DNA from: Prosthecobacter dejongeii
GTDB lineage: Bacteria > Verrucomicrobiota > Verrucomicrobiia > Verrucomicrobiales > Verrucomicrobiaceae
NCBI RefSeq assembly: GCF_014203045.1
Contig: NZ_JACHIF010000002.1
Coordinates: 1 to 64,000 of the forward strand
Reading direction: 5' to 3'
Length of the DNA stretch: 64,000 nucleotides
The notes below the pieces were generated by a model. The model was not told where the DNA came from. It saw nothing but the letters and a program-made list of their open reading frames with translations, and did not search any database. Shown piece after piece: positions 1 through 64,000 of the stretch. The position numbers and the translations under genes are program-made. Each line of letters begins with the position of its first letter. The stretch's first letter is position 1.

Positions 1-243
1 CTGGGCGCTATCCTGACAGGTGTGTTTGCTGATGAGAAAGCCAACTCCATCGTGGCAGGTCTGAAAGAAGGACTGCTGATGAATCAGTTGAAGGCCGTCG
101 CCCTGACAATCCTCTGGAGCGTGGCTGCAACCGTGGTGATCACCATCATTGTGAAGCTGCTGGTAGGCCTTCGCCCAACGCCTGAAGTTGAGCAGATCGG
201 TCTGGATCTGGCTGAGCACGGTGAGGCAGGTTACGAGCACTAA
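1..243 (+). CDS. amt: Ammonium transporter (Amt family), C-terminal fragment
   Basis: The reading frame is open from the first base of the window, so the 5' part lies outside it. The visible 80 residues hold the last transmembrane helix (about residues 34-52, hydrophobic with AVALTILWSVAATVVITIIV) preceded by GAILTGVFA, and the cytosolic tail GLRPTPEVEQIGLDLAEHGE. That tail is the typical Amt/MEP C-terminus, which controls the pore and binds GlnK-type PII proteins in studied members. The protein moves ammonium/ammonia across the inner membrane. The gene is followed directly by a strong intrinsic terminator, and no glnK/glnB lies downstream. The identification rests on the C-terminal signature only. 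Confidence 0.85.
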   Translation: MGAILTGVFADEKANSIVAGLKEGLLMNQLKAVALTILWSVAATVVITIIVKLLVGLRPTPEVEQIGLDLAEHGEAGYEH

Positions 244-271
244 GATTTCGCAGGCATGCCCTGCGTGAGAG

Positions 272-303
272 AAGCCGGAGCGTGAAAGCGCTCCGGCTTT
301 TTT
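272..303 (+). terminator. Rho-independent terminator after amt
   Basis: A perfect 11-bp stem (272-282 with 289-299) closes a 6-nt loop TGAAAG and runs into six consecutive T. It begins 29 nt after the amt stop codon, and is the clearest intrinsic terminator in the window. Confidence 0.9.
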
Positions 304-361
304 GTGCTCATTCAAAAGGAAAATACAAAGTGTTTGCTTACATGCTTGCCGATCCAGGTAA

Positions 362-907
362 ATGCTGGCTCAGATAATAGCTATCATGCTTTTCCCGGAT
401 GTTACTGCAGCAGCCTCCCGCCTTTGCTTAGCCTGTGGCATGTGCTGCAACGGGGTTTTATTCCACATCGTTCGCCTGCAGCAGGTGGATTCGGTGAAGC
501 GGCTAGAGTCACTGGGGCTGAAGATCAATCGGAAGAAAAAAGAGCCGTATTTTAATCAGCCCTGCCGGTTTCTTGAGGACTGTACCTGCCAGATTTACAA
601 CGACAGGCCATCGCGATGCCGTTTGTTTGAGTGTCAGCAAATCAAGAAATTGAGTTCGGAAGAGACCTCAGAAAATCAAGCTCTCGAAATCATAGCGCTA
701 GCGAAATCGAAAGTGGCACGGGTGGAACACCTTCTGCATGAATGTGGAAATGAAACACATGGGCGCCCATTGTTGGAGCGATGCCAGGAAGGCGTGACAA
801 AAACTGGCGGAGTTGCGAAACGTGAACTGTGCGAAGCCGCACAAGAGCTGCACGATTTTTTGAATGTTCATTTCCGGATTGAACCCACGGAGTTAACTCT
901 TGGCTGA
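362..907 (+). CDS. YkgJ-type cysteine-cluster protein
   Basis: The 181-residue cytosolic protein has the YkgJ/UPF0153 cysteine pattern: Cys22, 25, 28 and 29 (CLACGMCCNG), then Cys68, 74 and 76, then Cys86 and 91 (DRPSRCRLFEC). Members of the family are predicted to bind zinc or an iron-sulfur cluster; the function is not established. A second in-frame ATG at 386 would remove eight residues without touching the motif, so the start is uncertain. The gene stands between the amt terminator and the O-antigen ligase gene on the same strand. The C-terminal half (about residues 100-181) has no recognisable motif. Confidence 0.75.
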   Translation: MLAQIIAIMLFPDVTAAASRLCLACGMCCNGVLFHIVRLQQVDSVKRLESLGLKINRKKKEPYFNQPCRFLEDCTCQIYNDRPSRCRLFECQQIKKLSSEETSENQALEIIALAKSKVARVEHLLHECGNETHGRPLLERCQEGVTKTGGVAKRELCEAAQELHDFLNVHFRIEPTELTLG

Positions 908-954
908 GAGCAGGATTGCATCTTGGCTCAATTAGCGGCAGAAAGTTAGGTTCT

Positions 955-2847
955 ATGCAATCCGTCGCCTTGGTGTTTTTTCTTTTGGGCCTGCTTTTCA
1001 CTGGGGTGTTAGGCACTGAGACGCGGCTGCTTTTTTTCTGGCCAGGGGCTGCTTTGCTGGGGCTGGCTGGGCTAGTGGCAACCCTGCGTTGGCGCTTGCG
1101 GGTGCTCTTTCCACCAAGTGATATTTGTCTGGCAACAAGTGTTTTATTCACGGGCTATGTAGCGAGCCGGGCTTGGTTATCGCCAGTGGCTGCCTATGCG
1201 CGGGAGGACTTGTTTATTCTGGCGGGAGCATGGGTGGTTTATATGCTCACGGTCACAGCCGCCAGTCATCCGCGCTGGCGGGTCGCTATTTTTGCGGTGT
1301 TGCTCACTTTGGTGCTTGGGAACTTGGTCGTGGGCTTTATCCACCTTTCAGGAAATTGGCAGTTTCATGTGGTGCCGTTTTTTCTGCGGTCGGCCACGGA
1401 GGGCCGGATTGGCGGTTTCTTTGCAAATCCAAATCACCTCGGCGCTTTCTTTTCGATGGTGCTTTTTTTAGCGGCTGGGTTTCTCTGCTTTGGTCGAGGG
1501 GGAGCGGCTTTAAAAATGTGCCTTGGGTTTCTGATCATTTCGATGATGATCGGTGTAGCTCTGACAGCTAGCCGTGGAGCTCTGACGGGCTTGGCTATAG
1601 GGGCCGCTCTATTTTCACTGCTGGCTCTGGGGATCGTCTGGCAGACGCAACGTCATTTGTTCTGGAGTTTGTTAGGTGGTGGGTTGGTTGTAAGTGTTTT
1701 AGGAGGAGCTGTTTTATGGAAGGTGAACGAAGAGTATCTGCGAGGACGTGAGATCACCAGCCCCATGGCAAATGATGTGCGGTTGGAAATCTGGCAGGCG
1801 GCTTTGGCACAGCATGCGCAATCCCCCTGGGTGGGCGCGGGCAGTCGAATGTTTTATGATGGCAGTGTGCAATATCGTTCTGAGAAGCTGCCCGCGTATG
1901 CAGGGGAGGCGCTTTTTGCCCACAATGAATACCTTCAAATGTTGGCCGACTATGGCTGGGTTGGTCTTGTTCTTCTCGTACTGGTGATCATGGCTCACGC
2001 CTGGAATGGCTTGGCATTTATCGGTTGGTTTACCCGTCATCGTTTCCTTCAAACGGGGCGCCTGATGAGCAATCACCTAGCTTTTTGTTTAGGTGCTCTG
2101 GCTGCGCTGACGGCGATGCTCGTGCATGCGATTTTTGAATTTCAATTTCATGTTGCAGCCCCCACGCTCACGGCGGCATTGCTTTTGGGATTGTTGGCCA
2201 ATCCTGGATTTGAAGGGAGTGAACGTCGTTCTTTGCGGTTACCGCCTGTTCGGCTGATGACAAAGATCCTGTTAGGGCTAGCATCTGTTCTGTTAATCAC
2301 AGGCCCTTGGTTTTATGGCTTGAGTGATTATCACGTCGCGAAAGCCCAAATAGCGGAGGCACAGAAGGATGCCTTTGAGCAATCCCAGGAGCTCAATGCA
2401 GCGGTGGATAAAGACCCCATGAATCCAGAGGCTCGCTATCTGCGGGGGCTATCTTTATTGGGCAAACTGCGTGCTGATCAGCGAACGCCCAATCACCCAG
2501 TTCTAAAACGTGCTACCGAAGATCTGGCGCAGGCAGTGAAGCTGAATCCACACCACTACCTATATGCTCTAGCTTTGGCTGATGCCTATGATGCACAGAG
2601 CCGTCATCAAGAAGCCTTAGAACAACTGCATCGAGCATTAATCTTGGCTCCTTTGCATGAAGAATCCCGCATGGCGTTGGCGGTGCATTGGCATCGTTTA
2701 GGCCAGTTTGAAAAGGCCGAGGCCGCTTATCTCTGGGCTGGTGAGGCTAAAGCGATGAATGAAGAAGGCTCAAGCCGTTGGATTGATAATTATCGCCTGC
2801 TTCTCCAGCATGTGGCTTTGATTCGGCAATCTCCTCCCAGTAATTAA
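955..2847 (+). CDS. O-antigen ligase/Wzy-like polytopic protein with C-terminal TPR domain
   Basis: About 630 residues from the ATG at 955. The same frame also offers a TTG at 916, but the ATG places the first hydrophobic helix at the N-terminus and is preferred. Ten to twelve transmembrane helices fill the first 450 residues. The Wzy_C (PF04932) hallmarks are present: GRIGGFFANPNHLGAFF, TASRGALTGLA and AHNEYLQMLADYGWVG in the large periplasmic loop. Family members transfer or polymerise lipid-linked glycans on the periplasmic face of the inner membrane. Residues from about 460 to the end form TPR-like helical repeats, as in several ligase-family proteins that modify pilins or unknown acceptors. 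The stop overlaps the start of the next gene (TAATG), so the two are probably co-translated. The acceptor substrate cannot be told from sequence. Confidence 0.85.
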   Translation: MQSVALVFFLLGLLFTGVLGTETRLLFFWPGAALLGLAGLVATLRWRLRVLFPPSDICLATSVLFTGYVASRAWLSPVAAYAREDLFILAGAWVVYMLTVTAASHPRWRVAIFAVLLTLVLGNLVVGFIHLSGNWQFHVVPFFLRSATEGRIGGFFANPNHLGAFFSMVLFLAAGFLCFGRGGAALKMCLGFLIISMMIGVALTASRGALTGLAIGAALFSLLALGIVWQTQRHLFWSLLGGGLVVSVLGGAVLWKVNEEYLRGREITSPMANDVRLEIWQAALAQHAQSPWVGAGSRMFYDGSVQYRSEKLPAYAGEALFAHNEYLQMLADYGWVGLVLLVLVIMAHAWNGLAFIGWFTRHRFLQTGRLMSNHLAFCLGALAALTAMLVHAIFEFQFHVAAPTLTAALLLGLLANPGFEGSERRSLRLPPVRLMTKILLGLASVLLITGPWFYGLSDYHVAKAQIAEAQKDAFEQSQELNAAVDKDPMNPEARYLRGLSLLGKLRADQRTPNHPVLKRATEDLAQAVKLNPHHYLYALALADAYDAQSRHQEALEQLHRALILAPLHEESRMALAVHWHRLGQFEKAEAAYLWAGEAKAMNEEGSSRWIDNYRLLLQHVALIRQSPPSN

Positions 2848-3506
2848 TGAAGCTTAACTTCAAAGTTAGTTTGAAGCGCCTTTTGTTAGGTTTGGTCTTC
2901 ATCTTGTTCCTTATCATGGGCCTCATTTTCGCCAGCGATCAGTGGGTGAGGTATGAAGGTGAGGGGAGGTGCTATGATGATGTGGCCAAATTGCCTGCTG
3001 CGGAAGTTGTTCTGGTTTTAGGGTGCTCCCCCAGGATTGCTGGCCAGGAAAATTTGTTTTATCGCTATCGTATTGAAGCGGCTATTGAGCTCTACAAGGC
3101 AGATAAAGTGAAAGCGTTTATCGTCAGTGGGGACAATGGCACTCATCAATACGACGAACCCACAGCGATGAAGGAATCTCTCATCGCGGGAGGTGTGCCA
3201 GAGCATGACATTTACTGTGACTATGCAGGATTTCGCACTCTCGACTCAGTGGTGCGAGCCAAAGCCATTTTCGACCAGAAAAAGTTCATAGTGGTTTCTC
3301 AACGCTTTCATAATGAACGAGCCGTCTTTTTGGCGCTCCATCACGACCTGGATGCCGTGGGATTCAATGCCAAAGATGTTTCTCGCTCTGTAGGTTTGAT
3401 GACTCACCTGCGCGAGTATCTGGCCCGTGTGAATGCTGTGCTGGATGTCACTTTGTTGCAAACGGAACCAAAGTTCTACGGGCCGAAGGTGAGTATCTCC
3501 CGATAA
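2847..3506 (+). CDS. SanA/YdcF-like DUF218 membrane-anchored protein
   Basis: The 219-residue protein has one N-terminal transmembrane helix (about residues 11-28) and a DUF218 domain with the SanA-type order of motifs: VVLVLGCSP, YRYRIEAAIELY, FIVSGDNG, DEPTAMKESL, GVPEHDIYCDYAGFRTLDSV and VSQRFHNERAVFLA. E. coli SanA affects envelope permeability to vancomycin; its enzymatic activity is not established. The start codon overlaps the ligase stop by one base, so it is the second gene of a two-gene envelope unit. It ends 9 nt before the convergent sulfatase gene. Family call firm, function uncertain. Confidence 0.85.
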   Translation: MKLNFKVSLKRLLLGLVFILFLIMGLIFASDQWVRYEGEGRCYDDVAKLPAAEVVLVLGCSPRIAGQENLFYRYRIEAAIELYKADKVKAFIVSGDNGTHQYDEPTAMKESLIAGGVPEHDIYCDYAGFRTLDSVVRAKAIFDQKKFIVVSQRFHNERAVFLALHHDLDAVGFNAKDVSRSVGLMTHLREYLARVNAVLDVTLLQTEPKFYGPKVSISR

Positions 3507-3515
3507 AAAGTGAGC

Positions 3516-5039
3516 TTACTTTTTCTTCGCTCTCTGGGTTTCAAAGGTCCAGGCTTTATCTGGATTCATGCGGGCTAGATCTTCGGCCGTGGGTTGCCCG
3601 CCGAACTGTTTCCAGTATTCCTCAGCAAAGGGATTCAGCTTTGGACCTTTGGCTGTTTCATTGAGATCAATCTGGCCTTTGAGAGAGTCCCACCATTGGT
3701 CGTAACTGGCCAGCATCGAGTTGACGATCTCAGGTTTCTCTGCTGCAAGGTTGCGTGTTTGAGAGGGATCTGCCCGGAGGTCAAAAAGCTGCCAACCTGC
3801 GGTAGGGGTTTCCGCTTTAGGGCGTTGTGGACGTGGGCCTTCGCTGACGAGCTGATACTGCGGAGTACGAATGCTGGCGTTGCGGTTTTTGGCCGCATGA
3901 TAGTCCGTTCCTTTCTGCCAGCGGCCCACATGGCTAAAGAGGGTGCGCTCAGGCCACTCGGCTTTTGGATTTTCCAGCAAAGGTAGCAGGTTACGCCCTT
4001 CCGCCTGCATTTCAGTTGTTGGATTCAGGCTGGCTCCAGCAAGGCTGGCCCAGGTGCGAAAGACATCCACATGAGCCGTGAGTGCCGTGCATTCAGCCTC
4101 TTGGATCTTGCCCGGCCAGCGCCAAAAGGACATGGCGCGAGTGCCACCACGCCAGGGGGTGCCTTTCGCGCCTCTCATGTCCGCATTGTAAACTTTGACA
4201 CCGGCAGTGCCGCCGTTGTCATTCATGAAAACGACCAATGTATTTTGGGCGATGCCCCACTCATCCAACTTAGCGATGAGACGACCGACGTTTTCATCAA
4301 TGTTATGAATCATGCCAAAAAAACTCGCCGCGTCATCATCAGGCACCTTGCCAGCGTAGAGGGCTTTGTCTTCGGGGCGCGCGATGTAGGGGCTGTGAGG
4401 CGCATTGGTGGCGATGTGGCAGTAGAACGGCTGCTTGCCTTTGACACTCGCCATCCATTGCGAAGCTTGAGCGAAAAAGACATCGGTGCAGTAGCCTTTG
4501 GTTTTGACGAACTTATCGTTATGCAAAATAGCGGGGTCAAAGTAGGTGTTGCCAGGGGCATCCCCACAGCTGCCAGGGTAACTCTGGCCGATACCACCGC
4601 CGCCATGGATGAACTGTTCATCAAAACCACGGGCACGAGGGCGGTATTCAGGTTCATCCCCCAGGTGCCATTTGCCGAAAATGCCGGTGGTGTAGCCGGC
4701 CGTTTTTAGAACTTGAGCAATGGTGGTCGCCTTGGGGTCTAGACGTTCCCTCTCCAGGATGGTGTGAGTGATGCCATTTCTAAACTCATGCCGACCTGTC
4801 AGGAGTGCGCTGCGAGTGGGGGCGCAGGTAGGGCTAACGATGAAATCTGAAAAACGCACACTTTCACTGCGCAGTTGATCCAGGTGGGGTGTTTTAAGGA
4901 TGGGGTTACCGTGCGCTGAGAGGTCCCCATAGCCTTGGTCGTCGGTGAGGATGAAGACAATGTTAGGTCGTGTTCCCGCCAGATCGGCAAAGACCAGGGA
5001 GCTTAAGCTAAGGAGGCAAAAGAGAATGCAGCGGATCAT
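3516..5039 (-). CDS. Secreted type I sulfatase
   Basis: 507 residues with a cleavable signal peptide ending near VFA(18). The sulfatase core opens with NIVFILTDDQGYGDL, which supplies metal-binding aspartates, and carries CAPTRSALLTGR. Cys72 of this C-x-P-x-R motif is the residue converted to formylglycine in active type I sulfatases. Further conserved pieces are GKWHLG, HSPY and FMNDNGG, which supplies late metal ligands. It probably desulfates a polysaccharide or sulfate ester in the periplasm or outside the cell; the substrate cannot be told. Activity needs a formylglycine-generating enzyme, which is not encoded in this window. It lies 57 nt downstream of the FKBP gene on the same strand and may share its transcript. 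Confidence 0.92.
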   Translation of the reverse strand: MIRCILFCLLSLSSLVFADLAGTRPNIVFILTDDQGYGDLSAHGNPILKTPHLDQLRSESVRFSDFIVSPTCAPTRSALLTGRHEFRNGITHTILERERLDPKATTIAQVLKTAGYTTGIFGKWHLGDEPEYRPRARGFDEQFIHGGGGIGQSYPGSCGDAPGNTYFDPAILHNDKFVKTKGYCTDVFFAQASQWMASVKGKQPFYCHIATNAPHSPYIARPEDKALYAGKVPDDDAASFFGMIHNIDENVGRLIAKLDEWGIAQNTLVVFMNDNGGTAGVKVYNADMRGAKGTPWRGGTRAMSFWRWPGKIQEAECTALTAHVDVFRTWASLAGASLNPTTEMQAEGRNLLPLLENPKAEWPERTLFSHVGRWQKGTDYHAAKNRNASIRTPQYQLVSEGPRPQRPKAETPTAGWQLFDLRADPSQTRNLAAEKPEIVNSMLASYDQWWDSLKGQIDLNETAKGPKLNPFAEEYWKQFGGQPTAEDLARMNPDKAWTFETQRAKKK

Positions 5040-5096
5040 GACATCCGCTGAAACGATACGACGATCACAAAGATTGCGCGAAAGTGCCGACCTAGC

Positions 5097-5501
5097 TCAG
5101 TCTTCCCAGACCTTGAGGAGTTCCACCTCGAAGATCAGGGTTTCATTCGGGGCGATTTCGATGCCAGAACCTTTGCTGCCATAGCCGAGTTTTGGAGGAA
5201 CGAAGAAGCGAAATTTCGCACCTTCTTTCATGAACTGCACCCCTTCTTTCCAGCCCTTGATGACACGTTTCAGTGGGAACTCGGCAGGTTCATCGCGGCG
5301 GTAAGAACTGTCAAATTCTGCCCCATTGATGAGGGTGCCGCGGTAATGGACGACCACGGTATCTTTGAGAGTCGGGCTTTTCCCGGTGCCTTCTTGAAGA
5401 ACCAAATATTGCAGCCCGCTGGCAGTCGTGATGACTCCAGGTTGAGTGGCATTTTCTGCGAGGAATGCTTTGCCGAGTTCGAGAGGGGAATGGCCTGACA
5501 T
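5097..5501 (-). CDS. FKBP-type peptidyl-prolyl cis-trans isomerase
   Basis: 134 residues, nearly all one FKBP domain with the usual markers: VVVHYRGTLINGAEFDSS, FPLKRVIKGWKEGVQFMKEGAKFRFFVPP, LGYGSKG and IAPNETLIFEVELLKV. It catalyses prolyl cis-trans isomerisation during protein folding. No signal peptide is visible, so a cytosolic location is expected, unlike most bacterial FkpA-type proteins, which have a longer dimerisation N-terminus. Upstream is a 126-bp gap shared with the divergent gene at 5628. No clear Shine-Dalgarno sequence precedes the ATG. Confidence 0.93.
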   Translation of the reverse strand: MSGHSPLELGKAFLAENATQPGVITTASGLQYLVLQEGTGKSPTLKDTVVVHYRGTLINGAEFDSSYRRDEPAEFPLKRVIKGWKEGVQFMKEGAKFRFFVPPKLGYGSKGSGIEIAPNETLIFEVELLKVWED

Positions 5502-5627
5502 AGAGAAATAAAAGCGGCCTGACTGGTTTGGGCATCAGGCGTAGAGACCTCCTTTCATGCCGCGAATCTGGAAAGATTCAATGCATCCATTTTAAGTCGC
5601 TTTAAATTTGCGTGCAAACTTTGCTCC

Positions 5628-6038
5628 ATGCTCGAATTCCACACTTTCATTACTTGGGCCCTGATCGGGTTAATCTGGCATGTCCAGATCGTCCAGTATC
5701 CTTTGTTTCTAGACGTGGGGCGTGAGGCATTCAGTCGTTACCACTGCGGGCATTGCTTGCGCATTGCCTTCGTGGTAGTCCCTTTGATGCTGTTGGAGGT
5801 GGCCTCAGCGATAGGGGTGCTTTGGCTGGGGGAGAGGGCTTCGCTTTTTCTGTTCAGCCTGCCGTGGATTGCAATGGTGTGGTTGGCCACTTTTTTGATT
5901 CAGGTGCCGATTCACGATCAACTCACGGAGTTCGGTTGGTCTGAATCCGTGATCCAAAAACTTGTCCGCACAAACTGGCTTCGCACTGTTGCCTGGACTG
6001 TGCGTGGTTTGCTCTTGGCCTGGATTTTCATCGGATAA
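5628..6038 (+). CDS. Small integral membrane protein of unknown function
   Basis: 136 residues with four predicted transmembrane helices (about residues 5-24, 44-66, 69-92 and 113-135) and short polar links. I do not recognise the family. HVQIVQYPLFLDVG in the first helix/loop region and HDQLTEFGWS before the last helix are the most distinctive stretches. The gene is monocistronic: it diverges from the FKBP gene and ends at a bidirectional terminator. It is very likely a real gene, because the ATG start, hydrophobicity pattern and terminator agree. Confidence 0.7.
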   Translation: MLEFHTFITWALIGLIWHVQIVQYPLFLDVGREAFSRYHCGHCLRIAFVVVPLMLLEVASAIGVLWLGERASLFLFSLPWIAMVWLATFLIQVPIHDQLTEFGWSESVIQKLVRTNWLRTVAWTVRGLLLAWIFIG

Positions 6039-6075
6039 AAAAGCCCGATTGCGAGGACGCAATCGGGCTTGGATT
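6037..6075. terminator. Bidirectional intrinsic terminator
   Basis: A 13-bp perfect stem (6041-6053 with 6058-6070) closes an AGGA tetraloop. On the minus strand it is followed by a T-run (the A-run at 6037-6042 on the plus strand), ending the FAD oxidoreductase gene. On the plus strand GGATTTTTGG follows, so it can also end the small membrane-protein gene. Confidence 0.85.
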
Positions 6076-6099
6076 TTTGGGTTCTAAAATGGTTGGAAT

Positions 6100-8181
6100 T
6101 TACCGAGCAATCCACTGGACACCGTCCAAAACCACATAGCCATCGGTGCCTGCGGTTGTGACATTGACTTCCGCCTCAGCATTAAAATCAAAGGTTCCTA
6201 AAGACATACCCAGCCCATCGAAGGCTCCGTCTTTTTTCTCGTTCACGGTGACCTTGGTTTCACCGGCGGCGTGCTTCACTGTAACAGGAACATTGCTTGC
6301 ACGGTTGTTGTTAGGCGCGTAGGCGAAGATTACTTCATAGCGTCCGGCCTTTGGCAGCTTGGCACGGAAGGAGGCGGTGTTTTCGCCTTTGGTGCTGTTG
6401 CCATCGTGGCTGTAGCCATTGCCAATGAATTTCTTGGCTGCGCCACTTTCCTGCCAGTGACCCATTTTAATGGCTTGTTCATCATCCACGACGACGCCCT
6501 TCATACCCTGAGGATCAAGGCCGCGAGCGCTTTTAGGGGCAGTGTATTCGAGAATTTGGCCATCCTTGAGCAACTGCTCCCGCAGTTTGGCATAGGGCAC
6601 TTTTTGGACAGGTAGGTCTCCGTCAATGGCTAGCACAGCAGCGCTGGCGGCGGACTGACCCAGAATCATAAACACAGGCTCCATGCGGATGGAGCCATAG
6701 GCGATGTGGCTGGCGGACATGGCCACTGGCACGAGGAGATTGGATCCCTGACCTTCTTTCGGCACCAAGGAGCCGTAAGCGATCTCGTAGGGGCCATTGG
6801 TGCTCACACCGATGTCACCTTCGTTCTGCACGTAGCCTTCAGCGGTGATGTGGCGCTGAACATTGTGGCTATCAATGGTGTAGCTCCCCATGCCGACAGA
6901 TTCAGGAGTGGGCTTCAACTTGCGCAGCTCGTTTTCGGTCATCACAAAGTGGCCGATCATGCGGCGGGCTTCACGGATGTAGAGCTGGTGGGACCAGTTG
7001 CCATTATCCGTGAACTCATCTTTGGGTAGGCCCCAGGTATTCAGTTCCTTTTGCAATTCTTTTGGCACTCGAGGATCATTGGCGACAAACCAAAGCAGAC
7101 CTTGCTGATACGTGCGGTGCTCAGCGATGATCTCACGGCGGCGCTCGTAGTTGGCCTCAGGATAGTCATAGTTGTAACCGATGTTATCAAAGCTGAAGGG
7201 GCCGTGGTTATTTGTATCTGTCTTGTGGTTAGGGATGGGATCAAACTTTTCAAAGAACTCCCCCCAGCCGGTGTTTAGCACGCGCAGGAGCAGTTCATAC
7301 TGGTTGGCATCATAGCCTTCGGGTTTGGGGAAGGGGATGCGGTTGGCTGGATCATTGGTATAACAGGCACGGAAGCAGTAAGCTTGCACGCGTTTATCAC
7401 CCTCGCCTTTGACGCCTGGAGCCTCCGTGCTGATGCGGGCCAATACTCCGCTTTTGGGATCACCAGGGATTTTATACGGGCTGATGGGTTCCTTCACCGC
7501 GCCGAAGTGGTGGCGGTGATGCAGAACGCCCACCTGGATGCCATTGTGTTCTTCACCATAGACGCTGTTAGCCTCGCGACCTACGTGGTAGTCAGCGCCT
7601 GCTGCGGCCATGAGGTCGCCCTCATAGGTGGTATCTATGAACATCTTGCCTGCATAGGTATTGCCATCCAGCGTGGTAATGGAGACGATCTTGTCGCCTT
7701 CCTTTTTCACGCCTTTGGCGCGGTCCAGCCAGGCATCGCGCACGACCGTTATGTTTTGTTCTTTGATCCAGGCTTCAAAGATCTTTTCCGCCGCGCTCGG
7801 TTCAAAGATCCACATCGTGCGGTTCTCGCCATCCATGGCCGGGGTGCCCTGGCCTTTATTGCCATACTCGCTTTTCTTCTGCTGCACCCAGGATTCGTCC
7901 TTCTGATAGTGCATGTAAATGCGATGATAAAACTCGCGGGAAAGGCCACCGATGACCGCCTTGTTACCCGTATCAGTGAAACCCAGGCCCCCACTGCTGA
8001 GGCCGCCGAGATGTTTGTCTGGGCTGACGATGATGACGGATTTGCCCATCTTTTTCACCTGCACAGCTGAGGTGATGGCGGCGCAAGTGCCGCCGTAGAT
8101 CACGACATCGTGCTCCGAGGTAGCCGCTTGGGCAGCGAGATGGAGGGACAAAAGGGCGAAGAGGCAGGTTGGGACTCTCAT
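6100..8181 (-). CDS. Secreted FAD-dependent oxidoreductase with C-terminal Golvesin/Xly-type domain
   Basis: 693 residues. A signal peptide (cleavage after AAQA, about residue 19) precedes a GGTCAAITSAVQVKKMG dinucleotide-binding fold and GGLSSGGLGFTDTGN, both typical of the FAD-dependent oxidoreductase family PF12831, often labelled 'xanthan lyase' in databases. The FAD part runs to about residue 540. The last 140 residues form a beta-sandwich with GRYEVIFAYAPNNNRASNVPV and YVVLDGVQWI, as in Golvesin/Xly carbohydrate-binding-like domains. A role in extracellular oxidation of a carbohydrate or polyol is plausible but not shown, and no true polysaccharide-lyase motif was seen. A flavin-bound exported protein would normally need Tat export or periplasmic flavin loading; no twin-arginine motif is visible at the N-terminus. 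Confidence 0.88.
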   Translation of the reverse strand: MRVPTCLFALLSLHLAAQAATSEHDVVIYGGTCAAITSAVQVKKMGKSVIIVSPDKHLGGLSSGGLGFTDTGNKAVIGGLSREFYHRIYMHYQKDESWVQQKKSEYGNKGQGTPAMDGENRTMWIFEPSAAEKIFEAWIKEQNITVVRDAWLDRAKGVKKEGDKIVSITTLDGNTYAGKMFIDTTYEGDLMAAAGADYHVGREANSVYGEEHNGIQVGVLHHRHHFGAVKEPISPYKIPGDPKSGVLARISTEAPGVKGEGDKRVQAYCFRACYTNDPANRIPFPKPEGYDANQYELLLRVLNTGWGEFFEKFDPIPNHKTDTNNHGPFSFDNIGYNYDYPEANYERRREIIAEHRTYQQGLLWFVANDPRVPKELQKELNTWGLPKDEFTDNGNWSHQLYIREARRMIGHFVMTENELRKLKPTPESVGMGSYTIDSHNVQRHITAEGYVQNEGDIGVSTNGPYEIAYGSLVPKEGQGSNLLVPVAMSASHIAYGSIRMEPVFMILGQSAASAAVLAIDGDLPVQKVPYAKLREQLLKDGQILEYTAPKSARGLDPQGMKGVVVDDEQAIKMGHWQESGAAKKFIGNGYSHDGNSTKGENTASFRAKLPKAGRYEVIFAYAPNNNRASNVPVTVKHAAGETKVTVNEKKDGAFDGLGMSLGTFDFNAEAEVNVTTAGTDGYVVLDGVQWIAR

Positions 8182-8238
8182 GAGGGGTGTAATCGGCCAG
8201 AAGCAGCCGCTTTGTCAACCTTACGGGATACTTTGCCG

Positions 8239-8907
8239 TCAGCCTTTCGTAGGCTTTAGAAAAAAGGAGAAGAAAGCCTTTAGCAGCACGATGAAAATGA
8301 AGGTTTCAAACGCATACACGGCCCACATGGGCGTGGTTGGAGCTGACTTGGCAGGCGGTGTCTGGAAAATCTCCTCAGCCCCAAAGCCTGTGTCATAGAG
8401 ATAGTCAGGCTCTGTCTGGCTAAACGGCACCTGCATGCGCAAATCTCCCTGCTCGTAGGTGGCCTGGATCGTCGCCAATTCACCCCACTGGGGAAAGCCC
8501 GTGAATTCCATCCAGACGTTGGCGATGATTTCAGGCCAGGGCAAAATAAACGTCACATCCACAGCCCGTTCGACCTCACGCACATCTACGCTTTCTGCCG
8601 AGGGCCAGAGCGGTTCAAGCTGGGCGATGCCTCCTAGCTTGGCCGTTTTTTCATTGAGCCGTAGCAGCAGATGGTCGCGAAGAAAAAGTGTGAGTTCGGG
8701 TTTCGCAGCCTCCAGTTCCGAAGCTGTTAGACGAAGATCCTCATCCGTATCCAGCTTCACCATTTTCCCGAGCATGAACAGATTTAAAGTGAAGCGGAAC
8801 TCTAACTTATTCTTCTCCACCTTCACCTTTAGAGGTGTGACATCGGCAGGATGGGCCTGCGATGTCAGGGGTAGGCATAAAACGAGCAGAGGCAAAAGCC
8901 ACTTCAT
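8239..8907 (-). CDS. Secreted, C-terminally membrane-anchored protein (HupE N-domain-like)
   Basis: The frame is open further upstream, but the ATG at 8907 gives 222 residues starting with a clear signal peptide (MKWLLPLLVLCLPLTSQAHPADV) and is preferred. The mature protein is beta-rich and begins HPADVTPLKVKV, resembling the periplasmic N-terminal part of HupE/UreJ-type proteins. The multi-helix membrane part of that family is missing; only one C-terminal transmembrane helix (about residues 194-215) follows, with a short basic tail. Function unknown. It lies 57 nt upstream of the secreted FAD oxidoreductase on the same strand and may share its transcript. It diverges from the PQQ-like propeller gene across a 72-bp gap. 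Confidence 0.65.
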   Translation of the reverse strand: MKWLLPLLVLCLPLTSQAHPADVTPLKVKVEKNKLEFRFTLNLFMLGKMVKLDTDEDLRLTASELEAAKPELTLFLRDHLLLRLNEKTAKLGGIAQLEPLWPSAESVDVREVERAVDVTFILPWPEIIANVWMEFTGFPQWGELATIQATYEQGDLRMQVPFSQTEPDYLYDTGFGAEEIFQTPPAKSAPTTPMWAVYAFETFIFIVLLKAFFSFFLKPTKG

Positions 8908-8979
8908 GGGGGCATCTTGGGACATTCCACTCCGAAATGAAAGGCCCGTGATCACCCTTTCGTTGATCCTTGCATCTTT

Positions 8980-10530
8980 ATGCGCCTTGTCACCACGCTG
9001 TTTCTTTTGTCTCTCACCACCGCCCTGGCTGACTGGCCTCAATGGCGGGGTCCTTCCCGCGATGGTGTTTCTACCGATACCACGCCGATTGCGGAAACCT
9101 TCCCCGAAGCTGGCCTGACCAAAGTGTGGGAAAGTGACTTCATTCCTAGCGATCACCTCGGCGGTCACGGGAGTCCCGTCATTGCTGGGGAGCAGGCCTT
9201 TATTTCCGTGGTCTGGCATGACAAGGTGTCTTCCGAGAAGCGTGAGATTGATAGTGAGGTCATGCAGCAGATGAACTACCGCGGTGTCTCGCCTGAACTG
9301 ATGAAGAAAATGGAAGCGGATCGCCTTTCCATGCCTGCCATGCGTGGCTCCAAACTGGACGAATGGCTGATAGCTTGGCGCAAGGAAAACCTCACGCCTA
9401 AAGAAGACGTGAGTCTAGGGAAATGGGCCGAGTCACGCTTCAAGGCCGGGAAGAGCGCGCTCCCTTTGGAAGAACTAAGCCGGGTGGCTAAGCGTGAAGG
9501 AAAACCTTTCTCCGATGTGGATGAACTCAAGCAGTGGATGGAAGACGAAAAATTCTCTCAAGCTGTCAAAGACAAGCTGATGACTGCTGTGCCAAATACG
9601 ATCAAGGTGGCAAAGGACGTGGTTGTCTTCCTGGACTTGAACACAGGCAAGCAAGTTTGGAAGTTTGAGGTGGAGGGAAAGCCCACCGGACGCAGCTCCA
9701 GCAGCACCGCAGCTGTGGTTGATGAAAAAGTGTATGCCGCAGGTAGCACGCATCTTTATTGCCTGAACCAAAAGGATGGCCAAATGATCTGGAAAGCTGC
9801 GCTGCCAGCGGGTGGACCTGCCGCGTCTCCGTTAGTCATCGGCGACAGTGTTTACATGGCCGCAGGGCGTGCCCAGGCCTTTTCCACAAAAGATGGCCAA
9901 CTGCTGTGGGAGCAAAAGGAAGCTAAAGGTAATACAGGCAGCCCTACGCTGTGGACACCAACTTCAGGGGCGCCTGTGCTGCTGATCGTCGGGGCCAATG
10001 CGGTGTATGGTCTTTCACCAGCGGATGGCAAGGTTCTGTGGACGGCGGAAGGCGGTGGCCAGTCCACTCCAGTGACACAGGGAGATTGGCTGGTCGTTTA
10101 CAGTGGTGCCAAGGATGTGGGATTGCGCGCTTACCAATACGTGAAGGATGCTGCGCCCAAGGCGGTGTGGTCGCACTTTTGGGTAACGATGCGATACAGC
10201 GGTAGCCCCATCATCCATGAAAATCACGTGTACCTCACCTGCGGGGGGAAGCACCAGTGTGTGGAGCTGGCCACTGGCAAAGTGACATGGCTGGAAAACG
10301 AAGTGAACAGCACTATTACCTCACCCATCATAGCGGATGGCAAACTCCTCGTTTATGAAAATAACGGCACGCATTTACGCATCGTCAAAGCTCAACCTGG
10401 TGCCTACCAACAGCTAGCCCGGGCGAAAGTGGAGGGGATGGGCTGCTCTTCCCCCGCCCTGAGTCATGGCAAGCTTATTGTTAGGCAACGCGAGAAGTTG
10501 GTTTGCTTTGATCTACGCCCCCAGAAATGA
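8980..10530 (+). CDS. Secreted PQQ-like beta-propeller protein
   Basis: 516 residues. A signal peptide (to about residue 17, ALA) is followed by WPQWRGPSRDGVS, the start signature of a large family of exported PQQ_2-repeat proteins common in Planctomycetota and Verrucomicrobiota. Blade motifs recur: VVFLDLNTGKQVWKFE, LYCLNQKDGQMIWKAAL, AFSTKDGQLLWEQKE, VYGLSPADGKVLWTAE and CVELATGKVTWLE. A helical charged insertion of about 120 residues (about 75-200) lies between the first and second strands of the propeller. The catalytic residues of quinoprotein dehydrogenases are not evident, so it may be a binding or scaffold propeller. The stop overlaps the next start as ATGA, indicating coupled translation with the chorismate mutase gene. 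Confidence 0.88.
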   Translation: MRLVTTLFLLSLTTALADWPQWRGPSRDGVSTDTTPIAETFPEAGLTKVWESDFIPSDHLGGHGSPVIAGEQAFISVVWHDKVSSEKREIDSEVMQQMNYRGVSPELMKKMEADRLSMPAMRGSKLDEWLIAWRKENLTPKEDVSLGKWAESRFKAGKSALPLEELSRVAKREGKPFSDVDELKQWMEDEKFSQAVKDKLMTAVPNTIKVAKDVVVFLDLNTGKQVWKFEVEGKPTGRSSSSTAAVVDEKVYAAGSTHLYCLNQKDGQMIWKAALPAGGPAASPLVIGDSVYMAAGRAQAFSTKDGQLLWEQKEAKGNTGSPTLWTPTSGAPVLLIVGANAVYGLSPADGKVLWTAEGGGQSTPVTQGDWLVVYSGAKDVGLRAYQYVKDAAPKAVWSHFWVTMRYSGSPIIHENHVYLTCGGKHQCVELATGKVTWLENEVNSTITSPIIADGKLLVYENNGTHLRIVKAQPGAYQQLARAKVEGMGCSSPALSHGKLIVRQREKLVCFDLRPQK

Positions 10531-11114
10531 AAGTGAACCACTCAAGAGCTGAAGAGATGTGGGAAAAAAGAACTCAAAAATTGTCTCGTTCGTGGTTGGG
10601 CCTGTATGCTTTTTTTGCGTTTATTTCCCTGGGATGGGCGGATGAAAAAGCGCCAAATTCATTGACCTTGCTTGTCGCTGAGCGTTTGTCTTGGATGGAT
10701 GAAGTGGCAGAGGTGAAGCGTGCCAAAGCTGCACCTATTTCGGATCCAGTGCGTGAGGAGGTGCTACTTCAGGCGATGGAAAAGCAGGGGAAGGAGGCTG
10801 GCCTACCACCGGAGCGTGTGCGGCAGTTCTTTGCCTGCCAGATCCTGGCCGCCAAGGCCTTTCAGGAGGACTGGCTGTCACGCCCCAAGCCTGAATCCTG
10901 GAGGGACCGACCCTTGCCAGATCTGACCACGGAAGTGCGGCCGCGTTTGGATGACATCGGCCATAGAATGATCGCTGCACTCGTTCACAGTCGACAGTCT
11001 GGGGATGCAGGCCTCATTGTTCGTCACACCCGTGATGCGTTGCAGCAGCAGGGGTATGCGGAGGTCGTCATTGACTACGTCATTCAAGGGGTGAAAGCAG
11101 GCCTCTCCCCCTAA
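10527..11114 (+). CDS. Exported chorismate mutase (AroQ-gamma type)
   Basis: 195 residues. After a signal-like stretch (about residues 20-37, LGLYAFFAFISLGWA) comes an all-helical domain matching periplasmic AroQ-gamma chorismate mutases: ERLSWMDEVAEVKRAK, ISDPVREEVLLQ, LPPERVRQFFACQILAAKAFQ. The candidate active-site residues Arg53, Lys64, Asp73, Arg76 and Gln105 sit at the expected spacing. The enzyme converts chorismate to prephenate; why bacteria export it is unclear. The first ATG overlaps the propeller stop. An ATG at 10557 (residue 11) gives a neater signal peptide and may be the real start. The pair is transcribed together and ends at a hairpin shared with the convergent DUF1015 gene. 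Confidence 0.85.
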   Translation: MKVNHSRAEEMWEKRTQKLSRSWLGLYAFFAFISLGWADEKAPNSLTLLVAERLSWMDEVAEVKRAKAAPISDPVREEVLLQAMEKQGKEAGLPPERVRQFFACQILAAKAFQEDWLSRPKPESWRDRPLPDLTTEVRPRLDDIGHRMIAALVHSRQSGDAGLIVRHTRDALQQQGYAEVVIDYVIQGVKAGLSP

Positions 11115-11152
11115 CAAAAAATGCCGGACAAGGAGATTCCTCGTCCGGCATT
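11115..11152. terminator. Hairpin terminator between convergent genes
   Basis: An inverted repeat (11120-11129 with 11143-11152) extends through AGGA/TCCT into a small loop after one mismatch. The A-run at 11116-11121 gives the minus-strand transcript (DUF1015 gene) a T-run straight after the stem. The plus strand has only TTGTGTGG, so termination there is weaker. Confidence 0.75.
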
Positions 11153-11167
11153 GTGTGGAAGGTTCTT

Positions 11168-12397
11168 TTAGAACGTGTGAATGAAGAGGCCTGAGCGAAG
11201 CTTCGGCTCAAACCACGTGCTCTTTGGCGGCATGATCTGGGTGGCGTCGGAGATCGCCATGAGCTGATCCACCGTCACAGGATACATGCTGAAGGCCACA
11301 GCGTGGTCCCCACCATCCACCAGTTTTTCCAATTCAGCTGTGCCGCGGATCCCGCCGATGAAGTCAATGCGCTTGCTGGTACGCGGGTCATCAATGCCGA
11401 GGAGAGGTTTTAGAAGATTGTCTTGCAGGATGCTGACATCCAATTGGTCAATCGGGCTAGCCTCCGCATCCGCCTTCCATTCCAAGTCATACCACTGGCC
11501 TGCTAGATACATGCTGGCATGTCCAGGCTTGGTCGGGGATTTGACATCGGTTTTAGAGACTTTGAAAATCTTACCCACTTGAGCTAAAAAGCTGTCGTGA
11601 TCATGACCATTCAGGTCTTTCACGGCGCGATTGTAGGGCAGGATGTTCAGCTCATTTCCCGGGAACAGCACGCAGAGGAACCAGTTATAATCTTCCGTCC
11701 CATTGTGTTCAGGGTTGGAGGCCTTGCGCTGCTTGCTTACGCGGAAAGCGCTCGCGGCGCGATGGTGGCCATCTGCCACATAAGCGGCGGGGACTTGATG
11801 CGAAAACAGCTTCTCAATGTCTGCCGATGTGCCCACGGGCAGACGCCAGACTTGATGACGTACACCATCTGGTGCGGTGAAATCATGCACAGGATCATTG
11901 CTGAGACGGAAATCATTGACGATCATGTCAATCGCTGGGACACCGCGATAGGTCAGGAAGATAGGCCCCGTATTGGCACTCAATGAGTCCACAAGGCGGG
12001 TTCGGTCATCTTCTTTATCCTGGCGGGTCTTCTCGTGCTTTTTGATGACGTCGTTTTCGTAATCTTCAGTGTGGCAGACGCCGACGAGTCCGGTCTGGCT
12101 GTGCTCGCCGATGGTCTGACGATACAGATAAAGGCTGGGAGCCGTTTCCCGTACTAAAGCGCCTTCAGCTTGCAGTTTTTCAAAGTTTTCGCGGGCTTTG
12201 ACATAGACTTCTGGGGAATAGGGATCCACCTCCAGGGGGAGATCAATCTCTGCTCGGTCCACGTGGAGGAGGTTCAGCGGCTTGTCATGAGCGAGGGCAT
12301 AGGACTCCTCACGATTGACAACATCGTAAGGCACCGCCGCAACATCAGCGGCGTGTTCTGGGGCTGGTACGAGACCTTGGAATGAACGAAAGCGCAT
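11168..12397 (-). CDS. DUF1015 family protein
   Basis: 409 residues covering the whole DUF1015 (PF06245) length. It begins MRFRSFQGLVPAPEHAADVAAVPYDVV, the standard opening of the family, and has NLLHVDR, SLYLYRQ, KKHEKTRQDKEDDRTRLVDS, GPIFLTYR and YVADGHHRAASAFR. The HEKT and DGHHR motifs are the most conserved parts of the family. No signal peptide, so cytosolic. The biochemical role is not established for most members. The gene is alone on its strand, with a 262-bp gap before the divergent flippase gene and a hairpin terminator after it. Confidence 0.9.
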   Translation of the reverse strand: MRFRSFQGLVPAPEHAADVAAVPYDVVNREESYALAHDKPLNLLHVDRAEIDLPLEVDPYSPEVYVKARENFEKLQAEGALVRETAPSLYLYRQTIGEHSQTGLVGVCHTEDYENDVIKKHEKTRQDKEDDRTRLVDSLSANTGPIFLTYRGVPAIDMIVNDFRLSNDPVHDFTAPDGVRHQVWRLPVGTSADIEKLFSHQVPAAYVADGHHRAASAFRVSKQRKASNPEHNGTEDYNWFLCVLFPGNELNILPYNRAVKDLNGHDHDSFLAQVGKIFKVSKTDVKSPTKPGHASMYLAGQWYDLEWKADAEASPIDQLDVSILQDNLLKPLLGIDDPRTSKRIDFIGGIRGTAELEKLVDGGDHAVAFSMYPVTVDQLMAISDATQIMPPKSTWFEPKLRSGLFIHTF

Positions 12398-12542
12398 GGG
12401 ACGGGCACCCTTGGCGGGGTGAGGGGAGGCGTCAAGCGACGCCGTGGACGTTTTGAGCTTTCGGAAAATGTGTCAATCTGAGGAATGTTTTCTGTAAACG
12501 GGTTGGCGGATCATGAATCACTGCTATCCATCAGCCGTCGGC

Positions 12543-12570
12543 TTGAGGTTGACAATTTGAGGTGCCTCAA
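12543..12570. promoter_or_regulatory. Candidate operator/promoter upstream of the glycan cluster
   Basis: The 262-bp gap between the DUF1015 gene and the flippase gene holds TTGAGG at 12543-12548, a TTGACA hexamer at 12549-12554 and a palindrome TTGAGG-TG-CCTCAA at 12557-12570. The half-site is therefore present twice in direct and once in inverted orientation around a consensus-like -35 box. No convincing -10 box lies 16-18 bp further on. A repressor or activator site is a reasonable reading but rests on the pattern alone. Confidence 0.3.
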
Positions 12571-12659
12571 GCGCAATGGCGACCCCATGTTTGATGAGAT
12601 GATCTATTTTGGATGAAGATGAATGGTGATAAAGAACGCCCAATGCTGAAGTTTTTCTG

Positions 12660-14180
12660 ATGAGTCTAGGCCGACATCTCCTTCGCGGTTCCGGTGCCAA
12701 TTTGCTGGATCACATGGTCAAGATCGTGGTGGTTTTTTACACCGCTCCTTTGATGCTGCAATGCCTGACGGATGATGGCTACGGCTCGTGGCTTTTGGCC
12801 ATGAATGTCATCAGTTTCTTTCTTCTACTCGACCTTGGCGTCACGCTGGCGAGCACACGGTACTTCGCGATGGCGGTGGGTTCAGGGGATGAATCTCGGG
12901 AAGGAGCTGTATTGTCGGTATCGCGACACTTTTTTCAGGTCATCGGTATTTCGATCTTCGTCTGCACGATGGCGTCGCTGCCTCTCATGCCGTGGCTAGC
13001 TTCGCATGCCTTTTCCCCACTGGAGGTGACCATGCCTCTGGCGGTGTGTGGCACCACGACGGCTCTGCGATTTATTTTCCGGATGCCGATGGTCCTGCTA
13101 CGTGCCCACGTGCGCTATGACTTGCTAGCCTGGTGCTCCATCGGGAGGTCTCTTTTCCAGGTGGTGATGATGACGGTGGCTTTACGTTCGGGATTCGGTC
13201 TTATTGGCGCGGCGGTGGCGCATGGTTCAGGGGACTGCCTTGAACTGGGGTTGCAGACTTTGATGGCCCGCCGTCTCAAGCGCCCGAGTGTGGAAGGTTT
13301 GCCGCATGAGTTGACGCAAAAAACGCGACGTGAGCTCTTCAGTTACTGCAACTCCCTGTTGTTACTGAATGTGGGGGAGAGTTTTCGTATTCAGGTGAAT
13401 CCCTTCCTGATCAGCAAGATGAGTGGCTTGGCTGAGGTGCCGGTTTATTCGATCGGCATGAGGTTGATCACGATTCTCGAAGATGTGGTCAATGCGCTTT
13501 TCGGGGGACAAGTTTTGGCGGCTTTTAGCCAACTGCATGGGGCCGATAATCAAGAGGCCCTGCGTGATCAATTCCGGAAGGTCACGCGTTTAACGGTGAT
13601 TTTTTCCGCGTGGGCTGTAGGTGGCTTGGCGTTTTTCGGAGAAGCTTTTTTCAAACGCTGGATGGGGGCCGATTTTGGTCGTGCGCATGATGTCATGTTG
13701 ATTCTGGCTTTTCCGTATGGGTTGCGTTTCATGCAGTACCCCGCGCACAGTCTGCTCTACACACTTAATAAACAGCGCTGGCTGGTGTGGGCGAATTTCC
13801 TCGGGGGCGTGGTGACCGTCATTTGCGCGCTGATTTTAGGTCCGATCTGGGGCGTTCGTGGTGTGGTGATGGGCACAGCGTTGGAAATGTGTGTCTTTTA
13901 TCTTTTAGTGATGCCGTGGCTCATTCGTGATTATGCGAAGTTGAATCCCTTGTATTATCTCTTTGGCATGGTTTTGGGGCCGATGTTGCTTTCTCTGATC
14001 TTACCCAGCATTTACGCATGGTGGGCGCTCAGCTGGCTGACGCCTGATTATGGTGAATTGTTCTTTTGCAGTGTCGGCTACACGCTGGTGTTTGCCGTGA
14101 CCGTGCCATGGTTAGCCTTCGATGCTACAACACGACAAACTCTCTGGAGGAAGCTGCTGAAGCGGGCACCCTCTGTGTAA
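12660..14180 (+). CDS. Lipid-linked oligosaccharide flippase (Wzx/PST-like)
   Basis: 506 residues with about 12-14 transmembrane helices over the full length and the pattern of the polysaccharide transporter/MOP superfamily. The N-terminus (LLRGSGANLLDHMVKIVVVFYTAPLML) and the centre (SYCNSLLLLNVGESFRIQVNPFLISKMSGLAEVPVYSIGMRLI) match Wzx-type flippases. These move undecaprenyl-pyrophosphate-linked repeat units across the inner membrane. It is the first gene of a glycan cluster running to about 22.9 kb on the plus strand, followed by glycosyltransferases. The ATG at 12660 follows an in-frame stop (TGATG), fixing the upstream limit closely. Confidence 0.85.
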   Translation: MSLGRHLLRGSGANLLDHMVKIVVVFYTAPLMLQCLTDDGYGSWLLAMNVISFFLLLDLGVTLASTRYFAMAVGSGDESREGAVLSVSRHFFQVIGISIFVCTMASLPLMPWLASHAFSPLEVTMPLAVCGTTTALRFIFRMPMVLLRAHVRYDLLAWCSIGRSLFQVVMMTVALRSGFGLIGAAVAHGSGDCLELGLQTLMARRLKRPSVEGLPHELTQKTRRELFSYCNSLLLLNVGESFRIQVNPFLISKMSGLAEVPVYSIGMRLITILEDVVNALFGGQVLAAFSQLHGADNQEALRDQFRKVTRLTVIFSAWAVGGLAFFGEAFFKRWMGADFGRAHDVMLILAFPYGLRFMQYPAHSLLYTLNKQRWLVWANFLGGVVTVICALILGPIWGVRGVVMGTALEMCVFYLLVMPWLIRDYAKLNPLYYLFGMVLGPMLLSLILPSIYAWWALSWLTPDYGELFFCSVGYTLVFAVTVPWLAFDATTRQTLWRKLLKRAPSV

Positions 14181-14556
14181 GCCTGCAATAGTGAATTCAC
14201 ATCTTTCTATTCAGGTCGAATTGATGGGGCGTGTGAGGAAATGAGTGAGGTTTTTATGAGGAATTTAGCCTTTAAAATGCTAGATATTCGTTGATAACGT
14301 TGAGTCTATTCTTCAGTCGCTTTCAGTCTTAAGGTCTCATGAAATCCCGGCATCCCAGATTCACGCGTGCATTTTATGGAGAAGGTGTGATTGCGCTCTG
14401 TCAAAAGTACATGCATTAGCAGTGAAAAGAGTGATTCATGAACCCTCCAGTTTCGACCAGCCGATTTCCCTGTTGAACACGGGGTTTAATCAGTGGGCGG
14501 GATTGCCTGGGTGGATGATGAAGGATTTGAAATCGGTCGAGAGAGTCCTGTAGTTT
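14181..14556. other. 376-bp intergenic region, no confident gene
   Basis: Between the flippase and the first GT4 gene. The plus strand holds a 43-codon open frame from a GTG at 14422 to a TAG at 14551-14553, and a 27-codon ATG frame at 14339. Neither has a recognisable motif or a good ribosome-binding site. No hairpin with a T-run and no tRNA-like fold was found. It could carry a promoter for the downstream genes or a gene remnant. Confidence 0.5.
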
Positions 14557-15834
14557 ATGGGAAACCTGTCCAAAGTACTTCTGGTTTCTCATAATTTCCC
14601 GCCGACGGCGGGGCCGGAATCGAGCTTGGTGAAAATGAATGCCGAGTTTCTGCATCGGTCGGGCCTCCAGGTGCGTGTTCTTACCACTACGCAAGCTCAT
14701 GCGACGCAGGCTATGGATGCATCTCTTTTGCGTGGCTTACCCGGTGAGATCCTGATTGACCGTGTGCCGAGTCCAGAAGCCGTGGTGATGGAAAGGTCTC
14801 CTCACTGGGGACGTTTGGCGGTCTTGGGGACGGGGCGGTTTATTTTGCCGGAGGTTTATTTACCGTGGATGTTTCCTGCGACGGTTAGGGCAAAGTCCAT
14901 CGTCAAAGAATGGCGGCCTGATGTGATCTATTCCAGAGCTTCTAAGCATGTGAGCAATGTGGTGGGGTGGCGTCTGAAAAGAGCGACTGGCCTACCCTGG
15001 GTGGCTCATTTTAGCGATCCCTGGATCAGTGCTGGATTACGCTACAAAACTCTCCAGCGCATGATTGGTCTGTACTTTGAACGTAAGATTCTGCGTGATG
15101 CGGATGCTTTGGTTTTCGTCGCCCCGCAGACAGCCGAATGTGTGCTGAGTAAATATCCGCAGGAGTGGCGGCAGCGGGTTCACATCATCCCGCATGGTTA
15201 TGAGCCGCAGGCTGCGGGAGTGGGCCAATTAGACTCCCCGGGGGGAATGAGGCGTGCTCTCAAAGTGATTCATGCGGGGGCCTTTTATCCAAATTTGCGT
15301 ACGCCGGATGCTTTGATCGAGGCGCTTCGTCGTTTGGGCCGGACTCAATCTTTGGCGGGACGTTTGGAGATCACCTGTATCGGTGTAGATACCACGTGTT
15401 TCCAGCCTCAGGTGGATGCAGCAGGGGTGGGCGATGTGCTGAAACTCCAAGGTGGCGTGCCTTTTGATGAATGTCAGCGGCAAATTGCGAGCAGTGACCT
15501 CACCCTGATCATTGATATGCCCGGCCATGGTGGCGTCTTTTTGCCAACGAAGTTGATCGAAGCCTTTGCGTATGATCATCCTGTTTTGGGATTGGCGGAG
15601 AAAAAAAGTGCTGTCGCGGATGTCCTTCGTGAGACCCATTTGCATTGGGCTGATTCGAAGGATCCAGACCACATCGCACGGTGTCTGGCCCAGTTGCTAG
15701 AGGCGTGGGAGTCTGGACGTTGGGGGCTGACAGCGGCTCAACGACAGGGCATGGATCGTTTCCATATTGATCGTATCAACCAGCCCTTGCTCGGCATCCT
15801 GAGAAAGGTAACGGAGGCTGGATATCGCGCCTAG
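14557..15834 (+). CDS. GT4-type glycosyltransferase (paralogue of the one at 20520)
   Basis: 425 residues with the GT-B layout of family 4 transferases. The N-terminal domain begins VLLVSHNFPPTAGPESSLV and contains VIYSRASKHVSNVV and WVAHFSDPWIS. The C-terminal nucleotide-sugar domain has VHIIPHGYEP, HAGAFYPNLRTPD, CIGVDTTCFQPQVD and GGVFLPTKLIEAFAYDHPVLGL. The last stretch replaces the usual E-x7-E motif region. It probably adds a hexose to a lipid-linked glycan at the inner face of the inner membrane. Its motif set is shared with the transferase at 20520-21818, so the two look like a duplication within the cluster. The next gene starts 7 nt after its stop. Confidence 0.88.
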   Translation: MGNLSKVLLVSHNFPPTAGPESSLVKMNAEFLHRSGLQVRVLTTTQAHATQAMDASLLRGLPGEILIDRVPSPEAVVMERSPHWGRLAVLGTGRFILPEVYLPWMFPATVRAKSIVKEWRPDVIYSRASKHVSNVVGWRLKRATGLPWVAHFSDPWISAGLRYKTLQRMIGLYFERKILRDADALVFVAPQTAECVLSKYPQEWRQRVHIIPHGYEPQAAGVGQLDSPGGMRRALKVIHAGAFYPNLRTPDALIEALRRLGRTQSLAGRLEITCIGVDTTCFQPQVDAAGVGDVLKLQGGVPFDECQRQIASSDLTLIIDMPGHGGVFLPTKLIEAFAYDHPVLGLAEKKSAVADVLRETHLHWADSKDPDHIARCLAQLLEAWESGRWGLTAAQRQGMDRFHIDRINQPLLGILRKVTEAGYRA

Positions 15835-15841
15835 AAATGCC

Positions 15842-16786
15842 ATGAATACCCTTCCTGGAGTCACGGTCATCATCACCGCGTATAACTATGGGCGCTATCT
15901 GGGCGATGCGATCTCCTCGGCTTTAGCACAGACTTATCCCGCACTTGAAGTGCTGGTCATTGACGATGGATCCACCGACAACACGCCGGAAGTCGCGGCT
16001 GCTTTCGGGGACCGTATCCGTTATGTGAGGCAGGCCAATGCAGGGGTGTCACGCACACGCAATGCGGGGCTGACTTTAGCCTCCCATGAATGGGTGGTGT
16101 TTTTAGATGCAGATGATGCTCTTTTTCCCTGGATGGTGGAAGTGGCTGTGCAGGCAGCTTTAAATGAGCGGGAAGCGCCTGCCGTGGTGATGGGGGAGTG
16201 GGTGGAATGGAGGGAAGGTGCTGAATCTGCCGAAGACTACACTCAAAAAGCCAGTTCACAGGTTAGCCTGGTGAATGTGCGCATGTTGATTCTGCGCAAT
16301 ACCCTCGCGCCTACAGCGCTGTTGCGTAAAAGTGTGTTGCTGGAATTGGGTGGGTACGATGCCTCTGTCGGTGGTGCTGAGGATCGGGATATGTGGATCC
16401 GCATCGCGGCCCGTTATCATTTCATTTTATTGGATCAGGTTTTCTATCGTTTCCGGTTAGGCGCGACCAGTCTATCTCATCAGCCGCAAAAGCAGGAGAT
16501 CGTAACTCAACGAGTTTTGGAGAAAGCGAGAAATAATCCAGACATCACCCAGCCATTCTGGGTGTGGCGTGAATCTGCCGCCGTGCAGCTTTATCAAAGC
16601 GCGATGAACTACTCCATGGCAGGGCTGCATGGTAAAGCGTTGGCTTTAGTCTTGCAGTCTGTCTGGCTGTGGCCCTGGTTGAGTGGAGATCACCGTCCAG
16701 CCTGGCCATCTTTAGCACGGCTGCGTTTTCTCATACGCCATCTTCAATTTTCGTTGTTGGGCCGTCAAACCAAAGCCGTCCGTTGA
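15842..16786 (+). CDS. GT2-family glycosyltransferase
   Basis: 314 residues with a GT-A family 2 fold. It opens VTVIITAYNYGRYLGDAISSALAQTYPALEVLVIDDGSTD and then has WVVFLDADDALFPW, the DxD-type metal/nucleotide site, followed by GGYDASVGGAEDRDMWIRIA, which carries the catalytic-base region (ED). Such enzymes transfer a sugar from UDP- or GDP-sugar to a growing glycan in the cytosol. No transmembrane helix. It starts 7 nt after the GT4 stop and is certainly co-transcribed with it. A 263-bp gap follows, in which I see no gene or terminator. Confidence 0.92.
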   Translation: MNTLPGVTVIITAYNYGRYLGDAISSALAQTYPALEVLVIDDGSTDNTPEVAAAFGDRIRYVRQANAGVSRTRNAGLTLASHEWVVFLDADDALFPWMVEVAVQAALNEREAPAVVMGEWVEWREGAESAEDYTQKASSQVSLVNVRMLILRNTLAPTALLRKSVLLELGGYDASVGGAEDRDMWIRIAARYHFILLDQVFYRFRLGATSLSHQPQKQEIVTQRVLEKARNNPDITQPFWVWRESAAVQLYQSAMNYSMAGLHGKALALVLQSVWLWPWLSGDHRPAWPSLARLRFLIRHLQFSLLGRQTKAVR

Positions 16787-17049
16787 AATGATTTTAGACA
16801 GGTTATCAAAAAGAGGGGCCGATTGAAAAAGCGGACGCGGGCGGATGTGTGGCAAGGCAAAAGCGCAGTCTGCTATCTTCATGAAAATAGCCAAGTCCCG
16901 CTTGCGGTGAATGCCCATCGTCCCGACCCCAGCGCCGCTTTTCGGACTCTCTTTTGAAACCGGCCTAGAATCAAGTTTTGGCGTAGAAGCCGCTAAGCAT
17001 TCTCTCCGATGGAAGGTTTGCATTTAAAAATCTACGTATAGAGTGAACC

Positions 17050-17844
17050 ATGGCTTTAAAACGAGAAACAGATGCTCTCAATCATAGCTGCTACCTCGGA
17101 AAAGAGGTGGCGGAACGATGGGCAAAAAAGCAGTACGTCATGCCGGAGGAGCAAGCCTTTCTCAATGACTTTGGCCAGGAAATAAAAGGTGCTAAAATTC
17201 TGGATATCGGTATCGGAGGTGGTCGCTCCACTCGCTTCTTATTGCCTTTGGCCAGTGAATACGTGGGGGTGGATTATTCTCCAGACATGATCGAGATCGC
17301 TGGGGCTTGCTTTCCAGGGGCTAGGCTGGAGGTGAGGGATGCGCGAGATCTTTCTGCTTATGCAGACGGGGAGTTCGATTTTGTGTTATTTTCATTCAAT
17401 GGCATCGACTGCCTGGCCCACGAGGGGCGCATGCAGACGCTGAAGGAGATGTACCGCGTCTTGAAACCGGGGGGATTGTTTGCTCTTTCCAGCCATAACC
17501 GTCAGCAACCCAAAGCAAATCCTTACGCACTGAAATACTTGTACCGTTCCAAACATCCAGGGCGCATGTGGAAATTTATCCTGCTTTATTTGGAAGGTAT
17601 TCGCTCCTGGAAAAGAACGGCTGCATCTGCCATCGATTGTGAAGAGTATGCGCTGCGTCATGACAGTGGCAATACATTCTCAGCTCCGCATTATTACATC
17701 ACCAAAAGCTCTTTGATCGCACAGGTGCAACCCCTGGGTTTGGAGTTGTTAGCCATTTATGATACGCAGGGCAGAAAGGTCACGGAGGAGGCTGAAGACT
17801 CGGTTTCTTCCTGGTTTCACTATGCCTTCCGAAAGGCGGTATAG
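17050..17844 (+). CDS. SAM-dependent class I methyltransferase (paralogue of the one at 18747)
   Basis: 264 residues with a Rossmann methyltransferase core: motif I ILDIGIGGGRSTRFLLP, then YVGVDYSPDMIEIA, DARDLSAYADGEFDFVLFSFNGIDC (motifs II-III) and YRVLKPGGLFALSSHN. About 100 C-terminal residues probably form a substrate cap. The neighbourhood suggests a sugar or lipid-linked-glycan target, but this is not visible in the sequence. It shares extended motifs, including the unusual FS-x-x-GIDC, with the methyltransferase at 18747-19538, from which it is separated by one gene on the opposite strand. Confidence 0.85.
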   Translation: MALKRETDALNHSCYLGKEVAERWAKKQYVMPEEQAFLNDFGQEIKGAKILDIGIGGGRSTRFLLPLASEYVGVDYSPDMIEIAGACFPGARLEVRDARDLSAYADGEFDFVLFSFNGIDCLAHEGRMQTLKEMYRVLKPGGLFALSSHNRQQPKANPYALKYLYRSKHPGRMWKFILLYLEGIRSWKRTAASAIDCEEYALRHDSGNTFSAPHYYITKSSLIAQVQPLGLELLAIYDTQGRKVTEEAEDSVSSWFHYAFRKAV

Positions 17845-17857
17845 GGAAGGCTTCTTG

Positions 17858-17888
17858 CATGTGGCTTCCAGACTACTGGAGCCACGTA
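17858..17888. repeat. Inverted repeat between convergent genes, possible terminator
   Basis: GTGGCTTCCAG (17861-17871) pairs with CTGGAGCCAC (17876-17885) with one bulged T and an ACTA loop. It sits between the ends of the convergent methyltransferase and acyltransferase-like genes. Neither strand has an immediate T-run, so it may act as an RNA end-stabilising hairpin rather than an intrinsic terminator. Confidence 0.45.
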
Positions 17889-17896
17889 GGAAGGTG

Positions 17897-18646
17897 TCAA
17901 AAAGTGGGGTTTTTTCGAGTCAAACGCATGAAAAAGTAAAGCGGCAGTGATATGTAGGTGCTGACGTTTTTTTCCTCACACGGGTAGCCCTTCTTGAATT
18001 GATTCACCTGGGATATTTGATCTTCGTTACCGAAGTAGCCAAAGTCAAAAGTCTTGATCCCAAGATCTGAAAATCGCCGCATGTCATCCCAGTAAAGGAA
18101 GCGGCTGGCGTTTCCGAGGAAGTTCCTCGTTTTGCTGTCTTCAGCATTTCGGAAATGTGAGCATGAATAAAGCAGGGTGGCGCGGTCAGCCTTTGCATCC
18201 ACCATATAGGCGTGCATGGCTAGAGGGGCACCTTGGTGCATGGCTTTGGTCACGATGAGGGAGGACCAGTAAAAGTTGAGCTGCCTGGAGTCGAGTTCCT
18301 CCAACCCTTTGCTGTCAGCAAAGATATTGTAAAAGGACCTGAACGTCTCTTGGTCGCTTTCAATCTCCGAGGTCACGCCCTCCCGCTGGGCGCGGCGTAT
18401 CTTGTAGCGTACGGATTCATCACAGGCGCTCAAAAGGTTGTCGGGCCCAACCTGAAGCTGAACCTCAAGCACTCGTTTTGGAAAACGCAAAAAGGCGAAA
18501 TGAGGCTTTTGGCTTCGGCAGTTGTAATAGGCCGTCAGCCGCATGGCATCGTTCCATTTGGGACGTTCAGCCATCCACTGATGGGAGAGTCGAATCGCCG
18601 GGTAACGTCTAAATGGGCAGTCTATTTGGGGCACGGTTGGAGTCAC
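17897..18646 (-). CDS. FemAB/GNAT-like acyltransferase-fold protein
   Basis: 249 residues with features of the GNAT/FemAB-like PF13480 group. SVRYKIRRAQREGV is the typical basic helix after the first half, followed by FYNIFADSKG, then APLAMHAYMVDAKADRATLLYSCSHFR and FDFGYFGNEDQISQVNQFKKGY near the end. Proteins of this type add aminoacyl or acyl groups to cell-wall or capsule precursors, among other roles. It is shorter than most members (often 320-400 residues), lacking much of the N-terminal half. It is inserted in minus orientation between two paralogous methyltransferase genes. A second member of the group is at 21718-22926. Confidence 0.65.
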   Translation of the reverse strand: MTPTVPQIDCPFRRYPAIRLSHQWMAERPKWNDAMRLTAYYNCRSQKPHFAFLRFPKRVLEVQLQVGPDNLLSACDESVRYKIRRAQREGVTSEIESDQETFRSFYNIFADSKGLEELDSRQLNFYWSSLIVTKAMHQGAPLAMHAYMVDAKADRATLLYSCSHFRNAEDSKTRNFLGNASRFLYWDDMRRFSDLGIKTFDFGYFGNEDQISQVNQFKKGYPCEEKNVSTYISLPLYFFMRLTRKNPTF

Positions 18647-18746
18647 GACAGTGACATCTGGTATATGAAGTGTTTTGTGGGAGATGCAAACAAAGCGATT
18701 CTCTTGACTCTACTTGCAGCGTCCTCCATCCTTCTCAATAGAGAGC

Positions 18747-19538
18747 ATGATTGCCGAACTAAACATAAAACTTTTTGGCGATGTCCAGATCGTGGATGTG
18801 TATGCAAACAAGCGAGGGATGGTTTTCGGTGAATCAACCATTTTGAGAGATTTTGGCCCTTCTTTAAAAGGGAAAAACATCCTCGATATTGGCGTGGGTG
18901 CAGGCAGGACGACTGCTTTCTTGTTGGAGTGTGCTCCACAGCGTTATGTGGGGGTCGATTTCGCCCCGAATATGGTTGAAAAATGTCGTCAACGCTTTCC
19001 TGGCAATGACTTTAGATCTGCAGATGCCCGTTCTTTGACTGACTTTAGCGAGGGCGAATTTGACTTTGTGATGTTCTCTTGGAGTGGGATTGATTGCGTC
19101 AATCATGAGGATCGCCTCAAGATCTTAGCCGAGGTTCGTCGGGTGTTGGCACCCGGCGGCTTATTTGCTTTTTCGTCGGCCAATGCCCGTTCAATAAGTG
19201 GCCCTCCCTGGTCCTTGGCCGCGATTCAAGATTTATATTTGAGTTGGTCACCGCGCGGGATCGCTCGAGCCTCGCGAGATTTTTTGGAAGGGGTGAGAAA
19301 CTACGTGCTTCACCGCAAAGATCAGGAGTTTCATGAAGACTATGTGATCAATCTGGATGCCGCGCATTCGTTTCGCCTGTTGCGTTACAACATCGCACCA
19401 GACAAGCAGGCCATTCAGCTCAAAGCGGCTGGTTTTACCCATGTGCGTGCGCTGGACAAAAAGGGGGCCTACCGTGACCTTACGGATGTGTCATTGCGTG
19501 AAACGCCGATTTACTATCTCTGCGAAAAAGCGGCTTAG
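18747..19538 (+). CDS. SAM-dependent class I methyltransferase (paralogue of the one at 17050)
   Basis: 263 residues from the ATG at 18747. A TTG 33 nt upstream is in frame, but the ATG is preceded by AGAGAG and aligns with the start of the fold. Motif I is ILDIGVGAGRTTAFLL, followed by YVGVDFAPNMVEKC, DARSLTDFSEGEFDFVMFSWSGIDC and RRVLAPGGLFAFSSAN. The similarity to the protein at 17050 runs across the whole Rossmann domain and into the C-terminal cap, so the pair arose by duplication. The acceptor is unknown and is probably a glycan component. The gene leads into the polysaccharide deacetylase gene 13 nt downstream. Confidence 0.85.
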   Translation: MIAELNIKLFGDVQIVDVYANKRGMVFGESTILRDFGPSLKGKNILDIGVGAGRTTAFLLECAPQRYVGVDFAPNMVEKCRQRFPGNDFRSADARSLTDFSEGEFDFVMFSWSGIDCVNHEDRLKILAEVRRVLAPGGLFAFSSANARSISGPPWSLAAIQDLYLSWSPRGIARASRDFLEGVRNYVLHRKDQEFHEDYVINLDAAHSFRLLRYNIAPDKQAIQLKAAGFTHVRALDKKGAYRDLTDVSLRETPIYYLCEKAA

Positions 19539-19551
19539 TTGGGCCTGAGTT

Positions 19552-20523
19552 ATGATGCAGGTCTTCAAACAACTTGTTTTGCGGGGCATTTTATGGTCAG
19601 GCATTCCTCATCTGTTTAGATGGTGGAACCGGGAGCGGGCCGCTATTTTGATGTTTCATGGCCTGACGGATCGGCAGCATTCGGGCTTGGAAAATTGCCA
19701 ACACAAGCACCTGCATGTGAAACGTTTTGAAGCGTTTCTACAACATCTTAAAGATCACTTCCAGGTCATCCCTTTGGATGAGTTGATCCGCTGCCTACGA
19801 CTAGGCCTACCCGTGCCGAAATCCAGTGTCGTATTGACTTTCGATGATGGTTTTTTATCCAATTACACTTTAGCATTTCCGTTGCTGAAGAAGTACAAGA
19901 TGCCAGCCACGATCTTCCTCGCGACCGAGTTTGTCTCTGAGAAAAAACCCATTTGGGTGGACCGTGTGGACTATGCTCTGGATCATGCTGGCAGGACTAA
20001 GGCAGAGCTGGTGGAAACGAAGAAGAAGTTCAAATCCATGGCCCCAGCGGACCTGATGCCAGCACTGCAACATTTGGAGACTTCGTTGGGGCATCGGCTA
20101 GAGAATTCAAATGCCGAAAATGCTCCGCCTATTTTTCGCGCCCTGGACTGGGAGCATGTGAGAGAGATGCAGGAATCGGGGCTGATCACCCTGGCAGCGC
20201 ACACGCACTGCCATTGGATTTTAGGACGGTGCAGCGCCGAAGTGGTGAAGGCTGAGGTGCAGAGATCTAAAGAAATCATCGAACAAGAAACGGGCCGCCC
20301 TTGCATCCACTTTTGCTACCCGAATGGCAGCCGAGAAGATTTTTCTTCTGAGACGGAGAGCATCATAAAAGACTTGGGTTTTGAATCTACTATGACCACG
20401 TTGTGTGGGTTTACCCAGCCCGGGGAGAGCCCTTATTTGCTAAAGCGTTTTGGCATTACCGACGATATGGACTTGATGAAATTCCAGTGGTTGATGTCTG
20501 GCATGGATCGCAATCAGGTATGA
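19552..20523 (+). CDS. Polysaccharide deacetylase (NodB domain, CE4)
   Basis: 323 residues. NodB motif 1 is TFDDGF (Asp98 as base, Asp99 as metal ligand) and motif 2 is H217-THC-H221, giving the Asp-His-His zinc or cobalt site of carbohydrate esterase family 4. The later motif CIHFCYPNGSREDF contains the YPNG groove residues. The enzyme removes N- or O-acetyl groups from a polysaccharide or a lipid-linked precursor. There is no clear cleavable signal peptide, only a moderately hydrophobic N-terminus, so a cytosolic or membrane-associated site acting on precursors is possible. Its stop overlaps the next start (ATGA), so it is translationally coupled to the second GT4 transferase. Confidence 0.9.
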   Translation: MMQVFKQLVLRGILWSGIPHLFRWWNRERAAILMFHGLTDRQHSGLENCQHKHLHVKRFEAFLQHLKDHFQVIPLDELIRCLRLGLPVPKSSVVLTFDDGFLSNYTLAFPLLKKYKMPATIFLATEFVSEKKPIWVDRVDYALDHAGRTKAELVETKKKFKSMAPADLMPALQHLETSLGHRLENSNAENAPPIFRALDWEHVREMQESGLITLAAHTHCHWILGRCSAEVVKAEVQRSKEIIEQETGRPCIHFCYPNGSREDFSSETESIIKDLGFESTMTTLCGFTQPGESPYLLKRFGITDDMDLMKFQWLMSGMDRNQV

Positions 20524-21818
20524 GCGACCTTGGGCGGACATCTGTCGAGACGCGAGGGGAAAAAGGCAGTGCCGTGCTGCTGGTATCGCACAATTTTCCG
20601 CCTCTGCATGGAGCTGAATCATTGTTGGTTAGAAACAATGCGGTGGACCTGCACCAGCGTGGCTGGCAGGTGGGGGTGGTGACCTCTCCACGGCACTCTA
20701 GCCGGGCGAAAGTGGATGCTGGCCTTTTGGCGGATTTACCCCCTGAGATCGAAGTTCTACGGACTGAATCCAACGGTGGGCTTAGCCAGCCTGACATGGG
20801 AAAGATCCAGCGTGTGCTTTTGGGGCATGTGGAAAGCCGCTGGCTGCCCTGTCCTAATTTGATGTGGGAAAGAGAAGCTGTGCGTTTAGGCCTCGGCTGG
20901 CTGGCTAAAAATCCAGAAGCGGTGATTTATTCACGTGCTCCCCGGAATGTTAGCAATCTGGCAGCACGCGTTTTGAAACAGCATACGCGCAGACCCTGGG
21001 TAGCGCATTTCAGTGATCCTTGGTGGGATTTCAGTTATGATGGGCTGATCCACCGGACATGGATTCGCCTGCTGGAGCGTCGAGTGGTGCGGGAGGCAGA
21101 TGCGCTGGTTTTTCCGAATCGTCCCCTGGCGGATAAAGTGATGGCGAAATATCCCGCTGCCTGGGCAGATAAAGTGCATGTGATCCCGCATGGGTTTGCC
21201 AACTTCCCATCCATGCCTAACATTGAGCGTGATCACAAAAGACCTTTGCGCTTATTGCACATGGGGGCTTTTTATCCAGTCTATCGCACTCCGGATACCC
21301 TCTTCCAGGGGCTGGCCTTGCTGAATGAGAGAATGCCTTTAAAGGGGAGGTTATCGCTCGAATGTGTGGGAGAAGAGACCACGTGTTTTCAGTCGTTGGT
21401 GGACCGTTTAGGTTTGCAGGAGATCGTGAGCTTGAAGCCAGCCGTGCCGTATGCGCAGTGCCAGGAGATGACGGCCCAGGCGGATCTGCTGGTGGTGGTG
21501 GATGTCTCTTATGGCCTTCGTGGCGTTTTTTTGCCGACTAAGCTGATCGAATACTTCGCTTTTTTAAAGCCGGTATTAGGCATCGCCCCGCCACGGAGTG
21601 CGGTTGCTCAGACACTGCAAAACTGTGGATTGGAATGCCCGAATCAAGATGATCCCCAAGAGATAGCGATGGCGTTAGAGCGGCAGCTTCAGGCCTGGGA
21701 TGCGGGGATGCTGGAAGTTAGTCCAAGGGGGAAGGCGAAGATGGCGCAGTATCATTTCCCTGTGGTGAATCAGCCGCTGCATGAACTGCTTTCTTCTTTG
21801 GCGAGAGGTAGGTTTTGA
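20520..21818 (+). CDS. GT4-type glycosyltransferase (paralogue of the one at 14557)
   Basis: 432 residues from the ATG at 20520, which overlaps the deacetylase stop; the frame is open upstream, but that part lies inside the deacetylase gene. Shared motifs with the first transferase are VLLVSHNFPPLHGAESLLV, VIYSRAPRNVSNLAA, WVAHFSDPWWDF, VHVIPHGF, MGAFYPVYRTPD, CVGEETTCFQSLVD and GVFLPTKLIEYFAFLKPVLGI. It should add a sugar to the same class of lipid-linked glycan. The last 101 nt overlap, tail to tail, the end of the convergent acyltransferase-like gene, an unusually long overlap for two conserved genes. Confidence 0.88.
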   Translation: MSDLGRTSVETRGEKGSAVLLVSHNFPPLHGAESLLVRNNAVDLHQRGWQVGVVTSPRHSSRAKVDAGLLADLPPEIEVLRTESNGGLSQPDMGKIQRVLLGHVESRWLPCPNLMWEREAVRLGLGWLAKNPEAVIYSRAPRNVSNLAARVLKQHTRRPWVAHFSDPWWDFSYDGLIHRTWIRLLERRVVREADALVFPNRPLADKVMAKYPAAWADKVHVIPHGFANFPSMPNIERDHKRPLRLLHMGAFYPVYRTPDTLFQGLALLNERMPLKGRLSLECVGEETTCFQSLVDRLGLQEIVSLKPAVPYAQCQEMTAQADLLVVVDVSYGLRGVFLPTKLIEYFAFLKPVLGIAPPRSAVAQTLQNCGLECPNQDDPQEIAMALERQLQAWDAGMLEVSPRGKAKMAQYHFPVVNQPLHELLSSLARGRF

Positions 21819-22926
21819 GGGCTTTGGCCTTTTCAAAAAGGTTGCCCCTTAGCGAGGCTGGATTGCGCGCGTAAAGGTTCATGATGCCGCGTTCTCCATT
21901 GCTCCATTCACCTTTGTAGGAGGCTTCTCCGCCAAGGAAGTCATACTCACATAGCCCACGCTGGATGCATGTGTGCAGGAGGTGGGCCATCATGGTGCGG
22001 CCGGGCCTCAGCTTTTCATGTTCAGGCAGCCAGCCTCCCTGAAAGCACCAGCCTTTGCCTCCATACGCAAAGTCATAACGGCCTGCAATGATCTGCCCAT
22101 CCACTTCTAAAAAGATGAGAAGCAACTGGTCCTTCTGATGAAAGCGCGTGGCGATTTCATCGTGAAAGCGCACGTAATTAGGGGAGAGGAAACTCTGCCG
22201 CTGGTCTCCCCAGCGGGCGGAGTTCAGCCCTCGCAAGGTGGCCATGCCTTCAGCCACGGTAAAGTCCTGACCGACCCGGCGAATGACAATGTTGTGTTCC
22301 CGGTGCAGCTTTTTCCAGCGTTGCCGGTAGGTGGAAGAACGTCTGGCTAAAAAGTCCTCCCACGTCGCAGGAAGGCTGACGTAAGGGGCCTGGGTGATGC
22401 GCTGGGTGCGGGGCTGGATGCCACGCGCAACAAAGGCTTTTTGGATCCAGGGCACGCTGCAGGAATCTTCCCGCATGGCTTCAAACTGAAGCAGGTCCCA
22501 GCGCTCGGATAAGTCCTCTAAAAGGTATTGGCAGAAAGCCGTAGCGACAGCTTCTTCAAAACCACGTCGCAAGATCCAGTCGAGGTATTCAGAGGCGGTA
22601 TCGGCTTTTTGTCCGATGAGGAGAAGGTTTCGAATCCATTTCCCGGGGATCTTGGTACCCTGGTCAATCATCATGGCGGCGATGCCCAGCAAACGGCCCG
22701 TTTCATCCTCGGCCACGAGGATGGTCCACTGGCCACCCTGGCCATACACGCCGAGCCAAGCATCTAGCCAGTCCCAACTGAGAAAGAGGGCGTCTGCTTG
22801 GCTGTCTTTCAGCAGTTCATCCCACCCACCCTTAAGCGAATCCCAACCATCTTGCGTGCTCACTAGGCGGAGCTTGACGGAGGTGGAACGATGAGCTGGG
22901 GGGATAACAGGTGTGGTGGGAAACAC
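21718..22926 (-). CDS. FemAB/GNAT-like acyltransferase-fold protein (PF13480 type)
   Basis: 402 residues. The N-terminal half has WDELLKDSQADALFLSWDWLDAWLGVYG and WTILVAEDETGRLLGIAAMM; the centre has RRSSTYRQRWKKLHREHNIVI and the C-terminal half LLLIFLEVDGQIIAGRYDFAYGGKGWCFQGG and EYDFLGGEASYKGEWSNGER. This is the standard two-part layout of the group often annotated 'GNAT acetyltransferase/cellulose biosynthesis CelD-like'. It probably acylates an envelope polysaccharide or precursor. The last 28 or so residues (Ala/Ser/Pro-rich) are encoded opposite the end of the GT4 gene and look like a readthrough extension beyond the folded domain. The start region is uncertain. Confidence 0.8.
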   Translation of the reverse strand: MFPTTPVIPPAHRSTSVKLRLVSTQDGWDSLKGGWDELLKDSQADALFLSWDWLDAWLGVYGQGGQWTILVAEDETGRLLGIAAMMIDQGTKIPGKWIRNLLLIGQKADTASEYLDWILRRGFEEAVATAFCQYLLEDLSERWDLLQFEAMREDSCSVPWIQKAFVARGIQPRTQRITQAPYVSLPATWEDFLARRSSTYRQRWKKLHREHNIVIRRVGQDFTVAEGMATLRGLNSARWGDQRQSFLSPNYVRFHDEIATRFHQKDQLLLIFLEVDGQIIAGRYDFAYGGKGWCFQGGWLPEHEKLRPGRTMMAHLLHTCIQRGLCEYDFLGGEASYKGEWSNGERGIMNLYARNPASLRGNLFEKAKALKTYLSPKKKAVHAAADSPQGNDTAPSSPSPLD

Positions 22927-22986
22927 ACGAACAGGGGAGAGTTTAAAAGCGATAGAACAAGAGCTTTTTCAGCAAAATGCAAAGTA

Positions 22987-23003
22987 ACCATCTTCAAGAT
23001 GGT
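22987..23003. repeat. 17-bp palindrome, operator or terminator candidate
   Basis: ACCATCTT-C-AAGATGGT is a perfect 8-bp inverted repeat around one base. It lies 39 nt after the stop of the double-VWA gene and 61 nt before the start of the acyltransferase-like gene, both on the minus strand. Read on the minus strand it is followed by a T-rich stretch (TACTTTGCATTTTG), so it could end the long Bat-like operon. It could equally be a dimer-binding operator for the next gene. Confidence 0.4.
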
Positions 23004-23041
23004 GGAAAGGCGGTCTTCGCTGCAAGGAGCGGGCGGATGGC

Positions 23042-25549
23042 TTAAATTCGCCGCAGTAAAATGCCTGCGAGGAGAAGGCTCATCGCTAACCAAGCAAACC
23101 ATGAACTGATGGGGCGAAGCTGAAAGGCGGCTGGTAGGGCTGCGGTGATGCTAGCTGGCTGATAACTGCCGAGGGCATGCAAAGCATCTGCCGGTTTGCC
23201 ATCCAGACGATATTCATTGGGGTAGGCGGCGTGGTAGTGACGGACTTCTAGCTTGTCGTGGTCGCGGTCATGCAGACGCAGGGCGATGTGTTGTCGTGTG
23301 CCCAGGGGAATCGTGGCTTCATACCGTCCGAGGCCAGTTTCATCCACCTGGATGTTAAAAGGGCGACCGTTTTCATCCAGGGCCTGTGCTTCCATACGTA
23401 GGCCTGAGAGCGGGGCTTCTGCATCGTCTCGGCGGTCTAGCCGCACTGTCCAGCGCCCATCGCTGATTTCACTTCGTGCGTCCATTCCAGCTCGATCCAT
23501 CTTACGCACCACACTGCGCAAGACTTGAGCCCAAAAGCGCCCGCAGCCATCCCAGGCTAACCATTCGCCTCCCCAAGTTTCGGTAAGATCGCCGGTGTAG
23601 GCAAGTCCCATGCCTAGCCCGAAACGGCCCACGGCGAGCAGGGGATCTCCGCTTTCCGCCGCTAAAAGTACCTGCACAGCGGGTTTGGCCTCCGTCATGA
23701 CGTAACCCAGAGTCACGGGGAGGCCATCGGCATCATAACCGGAGAGCATGGGGTGATCTGTGATTTGAATATGTGGGAATAGGCCTTCCTGGGTGGCAGA
23801 TTTTGATGCTTGAGTCGTCTCCTTGGTAAAGATTTGGGGCAGTGACTCAGCCTCATTGCTTTCATAAAAACGTCCACGCCCCACTTCGGCGATCTGCTGC
23901 AGGAGTTCCCCGGCCGAGCCCTCGCCGAGTGCAATGGTAGAGATGGTGATGCCAGAGTCTGCCATCTGCTGGGTGAGGCCGATGTGGTCTGCCTCCTGGG
24001 TTTGACCATCGGTGAGGCAGATCATGTGCTTCACCTTGGCGGTGGTGCGGTCCAACATCTCACGCCCTGCCTCCATGGCGGGATACATGAAGGTGCCACC
24101 GCTGGCCTCCAACGAATCAATAGCGGCCATGATGGTGCTCTGCTGGGAGGCGGGGGTCATGTCGCAGATGATCTGAGCTTGACCATCAAAACCGATGACG
24201 GCGATCTGATCACGGGCAGAAAGCAGCTCCGTGGCGCTTTTGGCGGCCTGCCTAGCCAGAGCGATGGGTTGGCCCTGCATGGAGCCGCTTTTATCCATCA
24301 CTAGGACCATGGCGAGCGATGGTTTTTCCTTTTCCTTTTCGTAACGGGAGACCAGAGGAAGTACTTCCTCCACGGGGGTTTTATAATAGCCACCGAGGCC
24401 GAAGCTATTGTCACTGCCTAGCATCACAAGTCCGCCGCCAAAGTCGGCCACATAACTGCGCAGTAGATTCATCTGGCGGGCGCTCATCTCTGTGGCGGGC
24501 AGATTGGCGATGACGATGCAGTCAAAGGCCAGCAGTTCTTCCATTCGATCTGGCAGGCCACGTTTGCCTCGCAGGTCCACCTCAAAGTCCTGCTCCTTCA
24601 GAGCACGGACGATGGTGCGCATGTCGCGCTCTTTTTCATGTAGTACCAGCACGCGTGGCTGACCCTGGACATTGAGCGTCATCGAGGCCTGATTATTGAT
24701 CGGAAAGTGATCTTTCTCCGGCACGATTTCTGCCGTCCACACGCCAGGACCTGGCGTGGTCATTTCCTGGTCAAAAGGTAGCTTGGTTTCTTCACCTGCT
24801 TTGAGCGAGACAGATTTTTCCTGCACCATCACGCCTTTGTTTAAAAGCCGCACTCGAGCCTGCATATCGCGGTTGGCACGCACCTTGGCATTCAGTCGCA
24901 GCATCTCGCCTTGAAAGGCAAATCCGGTGGTGCTTTCTAGGGCTACGAGCGCGGCTTCTGGTTGGTCTAAAGTGCTGAGTTTAACAAAACGAACGTCCAC
25001 CTCTTCGCGTCGCAGTTGGTCCAAAGCATCGGTTAGCGAGCTGTCTGTCTCCACGCCATCGCTGAAAAGGATGAGCCGTTTGGCCTTGCCGGCGGGAAAA
25101 GAGAGCCGTGAACTCAGAAGGGCATCGCCGAGGCGGGATTCAGAACGGAAGGCGTCATCGGCCAATCCTTTCATCCAGCCTTCCAACAAGGTGCGCATTT
25201 CCTTGGGTGATTGCTCACGTACTCCTTTGGCCATGGCAAAGAGGCTGAAGGAGTCTCCCGGCCGTAGTTGCTGAATGCCGTCTTCGATGGGCTTTAATGC
25301 CTCCAATGCATCTTTTAACTCCACGGACTGGGAGACATCAACGACGAAGGCAACGTGAGCATCCTCTGTTTGATCTTGGATAAAGGGCTGGCACAGCGCC
25401 AGGGCAAGCAATACAATGCCCAGCACTCGCAAGAGGAATGAGGCCCGTTTTAAACCCGTAGGCCGATCCACCAACGAACGCCAGTAGGCAGCTCCTGCTA
25501 CCAAAAGCAGGAGTAGCCAGAACAGAGGCGTGAAGGTGGTGAAAGTCAT
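23042..25549 (-). CDS. Membrane protein with two VWA domains and a GATase1-like segment
   Basis: 835 residues. Two N-terminal transmembrane helices (about residues 8-24 and 38-54) precede VWA domain 1 with the MIDAS motif D71-V-S73-Q-S75. Then comes a beta-sandwich region (about 205-295), a glutamine-amidotransferase-like Rossmann segment (RVLVLHEKERDM to GLVMLGSDNSFGLGG, 298-387), VWA domain 2 with MIDAS D419-K-S421-G-S423 (about 411-570) and one C-terminal helix. This is the architecture of large VWA proteins found next to moxR/DUF58 genes. The VWA sites probably bind metal-dependent partners in the periplasm. It is the last gene of the moxR-DUF58-BatA-VWA row, 20 nt after the previous stop. 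No enzymatic residues are evident in the GATase-like part. Confidence 0.88.
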   Translation of the reverse strand: MTFTTFTPLFWLLLLLVAGAAYWRSLVDRPTGLKRASFLLRVLGIVLLALALCQPFIQDQTEDAHVAFVVDVSQSVELKDALEALKPIEDGIQQLRPGDSFSLFAMAKGVREQSPKEMRTLLEGWMKGLADDAFRSESRLGDALLSSRLSFPAGKAKRLILFSDGVETDSSLTDALDQLRREEVDVRFVKLSTLDQPEAALVALESTTGFAFQGEMLRLNAKVRANRDMQARVRLLNKGVMVQEKSVSLKAGEETKLPFDQEMTTPGPGVWTAEIVPEKDHFPINNQASMTLNVQGQPRVLVLHEKERDMRTIVRALKEQDFEVDLRGKRGLPDRMEELLAFDCIVIANLPATEMSARQMNLLRSYVADFGGGLVMLGSDNSFGLGGYYKTPVEEVLPLVSRYEKEKEKPSLAMVLVMDKSGSMQGQPIALARQAAKSATELLSARDQIAVIGFDGQAQIICDMTPASQQSTIMAAIDSLEASGGTFMYPAMEAGREMLDRTTAKVKHMICLTDGQTQEADHIGLTQQMADSGITISTIALGEGSAGELLQQIAEVGRGRFYESNEAESLPQIFTKETTQASKSATQEGLFPHIQITDHPMLSGYDADGLPVTLGYVMTEAKPAVQVLLAAESGDPLLAVGRFGLGMGLAYTGDLTETWGGEWLAWDGCGRFWAQVLRSVVRKMDRAGMDARSEISDGRWTVRLDRRDDAEAPLSGLRMEAQALDENGRPFNIQVDETGLGRYEATIPLGTRQHIALRLHDRDHDKLEVRHYHAAYPNEYRLDGKPADALHALGSYQPASITAALPAAFQLRPISSWFAWLAMSLLLAGILLRRI

Positions 25550-25569
25550 GCGTGAATAAGCAAAGTTTG

Positions 25570-27342
25570 TTAGCCGACTTTTCGGCGATGATAGAGAGCA
25601 GACTCTCCGACCAAAGCTACAAGGCCGAGCACGAGCAGCCAGTAGCTGGGTGACTGACCTTGAGCCAGGGGACGGGTAGTGGATTGCAGACTGGCCCGTG
25701 CGGCGCTGGATTCAGTGGGGGAAATGAGGGAGCAGGCCACGGTGGTCTGCTGCTCTTTGGTCTGAGCTTGGTAAAAACCTACCTGTTCCAGTCGCAGTGA
25801 CTCATCGGCTGGTAAGACAAAGGACTGGCCTGTGGGTGTGCGGACCTGGGCCGAGTCCTCCACGCTCATGCTGGGGATGCGGGTAAGGCTACCTGTAGGA
25901 AAGGTGGCAGGCAGAGCGGCTTCGCGATGGCTCAGATGAGAGGCCGCATTGTGGGTGAGTACCGGAAACCAAGCGGAAAGATAAAACTGAGCTGCTAGGG
26001 GATCTAGATTCACCACGCAGAGGTTGGCCTCTCCCTGACGCACGAGATAGATCAGCGGCACACCACTTTCATCCGCCACGAGGATCACCGATCCGGATGG
26101 GGCCTTGAGTTTGCGTGCCCCGGTGAAGTTCATCGTCTCAGCATCCAGGTAGCGTAGCAAGGCATGATCTTTCAGCAGAACACGCGGGATGATCGTCTTC
26201 AGTTCATCCCCCAATTCACTCCACAGCAAACTTTCCCCTTGAGGCTGAAAAATTAAAGCTGAGCCCGTGGCTGGCGCTCGGCCCATGGCTAAAAAAAGGC
26301 GAGCTTGCTTGGCATCGGTAGCCAGTTGCAGATTCTGCTCGCTGCGCTCAAAGGCACGCACGGCATTTTCCAGGAAGAAGGCGTTTTCTGCCAGCACGCC
26401 CACGGGTAGGGGATCTCGCGTGGGCACATGCAGCCACACTTGGTTATCCAGAATTAAGGCATCTTCTTTCTCGATACTGGCTGTCCAGTTACCTGTCTGA
26501 GCATCTTCCAGTGTCAGGGTAACCGCCGCATTGAGGCCGGGCTTCACTTGGAGAGGGATGAGTTTGACGAGTTGATGACTGTCTTCATGACGCAGCATCA
26601 GGTCCACCGAGACGGTCTCTTTGAAGGTGGATTGCATCACCACAAACAAACCCAGGCGCAGTCCTTCGCCAGGCACGGGGCGCAGATCTGCCCGCACGAT
26701 GCCGATATTGGGGGCTTCACTGGGGATTTTTAGCACTTCCACTTGGGAGAGCAGGCTGGCATCATCCACGCAGCCGTCGGTGATTAAAATGACACGGGTG
26801 TTTTTCAGACCCTCTTGTCCGGGATGTACTGCACGTAAAGCCTCACTTTGAGAGGGAAGTTGGCTGGGCTGGATACTATCCACTGCTTCTAACAAACTGC
26901 GTCGGTGCCGGGTGGGTTGGGCACGCATGGTCAGGCGATCTGCCATGCTGGCCACCGCAGCACGCTGGCTGCCGTGAAGGGCGGTGATGAGTTCCCGCGC
27001 TTTTTGTTGGGCCCGTTCCAGTCTTGTCTGGCCGTCTTCTTTGGCCGACATGGAGGCGGAGTGATCCACGATGATGAGCAGGTCCTTGCGTTCATCACCT
27101 TCCAGGTCCGGCTCAGCTAAAGCCAGTGCAATGGCGGCGAACGCTAATGCCATCAGCAACAGAGACCAGATGTCACGCAGTCTCTTGAAAAGTGCGGAAG
27201 AGCGTTTCTCTGTGAAGATCTTCTGCCATAGAAAGAAGGCCGTCACGGGCTTTTTCCGAGGCCGCACTTTGAGGAAATAGATGGCTGCCAGCGGGGCGAG
27301 CGCTGCCAGAGTCCACAAAAGAGCTGGATTGAGAAAGGTCAC
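25570..27342 (-). CDS. BatA-like membrane VWA protein
   Basis: 590 residues. It begins with the BatA N-terminal domain (PF07584-like): MTFLNPALLWTLAALAPLAAIYFLKVRPRK, then TAFFLWQKI and a second helix (about 58-76). A VWA domain follows with MIDAS D93-H-S95-A-S97 and DGCVDDASLL. The remaining 350 residues are beta-rich, and a last transmembrane helix lies at about 567-584. The layout fits Bat-type aerotolerance operon proteins, whose molecular role is not settled. It is 11 nt downstream of the DUF58 gene and 20 nt upstream of the double-VWA gene, so the four genes form one transcription unit. Confidence 0.88.
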   Translation of the reverse strand: MTFLNPALLWTLAALAPLAAIYFLKVRPRKKPVTAFFLWQKIFTEKRSSALFKRLRDIWSLLLMALAFAAIALALAEPDLEGDERKDLLIIVDHSASMSAKEDGQTRLERAQQKARELITALHGSQRAAVASMADRLTMRAQPTRHRRSLLEAVDSIQPSQLPSQSEALRAVHPGQEGLKNTRVILITDGCVDDASLLSQVEVLKIPSEAPNIGIVRADLRPVPGEGLRLGLFVVMQSTFKETVSVDLMLRHEDSHQLVKLIPLQVKPGLNAAVTLTLEDAQTGNWTASIEKEDALILDNQVWLHVPTRDPLPVGVLAENAFFLENAVRAFERSEQNLQLATDAKQARLFLAMGRAPATGSALIFQPQGESLLWSELGDELKTIIPRVLLKDHALLRYLDAETMNFTGARKLKAPSGSVILVADESGVPLIYLVRQGEANLCVVNLDPLAAQFYLSAWFPVLTHNAASHLSHREAALPATFPTGSLTRIPSMSVEDSAQVRTPTGQSFVLPADESLRLEQVGFYQAQTKEQQTTVACSLISPTESSAARASLQSTTRPLAQGQSPSYWLLVLGLVALVGESALYHRRKVG

Positions 27343-27353
27343 GTCGAAGAGAA

Positions 27354-28217
27354 TTAGGTGACCAAACCACCGCGTCGCAGGAGGTCGGTGATGACTTCTT
27401 CAAAGGGCTGATCCGGCGTGGCGCGGATATGGCCGATGCCGCGTTTGGCACAGGTGCTTTTCAGGTTCTCGTTCCACTCCGCCACGGCTTGTTCGTAGAG
27501 CTTGGCCTCACGGGGGGAGATGGTGACACGCTGCGCTTGACCGGACTCCACGCACTCCAGGGTGACATCGCCTTTCCATTCGCAATGCAGGTCGTTCGCA
27601 TCCAGCGTTTGCAGGCAAAAAACTTCATGCTTGTGCCATTGCAGGCGACTGAGGCCCTCTTCAAAACCACCGGGTAACAAAAAGTCTGACACAACACACA
27701 CAAGGCCTTTGCGGCGGTGACGAGCCTCAAACTCGCGCGCACAAGCAGAAAGGTCAGTGCCGCCGCCGAAGCTGGTGGCTAGCTCCAGAGACTTTAAAAA
27801 AGGCAGCACCTGATTTCGTCCGCGGCTGGGTTCAAACAAAGGTAGGAGCTTATCCGCTAGGCCATACACGGCTAGCCGATCTAATGTATTGAGGGCGATG
27901 TAGCCCAGGGCTGCGGTGAGTTGTTTGGCATACTCCTGCTTGGAAAGCATGGAGGGGCTGCAATCCAAAAGAAGATAAATCGTGGCATCTTCTTCCAATT
28001 CAAAGAGTTTGATTAATAGTGATTCAAACTTGGCATACACACGCCAATCAATGCTGCGATAATCATCGCCTAACGAATATTGCGCATAATCTGCAAAGGT
28101 GATGCCGGCACCCTTTTTGTTGCTGCGCCGATCTGCCTGCAACGATCCGCCGAGGATCTTCCTCGCGAGAAGATACAGGGAATCGAGCCGGCGAATGAAG
28201 GCGGGATCTGTTAACAT
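27354..28217 (-). CDS. DUF58 domain protein
   Basis: 287 residues, soluble, with the DUF58 signature DYRSIDWRVYAKFESLLIKLFELEEDATIYLLLDCSPSM. D85-C-S87-P-S89 is a degenerate VWA MIDAS. RLAVYGLADKLLPLFEPSRGRNQ and the closing ATPDQPFEEVITDLLRRGGLV are also family typical. DUF58 proteins occur almost always beside moxR, and are thought to act with the AAA+ ATPase on a membrane-bound VWA complex. The gap to moxR is 92 nt and to the BatA-like gene 11 nt. Confidence 0.92.
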   Translation of the reverse strand: MLTDPAFIRRLDSLYLLARKILGGSLQADRRSNKKGAGITFADYAQYSLGDDYRSIDWRVYAKFESLLIKLFELEEDATIYLLLDCSPSMLSKQEYAKQLTAALGYIALNTLDRLAVYGLADKLLPLFEPSRGRNQVLPFLKSLELATSFGGGTDLSACAREFEARHRRKGLVCVVSDFLLPGGFEEGLSRLQWHKHEVFCLQTLDANDLHCEWKGDVTLECVESGQAQRVTISPREAKLYEQAVAEWNENLKSTCAKRGIGHIRATPDQPFEEVITDLLRRGGLVT

Positions 28218-28309
28218 GGGGCTTTTCAGAAAGCGAAAGGAAAGCTGAAAATCAGGCTTAGTTACACGCCAAGATTGAGGCTTTCGTGTCGCACTTCATG
28301 GGCTAAAAA

Positions 28310-29299
28310 TTAGGCCTTCACCTTCTCAATGACATCGGCGATGACGGTATCCGTCTTCACGCCTTCGGCTTCGCCCTCAAAGGAAAGCAAAACACGGTGG
28401 CGGAGAGCGGGAAGGGCAGCTTTGGCGATGTCTTCGCGGGCCACGTGGTAGCGACCGTCCAGCAAAGCCAGAACACGGGCGGCGGCGAGGATGGTCTGTG
28501 CACCGCGAGGGGAGGAGCCATGGCGGACATATTTTTTCACACGGTCCGTCGCGTTCACATCCGTGGGGTGAGTAGCGCGGACGATTTTGACAAGGTAATC
28601 CTGGATGCTGTTATCCAGCGGGACTTCACGCACTAACTGGCCCATCTTGAGAATGTCTTCACCGCTGGCCACTGCATTGATCTGAGGCACATGACTGCCA
28701 CCGGTGCGGTTGAGGATTTCATGGAAGTCATCGTGACTCGGCACGGGGACGAAGAGTTTGAAAAAGAAGCGATCTAGCTGTGCTTCAGGAAGAGGGTAGG
28801 TGCCGTCTTGCTCAATGGGGTTTTGCGTGGCGAGCACGAAGAAGGGTCTGGCGAGGGAGTGGGTGGTGCCCGCTACCGTCACGCGTTTTTCCTGCATGGT
28901 CTCCAGCAGCGCGGATTGGGTCTTTGGCGTGGCACGGTTGATTTCATCTGCCAGCAGCACATTGCAGAAGACAGGGCCTTGCTGGAATTCAAAAACTTTG
29001 CGGCCATCCCGATCTACCAGAATTTGCGTGCCGACGATGTCAGCAGGGAGGAGATCTGGGGTGAACTGGATGCGCTGAAACTTCAGGTGCAGAGCTTTCG
29101 CCAGTGTGTTGACCAGCGCGGTTTTGCCCAGTCCTGGAACCCCTTCAAGTAGCACATGCCCTCCACACATGACGGAGATGAGGACGTTCTCAATGACATC
29201 TCTTTGTCCCACCATGAACTTGGCGATCTCGGCACGAAGTTTTTCAAACGTGTCATGAAAATGCTGAACGGCGGCTGTGGTTTCAGGGGTGGAAGACAT
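28310..29299 (-). CDS. moxR: MoxR-family AAA+ ATPase
   Basis: 329 residues. Walker A is GVPGLGKT (53-60) and Walker B LLADEIN (115-121), followed by RATPKTQSALLETMQEKRVTV, FVLATQNPIEQDGTYPLPEAQLDRF (sensor 1 region) and GSSPRGAQTILAAARVLAL (sensor 2 region). These are the MoxR-specific versions of the AAA+ motifs. MoxR ATPases act as chaperone-like motors in the maturation or insertion of metal centres and protein complexes, together with VWA proteins. It heads the DUF58-BatA-VWA row and is preceded at 100 nt by the cysteine-rich membrane protein gene, on the same strand. Confidence 0.95.
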   Translation of the reverse strand: MSSTPETTAAVQHFHDTFEKLRAEIAKFMVGQRDVIENVLISVMCGGHVLLEGVPGLGKTALVNTLAKALHLKFQRIQFTPDLLPADIVGTQILVDRDGRKVFEFQQGPVFCNVLLADEINRATPKTQSALLETMQEKRVTVAGTTHSLARPFFVLATQNPIEQDGTYPLPEAQLDRFFFKLFVPVPSHDDFHEILNRTGGSHVPQINAVASGEDILKMGQLVREVPLDNSIQDYLVKIVRATHPTDVNATDRVKKYVRHGSSPRGAQTILAAARVLALLDGRYHVAREDIAKAALPALRHRVLLSFEGEAEGVKTDTVIADVIEKVKA

Positions 29300-29399
29300 G
29301 TGAAATGAAAAGGGGATAACAAACGATCATTGTGGACAAGAGGGACAGCATCAATGCTCTGTCAGCCTACCTCAAGGGGGCTGTGATGGACGAATGCGG

Positions 29400-31061
29400 C
29401 TATTTGGATGGCTGTTCTTCTCCCACTTGCTGGATGGCTTTAAAGTATTCCTTCACACCCGATTTGACCTCTGCGGGCACATCCTCACGCTGGACGAAGC
29501 TTTCCACCTGTCGCTGCCAAGCACGTTCGCTTTCGTTAGCACGACGGCTCGCAGCTCCACTGCCGCTGTCAGCCGATTCGATGCTAGTGCTGCTGGGGCC
29601 CGTGCCTTTTTGGCCTTGGAGTTGGTCGCGATTGCCATTGTCCTGCGTGATTTCGCTTTCATCTCGGCGGTTTTCACTGCTGCCCATCCCCGCTTTTTTC
29701 CCGCTTGGCTTTTCTCCCAGACATTGGCTGAGGGAATTGCATTCTTTATTGCCTAAGTAACCTTGGCACTTGGAGGCGCATTGGCTGAGAGATGAAAGCT
29801 TTTTCGCAGCATTGCACTGAGCGGCCGATTTGCACAGGCTTTGAGAGAGTTTTGAGATTTGCTGCTGGACTTGGCTCTGGCAGTTTTTGCATTCGGAACT
29901 GCTTGGATCCTTTTGCATTTGCTGGTCGAGTTGATTCACCTGTTGTTCCAGGGCGATCATTTGTTCGTCCATGCTTTCTTTTCCAGGATTGCCTTGGCTA
30001 CCTTGGGCTTGTTGGCTGGATTGACCACTTTTGCTGCTATTGGCTCCTGCGGCAGACTGGGATTCACTTCCTGTCTTTTGCTGGGATTGTTGGCCACTGC
30101 GCTGCTGGTAATTGCGTGCGGCGGCGGCCATGCGCTGGGCGGCGGATTTTAGCTTCGCCATTTGCTGGCGAGCTTCTTCGGGCTTTTGGCCTTCGGCCTG
30201 TGGTTGCATCTGGCGCAGTTGCTCGGCAGCTTGCTTGTAGTCTTTTTGCTCTAGCGCTTTGGCCATGGGGCGCAGGGGGGCTTCCTGCTGCAATTCTTCA
30301 GCGGCTTTGGCGAGGAGTTGTTCTTGACTGCGCAGGCTCAGTTTCTGGGCGGCTTCGGTGATGCGGCGTTCAAGTTCCGCGTATTGCCGCATGGCTTCTT
30401 TTTGATCCTTAGTTTCGCGCAATTCCTTCAGCCATTGACGCCATTCATCGGGATTGAGAAGTTCTTTTTCGTCGTCGGGCGTTTGGGTAAGAAGCTGCTC
30501 GATTTCTTTTTCTAACTCTTGGTTAATCTCCTCAGTTTTGCGGGAGGTTTCCTGTTCTAGAGAAAGGCGCTCCATGACGATGGGTGAGGGCTTTTTGAAA
30601 CCCATGACGAGAGAACTCAATAGCAGAATACCTCCGATGGTAAGCAGTTTGCGTGACCAACGCACAGGAATCGTGGCAGGCTGGCAGGAGGCCACCCGGC
30701 GGGCGGTATCTTCCACTTGAAGTGCAATGAACTCGCCCTCGCGCTGCTGTTCACTAAATCCCAGGTGGGAGCTCAAGGCATCCTTGAGACCAAAGTGATC
30801 ATCGGCAAAGCGTGCAGCCTGGCGCTCGTCATCCCGGCCTAACCACCAAGCAAGACCCGTGAGCAAGGGAAAGCCGATGGCGGCTACAACATAGCCGATG
30901 CGTGGCACGGAGTAACCTTGGAGAACCCATAATAAACACCACGCGGCTAACAAAAACCCTGTAATCAGAAGGGCCAAAGATACCATTTTCGCCAGCCTTA
31001 CCCGGTCCAGCCGGGCACGCACAGCGTTGAGGAAAATCTGGATGCGTGATTCAGCAGGCAT
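29400..31061 (-). CDS. Membrane-anchored coiled-coil protein with periplasmic cysteine cluster
   Basis: 553 residues. Three predicted transmembrane helices (about 27-47, 54-74 and 138-154) put the long C-terminal part in the periplasm if the N-terminus is inside. Residues 160-385 are charged and helical (EKEIEQLL, QLRQMQPQAE) with Gln/Ser-rich linkers, consistent with coiled coil. A compact cluster of eight cysteines lies at 391, 394, 410, 416, 428, 432, 441 and 447, too regular for chance. It ends in a polar tail and a short helix. I do not recognise a named family; DUF4175-like proteins beside moxR have a similar N-terminus. The gene lies directly upstream of moxR and downstream of the giant TPR gene, suggesting a structural part of the same complex. 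Confidence 0.75.
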   Translation of the reverse strand: MPAESRIQIFLNAVRARLDRVRLAKMVSLALLITGFLLAAWCLLWVLQGYSVPRIGYVVAAIGFPLLTGLAWWLGRDDERQAARFADDHFGLKDALSSHLGFSEQQREGEFIALQVEDTARRVASCQPATIPVRWSRKLLTIGGILLLSSLVMGFKKPSPIVMERLSLEQETSRKTEEINQELEKEIEQLLTQTPDDEKELLNPDEWRQWLKELRETKDQKEAMRQYAELERRITEAAQKLSLRSQEQLLAKAAEELQQEAPLRPMAKALEQKDYKQAAEQLRQMQPQAEGQKPEEARQQMAKLKSAAQRMAAAARNYQQRSGQQSQQKTGSESQSAAGANSSKSGQSSQQAQGSQGNPGKESMDEQMIALEQQVNQLDQQMQKDPSSSECKNCQSQVQQQISKLSQSLCKSAAQCNAAKKLSSLSQCASKCQGYLGNKECNSLSQCLGEKPSGKKAGMGSSENRRDESEITQDNGNRDQLQGQKGTGPSSTSIESADSGSGAASRRANESERAWQRQVESFVQREDVPAEVKSGVKEYFKAIQQVGEEQPSK

Positions 31062-31201
31062 AGGACGATGGATTTCGGATGGGGTTTATCAGAATGGACT
31101 AAAAATAGCAAGACTGGAGACTGCCCGCCCCAGCATTCCTTCTGACATAGACCCCTGGGTAAGCTTGATTGTTGATTCCGTCTGGAGATTCATGGGGAGA
31201 C

Positions 31202-34200
31202 TTATTGCAGGCGCTTCAGCGCGGCTTCGACATTGCGCTTTAAACCGGCGCTGATTTTGGGCTCTCGACTGAGCTCAGTCAGTAGCTTGCGAGCCTCGTC
31301 CTGACGGCCCAGGCGCTCCAAAAGATCGGTTTTACGCAAGGTGTAGTTGCCCCGTAAGCCTTGGTCAGCGCCAGCCTCTTGGATGGCGAGATCGTAGAGG
31401 GGAAGCCCGTCCTCCTTGCCGTTTTGGGCTAGCAGGTCTCCGGCTTCTGCGGTGGTCCGGCCTTTGCGTGGCAAGCTTTTACCTAAGAGGGGAGCGCTAA
31501 TAGGCAGCTCTTCCAGCGAGATCAGTTTATGGGTATTGACCAGCATGCCGATGAGATTGGGGACACCGGGGCCAGAACTTGGAAACTTAGCTTGAACCCA
31601 GGGATCAGTCATCATTTGAAGAAGAATCTTGTGGCGATCATCGAGTGACATTTTGGGCTTAGGTTTGCCGAAGAAACCGGCGCAGACAAAAAAGGTGTTT
31701 CTTTTCAGAGCCGCCATCTTTAAGGCCTTCGCATCTGCAGGAGTGAGACTTTTTTGCCAGGCAGCGTAGCTTGTGCTGTCGCCCTGCGAAGCGTGCAGCA
31801 TGCTTTTCAACAGGATGCTGGTTCCTAGGACATAGCAGTCTTCATGGCGTGGGGCACAGGCGATGAGTTTGTCGGTAAAGGTGATCACGGCTTGGACATC
31901 GCAGCGCTCACCCTTTGCCCAGTGCCATGCTAGGTAATCGAGAATGGGAGCCGCGAGGTAAGAGAAAGTGTAAGCAAGCACTTCTTCGGAATGGCTCCCT
32001 GAAGCGCTGGCCTGGGCTAGTTTTTCTAATTTAGCGATGAGGTCTGCAGATTCACCTTTTTCCCACAACTTCATGCCCAGACTGACGGCCAGGGGCTTCA
32101 TGCGTTTGAAAGTTTTCCAAGTTTCTCCCAATTCTAAAATGGCCAGGACATCGGCCTTCGCAGCCACCGCATCGTATTGATCTTTCAGTGGCAGATAAGT
32201 CTCATAAATTTCAGCGGTATATTCCAAACAGCGTGCGAGGATAGATTCGTCTGCAAAACGCGTGGATTTCATCTGGGGGACCAGCGCTATCACACGTTTA
32301 TTGCGATCCATAAAACCCGACCATTGGCTAGGTTTGGGTGGGTCTTTGAGAGTCGTGCAGATGAGTTCTCCCAATAGGGCGAGGTCTTGCCTGTCGGCAC
32401 AGGCTGTCTTGAATTTGGGCAACTGTTCGGCCAAAGTCTGGGTGAATTCGACGCCTGTCGCAGGATCATAGAGGAAGGTCTCCCAATAAGTTTCTAACCA
32501 CTGTTTTGCGACTTCATGAGCTCCGTTTGAGACGAGGATCAAAAAGGCATTTGGATCGTCTTCCAATGCTTCATTGGGGTCACTGTGCAGTAGAGTGGTC
32601 GTGGCCTCCTCGTGACCAAGACGTGCGACGATGCCGATCATGGCGCACAGCGCTTCCTCACGCGGGTTGTAAGCTCGATTGCGATTGGTGCTTTCGTTGT
32701 TGCGGCTGTTGCGCGCTAACCAGGCCTCCCATTGTTCATTGGCCGTCTTTTTCCAGACATCGTCTAAAGGTAAACGGCAGTAAGCGCGGGCGAGAGCTGG
32801 GAAATGGAATGTACCGCTGACCGCATGAAACTCTCGGTGTTCTGCTGCTACCAACGCCATGGCTGTGCGCACCACATCAGTATCGGGTCGGCGGAGTTCT
32901 TTACGACAAAGATGGGTGGCGAGGGCGATGCGGATTCGGGGATTGAGTTTCGTATTCAGCATCGTCTGGCGGTAATGTGCCCAGGCGGGGGATGTGCCAC
33001 CGAGTTCTGCCAGTTGCTTTTGCACACCTTCATTCGTGACAGAGCTGTTTTCCGTGCTGAAGAAGATGCGTGCTGCAGCCGCTAATTCTATGCGCAGGGG
33101 GCCGGTATCTCCTGTATCTTCTTTGAGAGCGGCCTTGAGGACTGGGAGGCGTGCACCTGCGGGTAACTTGGCGAAGAATTCATAAAACCCGAGAGCCAGC
33201 AAAGTCGGTGGTGTTTGGCCTAACTCTTTTTGAAGAGTGATTAACATTTCGTCCACAGCTAAGGCTGGGCGTGCAATGCCTCCGGCCTTTTTCCAGGTTT
33301 CTGACAATGTTTGGCCCCAAGTGCCCTCTTCACAGCGACCATCCAGAATCAGCAATCCTGTTTCATCTTCATGGCAGAGTTGCATGGCCAAAGCGAGGGC
33401 TGGAAGGCCAGGTGCGAGGTCGTTAAAATCATCCAACAGTTCGCTGCGGTAGGTCCAGCCCATGGTCCAAGTATCTCCGCGCCAGCCGCTGCTGGTAGCC
33501 TTGGCCTCGATCATTTTGGCGCCCTGAAGAAAGAGGGCTTTGGCTTTGGCTCGATCCTTGTTGACTAGGTCATGCATCAAGCGCGGGATCTGATCTTCAA
33601 ACCCATCATCGGTGACATTAAGGTCGCTCAATTTAGTGGCTTTCAGAATGCTATCCGCTTGGCTTAGTTGGGCTGAATTTTCCACACTTAACAGAGGGGC
33701 GAGTGCCTTGAGCAATTCTGGATCTGCCGTCTCGGGAGTTTTAAGACTGGGGATGTTGGACTTGAAAAGAGCAGTGAGGGTGGCCACCCTTTCAGGGCGC
33801 ACGGACTTCAGTTGCTCCGCTCGTTTTTTGGCCACGTTGCTGAGTGCCGCAGAGGGGTCTTCCTTGAGCATGCCTTCCACCATATCCGTGCCAAAAGTGC
33901 GTGGCTGCCGCTTAGCCATAGCCTCCCGCAGTTCTGCTAAAATGGTAGGCTTGCCACGAACACTTTGGATAATCTCGGTGAGGGGATGGTTTGCCCGACT
34001 GCTTTGAAGGGTCATGAAAGTATCCACTTCGGAGAAAGCATGGGTGGCTTCCAGAAAGGCCAGCAAATCAGCACTGTTACGTGTAACGTTGCTGCGCATT
34101 TGGTAAATGTTGTTAGCCAACCAGGCTTCGTTCTTGGTGAGGCCTATCATGCCAGCAATTTTCAGTCCCAGAGAGAGGGCGCCTTCTTCGTCTAATATTT

Positions 34201-37200
34201 GCTGGAGGGTTTGTCCCACATTGTAGGCTGCTCGGTCATTGCTGTTACCTCCTCGGCTAAACCAGTTGGTGACCCAAGTATTCATGCGCTTTTCCCAGCC
34301 TGTTTCAGAGCCAAGAGAGGCGGTCAGCCATTGTTTGAGAAAGTCTTCTATCGGGGCTTCCGGGGCCTGCCTTTGGCGCATCGCCAAGAAGCTGGGAAGG
34401 TAATAATACGTGGTGTAGCCATTGGAGGAAGTCTTCTGACTCGCAAGAACGGCGTTATCCAAGACGGTGCCGGGTAATTGACGTTCAACGCAACGATCAA
34501 CCAGCCAGATCAGTTGGCGTTGTGGACCGTATGAACTGTTTGAGTTTGGCCATGCTGTTTTTGCATAAGTGTTCGCCAGTGAAGAAAACTCTTCAGCGGA
34601 TGCTTCTCTCAAGCGGGACTGAAGTCGGTAGATCGCTGATTCTGTCTTGCCACGAGCTTGATCCGCTAAAGGCAGGATCTCTTTTTCGATGCGTTCAGAA
34701 TCCCCTTCTTTCCAGGCTCGCCAAAGGAGGAACTCGACTGGCGTTGGATTCCAGTGGGCGGTGACTTCCCGCGAATAACCATAACGCGAGCGAATGGGGG
34801 CTGGTGGGCGACTCAGTGCCGCCGCTTCCTTCAAAATAGCCTGTGCTCGCTGAGAGAGATCGTCATAAACGACTTTCAATTCACCTTTTTCCTGAAGCCT
34901 TGCGCAAGCATACCAACTGAACCCCGTATCCGCCAGGGAAGGATGTTTCATGAGAGCTCGGCAGAGGCGTTGATGAACTTCTAGAAGTCGTTTTAATTTT
35001 GGGGATTCGGCGTCATCTGCATCTGCACTTGCGCCACGGCGTGTCGAACGCGCATGGATGTAAGGCAGCGCATTCCTGCCATTGCACACGGTGTTAGCGA
35101 GGATGGACGGAAGACTGCCTGCCCAGTCGAGTGTATCAGCCAAGTTTTTTTGTGCAGCGATTTCGTCCGCGGCGAGTTCTAGCCTTTGCACGATGGTTTC
35201 TGTCAAGCTCAGTCGAGATTCCAGCTCCATGTCATAAGAGTTGCTCAATAGGTTCGTGAGTTCATTTCCAAAACCTTGACCAAGAGACTTGACCGACATC
35301 CTTTGCAGCAGTTCACCTGCTTTTTTCGGATCCGTTTTGGCGCTGATGATCATGAGCCTAACTAAAGATTCTTCTTCCTTGGGGTTGGTTTCCAGCAGAT
35401 TTTCGTAGATAGCTTCGGCTTTAGCTGTCTCATCCAGCATTTCCAACAAGCCTGCAAATTCGCGTTTTTTGTTAGGGTGAGCATTCTCTCCTGGATTGAT
35501 TTTTTCAATCATCATGGCCTGTGCGTCTTTGGCTTTATGCAAATTGATCAGCTTCTTTGCTTCGGACTTCGCGTAACTCACGTTCCCATTTAGGAAGTTG
35601 CTCTGCAGCAGGGCTTGGAGTTGTTTTAAGGTCTCACGCATGGCCGCTTCTTGATTGCCCTGTGAGATCAATTTCTGGATCTGACTGCTGTTGCTAGAGG
35701 AGTATGAGACGCTACGTGTGGACGATGCTGGGGCGGGTGTCATCGCCGCGATGCGGGCCAACTGCGCGGCTTCTTCTGTCATTTTCAGGCTCGTCATTAC
35801 ACCGATCAGTTCATCTCGCTGCTGAGGAGAAAGCCTACCCGTGCGAAGTCTTCGCACGGATTGCACGCCCTGTTCCAACTGATCTGGAGTGGGCGAAGAG
35901 ACGAGTTGTAGAGATTTCAGCAAAGCAGCATCCACGTCTTCACGCAGCGACTTATCCATCGGCGAAGCAACGGCCTGGATCAGGAGCTTGACCGCCCTCA
36001 CGTGGTCATCCCTTCGCTGAGCAAAGGCCGCCGCTTGAAGTAACTCGGCCTGACTAGCATCTGGGGAGTCTGCACGTGTTGCTAGCTCTTTTTCAATCTG
36101 GGCAAAGTCATCGGCCTTGTAGGCCAGCGCCATCCTCAGCAGAGGGGGCTTTACCTCGGAGAGGAAGGGCTTGATCTCTATAAAGGCTAAGTCCGGCTGC
36201 CCGTCTTCGGTAGGATTGGGGTTGTAGATGTCTTTGCGGTAAAACCACAGAGCTAAATGGCTGGGGAAAGCAACCGCCACAGGGAAGGGGAGCGGCTCAA
36301 GGAGCGTCTGGTGAGAGTTGCCAAACTGGGCCATCGTGCTTTTGACCGCACTATTATGTTTGAGCCCATCGCCTTCAAAAAGTCGGATTTCTTCTTCCAA
36401 TAAAACGATCAGCTCTTTCCAACCTCCCGAGGCTACCAAGGCATTGGCCACATAAGCAAAGGGCATCACGCGTGAGGCATCTACTGGGTGAGCTTTGAGG
36501 ATCGCTACGAGTAGTTTTTGAAATCGGTGCTTCTGGTTATCCGTGAGAGCTGCAGGAGTGTCGGACGGGTTGATGCGCTGGCCACCCCCTAGAAGTTGGC
36601 TGAACGGGTAAAGGCAATCTATAGGGGCATCTGGGCGCTTTTCATAGACTTCCAAAAGTTCATCCATCCACTTGCTGCCTAGTTCTGGCTGATTACGCAA
36701 AGCCACAAGGGCAGCAGAGAAGGCAATGTTTGGGCTTTTGGCACCGAAGGTTTGATACACTCGCTGGATCGCTTCAGGTGTGAGTTCGCTGGCATTGCGT
36801 GTCGCGTCATAGGCGAGCAAGGTGGGATCCCAGCCTGACTTTTCTGTGGCACCTTCCGCTGTTTTGATATTCAGGCGAGTGATGTCAATTTGTAGGTGCT
36901 GAAGTTGCTTCGTATTTGGCATGCCCGCAGCCGCAGCTTTCTGCCAAAGCTCCGCTGTTTGGGCCGCATCTAACGATTGGCTCAGCATGATCAAATGATG
37001 CGCGGCGAGGGAAGGCAATTCCTCCGCCGTGCTAGGCAGGCGCACGACCCCCGAGCTACTGCGCACATTGTAGCGTTTGACGTATTGATGGTAGTAGCTC
37101 TGGTAAACTCCAGGACCCATGAGGTTCATGAAGGTCTTAAAATCTGACGGCAGATTTTCTTCAGCAGCCTTCTGCATGCGTAAATAAATGGCTGTGAGCG

Positions 37201-40144
37201 GGTTGGTGTTCGCCGATGCTTTTTTGATTTCGGGTAGCTCTTCCTTGAGTTGCATCAGGTTCAAAAAGGCCTGGATTGCTTCAGGCGTTTGGCCGTTTTC
37301 TTCCAGAGCTACGGCTTTGAAATAAGCGAGCCGGTAGTCTTTGGGATGCGCTAGACTCAGAGGTTCTAAAAACTCTTTCAGTCGTGCCCAGTCTCCTTTT
37401 GCCGCCATCGCATCAGCCATGCGAAGGGCATCTTTGGGATCCATTTGGCTGCCGCCGGCGATTTCAAAGAGCATCCGATAACCGGCATTCTCATCGCCGT
37501 ATGTGATGTGGACGCTGGCCATTTGCTGGCGACTGCGATTGCTGGTATCCAGAGAGGCTGCTTTTTCCAAGGTCCGTAGGGATTGCTGCCACTGCCCACT
37601 CTCTTCCTCTGCACGGGCTAGTTGGAGGAGGAGGCCCACGTCCCGAGGTTGCAGGCGTGAGGCTTCGGTGAGGGCCTGCCGATATTCGTTTTCATTTTGG
37701 CCGACGCGTTGAATTTCAGCCAGCGCCATCCAGGCCTGAGGATCTTCCCGATTCGCACGCTGGCGTTCTTTGAAGAGTTCGAGGATGCGGCTGAGTTCTC
37801 CCCTTGAGTAGGCTGACTGCGCTAGAGTGGTGACCCAGCGTTTTTTTTCTTCTGGGGATTCGGCAGTCTCATAAAAGCGTAAGTAAATGCGCTGTGCTTC
37901 CGCCGCCTGTCCGTTGACGTTAAGCATAGCGGCTAGAGCCACACTGAGAGCTTCTTCATCTTCAAACTTGCGAACAGCCGTGCGTAGCACCTTGACGGCC
38001 TCCGTGGTTTTACCAGTGTTGCCCAGAATTTGTGCTTCGATCAACCACGGTTGAGAAGCGGTGGGCGAAATTGCCTTCCAGTCGCTGATTCTGGCGAGAG
38101 CCTTTTCAGGATCGCCTGAGCGGTTGTGGAAGTCCACCACACGTTGGATATGGGCAGATGTGCGGCCCTCTGGTAAGGACAGTAACTTTTCCGCTTCTAA
38201 GGCTGCCCGAGGCCAGTCCTGGCGTTTTTCGAGCAGCCGTACAAGTCGCCCTTGCGCAGTAAGTTTATCTTCATTTGACGAAGAACGCAAAGTTTGTTCG
38301 GCTGCTTCTGTTGCACCTAAATTTTCTTGCAAGGCTGAAAGAAGTGCGCGTTCTTGGATGGTAAGATTTTTCTTGTCGGTCAGTTTGCTGACGGTGTTTT
38401 GGATGGCAGCGGCTTGTGTCATTAAGTCCGTAGCTTGACGGATGGCATCATCCAACTGGCCACTTTCTTGAGCTAATCGCACCCGGTCCAGCGCCCATGG
38501 AACGGCCTCGGTAAGTTGCTGGAGGCGCAGTTGGGCAGCGTCTTGACCTTCTTTAACGGCACTGTCTTTAGCCGTTAGAGTTGCTGCGATGAGGGCCGTT
38601 AAGAAGCGGTCATTTTGCCCCCAAGTTTTTTGATGCGCATGGAGCACTTCACGTGCGGTGTTCGATTCCTGCCGGGTCGTCAAAGCTTGTGCAACAGCTA
38701 GGAGTTGATCCAGATCCTGCGTATTGGCCAGGCCACGCCAGAGGGTGAGTGCAGGCTCTTTCTCACCCGTCCGGTGTAGGTAGTGGGCTTGAGCATCCTT
38801 GGCGGTTGGGCTTTCAGGAAAAGCTTTCACGAGCGTTTCGTAGGCTGCCTTGGTCTCAGGCTTTAGATCCCAACTTTCTAGCAAGCGTGCCACGCGCAGG
38901 TGCTCGTATTCACCGATGGCAGGTTGGGCCAGATAGGCAGCGAGGGCTGCTTTAGCCGAAGGTATGTCGCCTTGCTTTTGCTGTAGGCTAGCAAGACGTA
39001 AATGCAGTTCTGCATCCGTGGGATTTTGTTCTTGGAGCAGCTTCGTCTGAGCAATGGCCTCGGAGTATTTTTGTTGGCGTGTGAGAAGGTCCAGATAGGT
39101 TTCTCGCAGTTCGCGCTGGCCGGGAGTGCGCTGGAGCAATTCCTGGTAGGTGGCGAGGGCTTTGTCTCCGGCTCCAGTTTCCGCTTGGAGGCGGGCTCGC
39201 TGCTGAATGAGTCCCGTTCGTTGGGGGTGCTCCTTCGCTAGTTTTTCCAAATGGTCCAATAGACCTGCGAGGTCACCCCCGCGTCGGAAAGCGGTCTCGA
39301 TCTGGGATAAGACTTCTCTCTCCACCCAGGTATCTTGACCTGACTGGGCAAGAGCTTCACTATAGACCTTTAGGGCCTCTTTCTGCTTGGAACTCCGCAT
39401 GAACATGTCTCCTAGCAGGAGACGTCGTGTGACCTTGACCGAGGGGTCGCGGGTCTTGTCGATGAGGCTGGACGTTAAGTTAGCCGCGTCTTGGAAAAGG
39501 GCTTCGTCTAGTTGCAGTTCGATGACTTCTTCCGTAAGATCCTCGTCTTCAGGACGAGCTGCTAACAAACTTTGCCAAGTTTTCAAGGCTTCCTCCGTGC
39601 GTCCAACACGAAGCAATAAACGGCCACGCATCTTGCCAATGTCCAGTGCAAGTTCCGCAGACGGTTTTTGGGCTGAGGCTTGATCGAGTGACTTGAGCGC
39701 GGGCTCGAAGTCTAAAAGTCGTGCCTCGAGTTTTGCACGCTGTAACCAGGCGCTGGCGTTTTGGTTATCTTTGGTTAGGGCCTCTGTGTATGCTTTGAGC
39801 GCGTCTTGTTCGCGACCTTCATATTCGTGAAAGAGCGCCAGCACCAGGAGGTCTGCCGCAGTGCTACTGCGTTGCTTGAGAAAACTGGCGAGAGAGTCTG
39901 AGGTGCCTGTCTCTAACCAGGCACCGATGAATCGGTCTAGCACCAGCCCAGTTTGAGGGCGCTTGAGCAGCATGTCATGGTAACGGGTGGCTTGCTCAGA
40001 CTGCGCAAGCACGCGTGTCTCTAGAGTGCCAAACATACCCGTCAGACTGAGCCCAATGATTTTTAGCCAAAAGCGCATCTTGGCAGGGGGGAGGGGCTGG
40101 TGATTGACCTTCAACGGTTGAGAGGTGCGGATCCGGGATGACAT
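31202..40144 (-). CDS. Giant exported TPR-repeat protein (2,980 residues)
   Basis: The largest gene of the window. A signal peptide fits a start at the ATG at 40078 (MRFWLKIIGLSLTGMFGTLETRVLAQ); the outer ATG at 40144 adds 22 residues. Residues from about 50 to 1,000 are clear TPR units (for example YEGREQDALKAYTEALTKDNQNASAWLQRAKLEARLLDFEPALKSL). The rest is a mostly helical solenoid with scattered TPR-like pairs, and a closing TPR block (LLAQNGKEDGLPLYDLAIQEAG). No enzymatic motif or transmembrane helix beyond the signal was seen, so it is probably a periplasmic or surface scaffold. It precedes the cysteine-rich and moxR genes by 140 nt on the same strand. Similar giant TPR proteins are known next to moxR/VWA loci. 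Function unknown. Confidence 0.85.
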   Translation of the reverse strand: MSSRIRTSQPLKVNHQPLPPAKMRFWLKIIGLSLTGMFGTLETRVLAQSEQATRYHDMLLKRPQTGLVLDRFIGAWLETGTSDSLASFLKQRSSTAADLLVLALFHEYEGREQDALKAYTEALTKDNQNASAWLQRAKLEARLLDFEPALKSLDQASAQKPSAELALDIGKMRGRLLLRVGRTEEALKTWQSLLAARPEDEDLTEEVIELQLDEALFQDAANLTSSLIDKTRDPSVKVTRRLLLGDMFMRSSKQKEALKVYSEALAQSGQDTWVEREVLSQIETAFRRGGDLAGLLDHLEKLAKEHPQRTGLIQQRARLQAETGAGDKALATYQELLQRTPGQRELRETYLDLLTRQQKYSEAIAQTKLLQEQNPTDAELHLRLASLQQKQGDIPSAKAALAAYLAQPAIGEYEHLRVARLLESWDLKPETKAAYETLVKAFPESPTAKDAQAHYLHRTGEKEPALTLWRGLANTQDLDQLLAVAQALTTRQESNTAREVLHAHQKTWGQNDRFLTALIAATLTAKDSAVKEGQDAAQLRLQQLTEAVPWALDRVRLAQESGQLDDAIRQATDLMTQAAAIQNTVSKLTDKKNLTIQERALLSALQENLGATEAAEQTLRSSSNEDKLTAQGRLVRLLEKRQDWPRAALEAEKLLSLPEGRTSAHIQRVVDFHNRSGDPEKALARISDWKAISPTASQPWLIEAQILGNTGKTTEAVKVLRTAVRKFEDEEALSVALAAMLNVNGQAAEAQRIYLRFYETAESPEEKKRWVTTLAQSAYSRGELSRILELFKERQRANREDPQAWMALAEIQRVGQNENEYRQALTEASRLQPRDVGLLLQLARAEEESGQWQQSLRTLEKAASLDTSNRSRQQMASVHITYGDENAGYRMLFEIAGGSQMDPKDALRMADAMAAKGDWARLKEFLEPLSLAHPKDYRLAYFKAVALEENGQTPEAIQAFLNLMQLKEELPEIKKASANTNPLTAIYLRMQKAAEENLPSDFKTFMNLMGPGVYQSYYHQYVKRYNVRSSSGVVRLPSTAEELPSLAAHHLIMLSQSLDAAQTAELWQKAAAAGMPNTKQLQHLQIDITRLNIKTAEGATEKSGWDPTLLAYDATRNASELTPEAIQRVYQTFGAKSPNIAFSAALVALRNQPELGSKWMDELLEVYEKRPDAPIDCLYPFSQLLGGGQRINPSDTPAALTDNQKHRFQKLLVAILKAHPVDASRVMPFAYVANALVASGGWKELIVLLEEEIRLFEGDGLKHNSAVKSTMAQFGNSHQTLLEPLPFPVAVAFPSHLALWFYRKDIYNPNPTEDGQPDLAFIEIKPFLSEVKPPLLRMALAYKADDFAQIEKELATRADSPDASQAELLQAAAFAQRRDDHVRAVKLLIQAVASPMDKSLREDVDAALLKSLQLVSSPTPDQLEQGVQSVRRLRTGRLSPQQRDELIGVMTSLKMTEEAAQLARIAAMTPAPASSTRSVSYSSSNSSQIQKLISQGNQEAAMRETLKQLQALLQSNFLNGNVSYAKSEAKKLINLHKAKDAQAMMIEKINPGENAHPNKKREFAGLLEMLDETAKAEAIYENLLETNPKEEESLVRLMIISAKTDPKKAGELLQRMSVKSLGQGFGNELTNLLSNSYDMELESRLSLTETIVQRLELAADEIAAQKNLADTLDWAGSLPSILANTVCNGRNALPYIHARSTRRGASADADDAESPKLKRLLEVHQRLCRALMKHPSLADTGFSWYACARLQEKGELKVVYDDLSQRAQAILKEAAALSRPPAPIRSRYGYSREVTAHWNPTPVEFLLWRAWKEGDSERIEKEILPLADQARGKTESAIYRLQSRLREASAEEFSSLANTYAKTAWPNSNSSYGPQRQLIWLVDRCVERQLPGTVLDNAVLASQKTSSNGYTTYYYLPSFLAMRQRQAPEAPIEDFLKQWLTASLGSETGWEKRMNTWVTNWFSRGGNSNDRAAYNVGQTLQQILDEEGALSLGLKIAGMIGLTKNEAWLANNIYQMRSNVTRNSADLLAFLEATHAFSEVDTFMTLQSSRANHPLTEIIQSVRGKPTILAELREAMAKRQPRTFGTDMVEGMLKEDPSAALSNVAKKRAEQLKSVRPERVATLTALFKSNIPSLKTPETADPELLKALAPLLSVENSAQLSQADSILKATKLSDLNVTDDGFEDQIPRLMHDLVNKDRAKAKALFLQGAKMIEAKATSSGWRGDTWTMGWTYRSELLDDFNDLAPGLPALALAMQLCHEDETGLLILDGRCEEGTWGQTLSETWKKAGGIARPALAVDEMLITLQKELGQTPPTLLALGFYEFFAKLPAGARLPVLKAALKEDTGDTGPLRIELAAAARIFFSTENSSVTNEGVQKQLAELGGTSPAWAHYRQTMLNTKLNPRIRIALATHLCRKELRRPDTDVVRTAMALVAAEHREFHAVSGTFHFPALARAYCRLPLDDVWKKTANEQWEAWLARNSRNNESTNRNRAYNPREEALCAMIGIVARLGHEEATTTLLHSDPNEALEDDPNAFLILVSNGAHEVAKQWLETYWETFLYDPATGVEFTQTLAEQLPKFKTACADRQDLALLGELICTTLKDPPKPSQWSGFMDRNKRVIALVPQMKSTRFADESILARCLEYTAEIYETYLPLKDQYDAVAAKADVLAILELGETWKTFKRMKPLAVSLGMKLWEKGESADLIAKLEKLAQASASGSHSEEVLAYTFSYLAAPILDYLAWHWAKGERCDVQAVITFTDKLIACAPRHEDCYVLGTSILLKSMLHASQGDSTSYAAWQKSLTPADAKALKMAALKRNTFFVCAGFFGKPKPKMSLDDRHKILLQMMTDPWVQAKFPSSGPGVPNLIGMLVNTHKLISLEELPISAPLLGKSLPRKGRTTAEAGDLLAQNGKEDGLPLYDLAIQEAGADQGLRGNYTLRKTDLLERLGRQDEARKLLTELSREPKISAGLKRNVEAALKRLQ

Positions 40145-40441
40145 GGCGTGCTGGAATTCCGAAGCGGTTTATCAGAACGAATCTTGAGAAACAAGGCTGT
40201 ATTTCAGACTTGTTCTTATGAACGGTTTGCAGGTCGGGCCACGATTCTGCGCGGCCAATGCAGTTGTGTCTGTCATCAGACCGCCCACCTCAATAGGACG
40301 ATTGAAGTGGGAATTTATTGGGGAAAGAACAGGCTATTTTAATTCGGCATATTTTAGAGATCCATGCTTGTGGGCATTTCTACGGCTTAACTTTAACGCT
40401 CAAGCTTGCTGCACTGCCTTCGGGACGTAGAATAGAGCGGA
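40145..40441. other. 297-bp divergent intergenic region
   Basis: Between the giant TPR gene (minus) and the HlyD-like gene (plus). It is AT-richer than the flanks, as expected for promoters in both directions. A possible plus-strand pair, TTGCTG at 40406-40411 and TAGAAT at 40428-40433 (16-bp spacer), would give a transcript starting almost at the ATG at 40442. No open frame with a good start and no clear hairpin was seen. Confidence 0.35.
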
Positions 40442-41176
40442 ATGGCTAGACTTTTTTGCTCTCTCAGGTTTTTTGCTTTTGCCATGTTGTTGATGGTGAG
40501 TGTGGCGGAAGCTGGTGCGGTACCAGGGCTCATCATTCCTCTGCATGAAGTGAAAGTGGGCACGCCTGTGGAAGGCTTGGTCAAAGAGGTCCTCGTGAGC
40601 GAAGGGGACAGTGTGGAATCTGGACAGGTCGTGGTCCAGCTAACGGATGATCTGGAAAAGCTGGATCTTGAGCGAGCTGAGAAGGTACTGGAGAAGGCGA
40701 AGTTTGACCATGAAGCGGCGCAAAAACTTTTGAAGGAAAACATCAGCACGCGTGAGGAGGCTTTACGAAAAAGCATCGAGCATGATCTGGCGCGGATTCA
40801 GCGTGATGCTGCTCGGGTGCGATTAGAACAGAAGACTCTGCGTGCTCCCCTGCAAGGGGTGGTGGTAAATCGCGGGAAGGAACCTGGTGAGGCCGTACAA
40901 CTGCACGAGGTGTTGTTAGAGATCGTGCACATTCGGCAGGTTGAGGCTCAGTTTTATTTAGAGCCTGCGCAGGCTCTAAAAGTTAAGAAGGGTGAAAAGC
41001 GGAAACTGCGAGTTTCTTCGTTACCCGAGTCTGCGGAAATCCTCGGAGAGGTCGTTTTTCTGGACCCCCGAATGGACGCGGAGAGTGGGCTTTATCGGGT
41101 AAAGTTGCGTGTGGATAATGCGGATCTACGGCTGAAGGCAGGCATGAGGGTGGAGGCCGATCTAGCCCAGCCTTGA
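40442..41176 (+). CDS. HlyD-like periplasmic adaptor protein
   Basis: 244 residues. A signal peptide (to about residue 25, VAEAGA) is followed by a biotinyl-lipoyl-like half (VGTPVEGLVKEVLVSEGDSVESGQVVVQL), a short alpha-hairpin (about 72-125), the second lipoyl half (LRAPLQGVVVNRGKEPGEAV) and a beta-barrel (about 165-240). This is the usual order of membrane-fusion proteins of tripartite efflux or type I secretion systems. It is small for the class because the hairpin is short. No inner-membrane pump or TolC homologue is in the window. Its partner is probably the next gene, 2 nt away, which carries a second lipoyl/barrel module. TGA at 41174-41176 ends it. Confidence 0.85.
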   Translation: MARLFCSLRFFAFAMLLMVSVAEAGAVPGLIIPLHEVKVGTPVEGLVKEVLVSEGDSVESGQVVVQLTDDLEKLDLERAEKVLEKAKFDHEAAQKLLKENISTREEALRKSIEHDLARIQRDAARVRLEQKTLRAPLQGVVVNRGKEPGEAVQLHEVLLEIVHIRQVEAQFYLEPAQALKVKKGEKRKLRVSSLPESAEILGEVVFLDPRMDAESGLYRVKLRVDNADLRLKAGMRVEADLAQP

Positions 41177-41178
41177 CC

Positions 41179-43380
41179 ATGTCACACGCCATAGCCATCA
41201 CTGAAGTCACGACAGAGTCTTCCTCGTCTGTGGAGGCAATCGTGCCTTCGGCACTGAGGTCAGATTTAGCGATCAGCCACCAGCTTTTTGAAGGTCGTGC
41301 CTTTGCGATTATTAAAGATCCTTTGTCTTTGAAATACTTTCGGTTACCAGCAGAGGACTATGCTCTAGCAGCCCTCTTTGATGGAGTGCGCAGTGTGAAG
41401 GAAATTCGTGAAGCCTTCCTTCAGGCTTATCCTCACGCTGGATTGGTAGATGGGAGTCCGGCCATAGCCGCCCGTATCGTGAGCTTTGCCAACGAATTGC
41501 TCGCCGCAGGTTTTTTGGAGGCGACGGCAGCGGGTGCGCGGAGGCAAATCGAACTGAAAAAGCTCCGTCATAAACCGCTGACGCCGTGGGGACTTTTTAT
41601 GAAGGCTCTCTTCCTGAAGCTGCCTTTGTGGGATCCGGATGCCTTGTTGATCCGGCTGGAACGGCCGCTGCGATGGCTGTGGTCGTGGTCAGGTTTTGTC
41701 ATAAGCCTCCTGATCTTGATGGCAGGCACGGTGGTTTTCGCGGTGAATTTTCCGCGCATTGCTCCCGCTCTGAATGATTTCCTGACTTTGCCAAATCTAG
41801 CGCTGGTGTGGGTGCTGACCATCGTGGTGAAAATCATTCACGAATTTGGTCATGGGCTGACCTGCAAGCACTATGGCGGGGAAGTGCATGAGATGGGTGC
41901 AATGGTCATCGTCTTCAGTCCCTTCCTGTATGCCGACGTGACGGATAGTTACCTGTTTCCCAAAAAGCGGCATCGCATCTTAGTGGCAGCAGCGGGTATT
42001 TACATTGAGTTGATCCTCGCAGCCATCGCCACCTTGCTATGGGCTGTTTCGCAGCCAGGGCCGACTCAGCAGTTATTGTTTAACTTGATGCTGATCACCA
42101 GTGTCTGGACGATTCTTTTCAATGCGAATCCGCTGATGAAATTCGATGGTTATTACATGCTGACGGATATTCTCGGGGTGCCGAATCTGCGTGTGAAAGC
42201 GCAGATGTGCGTAGGGGATCTTTTCCGGCGTTGGATCTTTGGTGGGTGCACGCCACCTCAGGTGGAGCGACTTTTGCCTCGGCGAAATCGTGTCTGGTTT
42301 GTTTTATACAGCCTCGCGGCGCAACTCTATCTGTTGCAGATTACCTTGGGGATCGCGATGATTTTTCACTATCTGCTCGATCCCTATGGACTCGGGTGGT
42401 TGGGCGATGCCATTGGTGCGGGGGCTGTGGTCTCGATGTTGATTGTTCCTGTGAGTGCGTTTTTTAAAGGTCATTTGGCGAAGTCAGCCGCTATCGTAGG
42501 CGGTTGGCGGCGGCCCGTGGGCATCATTCTGGGGGGCGTGCTCATCCTCATGATGTTGATGTTATTGCCCTGGCAAATCAAGGTGGAGCGACCTGCTGTT
42601 TTACGGCCCGTACAAGTCGGATGGGTGCGGGCAGAGGTGCCTGGGCGTATCTTGAGGGTGCACGTAAAGACTGGGCAGCGCGTGGAGAAGGATGCTGCGA
42701 TGGCGGTGTTGGAGAATCTTCGACTGACAGGAGATGTGGAAACTGCAAGTCTGGCCGTGGAAAAAGCGAGACGACAGGTGGATCTGACCTTAGGCGCTGA
42801 TGCACCAGCCTATCATCAGCAAGCTCAAGCGATGCTGGCGAGTGCTGAGGTGGAACTGCGGGAAGCTCGTCGCTTGGCGGAGAAATTGATCCTTCGTGCC
42901 CCCCTTTCGGGAGTGGTGTTGACGCCTGATTTAGAGCGACTCACTGCGGGGAGCTTGCGGCCGGGAGACGCCTTGTGTGAGGTCGCCCCTTTTAGCCCGG
43001 TGCAAATCTACATTCCCCTGAATGAACGACAGGCGCGGCACATAAGCCCCGGACAAAGAGTGGAGTTAAGAGTGAGTGCCCAGCCTAACCGAACCTATGT
43101 GGGGGAGGTGAAGGAAGACCTGAAAACGCCGCCTAATGCAGAGTTGCCACCGAATCTCATCGCCACTCTTGGCGGGGATGTCGCCGCACAGCCGGATGCA
43201 GAGGGACGGTTGAAACCTTTGGAGGTAACCTATGGCATTTTGGTTCAGCTAACCAATGAAGATGAAACTCTGCGGCCGGGAATGACAGGCACAGTGCGAA
43301 TCCATGGAGATAAGGTCCAGGTCTGGCAAATACTGTGGATGAAGATGCTGGACTTTGTGAGTCTGGACTATCGTTTGTGA
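41179..43380 (+). CDS. PqqD-like/M50 zinc protease/HlyD-like fusion membrane protein
   Basis: 733 residues from the ATG at 41179 (an in-frame TTG at 41173 is also possible). The N-terminal 110 residues resemble a PqqD-like peptide-binding domain (DPLSLKYFRLPAEDYALAALFDGVRSVKEIREAF). A site-2-protease (M50) membrane domain follows with H221-E222-F-G-H225 and the second metal motif NPLMKFDGYYMLTD, so its zinc site looks intact. From about 460 a transmembrane helix and a HlyD-type lipoyl and hairpin module (VPGRILRVHVKTGQRVEKDAAM, LRAPLSGVVLTPDLERLTAGSLRPGDAL) occupy the periplasm. Fusions of this type are known in Planctomycetota/Verrucomicrobiota but have no assigned substrate. It could process and export a peptide with the preceding adaptor. 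Confidence 0.85.
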   Translation: MSHAIAITEVTTESSSSVEAIVPSALRSDLAISHQLFEGRAFAIIKDPLSLKYFRLPAEDYALAALFDGVRSVKEIREAFLQAYPHAGLVDGSPAIAARIVSFANELLAAGFLEATAAGARRQIELKKLRHKPLTPWGLFMKALFLKLPLWDPDALLIRLERPLRWLWSWSGFVISLLILMAGTVVFAVNFPRIAPALNDFLTLPNLALVWVLTIVVKIIHEFGHGLTCKHYGGEVHEMGAMVIVFSPFLYADVTDSYLFPKKRHRILVAAAGIYIELILAAIATLLWAVSQPGPTQQLLFNLMLITSVWTILFNANPLMKFDGYYMLTDILGVPNLRVKAQMCVGDLFRRWIFGGCTPPQVERLLPRRNRVWFVLYSLAAQLYLLQITLGIAMIFHYLLDPYGLGWLGDAIGAGAVVSMLIVPVSAFFKGHLAKSAAIVGGWRRPVGIILGGVLILMMLMLLPWQIKVERPAVLRPVQVGWVRAEVPGRILRVHVKTGQRVEKDAAMAVLENLRLTGDVETASLAVEKARRQVDLTLGADAPAYHQQAQAMLASAEVELREARRLAEKLILRAPLSGVVLTPDLERLTAGSLRPGDALCEVAPFSPVQIYIPLNERQARHISPGQRVELRVSAQPNRTYVGEVKEDLKTPPNAELPPNLIATLGGDVAAQPDAEGRLKPLEVTYGILVQLTNEDETLRPGMTGTVRIHGDKVQVWQILWMKMLDFVSLDYRL

Positions 43381-43393
43381 CTCGCTGATGAAT

Positions 43394-44821
43394 CTAAAGC
43401 TGCCGCAGGATTTCCTGCTGCCGTTGGTCTTCTTCCGTCAGAGCCTTCGTAGGTATGGCGGCATAAGCTCGCAGTGCGAGGGCAGGCTGGCCTTCTTGAA
43501 TGTAGGCCTGAATCAGTCTTCGCTGACCTGAGATGTCTCCTGGGAATCGGTGCAAAAACTCCTGCCAAAGAATGGCCGTGGAGGCATTGTTCTGATGAGT
43601 GACAGCAGCCAGTGTCGCCGTGAAATGCAGCTCGCGATTGTGAGGCGAAAGACGCAGTTTTGTGGCCAGGACTTTTTTGGCGATGGCATCGGTTTGGGCC
43701 AGTTGAAGAAAGGTGAGTTGCATTTCTGGCCGTTCCAGAGCAAGCGCTAAGGCTTGTTCCGCCTGAGCTTTCAAGGCTGAAGTCGTGGCGAGTGCACACA
43801 AGCGGGGCAGGGCATGAGGAACCCGTGCCGCAGCCAGGCGGAGATAGGATTGAAAAGCGAAAGCGCCTGGCTGTTCGTCATCACAAATGGCGGCATGTGC
43901 CGAAAGCCAGCGTAAGTAGTCGGCATTCACCTGAGATTGAAAGGCGAGTTTGCTCGCCTCCACTACGTGCTCCGGGAAGCTCTGCAAATGACGCTCTAAA
44001 ATGGGAAGGAAGCGTGACCCCTGATGAGCGCGCCTGGCTGCTAGAAAGGTCCGGTCCAGGGCTCGTTCGGGGTAGGGGGCTTTCCCAGTGAGGTGACTGA
44101 GTTGCAGGGATAAGGCCTCGGCAGTGAGATCTGCATCCAGCATCAGGCTCAGTTCCAGGTCACGGGCTTCTTCAAGTGCTGAATCCGGGCCATCCACGTT
44201 TCGTTGAATCCAAATTTGGAGTGCTTTTAATGCGGGCGCTGGATGGTTTCCTCGGCGGCAGGCTTGTGCCAGCGTTTGCAGGGTTTCCCAGTTCGCGGAG
44301 GGGAGTTCACAGGCACGTCCTAGAATGGTGGTGGCATCCGCGGAATCTCCCTGTGCGAGGGCTTTGCGTGCCAAGGCCTGAAGGGCTTCGAGTCGGGCTT
44401 CATCACGAAGGCGATCTCCAGAGGCTGCGATCATTAAATGGGCTTCCATGAGATTCATGGGGCGTGCGTGGCCTAACAAGGTCTGCAATAAGGCCTCTCC
44501 CCATTCAGGGCCTAGCTTTGAGATGGGGGCTTGTTGCACCGTGAGTTGGCGCACTTGAGAGATGGCGGGTAGATTGACCCAGTCTGAAAGCGCTTGGAGT
44601 TGATCCTCCGGCAGTCGCATCAGCCGCATCAGCGCCGGCATGGCGGTGTCTTTCGGGGCCTTGGCCAGATACGCAGCGATCTTTTCCTGACGTTCTTGAG
44701 ACGTGGATTCTTCGGCAACGACGTTCTTGTTAGAGGGCGGTGCGAGCCGCAACACCCAGACCGCCACTAGAGCGGTGTAAAGAAGCAGGAGCAGTCCAGC
44801 AGAGCGGCGGGTGGCTTTCAT
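43394..44821 (-). CDS. TPR-type protein with N-terminal membrane anchor, co-transcribed with the PelA-like gene
   Basis: 475 residues. One N-terminal helix (about residues 9-27, GLLLLLYTALVAVWVL) anchors an otherwise periplasmic helical-repeat protein. The repeats are degenerate TPR units (ALQALARKALAQGDSADATTILGRACELPSANWETLQTLAQACRRGNHPAPALKALQIW) and end with a better unit (RRLIQAYIQEGQPALALRAYAAI). It lies 20 nt downstream of the PelA-like gene. PelB of the Pel exopolysaccharide system also begins with a membrane helix and many TPRs that bind PelA, but the PelB outer-membrane barrel is absent here. A PelB-TPR-like role is an inference from position and layout, not from sequence identity. 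Confidence 0.7.
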   Translation of the reverse strand: MKATRRSAGLLLLLYTALVAVWVLRLAPPSNKNVVAEESTSQERQEKIAAYLAKAPKDTAMPALMRLMRLPEDQLQALSDWVNLPAISQVRQLTVQQAPISKLGPEWGEALLQTLLGHARPMNLMEAHLMIAASGDRLRDEARLEALQALARKALAQGDSADATTILGRACELPSANWETLQTLAQACRRGNHPAPALKALQIWIQRNVDGPDSALEEARDLELSLMLDADLTAEALSLQLSHLTGKAPYPERALDRTFLAARRAHQGSRFLPILERHLQSFPEHVVEASKLAFQSQVNADYLRWLSAHAAICDDEQPGAFAFQSYLRLAAARVPHALPRLCALATTSALKAQAEQALALALERPEMQLTFLQLAQTDAIAKKVLATKLRLSPHNRELHFTATLAAVTHQNNASTAILWQEFLHRFPGDISGQRRLIQAYIQEGQPALALRAYAAIPTKALTEEDQRQQEILRQL

Positions 44822-44841
44822 ACGAAAATATCAGGATTCGA

Positions 44842-47490
44842 TTACCTCATGGCAGCCTGCTGGAGGGGGAGAACTTGGAGGCGAAGCGTCGTTTGTGCAG
44901 GGATCGTGACCTCGACTCGGCCATGAGCGTCAGCCGTGATGAACTGTGGCTGCTCGGTGGTGGAGATCTGGCAGATCGCCCCGGGCTGGATGCCCTCAAA
45001 GGCCAGTTCTACAGGGCGCAGATCTGACACCTGAAGCAAGGCGCGCTGATGCCCTGCTTCCAGGTAACGAACCTCACCACTGCTGCTGGCTAGCCTGAGG
45101 TAAACGGGGCTACCTCCAGCGGAAAGCACCAACTCGGTTCTGCGGCGTCCCAGAGTGTGGACGTAGAGATCCTCTCCACGGAGGGTATAACCAGCGATAC
45201 CGACGCAGCGGCTAAGATCCGGCAGGCCCGCACTGGCGGGTAGTCGCAGGGTGCGGGCGTGTCCTGCATTGACGATGATCCAGTGCGCTGGGCCCTGCTG
45301 GAAGAGGCGAGTTTGCGCTGCATCACGCACCAGCTTAGCGTGGTCGGCTGCACTCATGGCGTGGAAGGGTTGGGCGGCGCACCAATCCAGGACACGTTCC
45401 ACTTCCCATAGGCTGGCTTCACTTTGGGCATCCTGAAAATTGAGCGCGACATGGAGGGGGGCCATCCATCGATTGTCCCCCACGGTCGTGGCTCGTGCGA
45501 TGAATGTATTGGCATTGAGCGGACCAGCTTGCCGAGGGCTGGGCGCTAACGTTTGGTGAGTTTCCTTTTGACCAGCCATCATGGGCGCAGGTGGGGATGT
45601 CCGGCCAGGCTGAGGACGGTCAAAAAAGAGCTGAAGATTTTCTACGCCCATACGCCGACTGAAAGCAACAGAAGCAGGGCTAGGATGGCTACCTTCGGGC
45701 CACAGCATAAGCTCCATGTGGCGACCCGCAGGAAGAATCTGACGGTGAAGGTAAGCTAGAGAACCTGCGATCTCGCGCTCCATGTCCTGGCAGGTGGTCC
45801 AGTCTTGAGGGCGGGTGCGACTGGCGGATGCAGCATGAACTTGAGGCAGCGAGAAAAGCGCACGGGCAGCGGCTTCGTATCGCAGGGCCTCGCGTGGGTC
45901 TAGACCAGGATTGGTGCTGCGAATGTCGCCTTCACAGATTGCTGCGGTGAAGGGCAGAGAGTACCGAGATAGGATGCGTGAGGTCATGGCCTCTCCAGCA
46001 ATAGGCAGGCCTTTGAGACTGGTGAGTTGAGTGAAGCCTTCACTGCTGATGGTAGGCACCATGAGGCGGCGGCCATTCTGACTGGCCACATCCATGATGG
46101 GCGCGAGTGCCTTTTGGCCTAACCAGGCATTTAGAATTTTGAAAGGCTTTAGTTGTGGGCCGATGACGGTGGCTTGGGGGTCAAGCCACAGTCCTCCCCA
46201 GGTCGTCAGAAAGGCTTGATCAAAGATCTTTCCCGCCTTCACTGAACTGAGAATGCGTGCTCCGGATGGAGCCTGAAGATCACGAAAGCCCTGGGGGCGT
46301 GGACGTATGACTCCAGAGTCTTGCAGCCAGTCATTTTGGATAACGCGCAGAGTCGCTGGGATTTCTAGCGGGATGGATTGACCGCTGCCTTTGAAACCCA
46401 GATGTGATGCCCAGGCCGCAAAATCTTCCGCACTGCCCCATGGAATGCCTGTGATCAAAAGGGGCGTATGATTTTTTTTCAGTTGGCTCACCATCGCGAG
46501 GAGGGCGGGCTGGTGTGAGGGCAGAGGTTTAAGGCTAGCATCCAGGATGACTGCTGCCGCTTGAAGGACTTCACTTTCCCAGGCAAGTTCGGTGGCTGCT
46601 GGTGCTGCCATGTAGTGTGCCTGGTATCCGAGCCATTCCAGAGAGCCCTGCAAAACTTTAGCGGTAAAGGTTTCCTCCGCCGCTCCAGAATGAATGACTA
46701 ATACGCGACGCATCACCTCATGAAGCGGCCCCAGGTGCAGGCCGTTGAGCTCCGGCGTGGTGAAGTAGGGGATGGCCCCGAGGGCACTCAAGTGCTGTGT
46801 GCGGGCGATGATTTCCTCGCGCGAGACATCCGGCGGCGCGTAATCCACGACGAGAGGGCGTACTCCCAGCCGCTTCACTTCGCGAATGCGTTGATCTCTT
46901 TCCTCCACTGTGCCCTGGGGACCGATAAAGAGGGCTCCTTCAAGAGCGCGGCGTGATTCAGCTATCAGGTCGAACCCCCCCTCGATGACGAGTTGTTTGT
47001 CGGGATAGACCTTGTCCAATTCGGCAATGACTTTGAGGCAGGCGGCCCGTACGGCATCTTGGCTGATGGTTTCCAGTCCGGTGAGGACAAAGCCATCGAA
47101 GCCTTTTTCGGCGGCGTTTTGGATGATTTCATAAACCACCAGAGGAATCCAATGCGGATGGGTGGCATCCAGCCGGACGTAGCCTGGGCGTGTGGATTCG
47201 AGAAGGGGAATGCCGACCGATTGGGCTGCGAGGGCCTCGGGTGAGCTTTGCCGGATTTCCAGGACGTTCACGCGAGCCAGCATTTGATTCCCCAAAGAAT
47301 GCTGGGCCTCCAGATCCACCACAGCCGCGTTATCTACGATGCAGAGATTGAAGGCGCTGAGCATGACCGCATCAGGCGTGGTAGAGAGATCCACCATGAG
47401 GCGAGTTGGAGGCAAGGCCGTCAGAACAGCCGCTTGAAGCGCCGAAATGAGCAGGGCGATTCGAATGATGCGGCGGAGTGAGGTGGCCAT
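44842..47490 (-). CDS. PelA-like multidomain exopolysaccharide protein
   Basis: 882 residues with a signal peptide (about 1-26). Residues 40-260 look like the TIM-barrel hydrolase part of PelA (FDGFVLTGLET, VRPLVVDYAPP, ALGAIPYFTTPELNG). Residues 262-370 form a flavodoxin/reductase-like domain (RRVLVIHSGAAEETFTAKVL). Residues 470-800 follow the PelA deacetylase order (GLPIAGEAMTSRILSRYSLPFTAAICEGDI, RALFSLPQVHAASAS), ending in a beta-sandwich. PelA trims and deacetylates Pel polysaccharide in the periplasm. Relative to the PelA pattern as I recall it, the metal-site Asp region reads I-S-S-E-G-F (481-486) and the two histidines fall at Ala556 and Arg560. The deacetylase part may therefore be inactive. 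No pelD, pelF or pelG is in the window. Family call by architecture, not by alignment. Confidence 0.65.
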   Translation of the reverse strand: MATSLRRIIRIALLISALQAAVLTALPPTRLMVDLSTTPDAVMLSAFNLCIVDNAAVVDLEAQHSLGNQMLARVNVLEIRQSSPEALAAQSVGIPLLESTRPGYVRLDATHPHWIPLVVYEIIQNAAEKGFDGFVLTGLETISQDAVRAACLKVIAELDKVYPDKQLVIEGGFDLIAESRRALEGALFIGPQGTVEERDQRIREVKRLGVRPLVVDYAPPDVSREEIIARTQHLSALGAIPYFTTPELNGLHLGPLHEVMRRVLVIHSGAAEETFTAKVLQGSLEWLGYQAHYMAAPAATELAWESEVLQAAAVILDASLKPLPSHQPALLAMVSQLKKNHTPLLITGIPWGSAEDFAAWASHLGFKGSGQSIPLEIPATLRVIQNDWLQDSGVIRPRPQGFRDLQAPSGARILSSVKAGKIFDQAFLTTWGGLWLDPQATVIGPQLKPFKILNAWLGQKALAPIMDVASQNGRRLMVPTISSEGFTQLTSLKGLPIAGEAMTSRILSRYSLPFTAAICEGDIRSTNPGLDPREALRYEAAARALFSLPQVHAASASRTRPQDWTTCQDMEREIAGSLAYLHRQILPAGRHMELMLWPEGSHPSPASVAFSRRMGVENLQLFFDRPQPGRTSPPAPMMAGQKETHQTLAPSPRQAGPLNANTFIARATTVGDNRWMAPLHVALNFQDAQSEASLWEVERVLDWCAAQPFHAMSAADHAKLVRDAAQTRLFQQGPAHWIIVNAGHARTLRLPASAGLPDLSRCVGIAGYTLRGEDLYVHTLGRRRTELVLSAGGSPVYLRLASSSGEVRYLEAGHQRALLQVSDLRPVELAFEGIQPGAICQISTTEQPQFITADAHGRVEVTIPAQTTLRLQVLPLQQAAMR

Positions 47491-47510
47491 GAGGATGTTT
47501 CAAAAATGAG

Positions 47511-47524
47511 AACATGCCCATGTT
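47511..47524. promoter_or_regulatory. Palindrome upstream of the PelA-like gene
   Basis: AACATG-CC-CATGTT is a perfect 6-bp inverted repeat with a 2-bp centre, 20 bp upstream of the PelA-like start on the minus strand. It lies in the 151-bp gap shared with the divergent kinase-MurQ gene, so it could act on either. It is an operator candidate by symmetry and position only. Confidence 0.3.
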
Positions 47525-47641
47525 AGCGTCTCAAATTATAGAATCAATGGTCCTTGGGGGGCTTTACAAACTCCTTACTCCCCTCACATCTTCGTGATCT
47601 CCGCAGTGGCAGCCCGGGGGGGAATCTCGTAAAGTCCTGCC

Positions 47642-49501
47642 ATGAAGCGTCAAAAGCCTGTAGCAGTTTCTGGCCCATTGCTCCTCGGTATCGAAGGGGG
47701 GGGAACGCGCACCAGTGTTCGCTTGGTGGATGGACAAGGCAGCATATTAGCACGTTTCCAAACTGGGCCAGCGGTGCTTTCGTTGCTGACGGATCGTGAA
47801 TTGCAGTGGCACCTCAAGGACATTGCCGGGCGCTTACCCCACTGGCCGCAGGCGGTGGGCGTCGGCCTAGCCGGAGCACGCACGGCAGCAGACCAGGAGA
47901 GACTGCGGCGGGCGGTGGCGCGGGTGTGGCCTAACGTTCCCTGTGTGGCAACGAATGATCTGGAGACCGCCCTGGCGGCAGCTCCGGCTTTGAAGAAACC
48001 GATCCCGCGTGTGTTGGTGCTCAGCGGTACGGGCTCCTGCTGCTTTGGCCGGACTCCAGATGGGCGAACTGCGAAGGTGGGCGGGCGCGGGCATGTGATT
48101 GGCGACCGAGGCAGCGCCTGTGACATCGGCCTGCGGGCTCTGCGCACCGTGATGGCTGACCTGGATCATCGCGGTCGCCTGGGGGCGCTGGGGGCCGCGA
48201 TGCTGAACGCGCTGATGTTCAATGAGCCTGACGAACTGATTCCCTGGTCAGTGCATGCGCCGAAGACAGAGATCGCCAATCTTGCCATCACCGTCTTTGC
48301 AGTGGCGGGTAAAGGGGATGCTCTCGCAAAGAAAATTTTGTCCGATTCCGCCGTGACTCTGGCAGCCGATGCCTGTGCCTGCGCCAACCAACTGGTGCCC
48401 ATGGGAACGCCTGTGGAATTTATTTTCAATGGTGGGGTGTTGCTTAGCAATCCCGGTTTCATGCGGCAGGTGACACGGCAGATCCGCTCCTGCTGGCCGC
48501 AGGCCCAGGTGACACCGCTGAAGGTGCCCTCTGTGGCCGGGGCCGTGGAGCTGGCCCGCCAAGAGGCAGAGCGGATGAATGCAGGGAGTCAGGCGGGAGG
48601 CTCACGCACTGTGCCGCAGGAGAGTACCTTCGCATTGCCGGGATGCCTCGCTGATCTGGCCGTCCTCGCTCAGTCGCCTACGGAACAGCGAAATCCAAAG
48701 TCACTGAAATTGGATCACTTGTCGTTAGGTGCAGGCATTGAGCTCATGCTCAGTGAAGATGCGCAGATTCCTGCCGCCATTTTGGCAGAAAAGCGCTCCA
48801 TAAGTCAGGTGGTAGCCCAGGTGGCCAAGGTCTTTGAAAAGGGGGGACGTCTCTTTTACGCGGGTGCAGGCACGAGCGGCCGCTTGGGCGTGCTGGATGC
48901 CAGTGAAATTCCTCCGACCTTTCGTGCTCCACGGGAGCAGGTGCAGGGCATCATCGCAGGTGGCAGGCAGGCTTTGTGGAGCGCGGTGGAGGGGGCTGAG
49001 GATGATTTGCTGGCTGGTGCCATGGCCATCCAGCACCGAGAGCTGGGGGCGGACGATGTTTTGATCGGCATTGCGTCCAGCGGTCGTACGCCTTTCGTCT
49101 GGGGTGCGATCCATGAGGCCAATCAGCGCGGAGCTTACACGGTGCTGCTGTCTTTCAATCCAGCGATGCGCGGGGCTGTGGGCAGACTGAAAGATAAAAG
49201 CTGGAAGCCGCAGGTGATGATCACCCCCAATGTTGGCCCGGAGGTCCTCACGGGCTCTACGAGATTGAAATCTGGAACAGCTACTAAACTGGTGTTGAAC
49301 ATCATCACCACGCTTGCCATGACCAAAGTGGGCAAGGTGATCAGCAATCTGATGGTGGATCTAAATCCGTCCAACGTGAAGCTGCGGGACCGTGCGGTGC
49401 GTATCCTTTCAGAACTTACAGGCTGTACCAAAGAGAGGGCACGAGAGGCGCTGAATGAGAGTGGCTGGCTGGTGAAGGATGCCTATGAAAAGCTGAAGTG
49501 A
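47642..49501 (+). CDS. murQ: Fused amino-sugar kinase (BadF/BadG/NagK type) and N-acetylmuramic acid 6-phosphate etherase (MurQ)
   Basis: 619 residues. Residues 11-310 form an ASKHA sugar kinase: phosphate 1 GIEGGGTRTS (16-25), ATNDLETAL, LVLSGTGSCCFG, GDRGSACDIG (154-163) and FNGGVLLSN. A polar linker (311-345) leads to a complete MurQ: TEQRNPKSLKLDHLS, then YAGAGTSGRLGVLDASE (406-422; Glu422 matches the catalytic Glu83 of E. coli MurQ), AVEGAED and SGTATKLVLNIITT. MurQ splits MurNAc-6-phosphate into GlcNAc-6-phosphate and D-lactate in cytosolic cell-wall recycling. The fused kinase probably makes that MurNAc-6-phosphate from free MurNAc and ATP. No signal peptide. The gene is monocistronic, diverging from the PelA-like gene, and ends 6 nt from a convergent gene. 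Confidence 0.9.
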   Translation: MKRQKPVAVSGPLLLGIEGGGTRTSVRLVDGQGSILARFQTGPAVLSLLTDRELQWHLKDIAGRLPHWPQAVGVGLAGARTAADQERLRRAVARVWPNVPCVATNDLETALAAAPALKKPIPRVLVLSGTGSCCFGRTPDGRTAKVGGRGHVIGDRGSACDIGLRALRTVMADLDHRGRLGALGAAMLNALMFNEPDELIPWSVHAPKTEIANLAITVFAVAGKGDALAKKILSDSAVTLAADACACANQLVPMGTPVEFIFNGGVLLSNPGFMRQVTRQIRSCWPQAQVTPLKVPSVAGAVELARQEAERMNAGSQAGGSRTVPQESTFALPGCLADLAVLAQSPTEQRNPKSLKLDHLSLGAGIELMLSEDAQIPAAILAEKRSISQVVAQVAKVFEKGGRLFYAGAGTSGRLGVLDASEIPPTFRAPREQVQGIIAGGRQALWSAVEGAEDDLLAGAMAIQHRELGADDVLIGIASSGRTPFVWGAIHEANQRGAYTVLLSFNPAMRGAVGRLKDKSWKPQVMITPNVGPEVLTGSTRLKSGTATKLVLNIITTLAMTKVGKVISNLMVDLNPSNVKLRDRAVRILSELTGCTKERAREALNESGWLVKDAYEKLK

Positions 49502-49507
49502 AGCGGC

Positions 49508-51712
49508 TTACCGCGCGGCCACATCCTCGTTTGAAGTGTAGTATTCAAAATAGCCGATCATCATTTCATCCTGGGTCTGCGGTCCCCAACGGATGTTTTT
49601 AGTCGGGTCAGGATTGGCGGGGTTGCCTTCGCTGTTGTCAAAGACTGCGGTGATTTTTACCTGACTACCACGCGGGAGAAATTTCGGTTGAGCATAGTCG
49701 TAACGGAGCTGCCAGTTGAAGTCGTAACGAGGGATATCCAGCAGCACTTCACTTTGGCCGCCGGGAGGTGTGACCTCAAATTTGAAGGCTTTCCCGCGCA
49801 CGTGCATGTGGGCCATGTAGGCCATCACATTCATATCCATAGGCACGGTTTGCTCCTTTACCTCCAGATGGTCTGGAGCACCTGCGGGGATGTTTAAACG
49901 TGGGTGGGCCACGGCGGCGGTATGGACAATGTAACGAGGTTTCTCTTTGGCAAAGACGAGTCCCATACGGAGCTGATCCTCGGTCTTTTTGCCGTTAGGT
50001 GTGTAGTGAATTTGAAAGCTGACGATGGCACCTGCGGGTAGTTTTTTGGCAAAGCCTGTGGGCCAGATGTGGGCTGCATTGCCCGGCACATAAGCGGCCC
50101 AGTAGCCCTCAGTGCCCTCGCCTCGGTCTCTCACATTGCTGCCCTTCGGGTGAACTTGGACAATAACGTGATGCACGACGCCCCGGTCGGTCGGCATGAT
50201 CTCATAACCCTGCACCCAACGGTCTTCTGCAAAGGCGGTGGTCGCTGTGACAAACTGGTAGGGCATGGTGCCCTCTGCTTTGATCGCGATAGGTTTGGGC
50301 AGTTGAATGATGGCGTCTGGGGTTCCGATGGCCCACTCCTTTGGGAAGCTGCGAGGCTGGGGGGCATCGGTTACTTGACCTAGAGGGCGGTCACTGGCTA
50401 GCCAAGTCAGCAGGTCTTTTTTATCCTGAGGTGAAAGGGAGCTGTCATTGATCCAGGGTGTGTGTGTGCCCTCAGGAGGCGAGGCGGCAAACCACGGTGG
50501 CATGGCCCCACGCTCCACTTGCTTGCGGATCATGGCGGCGTTTTCGATAACGTCTTCGTAGGTCTCCAGGCTGAAGGGGCCAATGCTGTCTTTGCGATGA
50601 CACTCCACGCAGTTCGCCTGCAGAATGCGGGAGATTTGGTGGTGATAGGTGACGGCTGTCTGGGCGACAACGGTGGCTGGCTTGATGTCCAGAGCACAAC
50701 CCGGGGCGGTGGTAGCGGCGATGGCGGGTGCCTGGTGGGCAAGCATGGCCGCGAGGGCATCACGTAGATACGTTTTGTTAGGCCGTTCTTTCGTGTAGCC
50801 CAGCCCGTATTGGTCATTGATGGCACCGCGATAGATCAGAGTACGAGCGGCATCGAGCAAGAAGACTTCGGTGGTGGTTGTGGCGGTCAAGGCGGAGGCG
50901 AGACGGCCATCCTGATCATGCACCACGGGAGATTTGAGCCCGTGAGTCGTGACGAAAGTCTGGATGTCATTCTGTGTTTCGACCGCCACTGGGCAGACGA
51001 GGAGCATGCCGACTTTCTGTTCCTGAGCGACTTTTTCCAAACGGGCGAGTTCGGGGCCCAGCTTGCCGCTGATGGGGCAGGTGGCCCCAAAGAAGGCGAT
51101 GATGAGGCCTTGCTGGCCGTGGATGCGTTCACTTAGTTGATGGCTATGGCCTGTGCTGTCGTTGAGAGCCAGATCAGCAACAAGATGACCCACGCCGTGA
51201 TCAGAAGCTTTCAGGACGATGGGAGCCTCTTTCAGTTCTGGATCTTTGTCGGCTGGAATGGCGGGAAGAGGGGATTCAGGCGTGGCCCCTTTGCGGCGCA
51301 GGCGGGCCATGGCTTCAGTCGCCTCCGCCAGGGTCACAGTGCCGTTGTTATCCTGATCCAGAAAACGCATCCAGCGCTTTTGCGGCATCTCATTTTCGGT
51401 CAATAGACCATCACCATTTTTGTCGAGGTTATCAAATTCAGCGATGCCCGTCTTGCCCACAGGCGGAGATTCGACCTTGCGTTGTTTCGCACGGTCAGCC
51501 AGTTGCACTGCCTTCTCGGCTTCTTCTAGAGTGAGAGATCCATCGCCATTCAGGTCCAGTTTGGGCAAGAAAGGCGCGGCCTGCATTTCTTCGCCCGCGA
51601 TGAGGCCATCTTTGTTTTTGTCGAATCCGGCAAAGCGCTCGGCCACGCTAGCGGCCTGGGCTGCCAAGGGAGCGGTGAGGACAAAGGGCAGCAAAAGAAT
51701 AAAACGTTTCAT
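49508..51712 (-). CDS. EF-hand/redoxin/cytochrome c/PHM-like copper monooxygenase fusion
   Basis: 734 residues with a signal peptide (about 1-20). Four EF-hand loops (DKNKDGLIAGEE, DLNGDGSLTLEE, DKNGDGLLTENE, DQDNNGTVTLAE) lie between 30 and 132. A thioredoxin/peroxiredoxin-like domain (170-330) has Cys212 in FFGATCPIS. A haem motif C368-VE-C371-H372 follows (about 356-440). The C-terminal half (465-734) resembles the copper type II ascorbate-dependent monooxygenase fold, with His514-His515, His569, His635-x-His637 and Met717 in DEMMIGYF at the places of the six copper ligands of PHM. It is exported and probably redox-active, but the substrate is unknown. Related fusions occur in Planctomycetota and Verrucomicrobiota. 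Confidence 0.85.
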   Translation of the reverse strand: MKRFILLLPFVLTAPLAAQAASVAERFAGFDKNKDGLIAGEEMQAAPFLPKLDLNGDGSLTLEEAEKAVQLADRAKQRKVESPPVGKTGIAEFDNLDKNGDGLLTENEMPQKRWMRFLDQDNNGTVTLAEATEAMARLRRKGATPESPLPAIPADKDPELKEAPIVLKASDHGVGHLVADLALNDSTGHSHQLSERIHGQQGLIIAFFGATCPISGKLGPELARLEKVAQEQKVGMLLVCPVAVETQNDIQTFVTTHGLKSPVVHDQDGRLASALTATTTTEVFLLDAARTLIYRGAINDQYGLGYTKERPNKTYLRDALAAMLAHQAPAIAATTAPGCALDIKPATVVAQTAVTYHHQISRILQANCVECHRKDSIGPFSLETYEDVIENAAMIRKQVERGAMPPWFAASPPEGTHTPWINDSSLSPQDKKDLLTWLASDRPLGQVTDAPQPRSFPKEWAIGTPDAIIQLPKPIAIKAEGTMPYQFVTATTAFAEDRWVQGYEIMPTDRGVVHHVIVQVHPKGSNVRDRGEGTEGYWAAYVPGNAAHIWPTGFAKKLPAGAIVSFQIHYTPNGKKTEDQLRMGLVFAKEKPRYIVHTAAVAHPRLNIPAGAPDHLEVKEQTVPMDMNVMAYMAHMHVRGKAFKFEVTPPGGQSEVLLDIPRYDFNWQLRYDYAQPKFLPRGSQVKITAVFDNSEGNPANPDPTKNIRWGPQTQDEMMIGYFEYYTSNEDVAAR

Positions 51713-51807
51713 GCGGTTTTGACTGGGTGACGCAGTCGTCGGTCTTGTATGACAGCGTTGCAGAAACCTCAGTTCGAGCGGAAAGTTGCAGTGGAGATGG
51801 CTATCTC

Positions 51808-52281
51808 TCAGCCTCTTTTAAGCAGGCCGCTTCTGAGAATCTGGGCGCGCAGCCCCCCGTTGCCCTTCATCGCAGCTTCGGCTCCGGGGGCCAGGGCTTG
51901 GTCCATCCAGTAGCAGGGTTTACACTCTTCGGTGCCTTTAAAGCGCACGCCTTGGATCTCGAATTCCTCGCCGACAAGGTCATTGAGATTTACCCCTTTG
52001 GTGATGATGTTCCGGCGGAAAACGGAAGGGGAAACTCCCATGGCCTGGAATTCTTCACACAGGCGTTCATACACTTCGTGGGCAAAGAAGGTGACCTGGC
52101 CTTTGTATTTCTCCTTAAAATCGAAAAAGCGATCCCCCACCAGACCTTTCCCCGCCACGCATTCCACGGTTTCTACTTCCTGCGCAGGTGACTCCCCTGG
52201 AGGTTGGCCATGGTGGCCGAAGTAGTTGTGCTCAGGTGAAATGTAGATGTGGAGGATCTGCATGGGAAGACTCTCACCCAA
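51808..52281 (-). CDS. MOSC domain protein
   Basis: 157 residues, one MOSC domain. Visible motifs are ETVECVAGKGLVGDRFFDFKEKYKGQVTFFAHEVYE, FRRNIITKGVNLNDLVGEEFEIQGVRFKGTEECKPCYWMDQAL and GLRAQILRSG. The conserved cysteine of the family lies in EECKPC. MOSC domains bind molybdenum-cofactor-related or sulfur-carrying species; the reaction of stand-alone members is often unknown. Cytosolic by lack of signal. It is isolated: the upstream gene diverges and the downstream gene begins 95 nt away. Confidence 0.88.
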   Translation of the reverse strand: MGESLPMQILHIYISPEHNYFGHHGQPPGESPAQEVETVECVAGKGLVGDRFFDFKEKYKGQVTFFAHEVYERLCEEFQAMGVSPSVFRRNIITKGVNLNDLVGEEFEIQGVRFKGTEECKPCYWMDQALAPGAEAAMKGNGGLRAQILRSGLLKRG

Positions 52282-52349
52282 ACCTGGGGCTCCGCCAAGA
52301 ACGGAATGAGTCTTTGCATCCTCCGTCTTTTCTTGGGAGTAGTGCGGCT

Positions 52350-53378
52350 ATGAGTTCAGAGAGAATCATCCGGATCGGGATCGTAGGCGCAGGTGGCATT
52401 GTGAAACAGCGTCATCTACCGGGCTTGCGTGCGCTTCCGAATGTGCGCATTACCGCGGTGGCCAATTCATCGTTGGCCAGCGCGGAAGCTTTTTGCCAGG
52501 AGTTCGCGCCTGAGGCTAAGGCCCATGCACGCTGGGAAGATGTGGTGGACAATGAGGACGTGGATGTGGTGTGGATCGGCGCGCACCCCGTGATGCACCA
52601 CGATGCGACGGACTTTGGCCTGCAATGTGGCAAGCATGTCTTCACTCAGGCGCGCATGGCGGCGACTTTGCAGGAGGCCGAACACATGTGGGAGCGCGCG
52701 CAGAGCTGTCCAGATCTAGTGACGGCCATCTGCCCCGCTCCTCAAGGCATGAAGGCTGGGGAGATGGTGAAAAAGCTGCTGGTGGAAGGCGCGATCGGGA
52801 AACCTCATCAAGCGCTTTTGCACAGCTTCAATGGGGCTTGGTTGGATGCTAACCAGCCTGCGCACTGGAGGCAAAAAGTGGATGTCAGCGGGATTCAAAT
52901 TCTCACCTTGGGTATTTACACAGAGGTATTGCAACGTTGGTTAGGTCACATTGTGGAGGTTGAGGCGCGGGGGAATGTGGTCATCCCAGAGCGCCAGGGT
53001 TTCACGGTAGAAACGCCAGATTTTGTGCACGTCATGGCCAAATTCCGCAGTGGTCTAGAGGCTACGATGCTGTTTAGCGGTGTCGCGGCGCATGCGCCTA
53101 CGGACAAGCTTTGGCTCTTTGGTAGCGAAGGCACGCTGAGTTATGACTTTGTCACGGATGAAGTCTGCATCGGCAAACCTGGCGGCAGCCTGGAGGTGGT
53201 GCCTGTGCCTTACGAAATGCAGCGCGAATGGACCGTGGAGAGTGACTTCATCCAGGCCGTCATGAACCCCGCAGCTCCGCGGCCAAAGCCGGACTTTACC
53301 GAAGGAGTGTGCTACATGCGTGTGGTGGAGGCCGTGTGGGAGGCCATGGAAAAAAGGTCAGCGGTGAAGTGCGCATAA
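52350..53378 (+). CDS. Gfo/Idh/MocA family oxidoreductase
   Basis: 342 residues from the ATG at 52350 (MSSERIIRIGIVGAGG). The frame is open upstream, but the Rossmann fold starts here, so the longer form is unlikely. IGIVGAGGIVKQRHLPGL is the NAD(P)-binding loop. The catalytic Lys of the classical EKP motif is not evident: the equivalent stretch reads CGKHVFTQARMA. Thus EKP is replaced by TQA, a visible deviation, and activity may differ from sugar dehydrogenases. The C-terminal half holds the usual sheet (VEARGNVVIPERQGFTVETPDFVHVMAKF). Such enzymes oxidise or reduce sugars and inositol-like compounds. The gene stands alone and its stop is directly adjacent to the stop of the convergent BPL_N gene. 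Confidence 0.88.
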   Translation: MSSERIIRIGIVGAGGIVKQRHLPGLRALPNVRITAVANSSLASAEAFCQEFAPEAKAHARWEDVVDNEDVDVVWIGAHPVMHHDATDFGLQCGKHVFTQARMAATLQEAEHMWERAQSCPDLVTAICPAPQGMKAGEMVKKLLVEGAIGKPHQALLHSFNGAWLDANQPAHWRQKVDVSGIQILTLGIYTEVLQRWLGHIVEVEARGNVVIPERQGFTVETPDFVHVMAKFRSGLEATMLFSGVAAHAPTDKLWLFGSEGTLSYDFVTDEVCIGKPGGSLEVVPVPYEMQREWTVESDFIQAVMNPAAPRPKPDFTEGVCYMRVVEAVWEAMEKRSAVKCA

Positions 53379-54497
53379 TTATTGCCCTGCCACCCACTGC
53401 ACAGCCTTGAGGACGAAGGTCTCCATCCCCGCCTGCTGCTCTGGATGTGGGCTGCTGCAAAGCAGGCGGCCTTTCCCATAAGTGCCTGCAACCATCGCGG
53501 GGGAGTTCACTTGGGCTCCTGGGGGGGATCCATTTTCCGCTAGCTCACTGCGGAAATACGCCAGGGGTTCGAAGTCTGGGATGGTGTCATCTCCTGCGGG
53601 ATTGAAGACGGGGCCATTGGCATAACGAATGTCCAGCAGCCCTTCCGGCATGCCTAGAATTTCACGACCTTTTGAGGTGAATTCGATCTTCACATCACCG
53701 ACACCGCGCGCCCATTTCGAGGACTTGGTCTTGGCATCCAGGATCTTCAATCCCCAGGAAAAACCATCGCAGGCTAGATAATTGCCCGCGCAGATGCCCA
53801 CGTAACCACCCCCAGCCTCAATGAAACGGCGCACCTGCTCACGGCCTACAAGACCGAGTGTGCCCGCCTGTTTGCCACCGCTACCACCGGTGAAGATCAC
53901 GACATCGAAATCTTTGAGCCCACCTGACCGAATGAGCTGCGGTTTAACGGTCGTGACCTTGACTCCTGAGGCTTGGCTGAGGAGTTCTGTGCAACGCGGC
54001 ACTCCTTTGCCAAAGCTGCCGTAGTCATCAAACAGAGCCACTCTCACAGGGCCCTCACCGCGCTTGATGGGGGCCAGCGGGGCGAGGTCATGCCAAGTGA
54101 TCGCAATGGCCTGGAGCTCCTGGGTCTTGGGGCGTTTGCCCACTAGCCGCCATTGTGGCTCTGCGCCTGAAGCACCTGGGATAAATCGTGCTTCCGTCAA
54201 CGAAAACTCCGCCACTAGATGCAGGGCGTTGATATTAATTCGGGTCGTGGTGGGATCAAACTCTGCCGGATCGGACGTATGGTAGAGGCCAGTGCTGGCT
54301 TTGCCTGAGATGGGATGCAATAGGTAATAATGCCCTGGGCTGACTTCGATGACGGATTTCCCATTGATGCCGCTGGTGACATTGAAGGAAGCCCATTTTC
54401 CCACCAGTTTTGGATACTGGACTCCTGGGGCTAAATTCTCACCTGCGGTTAGCGAAAGGGAAAAGGAAAGGGCCGTGAGGAGAAGCAGGAGTTTCAT
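53379..54497 (-). CDS. Secreted BPL_N/GATase1-like domain protein
   Basis: 372 residues with a signal peptide (about 1-18, SLSLTAGE). The second half is a biotin-protein-ligase N-domain (BPL_N, PF09825), a class I glutamine-amidotransferase-like fold: VRVALFDDYGSFGKGVPRC, FDVVIFTGGSGGKQ, AGGGYVGICAGNYLACDG and ILDAKTKSSKWARGVGDVKIEF. The Cys in GICAGNY takes the nucleophile place, but a full amidotransferase triad is not evident. The first 150 residues are a beta-rich domain of unknown type. Role unknown. It is 14 nt downstream of the NlpC/P60 gene and probably in one transcript with it. Confidence 0.8.
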   Translation of the reverse strand: MKLLLLLTALSFSLSLTAGENLAPGVQYPKLVGKWASFNVTSGINGKSVIEVSPGHYYLLHPISGKASTGLYHTSDPAEFDPTTTRININALHLVAEFSLTEARFIPGASGAEPQWRLVGKRPKTQELQAIAITWHDLAPLAPIKRGEGPVRVALFDDYGSFGKGVPRCTELLSQASGVKVTTVKPQLIRSGGLKDFDVVIFTGGSGGKQAGTLGLVGREQVRRFIEAGGGYVGICAGNYLACDGFSWGLKILDAKTKSSKWARGVGDVKIEFTSKGREILGMPEGLLDIRYANGPVFNPAGDDTIPDFEPLAYFRSELAENGSPPGAQVNSPAMVAGTYGKGRLLCSSPHPEQQAGMETFVLKAVQWVAGQ

Positions 54498-54511
54498 AAC
54501 AGCGAGGGCAT

Positions 54512-55081
54512 CTACAAACCGTGCGGGTGACGATTGATAAATCCGGTGGTGCCACGTGCCGAGGAGCGCCAGCGCGGACCTTCGCCTGTTTGCGTGCCCG
54601 AGGTGTCAAACCGCAGGCCGCAGACGGACATGAAGACATGGTTACCAGGTTTCACAAAGATGGAGACGTAGCGCCCGGGACCAGACTTTCCATAACCTGC
54701 AAAGCCTCGTGAATTAAGCGGCTGCACCAGCAGTCCGGCACGATAGAGGATGTGGGAGATGGAGCCGGAGCAGTCGAATCCATTGTCAAACAGTTGCTTG
54801 TGGCCGCCTCCCCACTTGTAAGGTTTGTCCACCAGTTGATTAGCGTAATGAACGAGGTGATGAAGAACGGGCGGGTGGTAGGCCGTGGCCCGTGCATACC
54901 TTCCATCAAAATGCAGCAGGGGGATCTGCGAGTAATAATAAACGCCGGCGCCACCCCCCGCGAAGGCGAGTGCACCGAGGCCACTCATTTTGAGCCAATC
55001 GCGCCGACCCAGATTTTTCAAGGTCGCGGCTTCAGGCGTGTCTTCCAGGATGTCGGGGATGAAGTCCTGTGATGGATTCAT
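54512..55081 (-). CDS. NlpC/P60-type peptidoglycan hydrolase
   Basis: 189 residues. LGRRDWLKMSGLGALAFAGGGAG (split: Tat-like LGRRDWL, then a hydrophobic helix to about residue 50) suggests a twin-arginine signal or anchor. The NlpC/P60 core follows: YKWGGGHKQLFDNGFDCSGSISHILYRAGLL with the catalytic Cys104, then PGNHVFMSV with His148. The third polar residue of the triad is not certain. Such enzymes cut peptide bonds in the cell-wall stem peptides. It sits between a BPL_N-domain gene and a propeller-like gene and is one of several wall genes within 8 kb. Confidence 0.85.
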   Translation of the reverse strand: MNPSQDFIPDILEDTPEAATLKNLGRRDWLKMSGLGALAFAGGGAGVYYYSQIPLLHFDGRYARATAYHPPVLHHLVHYANQLVDKPYKWGGGHKQLFDNGFDCSGSISHILYRAGLLVQPLNSRGFAGYGKSGPGRYVSIFVKPGNHVFMSVCGLRFDTSGTQTGEGPRWRSSARGTTGFINRHPHGL

Positions 55082-55102
55082 GGGAGGAGGAATGGGTGAA
55101 AA

Positions 55103-56002
55103 TTACTTTCGGCGCAGCCGATAGAGTGGAGAGGGGAGCTGCTCGCTGGTGAACCAAATCGTGGAACTGTCATCTCCATAACAGACACCTTCCATCTGGC
55201 GGGTGAGGGGAGGTGCGATGATGGATGCCGGGGATTGGAGGGCCTGAATGAGGGGCTGCCCAGGGGTGAGTTTCCACTCATGCAGATAGCTGTAAGTGGC
55301 GACCAGAAGACGTCTGCCATCGGGTGAGATCGTCGCGGCTGTGGTCATGCAGGCCATGCCCGGGCGTTTGCCCTCACGGGCTTTGGCGGGGAAGGTGAGC
55401 GTGGTGATTTTCTCCAATTTGAGGGCGGTGTCAGGTCGGCGTTTACCTGTGACCTCATAAAGAGTGCTTACGCCATTTTCTTCCTTGGTTAGGATCCACA
55501 TCTGTTGGGTCTGTGGATGGACGATGAGACATTCCGCATTCTGACGGCCATCGGGGTAAGCCAGATGCCAGATCTCAGGTTCAGCACTTTGGATTTCTTT
55601 GCTCGTGTCCTCCGGCAGATCGGGTTCAGGGATGCGATAGATTTGGAGGCTGGCCCGGACTTTTAAATTGTCTCCAATATCGGCGATTAATAAACATGGT
55701 CGGCCCTTCTCATCCGTGCCTGAGGCGAGGTCTTCCCAGTCGAAGTTTACGGCTTTGGGGAGGCGTACTTTGGCCCGTGTTTGGCCTTTTTCATCGATGG
55801 CAAAGACACACGGCTCACCACCCGAGTCATTCAGTGTCCAGAAGACGCATGGATGCCGAACGCTGCGAGTGAGGCCACTGCTTTCATGGATGCGTTTGTC
55901 CGCGAGGATGATCGGCTTATCTGCCTGGAATAGAAGAGCCTTCTGGCCCAGGCAGGGGCCTGCCAAAAGGCAACACAAGATGGCCAGAGATGGTTTATTC
56001 AT
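55103..56002 (-). CDS. Secreted beta-propeller-like protein of unknown function
   Basis: 299 residues with a signal peptide (about 1-19, AGPCLGQ). The sequence is beta-rich: HESSGLTRSVRHPCVFWTLNDSGGEPCVFAIDEKG, NFDWEDLASG, LLIADIGDNLKVRASLQIYRIPEP and ECLIVHPQTQQMWILTKEENGVSTLYEV. The DWEDLA and IADIGDN motifs recur in exported propeller proteins near esterase-like/PE-PGRS-type folds, but I cannot name the family with certainty. No catalytic motif. It lies 21 nt upstream of the NlpC/P60 gene and 15 nt after the amidase gene, so all three are likely co-transcribed. Confidence 0.7.
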   Translation of the reverse strand: MNKPSLAILCCLLAGPCLGQKALLFQADKPIILADKRIHESSGLTRSVRHPCVFWTLNDSGGEPCVFAIDEKGQTRAKVRLPKAVNFDWEDLASGTDEKGRPCLLIADIGDNLKVRASLQIYRIPEPDLPEDTSKEIQSAEPEIWHLAYPDGRQNAECLIVHPQTQQMWILTKEENGVSTLYEVTGKRRPDTALKLEKITTLTFPAKAREGKRPGMACMTTAATISPDGRRLLVATYSYLHEWKLTPGQPLIQALQSPASIIAPPLTRQMEGVCYGDDSSTIWFTSEQLPSPLYRLRRK

Positions 56003-56017
56003 CGGCTGGATTTGGAA

Positions 56018-56764
56018 TCAGCCAAGAGTACGTGCTGGGCCTGGGACAAGGCGATTGTAATGCAAATTTACCCGTCGCAAATACCACTGCCAGGTGGGGC
56101 CTGGGCGCCCACGATCTAACAGAAAGTGCGGGCAATTTTTGTGTGGGTCTTTAATGCTGGGGCTGATGCGTGGCCAGTGGTAGTGGGGTACGACATGGTT
56201 CAGCGGAATGCCATACACATACATGAGGTAGGCCGTGAGGCGGGCGGTTTTATCAATGGTCAGCGCGATGTCGTTGCCGCGATGTTCACACATCTCGATC
56301 CCAATGCTGTAATTATTCCCCGGTCCGTCGAAGTCAGCGTGCTCTCCCTGCTCACGGCAAGGCAGGTGCTGGATGGCAACATTCGACTGGGTGGTGAAGT
56401 GCCAGGTGAGAAAGCCGATACGATTTCCACCTGGGCGCTTGGTGGCCCGCAGCGCCCCACGTTTCAGGGCTAGGGCATGATTGTAGGCATCGCCACTGTA
56501 GTTTTGGGTGCTGTGGATGGTGATGTATTTGGGGGTCATGGGCCGATATTTATATCGGCCTACTTTGCCTGCGGGGATCAGGTCGGGCCGCAGGCCGACT
56601 TCGCGGAGCAATTGCTCTGGAGTGACTCGGCCCAACGAATTGTCATTGTAGCGGGCTTCCCACATGGCGATTTTTGAGCGGCCTGCGGGCGAGCCACAAG
56701 CCACGAAAACAACTAGGGCCACCAAAGCGAGGGGGAGAGCTAAAAGAGCACTGCCTTTATTCAT
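56018..56764 (-). CDS. N-acetylmuramoyl-L-alanine amidase (Amidase_2), probable lipoprotein
   Basis: 248 residues from the ATG at 56764; the longer frame adds 19 residues without a signal. MNKGSALLALPLALVALVVFVACG gives a lipoprotein-type signal with Cys at residue 23 (FVAC, an imperfect lipobox). The amidase-2 core shows YITIHSTQNYSG with a zinc His, TWHFTTQSNVAIQHLP, NNYSIGIEMCEHRG and DPHKNCPHFLL with further ligands. It cuts the bond between MurNAc and L-alanine, on intact wall or on released anhydro-muropeptides (AmpD-like). It is the first gene of a probable amidase/propeller/NlpC/BPL_N unit and diverges from the glycosyltransferase gene by 16 bp. Confidence 0.88.
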   Translation of the reverse strand: MNKGSALLALPLALVALVVFVACGSPAGRSKIAMWEARYNDNSLGRVTPEQLLREVGLRPDLIPAGKVGRYKYRPMTPKYITIHSTQNYSGDAYNHALALKRGALRATKRPGGNRIGFLTWHFTTQSNVAIQHLPCREQGEHADFDGPGNNYSIGIEMCEHRGNDIALTIDKTARLTAYLMYVYGIPLNHVVPHYHWPRISPSIKDPHKNCPHFLLDRGRPGPTWQWYLRRVNLHYNRLVPGPARTLG

Positions 56765-56780
56765 GGCAGCAGTATGCGGG

Positions 56781-58007
56781 ATGAGACAGACTTTGCCAGT
56801 CTGGAGTCTGCGGACTGACATTTTGTTTGAGTTCCGTCAAATTTCCGCCAGCGATAGCTTTGTGATTCTTGTCCTGACTGCAGGCTTTGGCGATGGGCAC
56901 AACACCGCTGCTTTTTCCACGGCTGAAGCGCTACGGCGCCTCTGCCCAGGGGAAGATGTGCAAACATGTGATCTCATCAGCGAGGTGCAGCCCCGCATCG
57001 CGACCGTGTTGAAGAATCTGTATCAGCAAGCCATCACCCACTTTCCCAGTGGCTGGCGGTTGGTCTATCGGATGTTAGAAAAGTCTGACGTGGACCCCCA
57101 GGACAGTGCTTGGCTAGCCCCCCTGGTGCGCGGCTTGCGTGAGAAGATCGAGACCCTCCAGCCGCGTCTCATCATCAGTACCTACCCCTTGTATGCAGCG
57201 CTGATGGATGCCCTGCGTAAGCAGCATGTGCCGCTACCTCGCTTAGTCACCATCATCACGGATTCGATCAGCGTGCACCGCATCTGGCTCATGCAGCCGA
57301 GCGATCTCTACTGTGTCGCCGATGCGGAAACTCATGAGGTGGTGGAGAAACTGGGCATCCCCGCAAACAAAGTCACCATCACGGGCTTTCCGGTCAGTCT
57401 GCAATTTACTGAAACACTGCCTCCAGGGGCCACTCAGCCCGGTGTTCAGCGTATTCTCTATCTACCTTCGACCACGGGACGTCGGGTGGCCACCACTTTG
57501 GCTGCACTGAAACCTTTGCTGGAAGCAGGCGTGAAACTGACGATCCCTGTGGGCAAGCACAGTTCTCGCCTGTATCACGTCTTGCGCAAGTTTACCGATG
57601 CCATGCCTCAGGCTCGGGTGGAGATCATCGGCTGGACCAATCGGATCCCCGAACTGCTACGCACCCATGATGTGGTGATTTGCAAGGCAGGTGGTGCCAT
57701 CCTTCATGAGGTGCTGGCCGCACGTATCCCGGCGGTGATTGATTATGTGGTACCCGGTCAGGAGGAAGGAAATGCGGAGATGCTGCTATCCCGCAACTGT
57801 GCCTATCGAACTTTCACCTCCAAGGAAACCGGCGAAGCTGTGGCTAAGGTGCTAGCAAATGGAGGAAAAGTAGGCCGCCAAATGCAGGCCAATATGTTGG
57901 CGATCAGTGTTCCTGATGCAGCAATTCGCACGGCTCAAATCGCCCTGGAGATGGCGTCTCCACTCGCCACTAAGGAGTCACTTTCGGCGACGAAACAGGA
58001 GGCGTAG
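56781..58007 (+). CDS. MGDG-synthase/MurG-type glycosyltransferase (GT28-like)
   Basis: 408 residues from the ATG at 56781; an earlier ATG at 56664 would run into the divergent amidase gene. The N-domain starts FVILVLTAGFGDGHNTAAFSTAEAL, the glycine/His loop of MGDG synthases and diacylglycerol glucosyltransferases. LIISTYPLYAALMDAL, VTIITDSISVHRIWLMQPSDLYCVADAET and KVTITGFPVS follow. The nucleotide-sugar domain has ILYLPSTTGRRVATTL, IIGWTNRIPELLRTHDVVICKAGGAILHEVLAARIPAVIDYVVPGQEEGNAE. It probably makes a glycolipid at the inner membrane. Its last 38 nt overlap the end of the convergent protease-like gene. Confidence 0.85.
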   Translation: MRQTLPVWSLRTDILFEFRQISASDSFVILVLTAGFGDGHNTAAFSTAEALRRLCPGEDVQTCDLISEVQPRIATVLKNLYQQAITHFPSGWRLVYRMLEKSDVDPQDSAWLAPLVRGLREKIETLQPRLIISTYPLYAALMDALRKQHVPLPRLVTIITDSISVHRIWLMQPSDLYCVADAETHEVVEKLGIPANKVTITGFPVSLQFTETLPPGATQPGVQRILYLPSTTGRRVATTLAALKPLLEAGVKLTIPVGKHSSRLYHVLRKFTDAMPQARVEIIGWTNRIPELLRTHDVVICKAGGAILHEVLAARIPAVIDYVVPGQEEGNAEMLLSRNCAYRTFTSKETGEAVAKVLANGGKVGRQMQANMLAISVPDAAIRTAQIALEMASPLATKESLSATKQEA

Positions 58008-59061
58008 TCGGCGGCGGGATGGTCGCGGGCTGGGCTTTCGGAGGATGACGATCAGCCTCGATCCACTGCTGGATCATCGGCCAAAAGAGTTCTCCAGGAA
58101 GAGCAAATGTGGTGATGCGATCCACGCGTGCAATGTTGAGGCCGATGGCGCGGCCTTTGAGGTCCACCAGAGGGCCTCCCATGTCCAGAGGGTTCAGCGG
58201 AAGATCGTGCTGCAAGACTTCGGCAAAATTATCCGTACGGATGGAGATGCCCCCGTTCGCAAAGTCTTCGCCATCCCAGTTGGCCAGCACTTTCGTCCGG
58301 CTGGCGAGGCGCACTTGCAGACTCGCCTCTTTGTTATTGCGTTGGTATTTGATCTCCACTTCTTCGCCAGGTTGGCGTTTGAAAATGATCTCGTTCACCC
58401 GGCGGAAGTCACGGATTTTTTCGCCGCCGAGTTCCACCATGACATCTCCTGCGCGTAGTCCAGCCGCTGCGGCTGGGCTGTCTTCGGCCACTCCGATGAT
58501 ACGCACGCCTACTTTATCCATGCCCTTATCATCCATGCGGATGCCCATGGCTGCGCCAAAGCCTTTGATCTCGCGGCGCTTCGCACTGATGACGCCGATT
58601 TTGAGGGCCTTGCCTGCAGCGGGTGCGGCAATCCATTGGCCAAAGCTAAGGTTTTTGGAGGAGATAAAGCTGACCGCAGGCACCTCAGGCATGTGGATGG
58701 CCTGGGCAAGCACGATGTCATGGCGTGTATCTCGGCGGATCTCCCGCACTTGGGCTTTGGGCGCATTGCCCCATTTGACACTGCATTCTTCTAATCTAGG
58801 GACTTCGCTAGCTTTGGTGATGAAATAGCCGTCTTTGCCCACCCAAGTGAGAGTGGCTACAACTTTATCCTTCTTGTTTAAAATGAGAGCAGTACTGCGG
58901 GTGACCTGATCTTGGAGCGCAGCTAGCGGGGCCAGCGTTTGGCGGCCATTGGTCATCTCATCATCACTCAGCGGCGCGCGTAATTCAGCCTGTGAGAACG
59001 GGCACAGGATGGCGAAAATCAAGATCCCTAAAGTGGGAGGGGATGGGAGTCGGGTGATCAT
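57970..59061 (-). CDS. Catalytically degenerate HtrA-like protein with internal PDZ domain
   Basis: 363 residues with a signal peptide (about 1-26). The first trypsin barrel is visible (LTWVGKDGYFITKASEV; DTRHDIVLAQ), but the catalytic His is Ser85 and only Asp115 remains. A PDZ domain (about 168-255, GVRIIGVAEDSPAAAAGLRAGDVMVELGG) then interrupts the protease. After it comes the strand that normally carries the serine, here LPLNPLDMGGPLVDLKGRAIGLN, with Met294 in place of Ser. It therefore cannot cleave peptides by the usual mechanism and is probably a binding partner or regulator. It starts inside the stop of the intact HtrA-like gene (4-nt overlap), so the two are co-translated. Confidence 0.82.
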   Translation of the reverse strand: MITRLPSPPTLGILIFAILCPFSQAELRAPLSDDEMTNGRQTLAPLAALQDQVTRSTALILNKKDKVVATLTWVGKDGYFITKASEVPRLEECSVKWGNAPKAQVREIRRDTRHDIVLAQAIHMPEVPAVSFISSKNLSFGQWIAAPAAGKALKIGVISAKRREIKGFGAAMGIRMDDKGMDKVGVRIIGVAEDSPAAAAGLRAGDVMVELGGEKIRDFRRVNEIIFKRQPGEEVEIKYQRNNKEASLQVRLASRTKVLANWDGEDFANGGISIRTDNFAEVLQHDLPLNPLDMGGPLVDLKGRAIGLNIARVDRITTFALPGELFWPMIQQWIEADRHPPKAQPATIPPPTTPPVSSPKVTP

Positions 59062-60026
59062 CCTTCGTCTTTTGGGCGCATGCCCAGTATGATTTTAACG
59101 TCGCGTTCATCGCTAACGTTGCGCAGCCTGAGTTCCACTTCTTCGCCCGCTGGGCGCAGCCGGACGGCGTGGGTAAACTGAGGTAGATCGGTGATGGTTT
59201 CACCATTGAGTGAAAGGATGACATCACCATTTTTCAGACCCGCTTTTTCTGAGGGTGAGCCTGCAATCACATCCACAATCTCCAGGGCTCCTTTCGCATT
59301 CATCTCCGTGGCGATACCCAGATAGCCACCACTGCCTATGCCCCAGGTGTGGATAACCAGGCTGCCTTTCATTTCATCCCAGGACCGAAGGAAGGGGGCC
59401 ATGGAGACGTGCATGTTTTCATTTCGCCCTTCCCAGATGAGGCTGTGGATGCCGATAACATCACCGTTGAGATCAAAGAGAGGCCCGCCTGAGTCTCCCC
59501 CCATGAGCACGCAGTCGGTTTGCAGCGAATTTGCCGTTTGTTTCACGATGCGCCCCACGCGCAGCACGACACCCCGTTTCTCATCATACCCCCCTGGATG
59601 ACCAAGGGCAAAGCACCACTCCCCGGGTTGCGCCTTGATCACTTGCCGTGAAACTTTGACATGAGGCCACTTTTTATCGTTGTCGTTGAGTTGCATCAGC
59701 GCGGCATCCGTCGTCTTGTCCAGGCCCAGGGTCGTCGCCTTAACCACCGTGCCGTCTTCGAGGGTGACTCGTAGCTCACGCCCCGGGCGTTCAGCCACAT
59801 GGGCAGCGGTGAGGATGAGGCCATCTTCGCTCATGATCACCCCGCTAGCCGTTCCATCACCCGTGAAAATGGCCACTACGGAAGGGCGCACCTTCGGTAG
59901 GAGAGACTGCACTTTATCTTGGAGATCCAGGAAAGGTTGCTGTGGGTCAGGTTCACCCGCCGCGAAAACAAGGGCCGGCAGGTGGAGGAGCATCCACATG
60001 AGCCTGGGAAAGAGAGCATTTCTCAT
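59058..60026 (-). CDS. HtrA/Deg-like serine protease with PDZ domain
   Basis: 322 residues with a signal peptide (about 1-23, VFAAGEP). The protease triad is complete: His76 in ILTAAHVAE, Asp107 in DKTTDAALMQL and Ser179 in MGGDSGGPLFDL. One PDZ domain follows (about 222-310; GALEIVDVIAGSPSEKAGLKNGDVILSLNGETI). Such proteases degrade misfolded envelope proteins in the periplasm; with one PDZ domain it is closer to DegS/HhoA than to DegP. It overlaps by 4 nt the gene of an inactive relative, with which it probably forms a complex. A 161-bp gap separates it from the divergent PBP1A gene. Confidence 0.92.
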   Translation of the reverse strand: MRNALFPRLMWMLLHLPALVFAAGEPDPQQPFLDLQDKVQSLLPKVRPSVVAIFTGDGTASGVIMSEDGLILTAAHVAERPGRELRVTLEDGTVVKATTLGLDKTTDAALMQLNDNDKKWPHVKVSRQVIKAQPGEWCFALGHPGGYDEKRGVVLRVGRIVKQTANSLQTDCVLMGGDSGGPLFDLNGDVIGIHSLIWEGRNENMHVSMAPFLRSWDEMKGSLVIHTWGIGSGGYLGIATEMNAKGALEIVDVIAGSPSEKAGLKNGDVILSLNGETITDLPQFTHAVRLRPAGEEVELRLRNVSDERDVKIILGMRPKDEG

Positions 60027-60187
60027 AACGACTCAATTCTAACGTGCAAGACGACCAAAATTCTCTTTAATTCCGAAGCGAGATTCAAGCCAAAGTCTTT
60101 TAAAGCTCTCGGAAACTCTTTCGATGGCTGTTTCTTGGCCCGAATTCTCGGAATACTTCAGCCCTCGGTTGCGTCCAAGCCACCTTC

Positions 60188-62365
60188 ATGAAAAGCCAGC
60201 CTCCCGCTCCCCATCGCCCCCCAGTTCACTCGTCTCGCTGGCGGCGTTGGGCGCGGTTTCTCTTGCTCTGTCTCATGGCGGGCAGCTTGCTAGTGACCAT
60301 AACCATCGCGGTAACCCTCGGTGTTTATTCCCATCTGGCCAAGCAGTATGACTTGAGCAAACTCGGCGAAATGCCCGAACGGACGGTGGTGCTGGATGCC
60401 CAGGGGGAAATGTTAGGCCGCATGCATGGCGAAAACCGCATCGTGGTTCCCCTCAGTCAGGTTTCGCCGTTTTTCGTCAAAGCACTGCTGGCGCGGGAAG
60501 ACTCACGTTTTTATGACCATGGTGGCATTGATTACGTGGGGGTGGCCCGCGCTGCGGTCAGGAATATCAAGGACCGCCGGGTGGTGCAGGGGGCCAGCAC
60601 CATCACCATGCAGCTCGCGCGCAACAGCTACCCGGATCTCAATGACCGCAGCTTTCACCGCAAGATGTTGGAGATGATGCTGGCGCGGCGGATTGAAGGT
60701 TACTGGACGAAAGACCAGATCCTGGAACATTACGTGAACCGCATCTTTTTCGGCACGAACCTCTACGGCATCCAGCGTGCAAGCCAAGTGTACTTTGGCA
60801 AGCACGCCAGCCAGCTCAACATGAGCGAGGCCGCCCTCATCGCGGGCATCATCCGCAGCCCGGTACGCTTTTCACCCTTTCGTAATTTCGACGGTGCTCT
60901 GAAGGAGCGGGATGACGTGCTGAAGCGCATGCTCGCTACCAAAGTCATCACCACTGAGGAAGAACTGGCCGCCCGTTATGCAGACATCGCCTTGCATGCT
61001 CAGCCCGCATTTCAAAGCCAGGGCGGTTACGCACTCGATGCCGTCCGCCGAGATCTGGATCGTGTTCTCGAAGATCACGAGATCGAAGACGGTGGGCTCA
61101 TCGTTTACACGACCTTGAGCCAGGAACTCCAGACCTTGGCAGAGCAGTCCGTCGAGAAACGTCTCGCGGTGGTGGAGAAATTACCAGGTTATAAACACCC
61201 CACTAAAGCGGCCTTTGATGCGACCTGGGATGGCACACAGGAGGTGGCCTCCACGCCCTATCTTCAAGGGGCGGTGACTATTTTGGACAATGCGACTGGG
61301 GGCATCTTGGCCTTGGTTGGCGGGCGGGATTATCGGCAGAGCAAATACAATCGCGCGACTCAAGGGCAGCGCCAGATCGGCTCTACGGTGAAACCTTTTG
61401 TGTATGCCACAGCCATCGCCAGTGGTTTCCTCCCGGGCACCTTCATTGACGATGCGCCTATCCAACCAGGAGAGATCGAGGGCGCAGGCGCAGGCTGGTC
61501 CCCGCAAAATAGCGATGGCAAATTCACCGGTCAGCAGACGCTGATGACGGGGCTCGTGCAGAGCCGTAACACCATGACCATCCGTGTGGGGAACTATGCC
61601 GGGCTTGACCGAGTGCTGCATTTGTTAGGCGATGCTGGGATCGGCAACAGTGCTGAGCGCACCCCTCAGATTTTCATTGGCAACTTAGGCGGTACGCCAC
61701 GCGATCTCACCAGTGCTTTTAGCATCTTCCCGAATGACGGCATCCGCCGGCGTCCTTTCCTGATTGATAAAGTGACCGACAAAGCGGGCAATATTCTTTA
61801 CAGCACCAGCCTGTTAGAGGCTGATGTGGTAAGTCCAGGTGTGGCCCATCTCATGCGCCGTATTCTGGGGCAGGTAATGGACCGTGGCACCGCTGCCAGT
61901 GTGCGCAGCGAGCATAAATTTAAAGATCCCGCCGGCGGAAAAACAGGGACCACTAACGATTACAAAGATGCGTGGTTCGCGGGCTACACGGATCGCGTCA
62001 CTTGTGCGGTCTGGGTGGGTTTGGATAAACCCCAAACCATCGTGGATCAGGGGTATGGCAGCCGCCTCGCCATCCCCATCTGGGCTGATGTGGTAAAAAA
62101 AGCCGTCGAGCTCGGCTACATCCCCGCTGGCCCACGTGTGGAGCCACCGCTGGCCGCGGTGCAGCTCTGCCACCTCAGCAGCCAGCTTGCCACTCCCGCC
62201 TGCCATGCTAGTGGCACGGCCTATGACGAAAAGCTGCCTTATGATCTCATCCCGCAGGGGAACTGTGGCGCACATCAGGGCGTCATCGCTTCGCCTCAGT
62301 ATGAAGATCGTCCCCGGGACCGCAGCCCAGGGCTGTTCAATCGCATTCGCGGTTGGTTCCGTTAG
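60188..62365 (+). CDS. Penicillin-binding protein 1A-type bifunctional peptidoglycan synthase
   Basis: 725 residues. A cytosolic Pro/Arg-rich head and one transmembrane helix (about 22-46) lead to the GT51 glycosyltransferase: EDSRFYDHGGIDYVGVARA with Glu104, GASTITMQLARN, RKMLEMMLARRIE and GIIRSPVRFSPF. The transpeptidase has the three classical motifs: Ser399-TVK402 (GSTVKPF), Ser459-R-Asn461 and Lys585-TG587 (GGKTGTTNDYKDAWFAGYT). It polymerises and cross-links peptidoglycan on the periplasmic face. The C-terminal 60 residues are cysteine-containing and not part of the fold. The gene is monocistronic. Verrucomicrobiota that retain peptidoglycan carry such genes, so the window argues for a normal wall. 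Confidence 0.95.
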   Translation: MKSQPPAPHRPPVHSSRWRRWARFLLLCLMAGSLLVTITIAVTLGVYSHLAKQYDLSKLGEMPERTVVLDAQGEMLGRMHGENRIVVPLSQVSPFFVKALLAREDSRFYDHGGIDYVGVARAAVRNIKDRRVVQGASTITMQLARNSYPDLNDRSFHRKMLEMMLARRIEGYWTKDQILEHYVNRIFFGTNLYGIQRASQVYFGKHASQLNMSEAALIAGIIRSPVRFSPFRNFDGALKERDDVLKRMLATKVITTEEELAARYADIALHAQPAFQSQGGYALDAVRRDLDRVLEDHEIEDGGLIVYTTLSQELQTLAEQSVEKRLAVVEKLPGYKHPTKAAFDATWDGTQEVASTPYLQGAVTILDNATGGILALVGGRDYRQSKYNRATQGQRQIGSTVKPFVYATAIASGFLPGTFIDDAPIQPGEIEGAGAGWSPQNSDGKFTGQQTLMTGLVQSRNTMTIRVGNYAGLDRVLHLLGDAGIGNSAERTPQIFIGNLGGTPRDLTSAFSIFPNDGIRRRPFLIDKVTDKAGNILYSTSLLEADVVSPGVAHLMRRILGQVMDRGTAASVRSEHKFKDPAGGKTGTTNDYKDAWFAGYTDRVTCAVWVGLDKPQTIVDQGYGSRLAIPIWADVVKKAVELGYIPAGPRVEPPLAAVQLCHLSSQLATPACHASGTAYDEKLPYDLIPQGNCGAHQGVIASPQYEDRPRDRSPGLFNRIRGWFR

Positions 62366-62369
62366 ACCA

Positions 62370-62387
62370 GTGCTGGATTACCAGCAC
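62370..62387. repeat. Inverted repeat at the convergent ends of the PBP1A and sugar dehydrogenase genes
   Basis: GTGCTGG (62370-62376) and CCAGCAC (62381-62387) form a perfect 7-bp stem with loop ATTA. The loop overlaps the last codon region of the dehydrogenase gene (stop at 62378-62380). No T-run on either strand, so a weak terminator or a chance palindrome. Confidence 0.35.
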
Positions 62388-63679
62388 AGGCCTTCATAGC
62401 TCCACGGCAGGGCCTTGAGCTCGCGCCAGCCATTGACATCGATCACGCTCTTCTCCGCCGTCACCCATGCGGCCAGATCCTCCGGCTTCACACATTTTTG
62501 GGAGGCGATGATGAGATCGCTGCCTTCCACCACTTCCCGGGCATCCTGGCGCAGCAGCGATGCCAAGTGCGGCATGCGGCGCTGGATCTCAGCCTCGTTC
62601 GCCCCGATCAGTCGGGATAGGTTCAGGCTGGGGTCATAGATCCGCAGTTCGTAACCACGGCCTAACAACGTTTCTGCCACAGCTACCATCGGGCTGCCGC
62701 GCAGGTCATCCGTGTCGGCCTTGAAGGCGAGGCCCAGCAGACCCACCTTGCGGGTTCCCTTGCTCGTGATGAGCTTGATTAGCAGATCCAGGTGCGCGTG
62801 GTTGGTATCCAGCGTGTTGTCCAGCAGCGGCAGCGAGATGCCCTCTTGCCGGGCGAATGACAACAGCGCACTCACATCCTTCGGCAGGCAGGAGCCGCCA
62901 AACGGATTGCCTGGCTTCATGTAATACTTCGAGATATTCAGGCGAGTGTCCGCGCACACCACATCCATCACCCGTGCGCCATCTTCGCCCAGGAACTTGC
63001 ACAGGCGGCCGATCTCATTGGCAAAGCCCACCTTCAGCGCGTGAAAGTAGTTGCAGGAGTACTTGATCATCTCTGCCCCTTCCCAAGCGAGTACGGAAGG
63101 TGTACCGCCAAGCAGTTGGCGAGCCTCTTCGCTCTCCGGCTCTAGGCCATCATGGGTGCCCACCACGGCCAGGGAGGGCTCGCGAAAGTCCTTCACCGCC
63201 GTGCCTTCCCGCAGGAATTCCGGGCAGTAGTAAATACGCACCTGACCAGAGGTGCGTAGGTCTTCAAAAAAGTCGCGCACCATCGTGCGTGTACTACCTG
63301 GCAGCATGGTGCTGCGGAAAAGGATCACGTGTTTTTTGCCGCTCTCGCGCAGTGCCTGGGCGATCTGCTCACTCACCTTCCGCACAAAGTCCAGGTTCAG
63401 CCTGCCGGACTCTAAAGAGGGTGTGCCTACGCAGATGATGCTGGCGTCGGAGTTTGCCACGGCCTCCACCGCGCTGGTGGTGGCAGACAGGCGGCCCTCA
63501 CGCTTAGCCGTTTGCAGCAGACCATCCAGTTCTGGCTCGATGATGGGAGAGACGCCCGTGTTAAAGGCATCCACCTTGGCCTGTTGCACATCTGCTCCGA
63601 TGATTCCATGCCCTTGCTCCGCCAGACACCCTGCGGTGACCGCGCCCACGTATCCCAGACCAAAAATGCTGACGTTCAT
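62378..63679 (-). CDS. UDP-glucose/GDP-mannose dehydrogenase family protein (AlgD-like)
   Basis: 433 residues from the ATG at 63679; a GTG 9 nt upstream is also in frame. The N-terminal Rossmann fold begins MNVSIFGLGYVGAVTAGCLAEQGH and reads like GDP-mannose 6-dehydrogenase AlgD more than UDP-glucose dehydrogenase, as do FRSTMLPGSTRTMV, YYCPEFLREGTAVKDF and LNISKYYMKPGNPFGGSCLPKDV. Cys264 in GGSCLPKD is the catalytic thiol. The enzyme makes a sugar-nucleotide uronic acid with 2 NAD+, a precursor of acidic exopolysaccharide. The substrate (GDP-mannose or another) cannot be fixed. It may feed the glycan cluster elsewhere in the window. Confidence 0.9.
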   Translation of the reverse strand: MNVSIFGLGYVGAVTAGCLAEQGHGIIGADVQQAKVDAFNTGVSPIIEPELDGLLQTAKREGRLSATTSAVEAVANSDASIICVGTPSLESGRLNLDFVRKVSEQIAQALRESGKKHVILFRSTMLPGSTRTMVRDFFEDLRTSGQVRIYYCPEFLREGTAVKDFREPSLAVVGTHDGLEPESEEARQLLGGTPSVLAWEGAEMIKYSCNYFHALKVGFANEIGRLCKFLGEDGARVMDVVCADTRLNISKYYMKPGNPFGGSCLPKDVSALLSFARQEGISLPLLDNTLDTNHAHLDLLIKLITSKGTRKVGLLGLAFKADTDDLRGSPMVAVAETLLGRGYELRIYDPSLNLSRLIGANEAEIQRRMPHLASLLRQDAREVVEGSDLIIASQKCVKPEDLAAWVTAEKSVIDVNGWRELKALPWSYEGLCW

Positions 63680-63746
63680 ATCGTGCACTTAGCACAGATC
63701 TTCAGTCACCGACAAGGGCAGAGGTGGAAGGATTGACGGGTATCCG

Positions 63747-64000
63747 TCAATTCTTCTTCCCCAAGAAGCTCATGACCACCAATCCCAGCAAGATGCCGCA
63801 CACACAGATGAGCCAAAAATTGGTCTGCGTGTCGGGTAGCTTGCTATGGATTTCCATGCCAAAGACGCTGGCCAGGGCCGTGAGTGGGAGGAAGAGGGCG
63901 GCGAGTAGGTTGAGGCGATGCGCGGTGGCGGCCATCTGTCGGGCGGTGGCCGCCTGGGCCTCGGCCTGGCGGGCGACGGTGAAGTTCAGGCCAAACTGGG
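63747..64000 (-). CDS. CorA-like divalent-cation transporter, C-terminal part
   Basis: The open frame runs into the right edge, so only the last 83 residues are present. It has the end of the long helix (FTVARQAEAQAATARQMAATAHRLNLLAALFLPLTALASVFGMEI), the pore helix TM1 and the last transmembrane helix (FWLICVCGILLGLVVMSFL) with a KKN tail. The GMN signature at the pore mouth of CorA proteins reads GME here, a substitution at the selectivity filter. It could therefore be a CorA relative with different ion preference or none. The N-terminal cytosolic domain is outside the window. Confidence 0.75.
   Translation of the reverse strand, partial: QFGLNFTVARQAEAQAATARQMAATAHRLNLLAALFLPLTALASVFGMEIHSKLPDTQTNFWLICVCGILLGLVVMSFLGKKN

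Follow-up and report, generated by a model that had tools for sequence, protein, structure and literature searches.

Adjacent genes for a HlyD-type adaptor and a PqqD-like/M50/HlyD fusion protein as candidate parts of a dispersed export machine for large proteins

Two adjacent genes of Prosthecobacter dejongeii encode a periplasmic adaptor and a membrane protein in which a PqqD-like domain, a site-2 protease and a second adaptor part are fused. The question raised by this pair, located in the 64-kb stretch of DNA analysed here (the window), is what such proteins might recognise, cut and export with no ABC transporter in the two-gene pair. The features concerned are the following:

40442–41176, + strand: RND/HlyD-type periplasmic adaptor, 244 aa, upstream gene of the pair (TIGR01730, PF16576, PF13437)
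41179–43380, + strand: PqqD/RRE-M50-HlyD fusion membrane protein, 733 aa from ATG 41179 or 735 aa from TTG 41173
41248–41526, + strand: PqqD-like/RRE domain by predicted fold, approximately residues 26–118 from the TTG (VIA fold match; PF05402 across the family)
41620–42492, + strand: M50 site-2 protease-like membrane core, approximately residues 150–440 (NF041824, sub-threshold PF02163, helices of the predicted model)
41839–41853, + strand: HEFGH zinc motif, residues 223–227 (sequence reading; invariance in aligned rows)
42145–42147, + strand: D325 of the NPLxxxDG motif (unchanged in all 36 aligned rows)
42568–43320, + strand: periplasmic HlyD/MacA-like part, residues 466–716 (PF16576; match of the predicted model to MacA)

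Profile searches uphold the sequence-only reading of the pair as a HlyD-like adaptor followed by a PqqD-like/M50/HlyD fusion; both genes are real and the domain observation is confirmed. The adaptor, whose N-terminus resembles a signal peptide by eye, scores 131.7 bits against TIGR01730 (RND_mfp), exceeding the curated cut-off of 94.9, and 66.4 bits against HlyD_D23 (PF16576) in the Pfam search. The latter model gives 57.8 bits on the fusion protein, and residues 444–722 of the predicted model of this protein match MacA (9qgy) with a VIA Z of 17.4. The fusion frame is open from TTG 41173 and its stop ends at 43380; the ATG at 41179 agrees with the H221/E222 numbering used previously, the same residues being H223/E224 when counted from the TTG. 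Peptidase_M50 (PF02163) reaches 20.0 bits, under its cut-off of 27.2, and the best NCBIfam match is daptide_HExxH (NF041824; residues 43–428, E 2e-56, 191.6 bits against a cut-off of 300), the YydH/LiaK epipeptide protease also matching at 2e-10. Many helices are seen in the predicted model, from which the limits of the M50 membrane core were set by eye. The M50/site-2 protease signature is present as HEFGH with a downstream NPLMKFDG (NPxxxxD), and the protease is rightly called intact: H223, E224, H227 and D325, the last presumably the third zinc ligand from its role in S2P proteins, are invariant in 20 of 20 rows of one alignment and 36 of 36 of a second. Orthologues with 64–82% identity occur in seven other genomes of the genus (56 relatives searched).

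Concerning the N-terminal domain, the HMM comparison supports the PqqD-like call for the family and is weak for the window protein alone: PF05402 matches 23 of the 28 members scanned at E≤10, the window protein included, and a plasmid homologue attains 24.1 bits (L266), above the cut-off of 23.4, but the window protein gives a weak 15.0 bits. The call also withstands structural comparison, the predicted fold matching by VIA TbiB1 with its leader peptide (5v1u; Z 10.5, 84 residues, rmsd 2.5) and 6jx3, also a leader-bound RRE (Z 10.4). On the basis of this predicted fold the domain belongs to the PqqD-like/RRE group.

Within the window, OEP, SecA and GAF models find no match. The earlier statement that there is no TolC therefore holds for the window but not for the genome, in which a TolC gene (OEP, 139.6 bits) adjoins that of a GAF-HlyD protein (GAF 52.5 bits plus HlyD; L064:8800–10746) at 239.7–243.3 kb of contig C1 (L064:7151–10746). 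The parts are thus dispersed, with the pair at 40 kb of contig C2, OEP and GAF-HlyD at 240 kb of C1, and the sole DUF3467 gene of the genome at 962 kb of C1. We attribute the lack of a pump in the window to this dispersal, TolC and GAF-HlyD being encoded elsewhere and a SecA-like ATPase being encoded within the locus in many relatives. In six of eight window-type genomes OEP lies beside GAF-HlyD and away from the M50 pair; the two exceptions are a locus without OEP (L068) and one cut by a contig end (L071). A second, short SecA was not found in the genome, which has a single SecA (1104-aa frame); one match each is seen in G236, G018, G247, G033, G010, G005, G023 (partial), G009, G016 and G028, and none in G034. 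No DUF3467 match was seen in either G010 or G023. A module of secondary SecA, M50-HlyD, GAF-HlyD, HlyD and sometimes TolC was described in 2015 (Kamneva, Poudel, Ward; PMC4452313); in the accessible part of that paper the broader role of the locus is termed “completely unknown” and no cargo is named. Genes MexAM1_META1p2399-2402 of Methylorubrum extorquens AM1 are among those it lists, and the proteins of the pair fall in the family of the module's membrane component. Because the second short SecA is absent, we place the system of the window as a SecA-less relative rather than as a member of this module; its clade is a SecA-less, dispersed variant.

The distribution of these genes was surveyed in 288 Verrucomicrobiota genomes. 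M50-HlyD is present in 61, GAF-HlyD in 25, every one inside the 61, and DUF3467 in seven, each within the 25; 36 of the 61 have neither GAF-HlyD nor LEPR-XLL at E≤1e-3. Among 80 loci, most of them planctomycete and many short, GAF-HlyD is found in 52, OEP in 9 and SecA in 5 (36, 6 and 4 of the 48 loci of at least 15 kb), and a LEPR-like start lies nearby in only two or three; the separate HlyD-type gene akin to the adaptor forms one cluster, present in 55 of 80 related loci. DUF3467 was considered as a strict replacement of SecA and rejected, since both co-occur in three genomes (G235, G238, G265) and in plasmid loci, H6, H8, H3 and H11 among others. Its possible role as a SecB-like chaperone gained no support from structural comparison: Foldseek gave nothing at E≤0.001 and SecB is not among the 50 structural matches listed; the best second-look matches are COMM domains (Z 5.1), possibly reflecting just a common arrangement.

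The cargo question leads to the LEPR-XLL giants (NF012209). At E≤1e-3 this signature occurs in 19 of the 288 genomes: 18 of the 25 with GAF-HlyD, none of the 36 with M50 only, and one (G168, with a LEPR match but no module) of the 227 without M50. The association with the module gives a Fisher value of 5e-22, which ignores kinship, and 10 of 29 LEPR matches are no more than 10 kb away from the module, against 0.22 expected. In same-genus loci of the SecA type the adjoining proteins begin MEPRILLSG, LEPRILLSA or MESRILLSG. On alphaproteobacterial plasmids, 12 of the 13 best records show a large frame immediately upstream of the module and codirectional with it, and the tag is present on all ten of the giants whose start was read, only three of which NCBI names as LEPR-XLL. 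These giants are probably the cargo of the SecA-bearing relatives. In the sister branch (L050, L051) repeat proteins starting LEEKIVPAG adjoin OEP in the same cluster. The window’s own genome has no NF012209 match at E≤0.05, and LEPR-XLL at E≤1e-3 is absent from the window-type genomes G000 (this one), G236, G018 and G247, the best value in G018 being 0.0063 on a 294-aa frame; the tag of this clade may have diverged from LEPR-XLL. A scan of 2.15 Mb, about 36% of this genome, for a large protein bearing a tag of this sort at its N-terminus found none. Its repeat proteins were rejected as cargo, most starts being ordinary and signal-peptide-like by eye (12 of the 14 large frames rich in G/S/T/N/A, listed from 1.75 Mb), as was the giant TPR protein at 31202–40144, whose syntenic place in close relatives (L043–L045) is taken by other genes.

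The RRE domain is a module familiar from peptide antibiotics, and the pair could be pictured, as proposed earlier, as a RiPP-type unit, with a short precursor bound by the PqqD domain, cut at the M50 site and exported by the adaptors. The daptide and epipeptide protease matches and the RRE-like predicted fold are in keeping with such a unit; the daptide model, however, stops well short of its 300 bits, the neighbours of the pair are a TPR protein and a 475-aa protein without any Pfam family over its cut-off, and a module of the same family accompanies giant proteins. No precursor is seen beside the pair: of 15 flanking frames of 20–70 aa tested, no upstream one matches the nine closest loci, and the three with matches in these loci overlap the end of gene 43394–44821 or run antisense to it. 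We regard a RiPP-type unit as unlikely.

Slightly less improbable is a suggestion found in the accessible part of PMC4452313, where an M50 protein stands in for the membrane part of an ABC transporter; the protein would then be mainly a channel with an idle protease site. The many helices of the predicted model and the SecA-like ATPase adjoining the M50 gene in the SecA branch would suit a channel, but the full invariance of the four protease-site residues argues against idleness, and both roles are compatible in one protein. A set of adaptors serving the efflux of small molecules or metals, using a pump borrowed from elsewhere and regulated by the protease, seems the most doubtful of these proposals. 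The adaptor does attain the RND_mfp cut-off, and the genome has RND-like clusters (L072 and L074, judged by size and gene order, with proteins of roughly 1040 aa), but these already carry HlyD- and OEP-like genes of their own, and the partners found with the M50-HlyD genes are GAF-HlyD and DUF3467.

We favour, with a probability of about 0.6, a reading in which the pair supplies the inner-membrane and adaptor components of an export machine whose parts are dispersed and which is related to the “secondary SecA/type I-like” module. The PqqD/RRE domain would bind a short sorting tag at the N-terminus of a large protein, the tag being LEPR-XLL in the branch with SecA and perhaps a LEExIVPAG-like sequence in that of the window; the M50 site would cleave the tag at the membrane, and the fused HlyD part, the separate HlyD, GAF-HlyD and TolC would lead the chain outward. 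We infer tag binding, cleavage and export; what the data show is homology, a conserved protease site, a predicted fold of RRE type, partner genes elsewhere in this genome and the association of the module with LEPR-XLL giants. The previously proposed sequence of recognising, processing and passing on is thereby kept, but not its peptide cargo, the module sitting beside very large proteins. A short SecA-like ATPase probably powers export in the relatives; the window clade, without it, would rely on another driving force, such as the housekeeping SecA, or on none at this step.

There is, in our estimate, an even chance that these loci represent a distinct secretion system, unnamed in the literature searched, which would carry proteins from thousands up to about 20,000 residues long through both membranes. 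Its N-terminal LEPR-XLL tag would serve in place of a signal peptide, recognised by an RRE to which an intramembrane protease and HlyD are joined; a short SecA would drive one branch, and the SecA-less, DUF3467-associated branch of the window would use a diverged tag. If true, a locus without known role would gain its cargo, an address tag and a mechanism open to testing, some of the longest bacterial proteins could have an exit route, and the leader recognition by RREs that is familiar for small peptides would be tied to the export of giant proteins, the SecA-less dispersed form in the window raising the question of the driving force. In the open-access papers searched, no earlier work was found that connects secretion with LEPR-XLL, DUF3467 or PqqD-M50-HlyD, and PMC4452313 alone bears on the module; a LEPR-XLL/RTX giant is mentioned in a Vibrio in the accessible part of PMC10868602, and those of PMC13274458 and PMC12502724 hold nothing on the module.

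As far as its accessible text goes, the polymorphic-toxin PVC-SS (PMC3482391) is an unrelated system. With HlyD-TolC and MacAB-TolC the proteins share HlyD/MacA-like adaptor folds, and the genome has an OEP gene; unlike type I secretion, which has an ABC transporter with its adaptor, and tripartite efflux, the pair has neither ABC nor RND pump and its protease is fused to an adaptor. The daptide protease MpaP, from what is accessible of PMC10036551, shares the N-terminal RRE/PqqD-like domain fused to a site-2 protease, whereas the window protein remains under the NF041824 cut-off, has a HlyD part and shows no daptide context in its flanks. The daptide leader that MpaP cuts off carries an ELExMEAP motif, which by eye resembles LExLEPR. 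The LEPR-XLL giants, probable cargo in the SecA-bearing relatives, have no model match in this genome. A close likeness is with the secondary SecA_DEAD/T1SS-related locus, as far as the available text describes it: unlike that locus, this genome lacks the short second SecA, has its parts on distant loci instead of one and has DUF3467 co-occurring, but the M50-HlyD protein, GAF-HlyD, the HlyD adaptor and OEP are kinds common to both.

The sequence-only reading had described two adjacent genes, an adaptor and a PqqD/M50/HlyD fusion, and had interpreted them as a possible RiPP-type unit for peptide processing and export. The two genes, together with two others of the window, are:

40442–41176, (+): RND/HlyD-type adaptor by profile match, first gene of the pair 40442–43380
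41179–43380, (+): fusion in which an M50 core with the motif HEFGH follows a PqqD-like domain and precedes a periplasmic part resembling MacA, 733 aa from the ATG at 41179 or 735 aa from the TTG at 41173
31202–40144, (-): 2980-aa TPR protein, transcribed away from the pair; other genes occupy this place in the close relatives' loci L043–L045
47642–49501, (+): ORF of 619 aa, presumably resembling a fusion of a sugar kinase with a MurQ-like etherase

The fusion gene begins directly after the stop of the adaptor, and opposite-strand genes flank the pair on both sides. Profile matches, the HEFGH motif and the predicted model of the fusion protein (mean pLDDT 83.5) confirm that the two-gene arrangement is real, and the zinc site of the M50 core is invariant in 36 of 36 aligned rows. 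By sequence the PqqD assignment is weak in the window protein, which scores 15.0 bits against a cut-off of 23.4, but 23 of 28 family members give a match to the profile at E ≤ 10; under structural comparison it holds, residues 26–118 of the predicted structure aligning with leader-bound RRE proteins with Z scores of 10.5 and 10.4. The RiPP interpretation of the pair is not supported.

The search covered 56 relatives, 35 of them from the genus. Close orthologues of the fusion protein (the window type) are encoded in 8 of the 35 genomes including that of P. dejongeii, at 64–100% identity. The chromosomal neighbourhood is common to four of these genomes and not found in the other four. G016 and G028 encode a relative at 39% identity, and two genomes from a later draw of Verrucomicrobiota (G236 and G247) give scores like those of the window type. 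A distant relative, about 30% identical, is present in six further genomes of the genus (G001, G002, G004, G020, G027 and G030), each of which also has a short second SecA. In the loci of the first four, the distant relative stands alongside a SecA-like gene and TolC, with a small HlyD in three of the four loci and the start of a large protein at the end of each stretch. According to a tree of 55 proteins, the window type forms a single clade (support 100/99) to which G016/G028 are sister (99/95), and the SecA-linked clade of the genus is separate from it. The SecA-linked loci correspond to the locus reported in 2015 (PMC4452313), which the passages devoted to it describe as containing a secondary SecA_DEAD, M50-HlyD, GAF-HlyD, HlyD and sometimes OEP, without an ABC transporter; the authors call its broader role unknown and suggest that SecA is the ATPase and the M50 protein the membrane pore.

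The P. dejongeii genome contains further components of this module:

L064:7151–10746 (C1:239.7–243.3 kb): OEP gene (139.6 bits) adjoining a GAF-HlyD gene (GAF 52.5 bits)
G000:C1:962316–962537 (L075): sole DUF3467 gene of the genome

OEP adjoins GAF-HlyD in six of the eight window-type genomes, the exceptions being L068, with GAF-HlyD without OEP, and L071, cut by a contig end. G028 (L051) and G016 (L050) each have OEP, GAF-HlyD, DUF3467 and the M50 pair together in one cluster. Of the 10 genus genomes that encode the window-type protein or the one at 39% identity, 8 gave a DUF3467 match, the exceptions being G010 and G023; the remaining 25 genomes of the genus gave none. No second SecA was detected in the P. 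dejongeii genome, which has one SecA match only, as has each of ten further window-type or 39% genomes (partial in G023); the incomplete genome G034 gave no match. Because OEP/GAF-HlyD and DUF3467 lie elsewhere and SecA is single, the window pair is placed in a dispersed, SecA-less branch. DUF3467 is also a frequent module neighbour in planctomycete loci and plasmids; a planctomycete homologue is predicted to fold into three strands plus one long helix, an arrangement that is weakly COMM-like (Z 5.1).

Proteins beside the SecA loci L057, L058, L059 and L062 start with MEPRILLSG, LEPRILLSA or MESRILLSG, and that of L058 (2310 aa within the stretch) passes the cut-off of the NCBIfam LEPR-XLL model NF012209 (24.9 against 17 bits). 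Among 288 Verrucomicrobiota genomes, M50-HlyD occurs in 61, GAF-HlyD in 25, every one within the 61, and DUF3467 in seven, all within the 25. At E ≤ 1e-3, a threshold chosen after the list was seen, LEPR-XLL is found in 19 genomes spread over 9 families, 18 of them with GAF-HlyD; the corresponding counts are 0 of the 36 genomes with M50-HlyD only and 1 of the 227 without M50. Fisher's test of co-occurrence with the module over the 288 genomes gives 5e-22, kinship being ignored, and at a relaxed E ≤ 0.05 the 25 GAF-HlyD genomes include 21 of the 28 with LEPR-XLL. The seven GAF-HlyD genomes without LEPR-XLL at E ≤ 1e-3 are four of the window type, G148, G135 and G238. A second short SecA was counted in 19 genomes, of which 17 have LEPR-XLL; this count leaves out G229 and G289, the second match of the latter covering 45 profile positions only. 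Of the 29 LEPR-XLL matches in the 18 genomes, 10 are no more than 10 kb from the module, where uniform placing would predict 0.22. Motif-bearing open frames reach 20,466 aa. The sole exception at E ≤ 1e-3 is a match in G168 (C151:46295–46330, E 9.6e-4), in a 636-aa frame, where the module is absent. In the 36 genomes that have M50-HlyD but, at the thresholds applied, neither GAF-HlyD nor LEPR-XLL (e.g. G091, G060 and G086, in which no second SecA was found), the protein perhaps represents a different system.

Relatives of the SecA-type M50 protein were recovered from 72 of 72,556 plasmid records, and gene order was read from the best 13 of the 72. In twelve of these 13 the module is immediately preceded, in the same orientation, by a large frame of which the stretch contains 2,158–4,368 aa; H4, the thirteenth, starts at the edge of its record. 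SecA-like frames are present in 12 and DUF3467 in 8 of the 13; the Thalassospira marina record has no SecA-like frame, and its adaptor is without a GAF match. H3 shows the full row giant, DUF3467, GAF-HlyD, M50-HlyD, SecA, HlyD, TolC, and most other records a subset of it. All 10 plasmid giants whose starts were read carry the tag, e.g. HFEALEPRLLLSAD or LETLEPRYLLSAD (H2 and H5 stand outside this count), in H10 just ahead of the annotated start. The giant of H9 is apparently broken, its tagged start and module-side part lying in separate frames across the origin of the record:

L288:1453–11871 and L267:1–12714: giant of CP081100.1, apparently broken, tag in a 3,472-aa frame upstream

The NCBI annotation of H6, H13 and H9 reads "LEPR-XLL domain-containing protein". 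M50-HlyD relatives occur on plasmids of Escherichia (18 records) and of Citrobacter (8); those listed cover about 64% of the query and come from plasmids of some 69 kb upwards.

The P. dejongeii genome itself gave no match to NF012209, and in 2.15 Mb (~36%) of it no large protein showed a comparable N-terminal tag. A repeat protein (1,144 or 877 aa) with the start LVELLEEKIVPAG / LIETLEEKIVPAG adjoins OEP inside the same cluster at the sister loci L050 and L051, which makes a diverged tag plausible for the window pair. Several large repeat proteins with signal-peptide-like starts and a PEP...RRR sorting-type tail were observed in P. dejongeii (L215, L216, L226, L239 and L242). Within 10 kb, the 80 public loci, mainly planctomycete and many of them short, rarely contain SecA (5), OEP (9) or LEPR-like starts (two or three); their usual neighbours are a separate HlyD (55) and GAF-HlyD (52), with DUF3467 in at least 15.

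Co-occurrence and gene order show that the module is associated with tagged giants; that it binds them, cuts them and exports them is inferred. The PqqD/RRE domain would hold the tag and the M50 site would cut it, whereupon the fused HlyD, HlyD, GAF-HlyD and TolC would hand the chain outward, SecA acting as the motor in systems having one. A cargo and an address tag are proposed here for an orphan secretion module; a published link between the module and LEPR-XLL cargo or tag was not found in the literature searched, mostly open-access papers. The window pair is a relative of this module, differing from the locus of PMC4452313 in being SecA-less and dispersed in the genome. The daptide protease, likewise a fusion of RRE and site-2 protease, is homologous to the M50-HlyD protein and is said, in the part of PMC10036551 that concerns it, to remove a leader with the motif ELExMEAP, the start of which is similar, by eye, to that of the tag LExLEPRxLLSAD.
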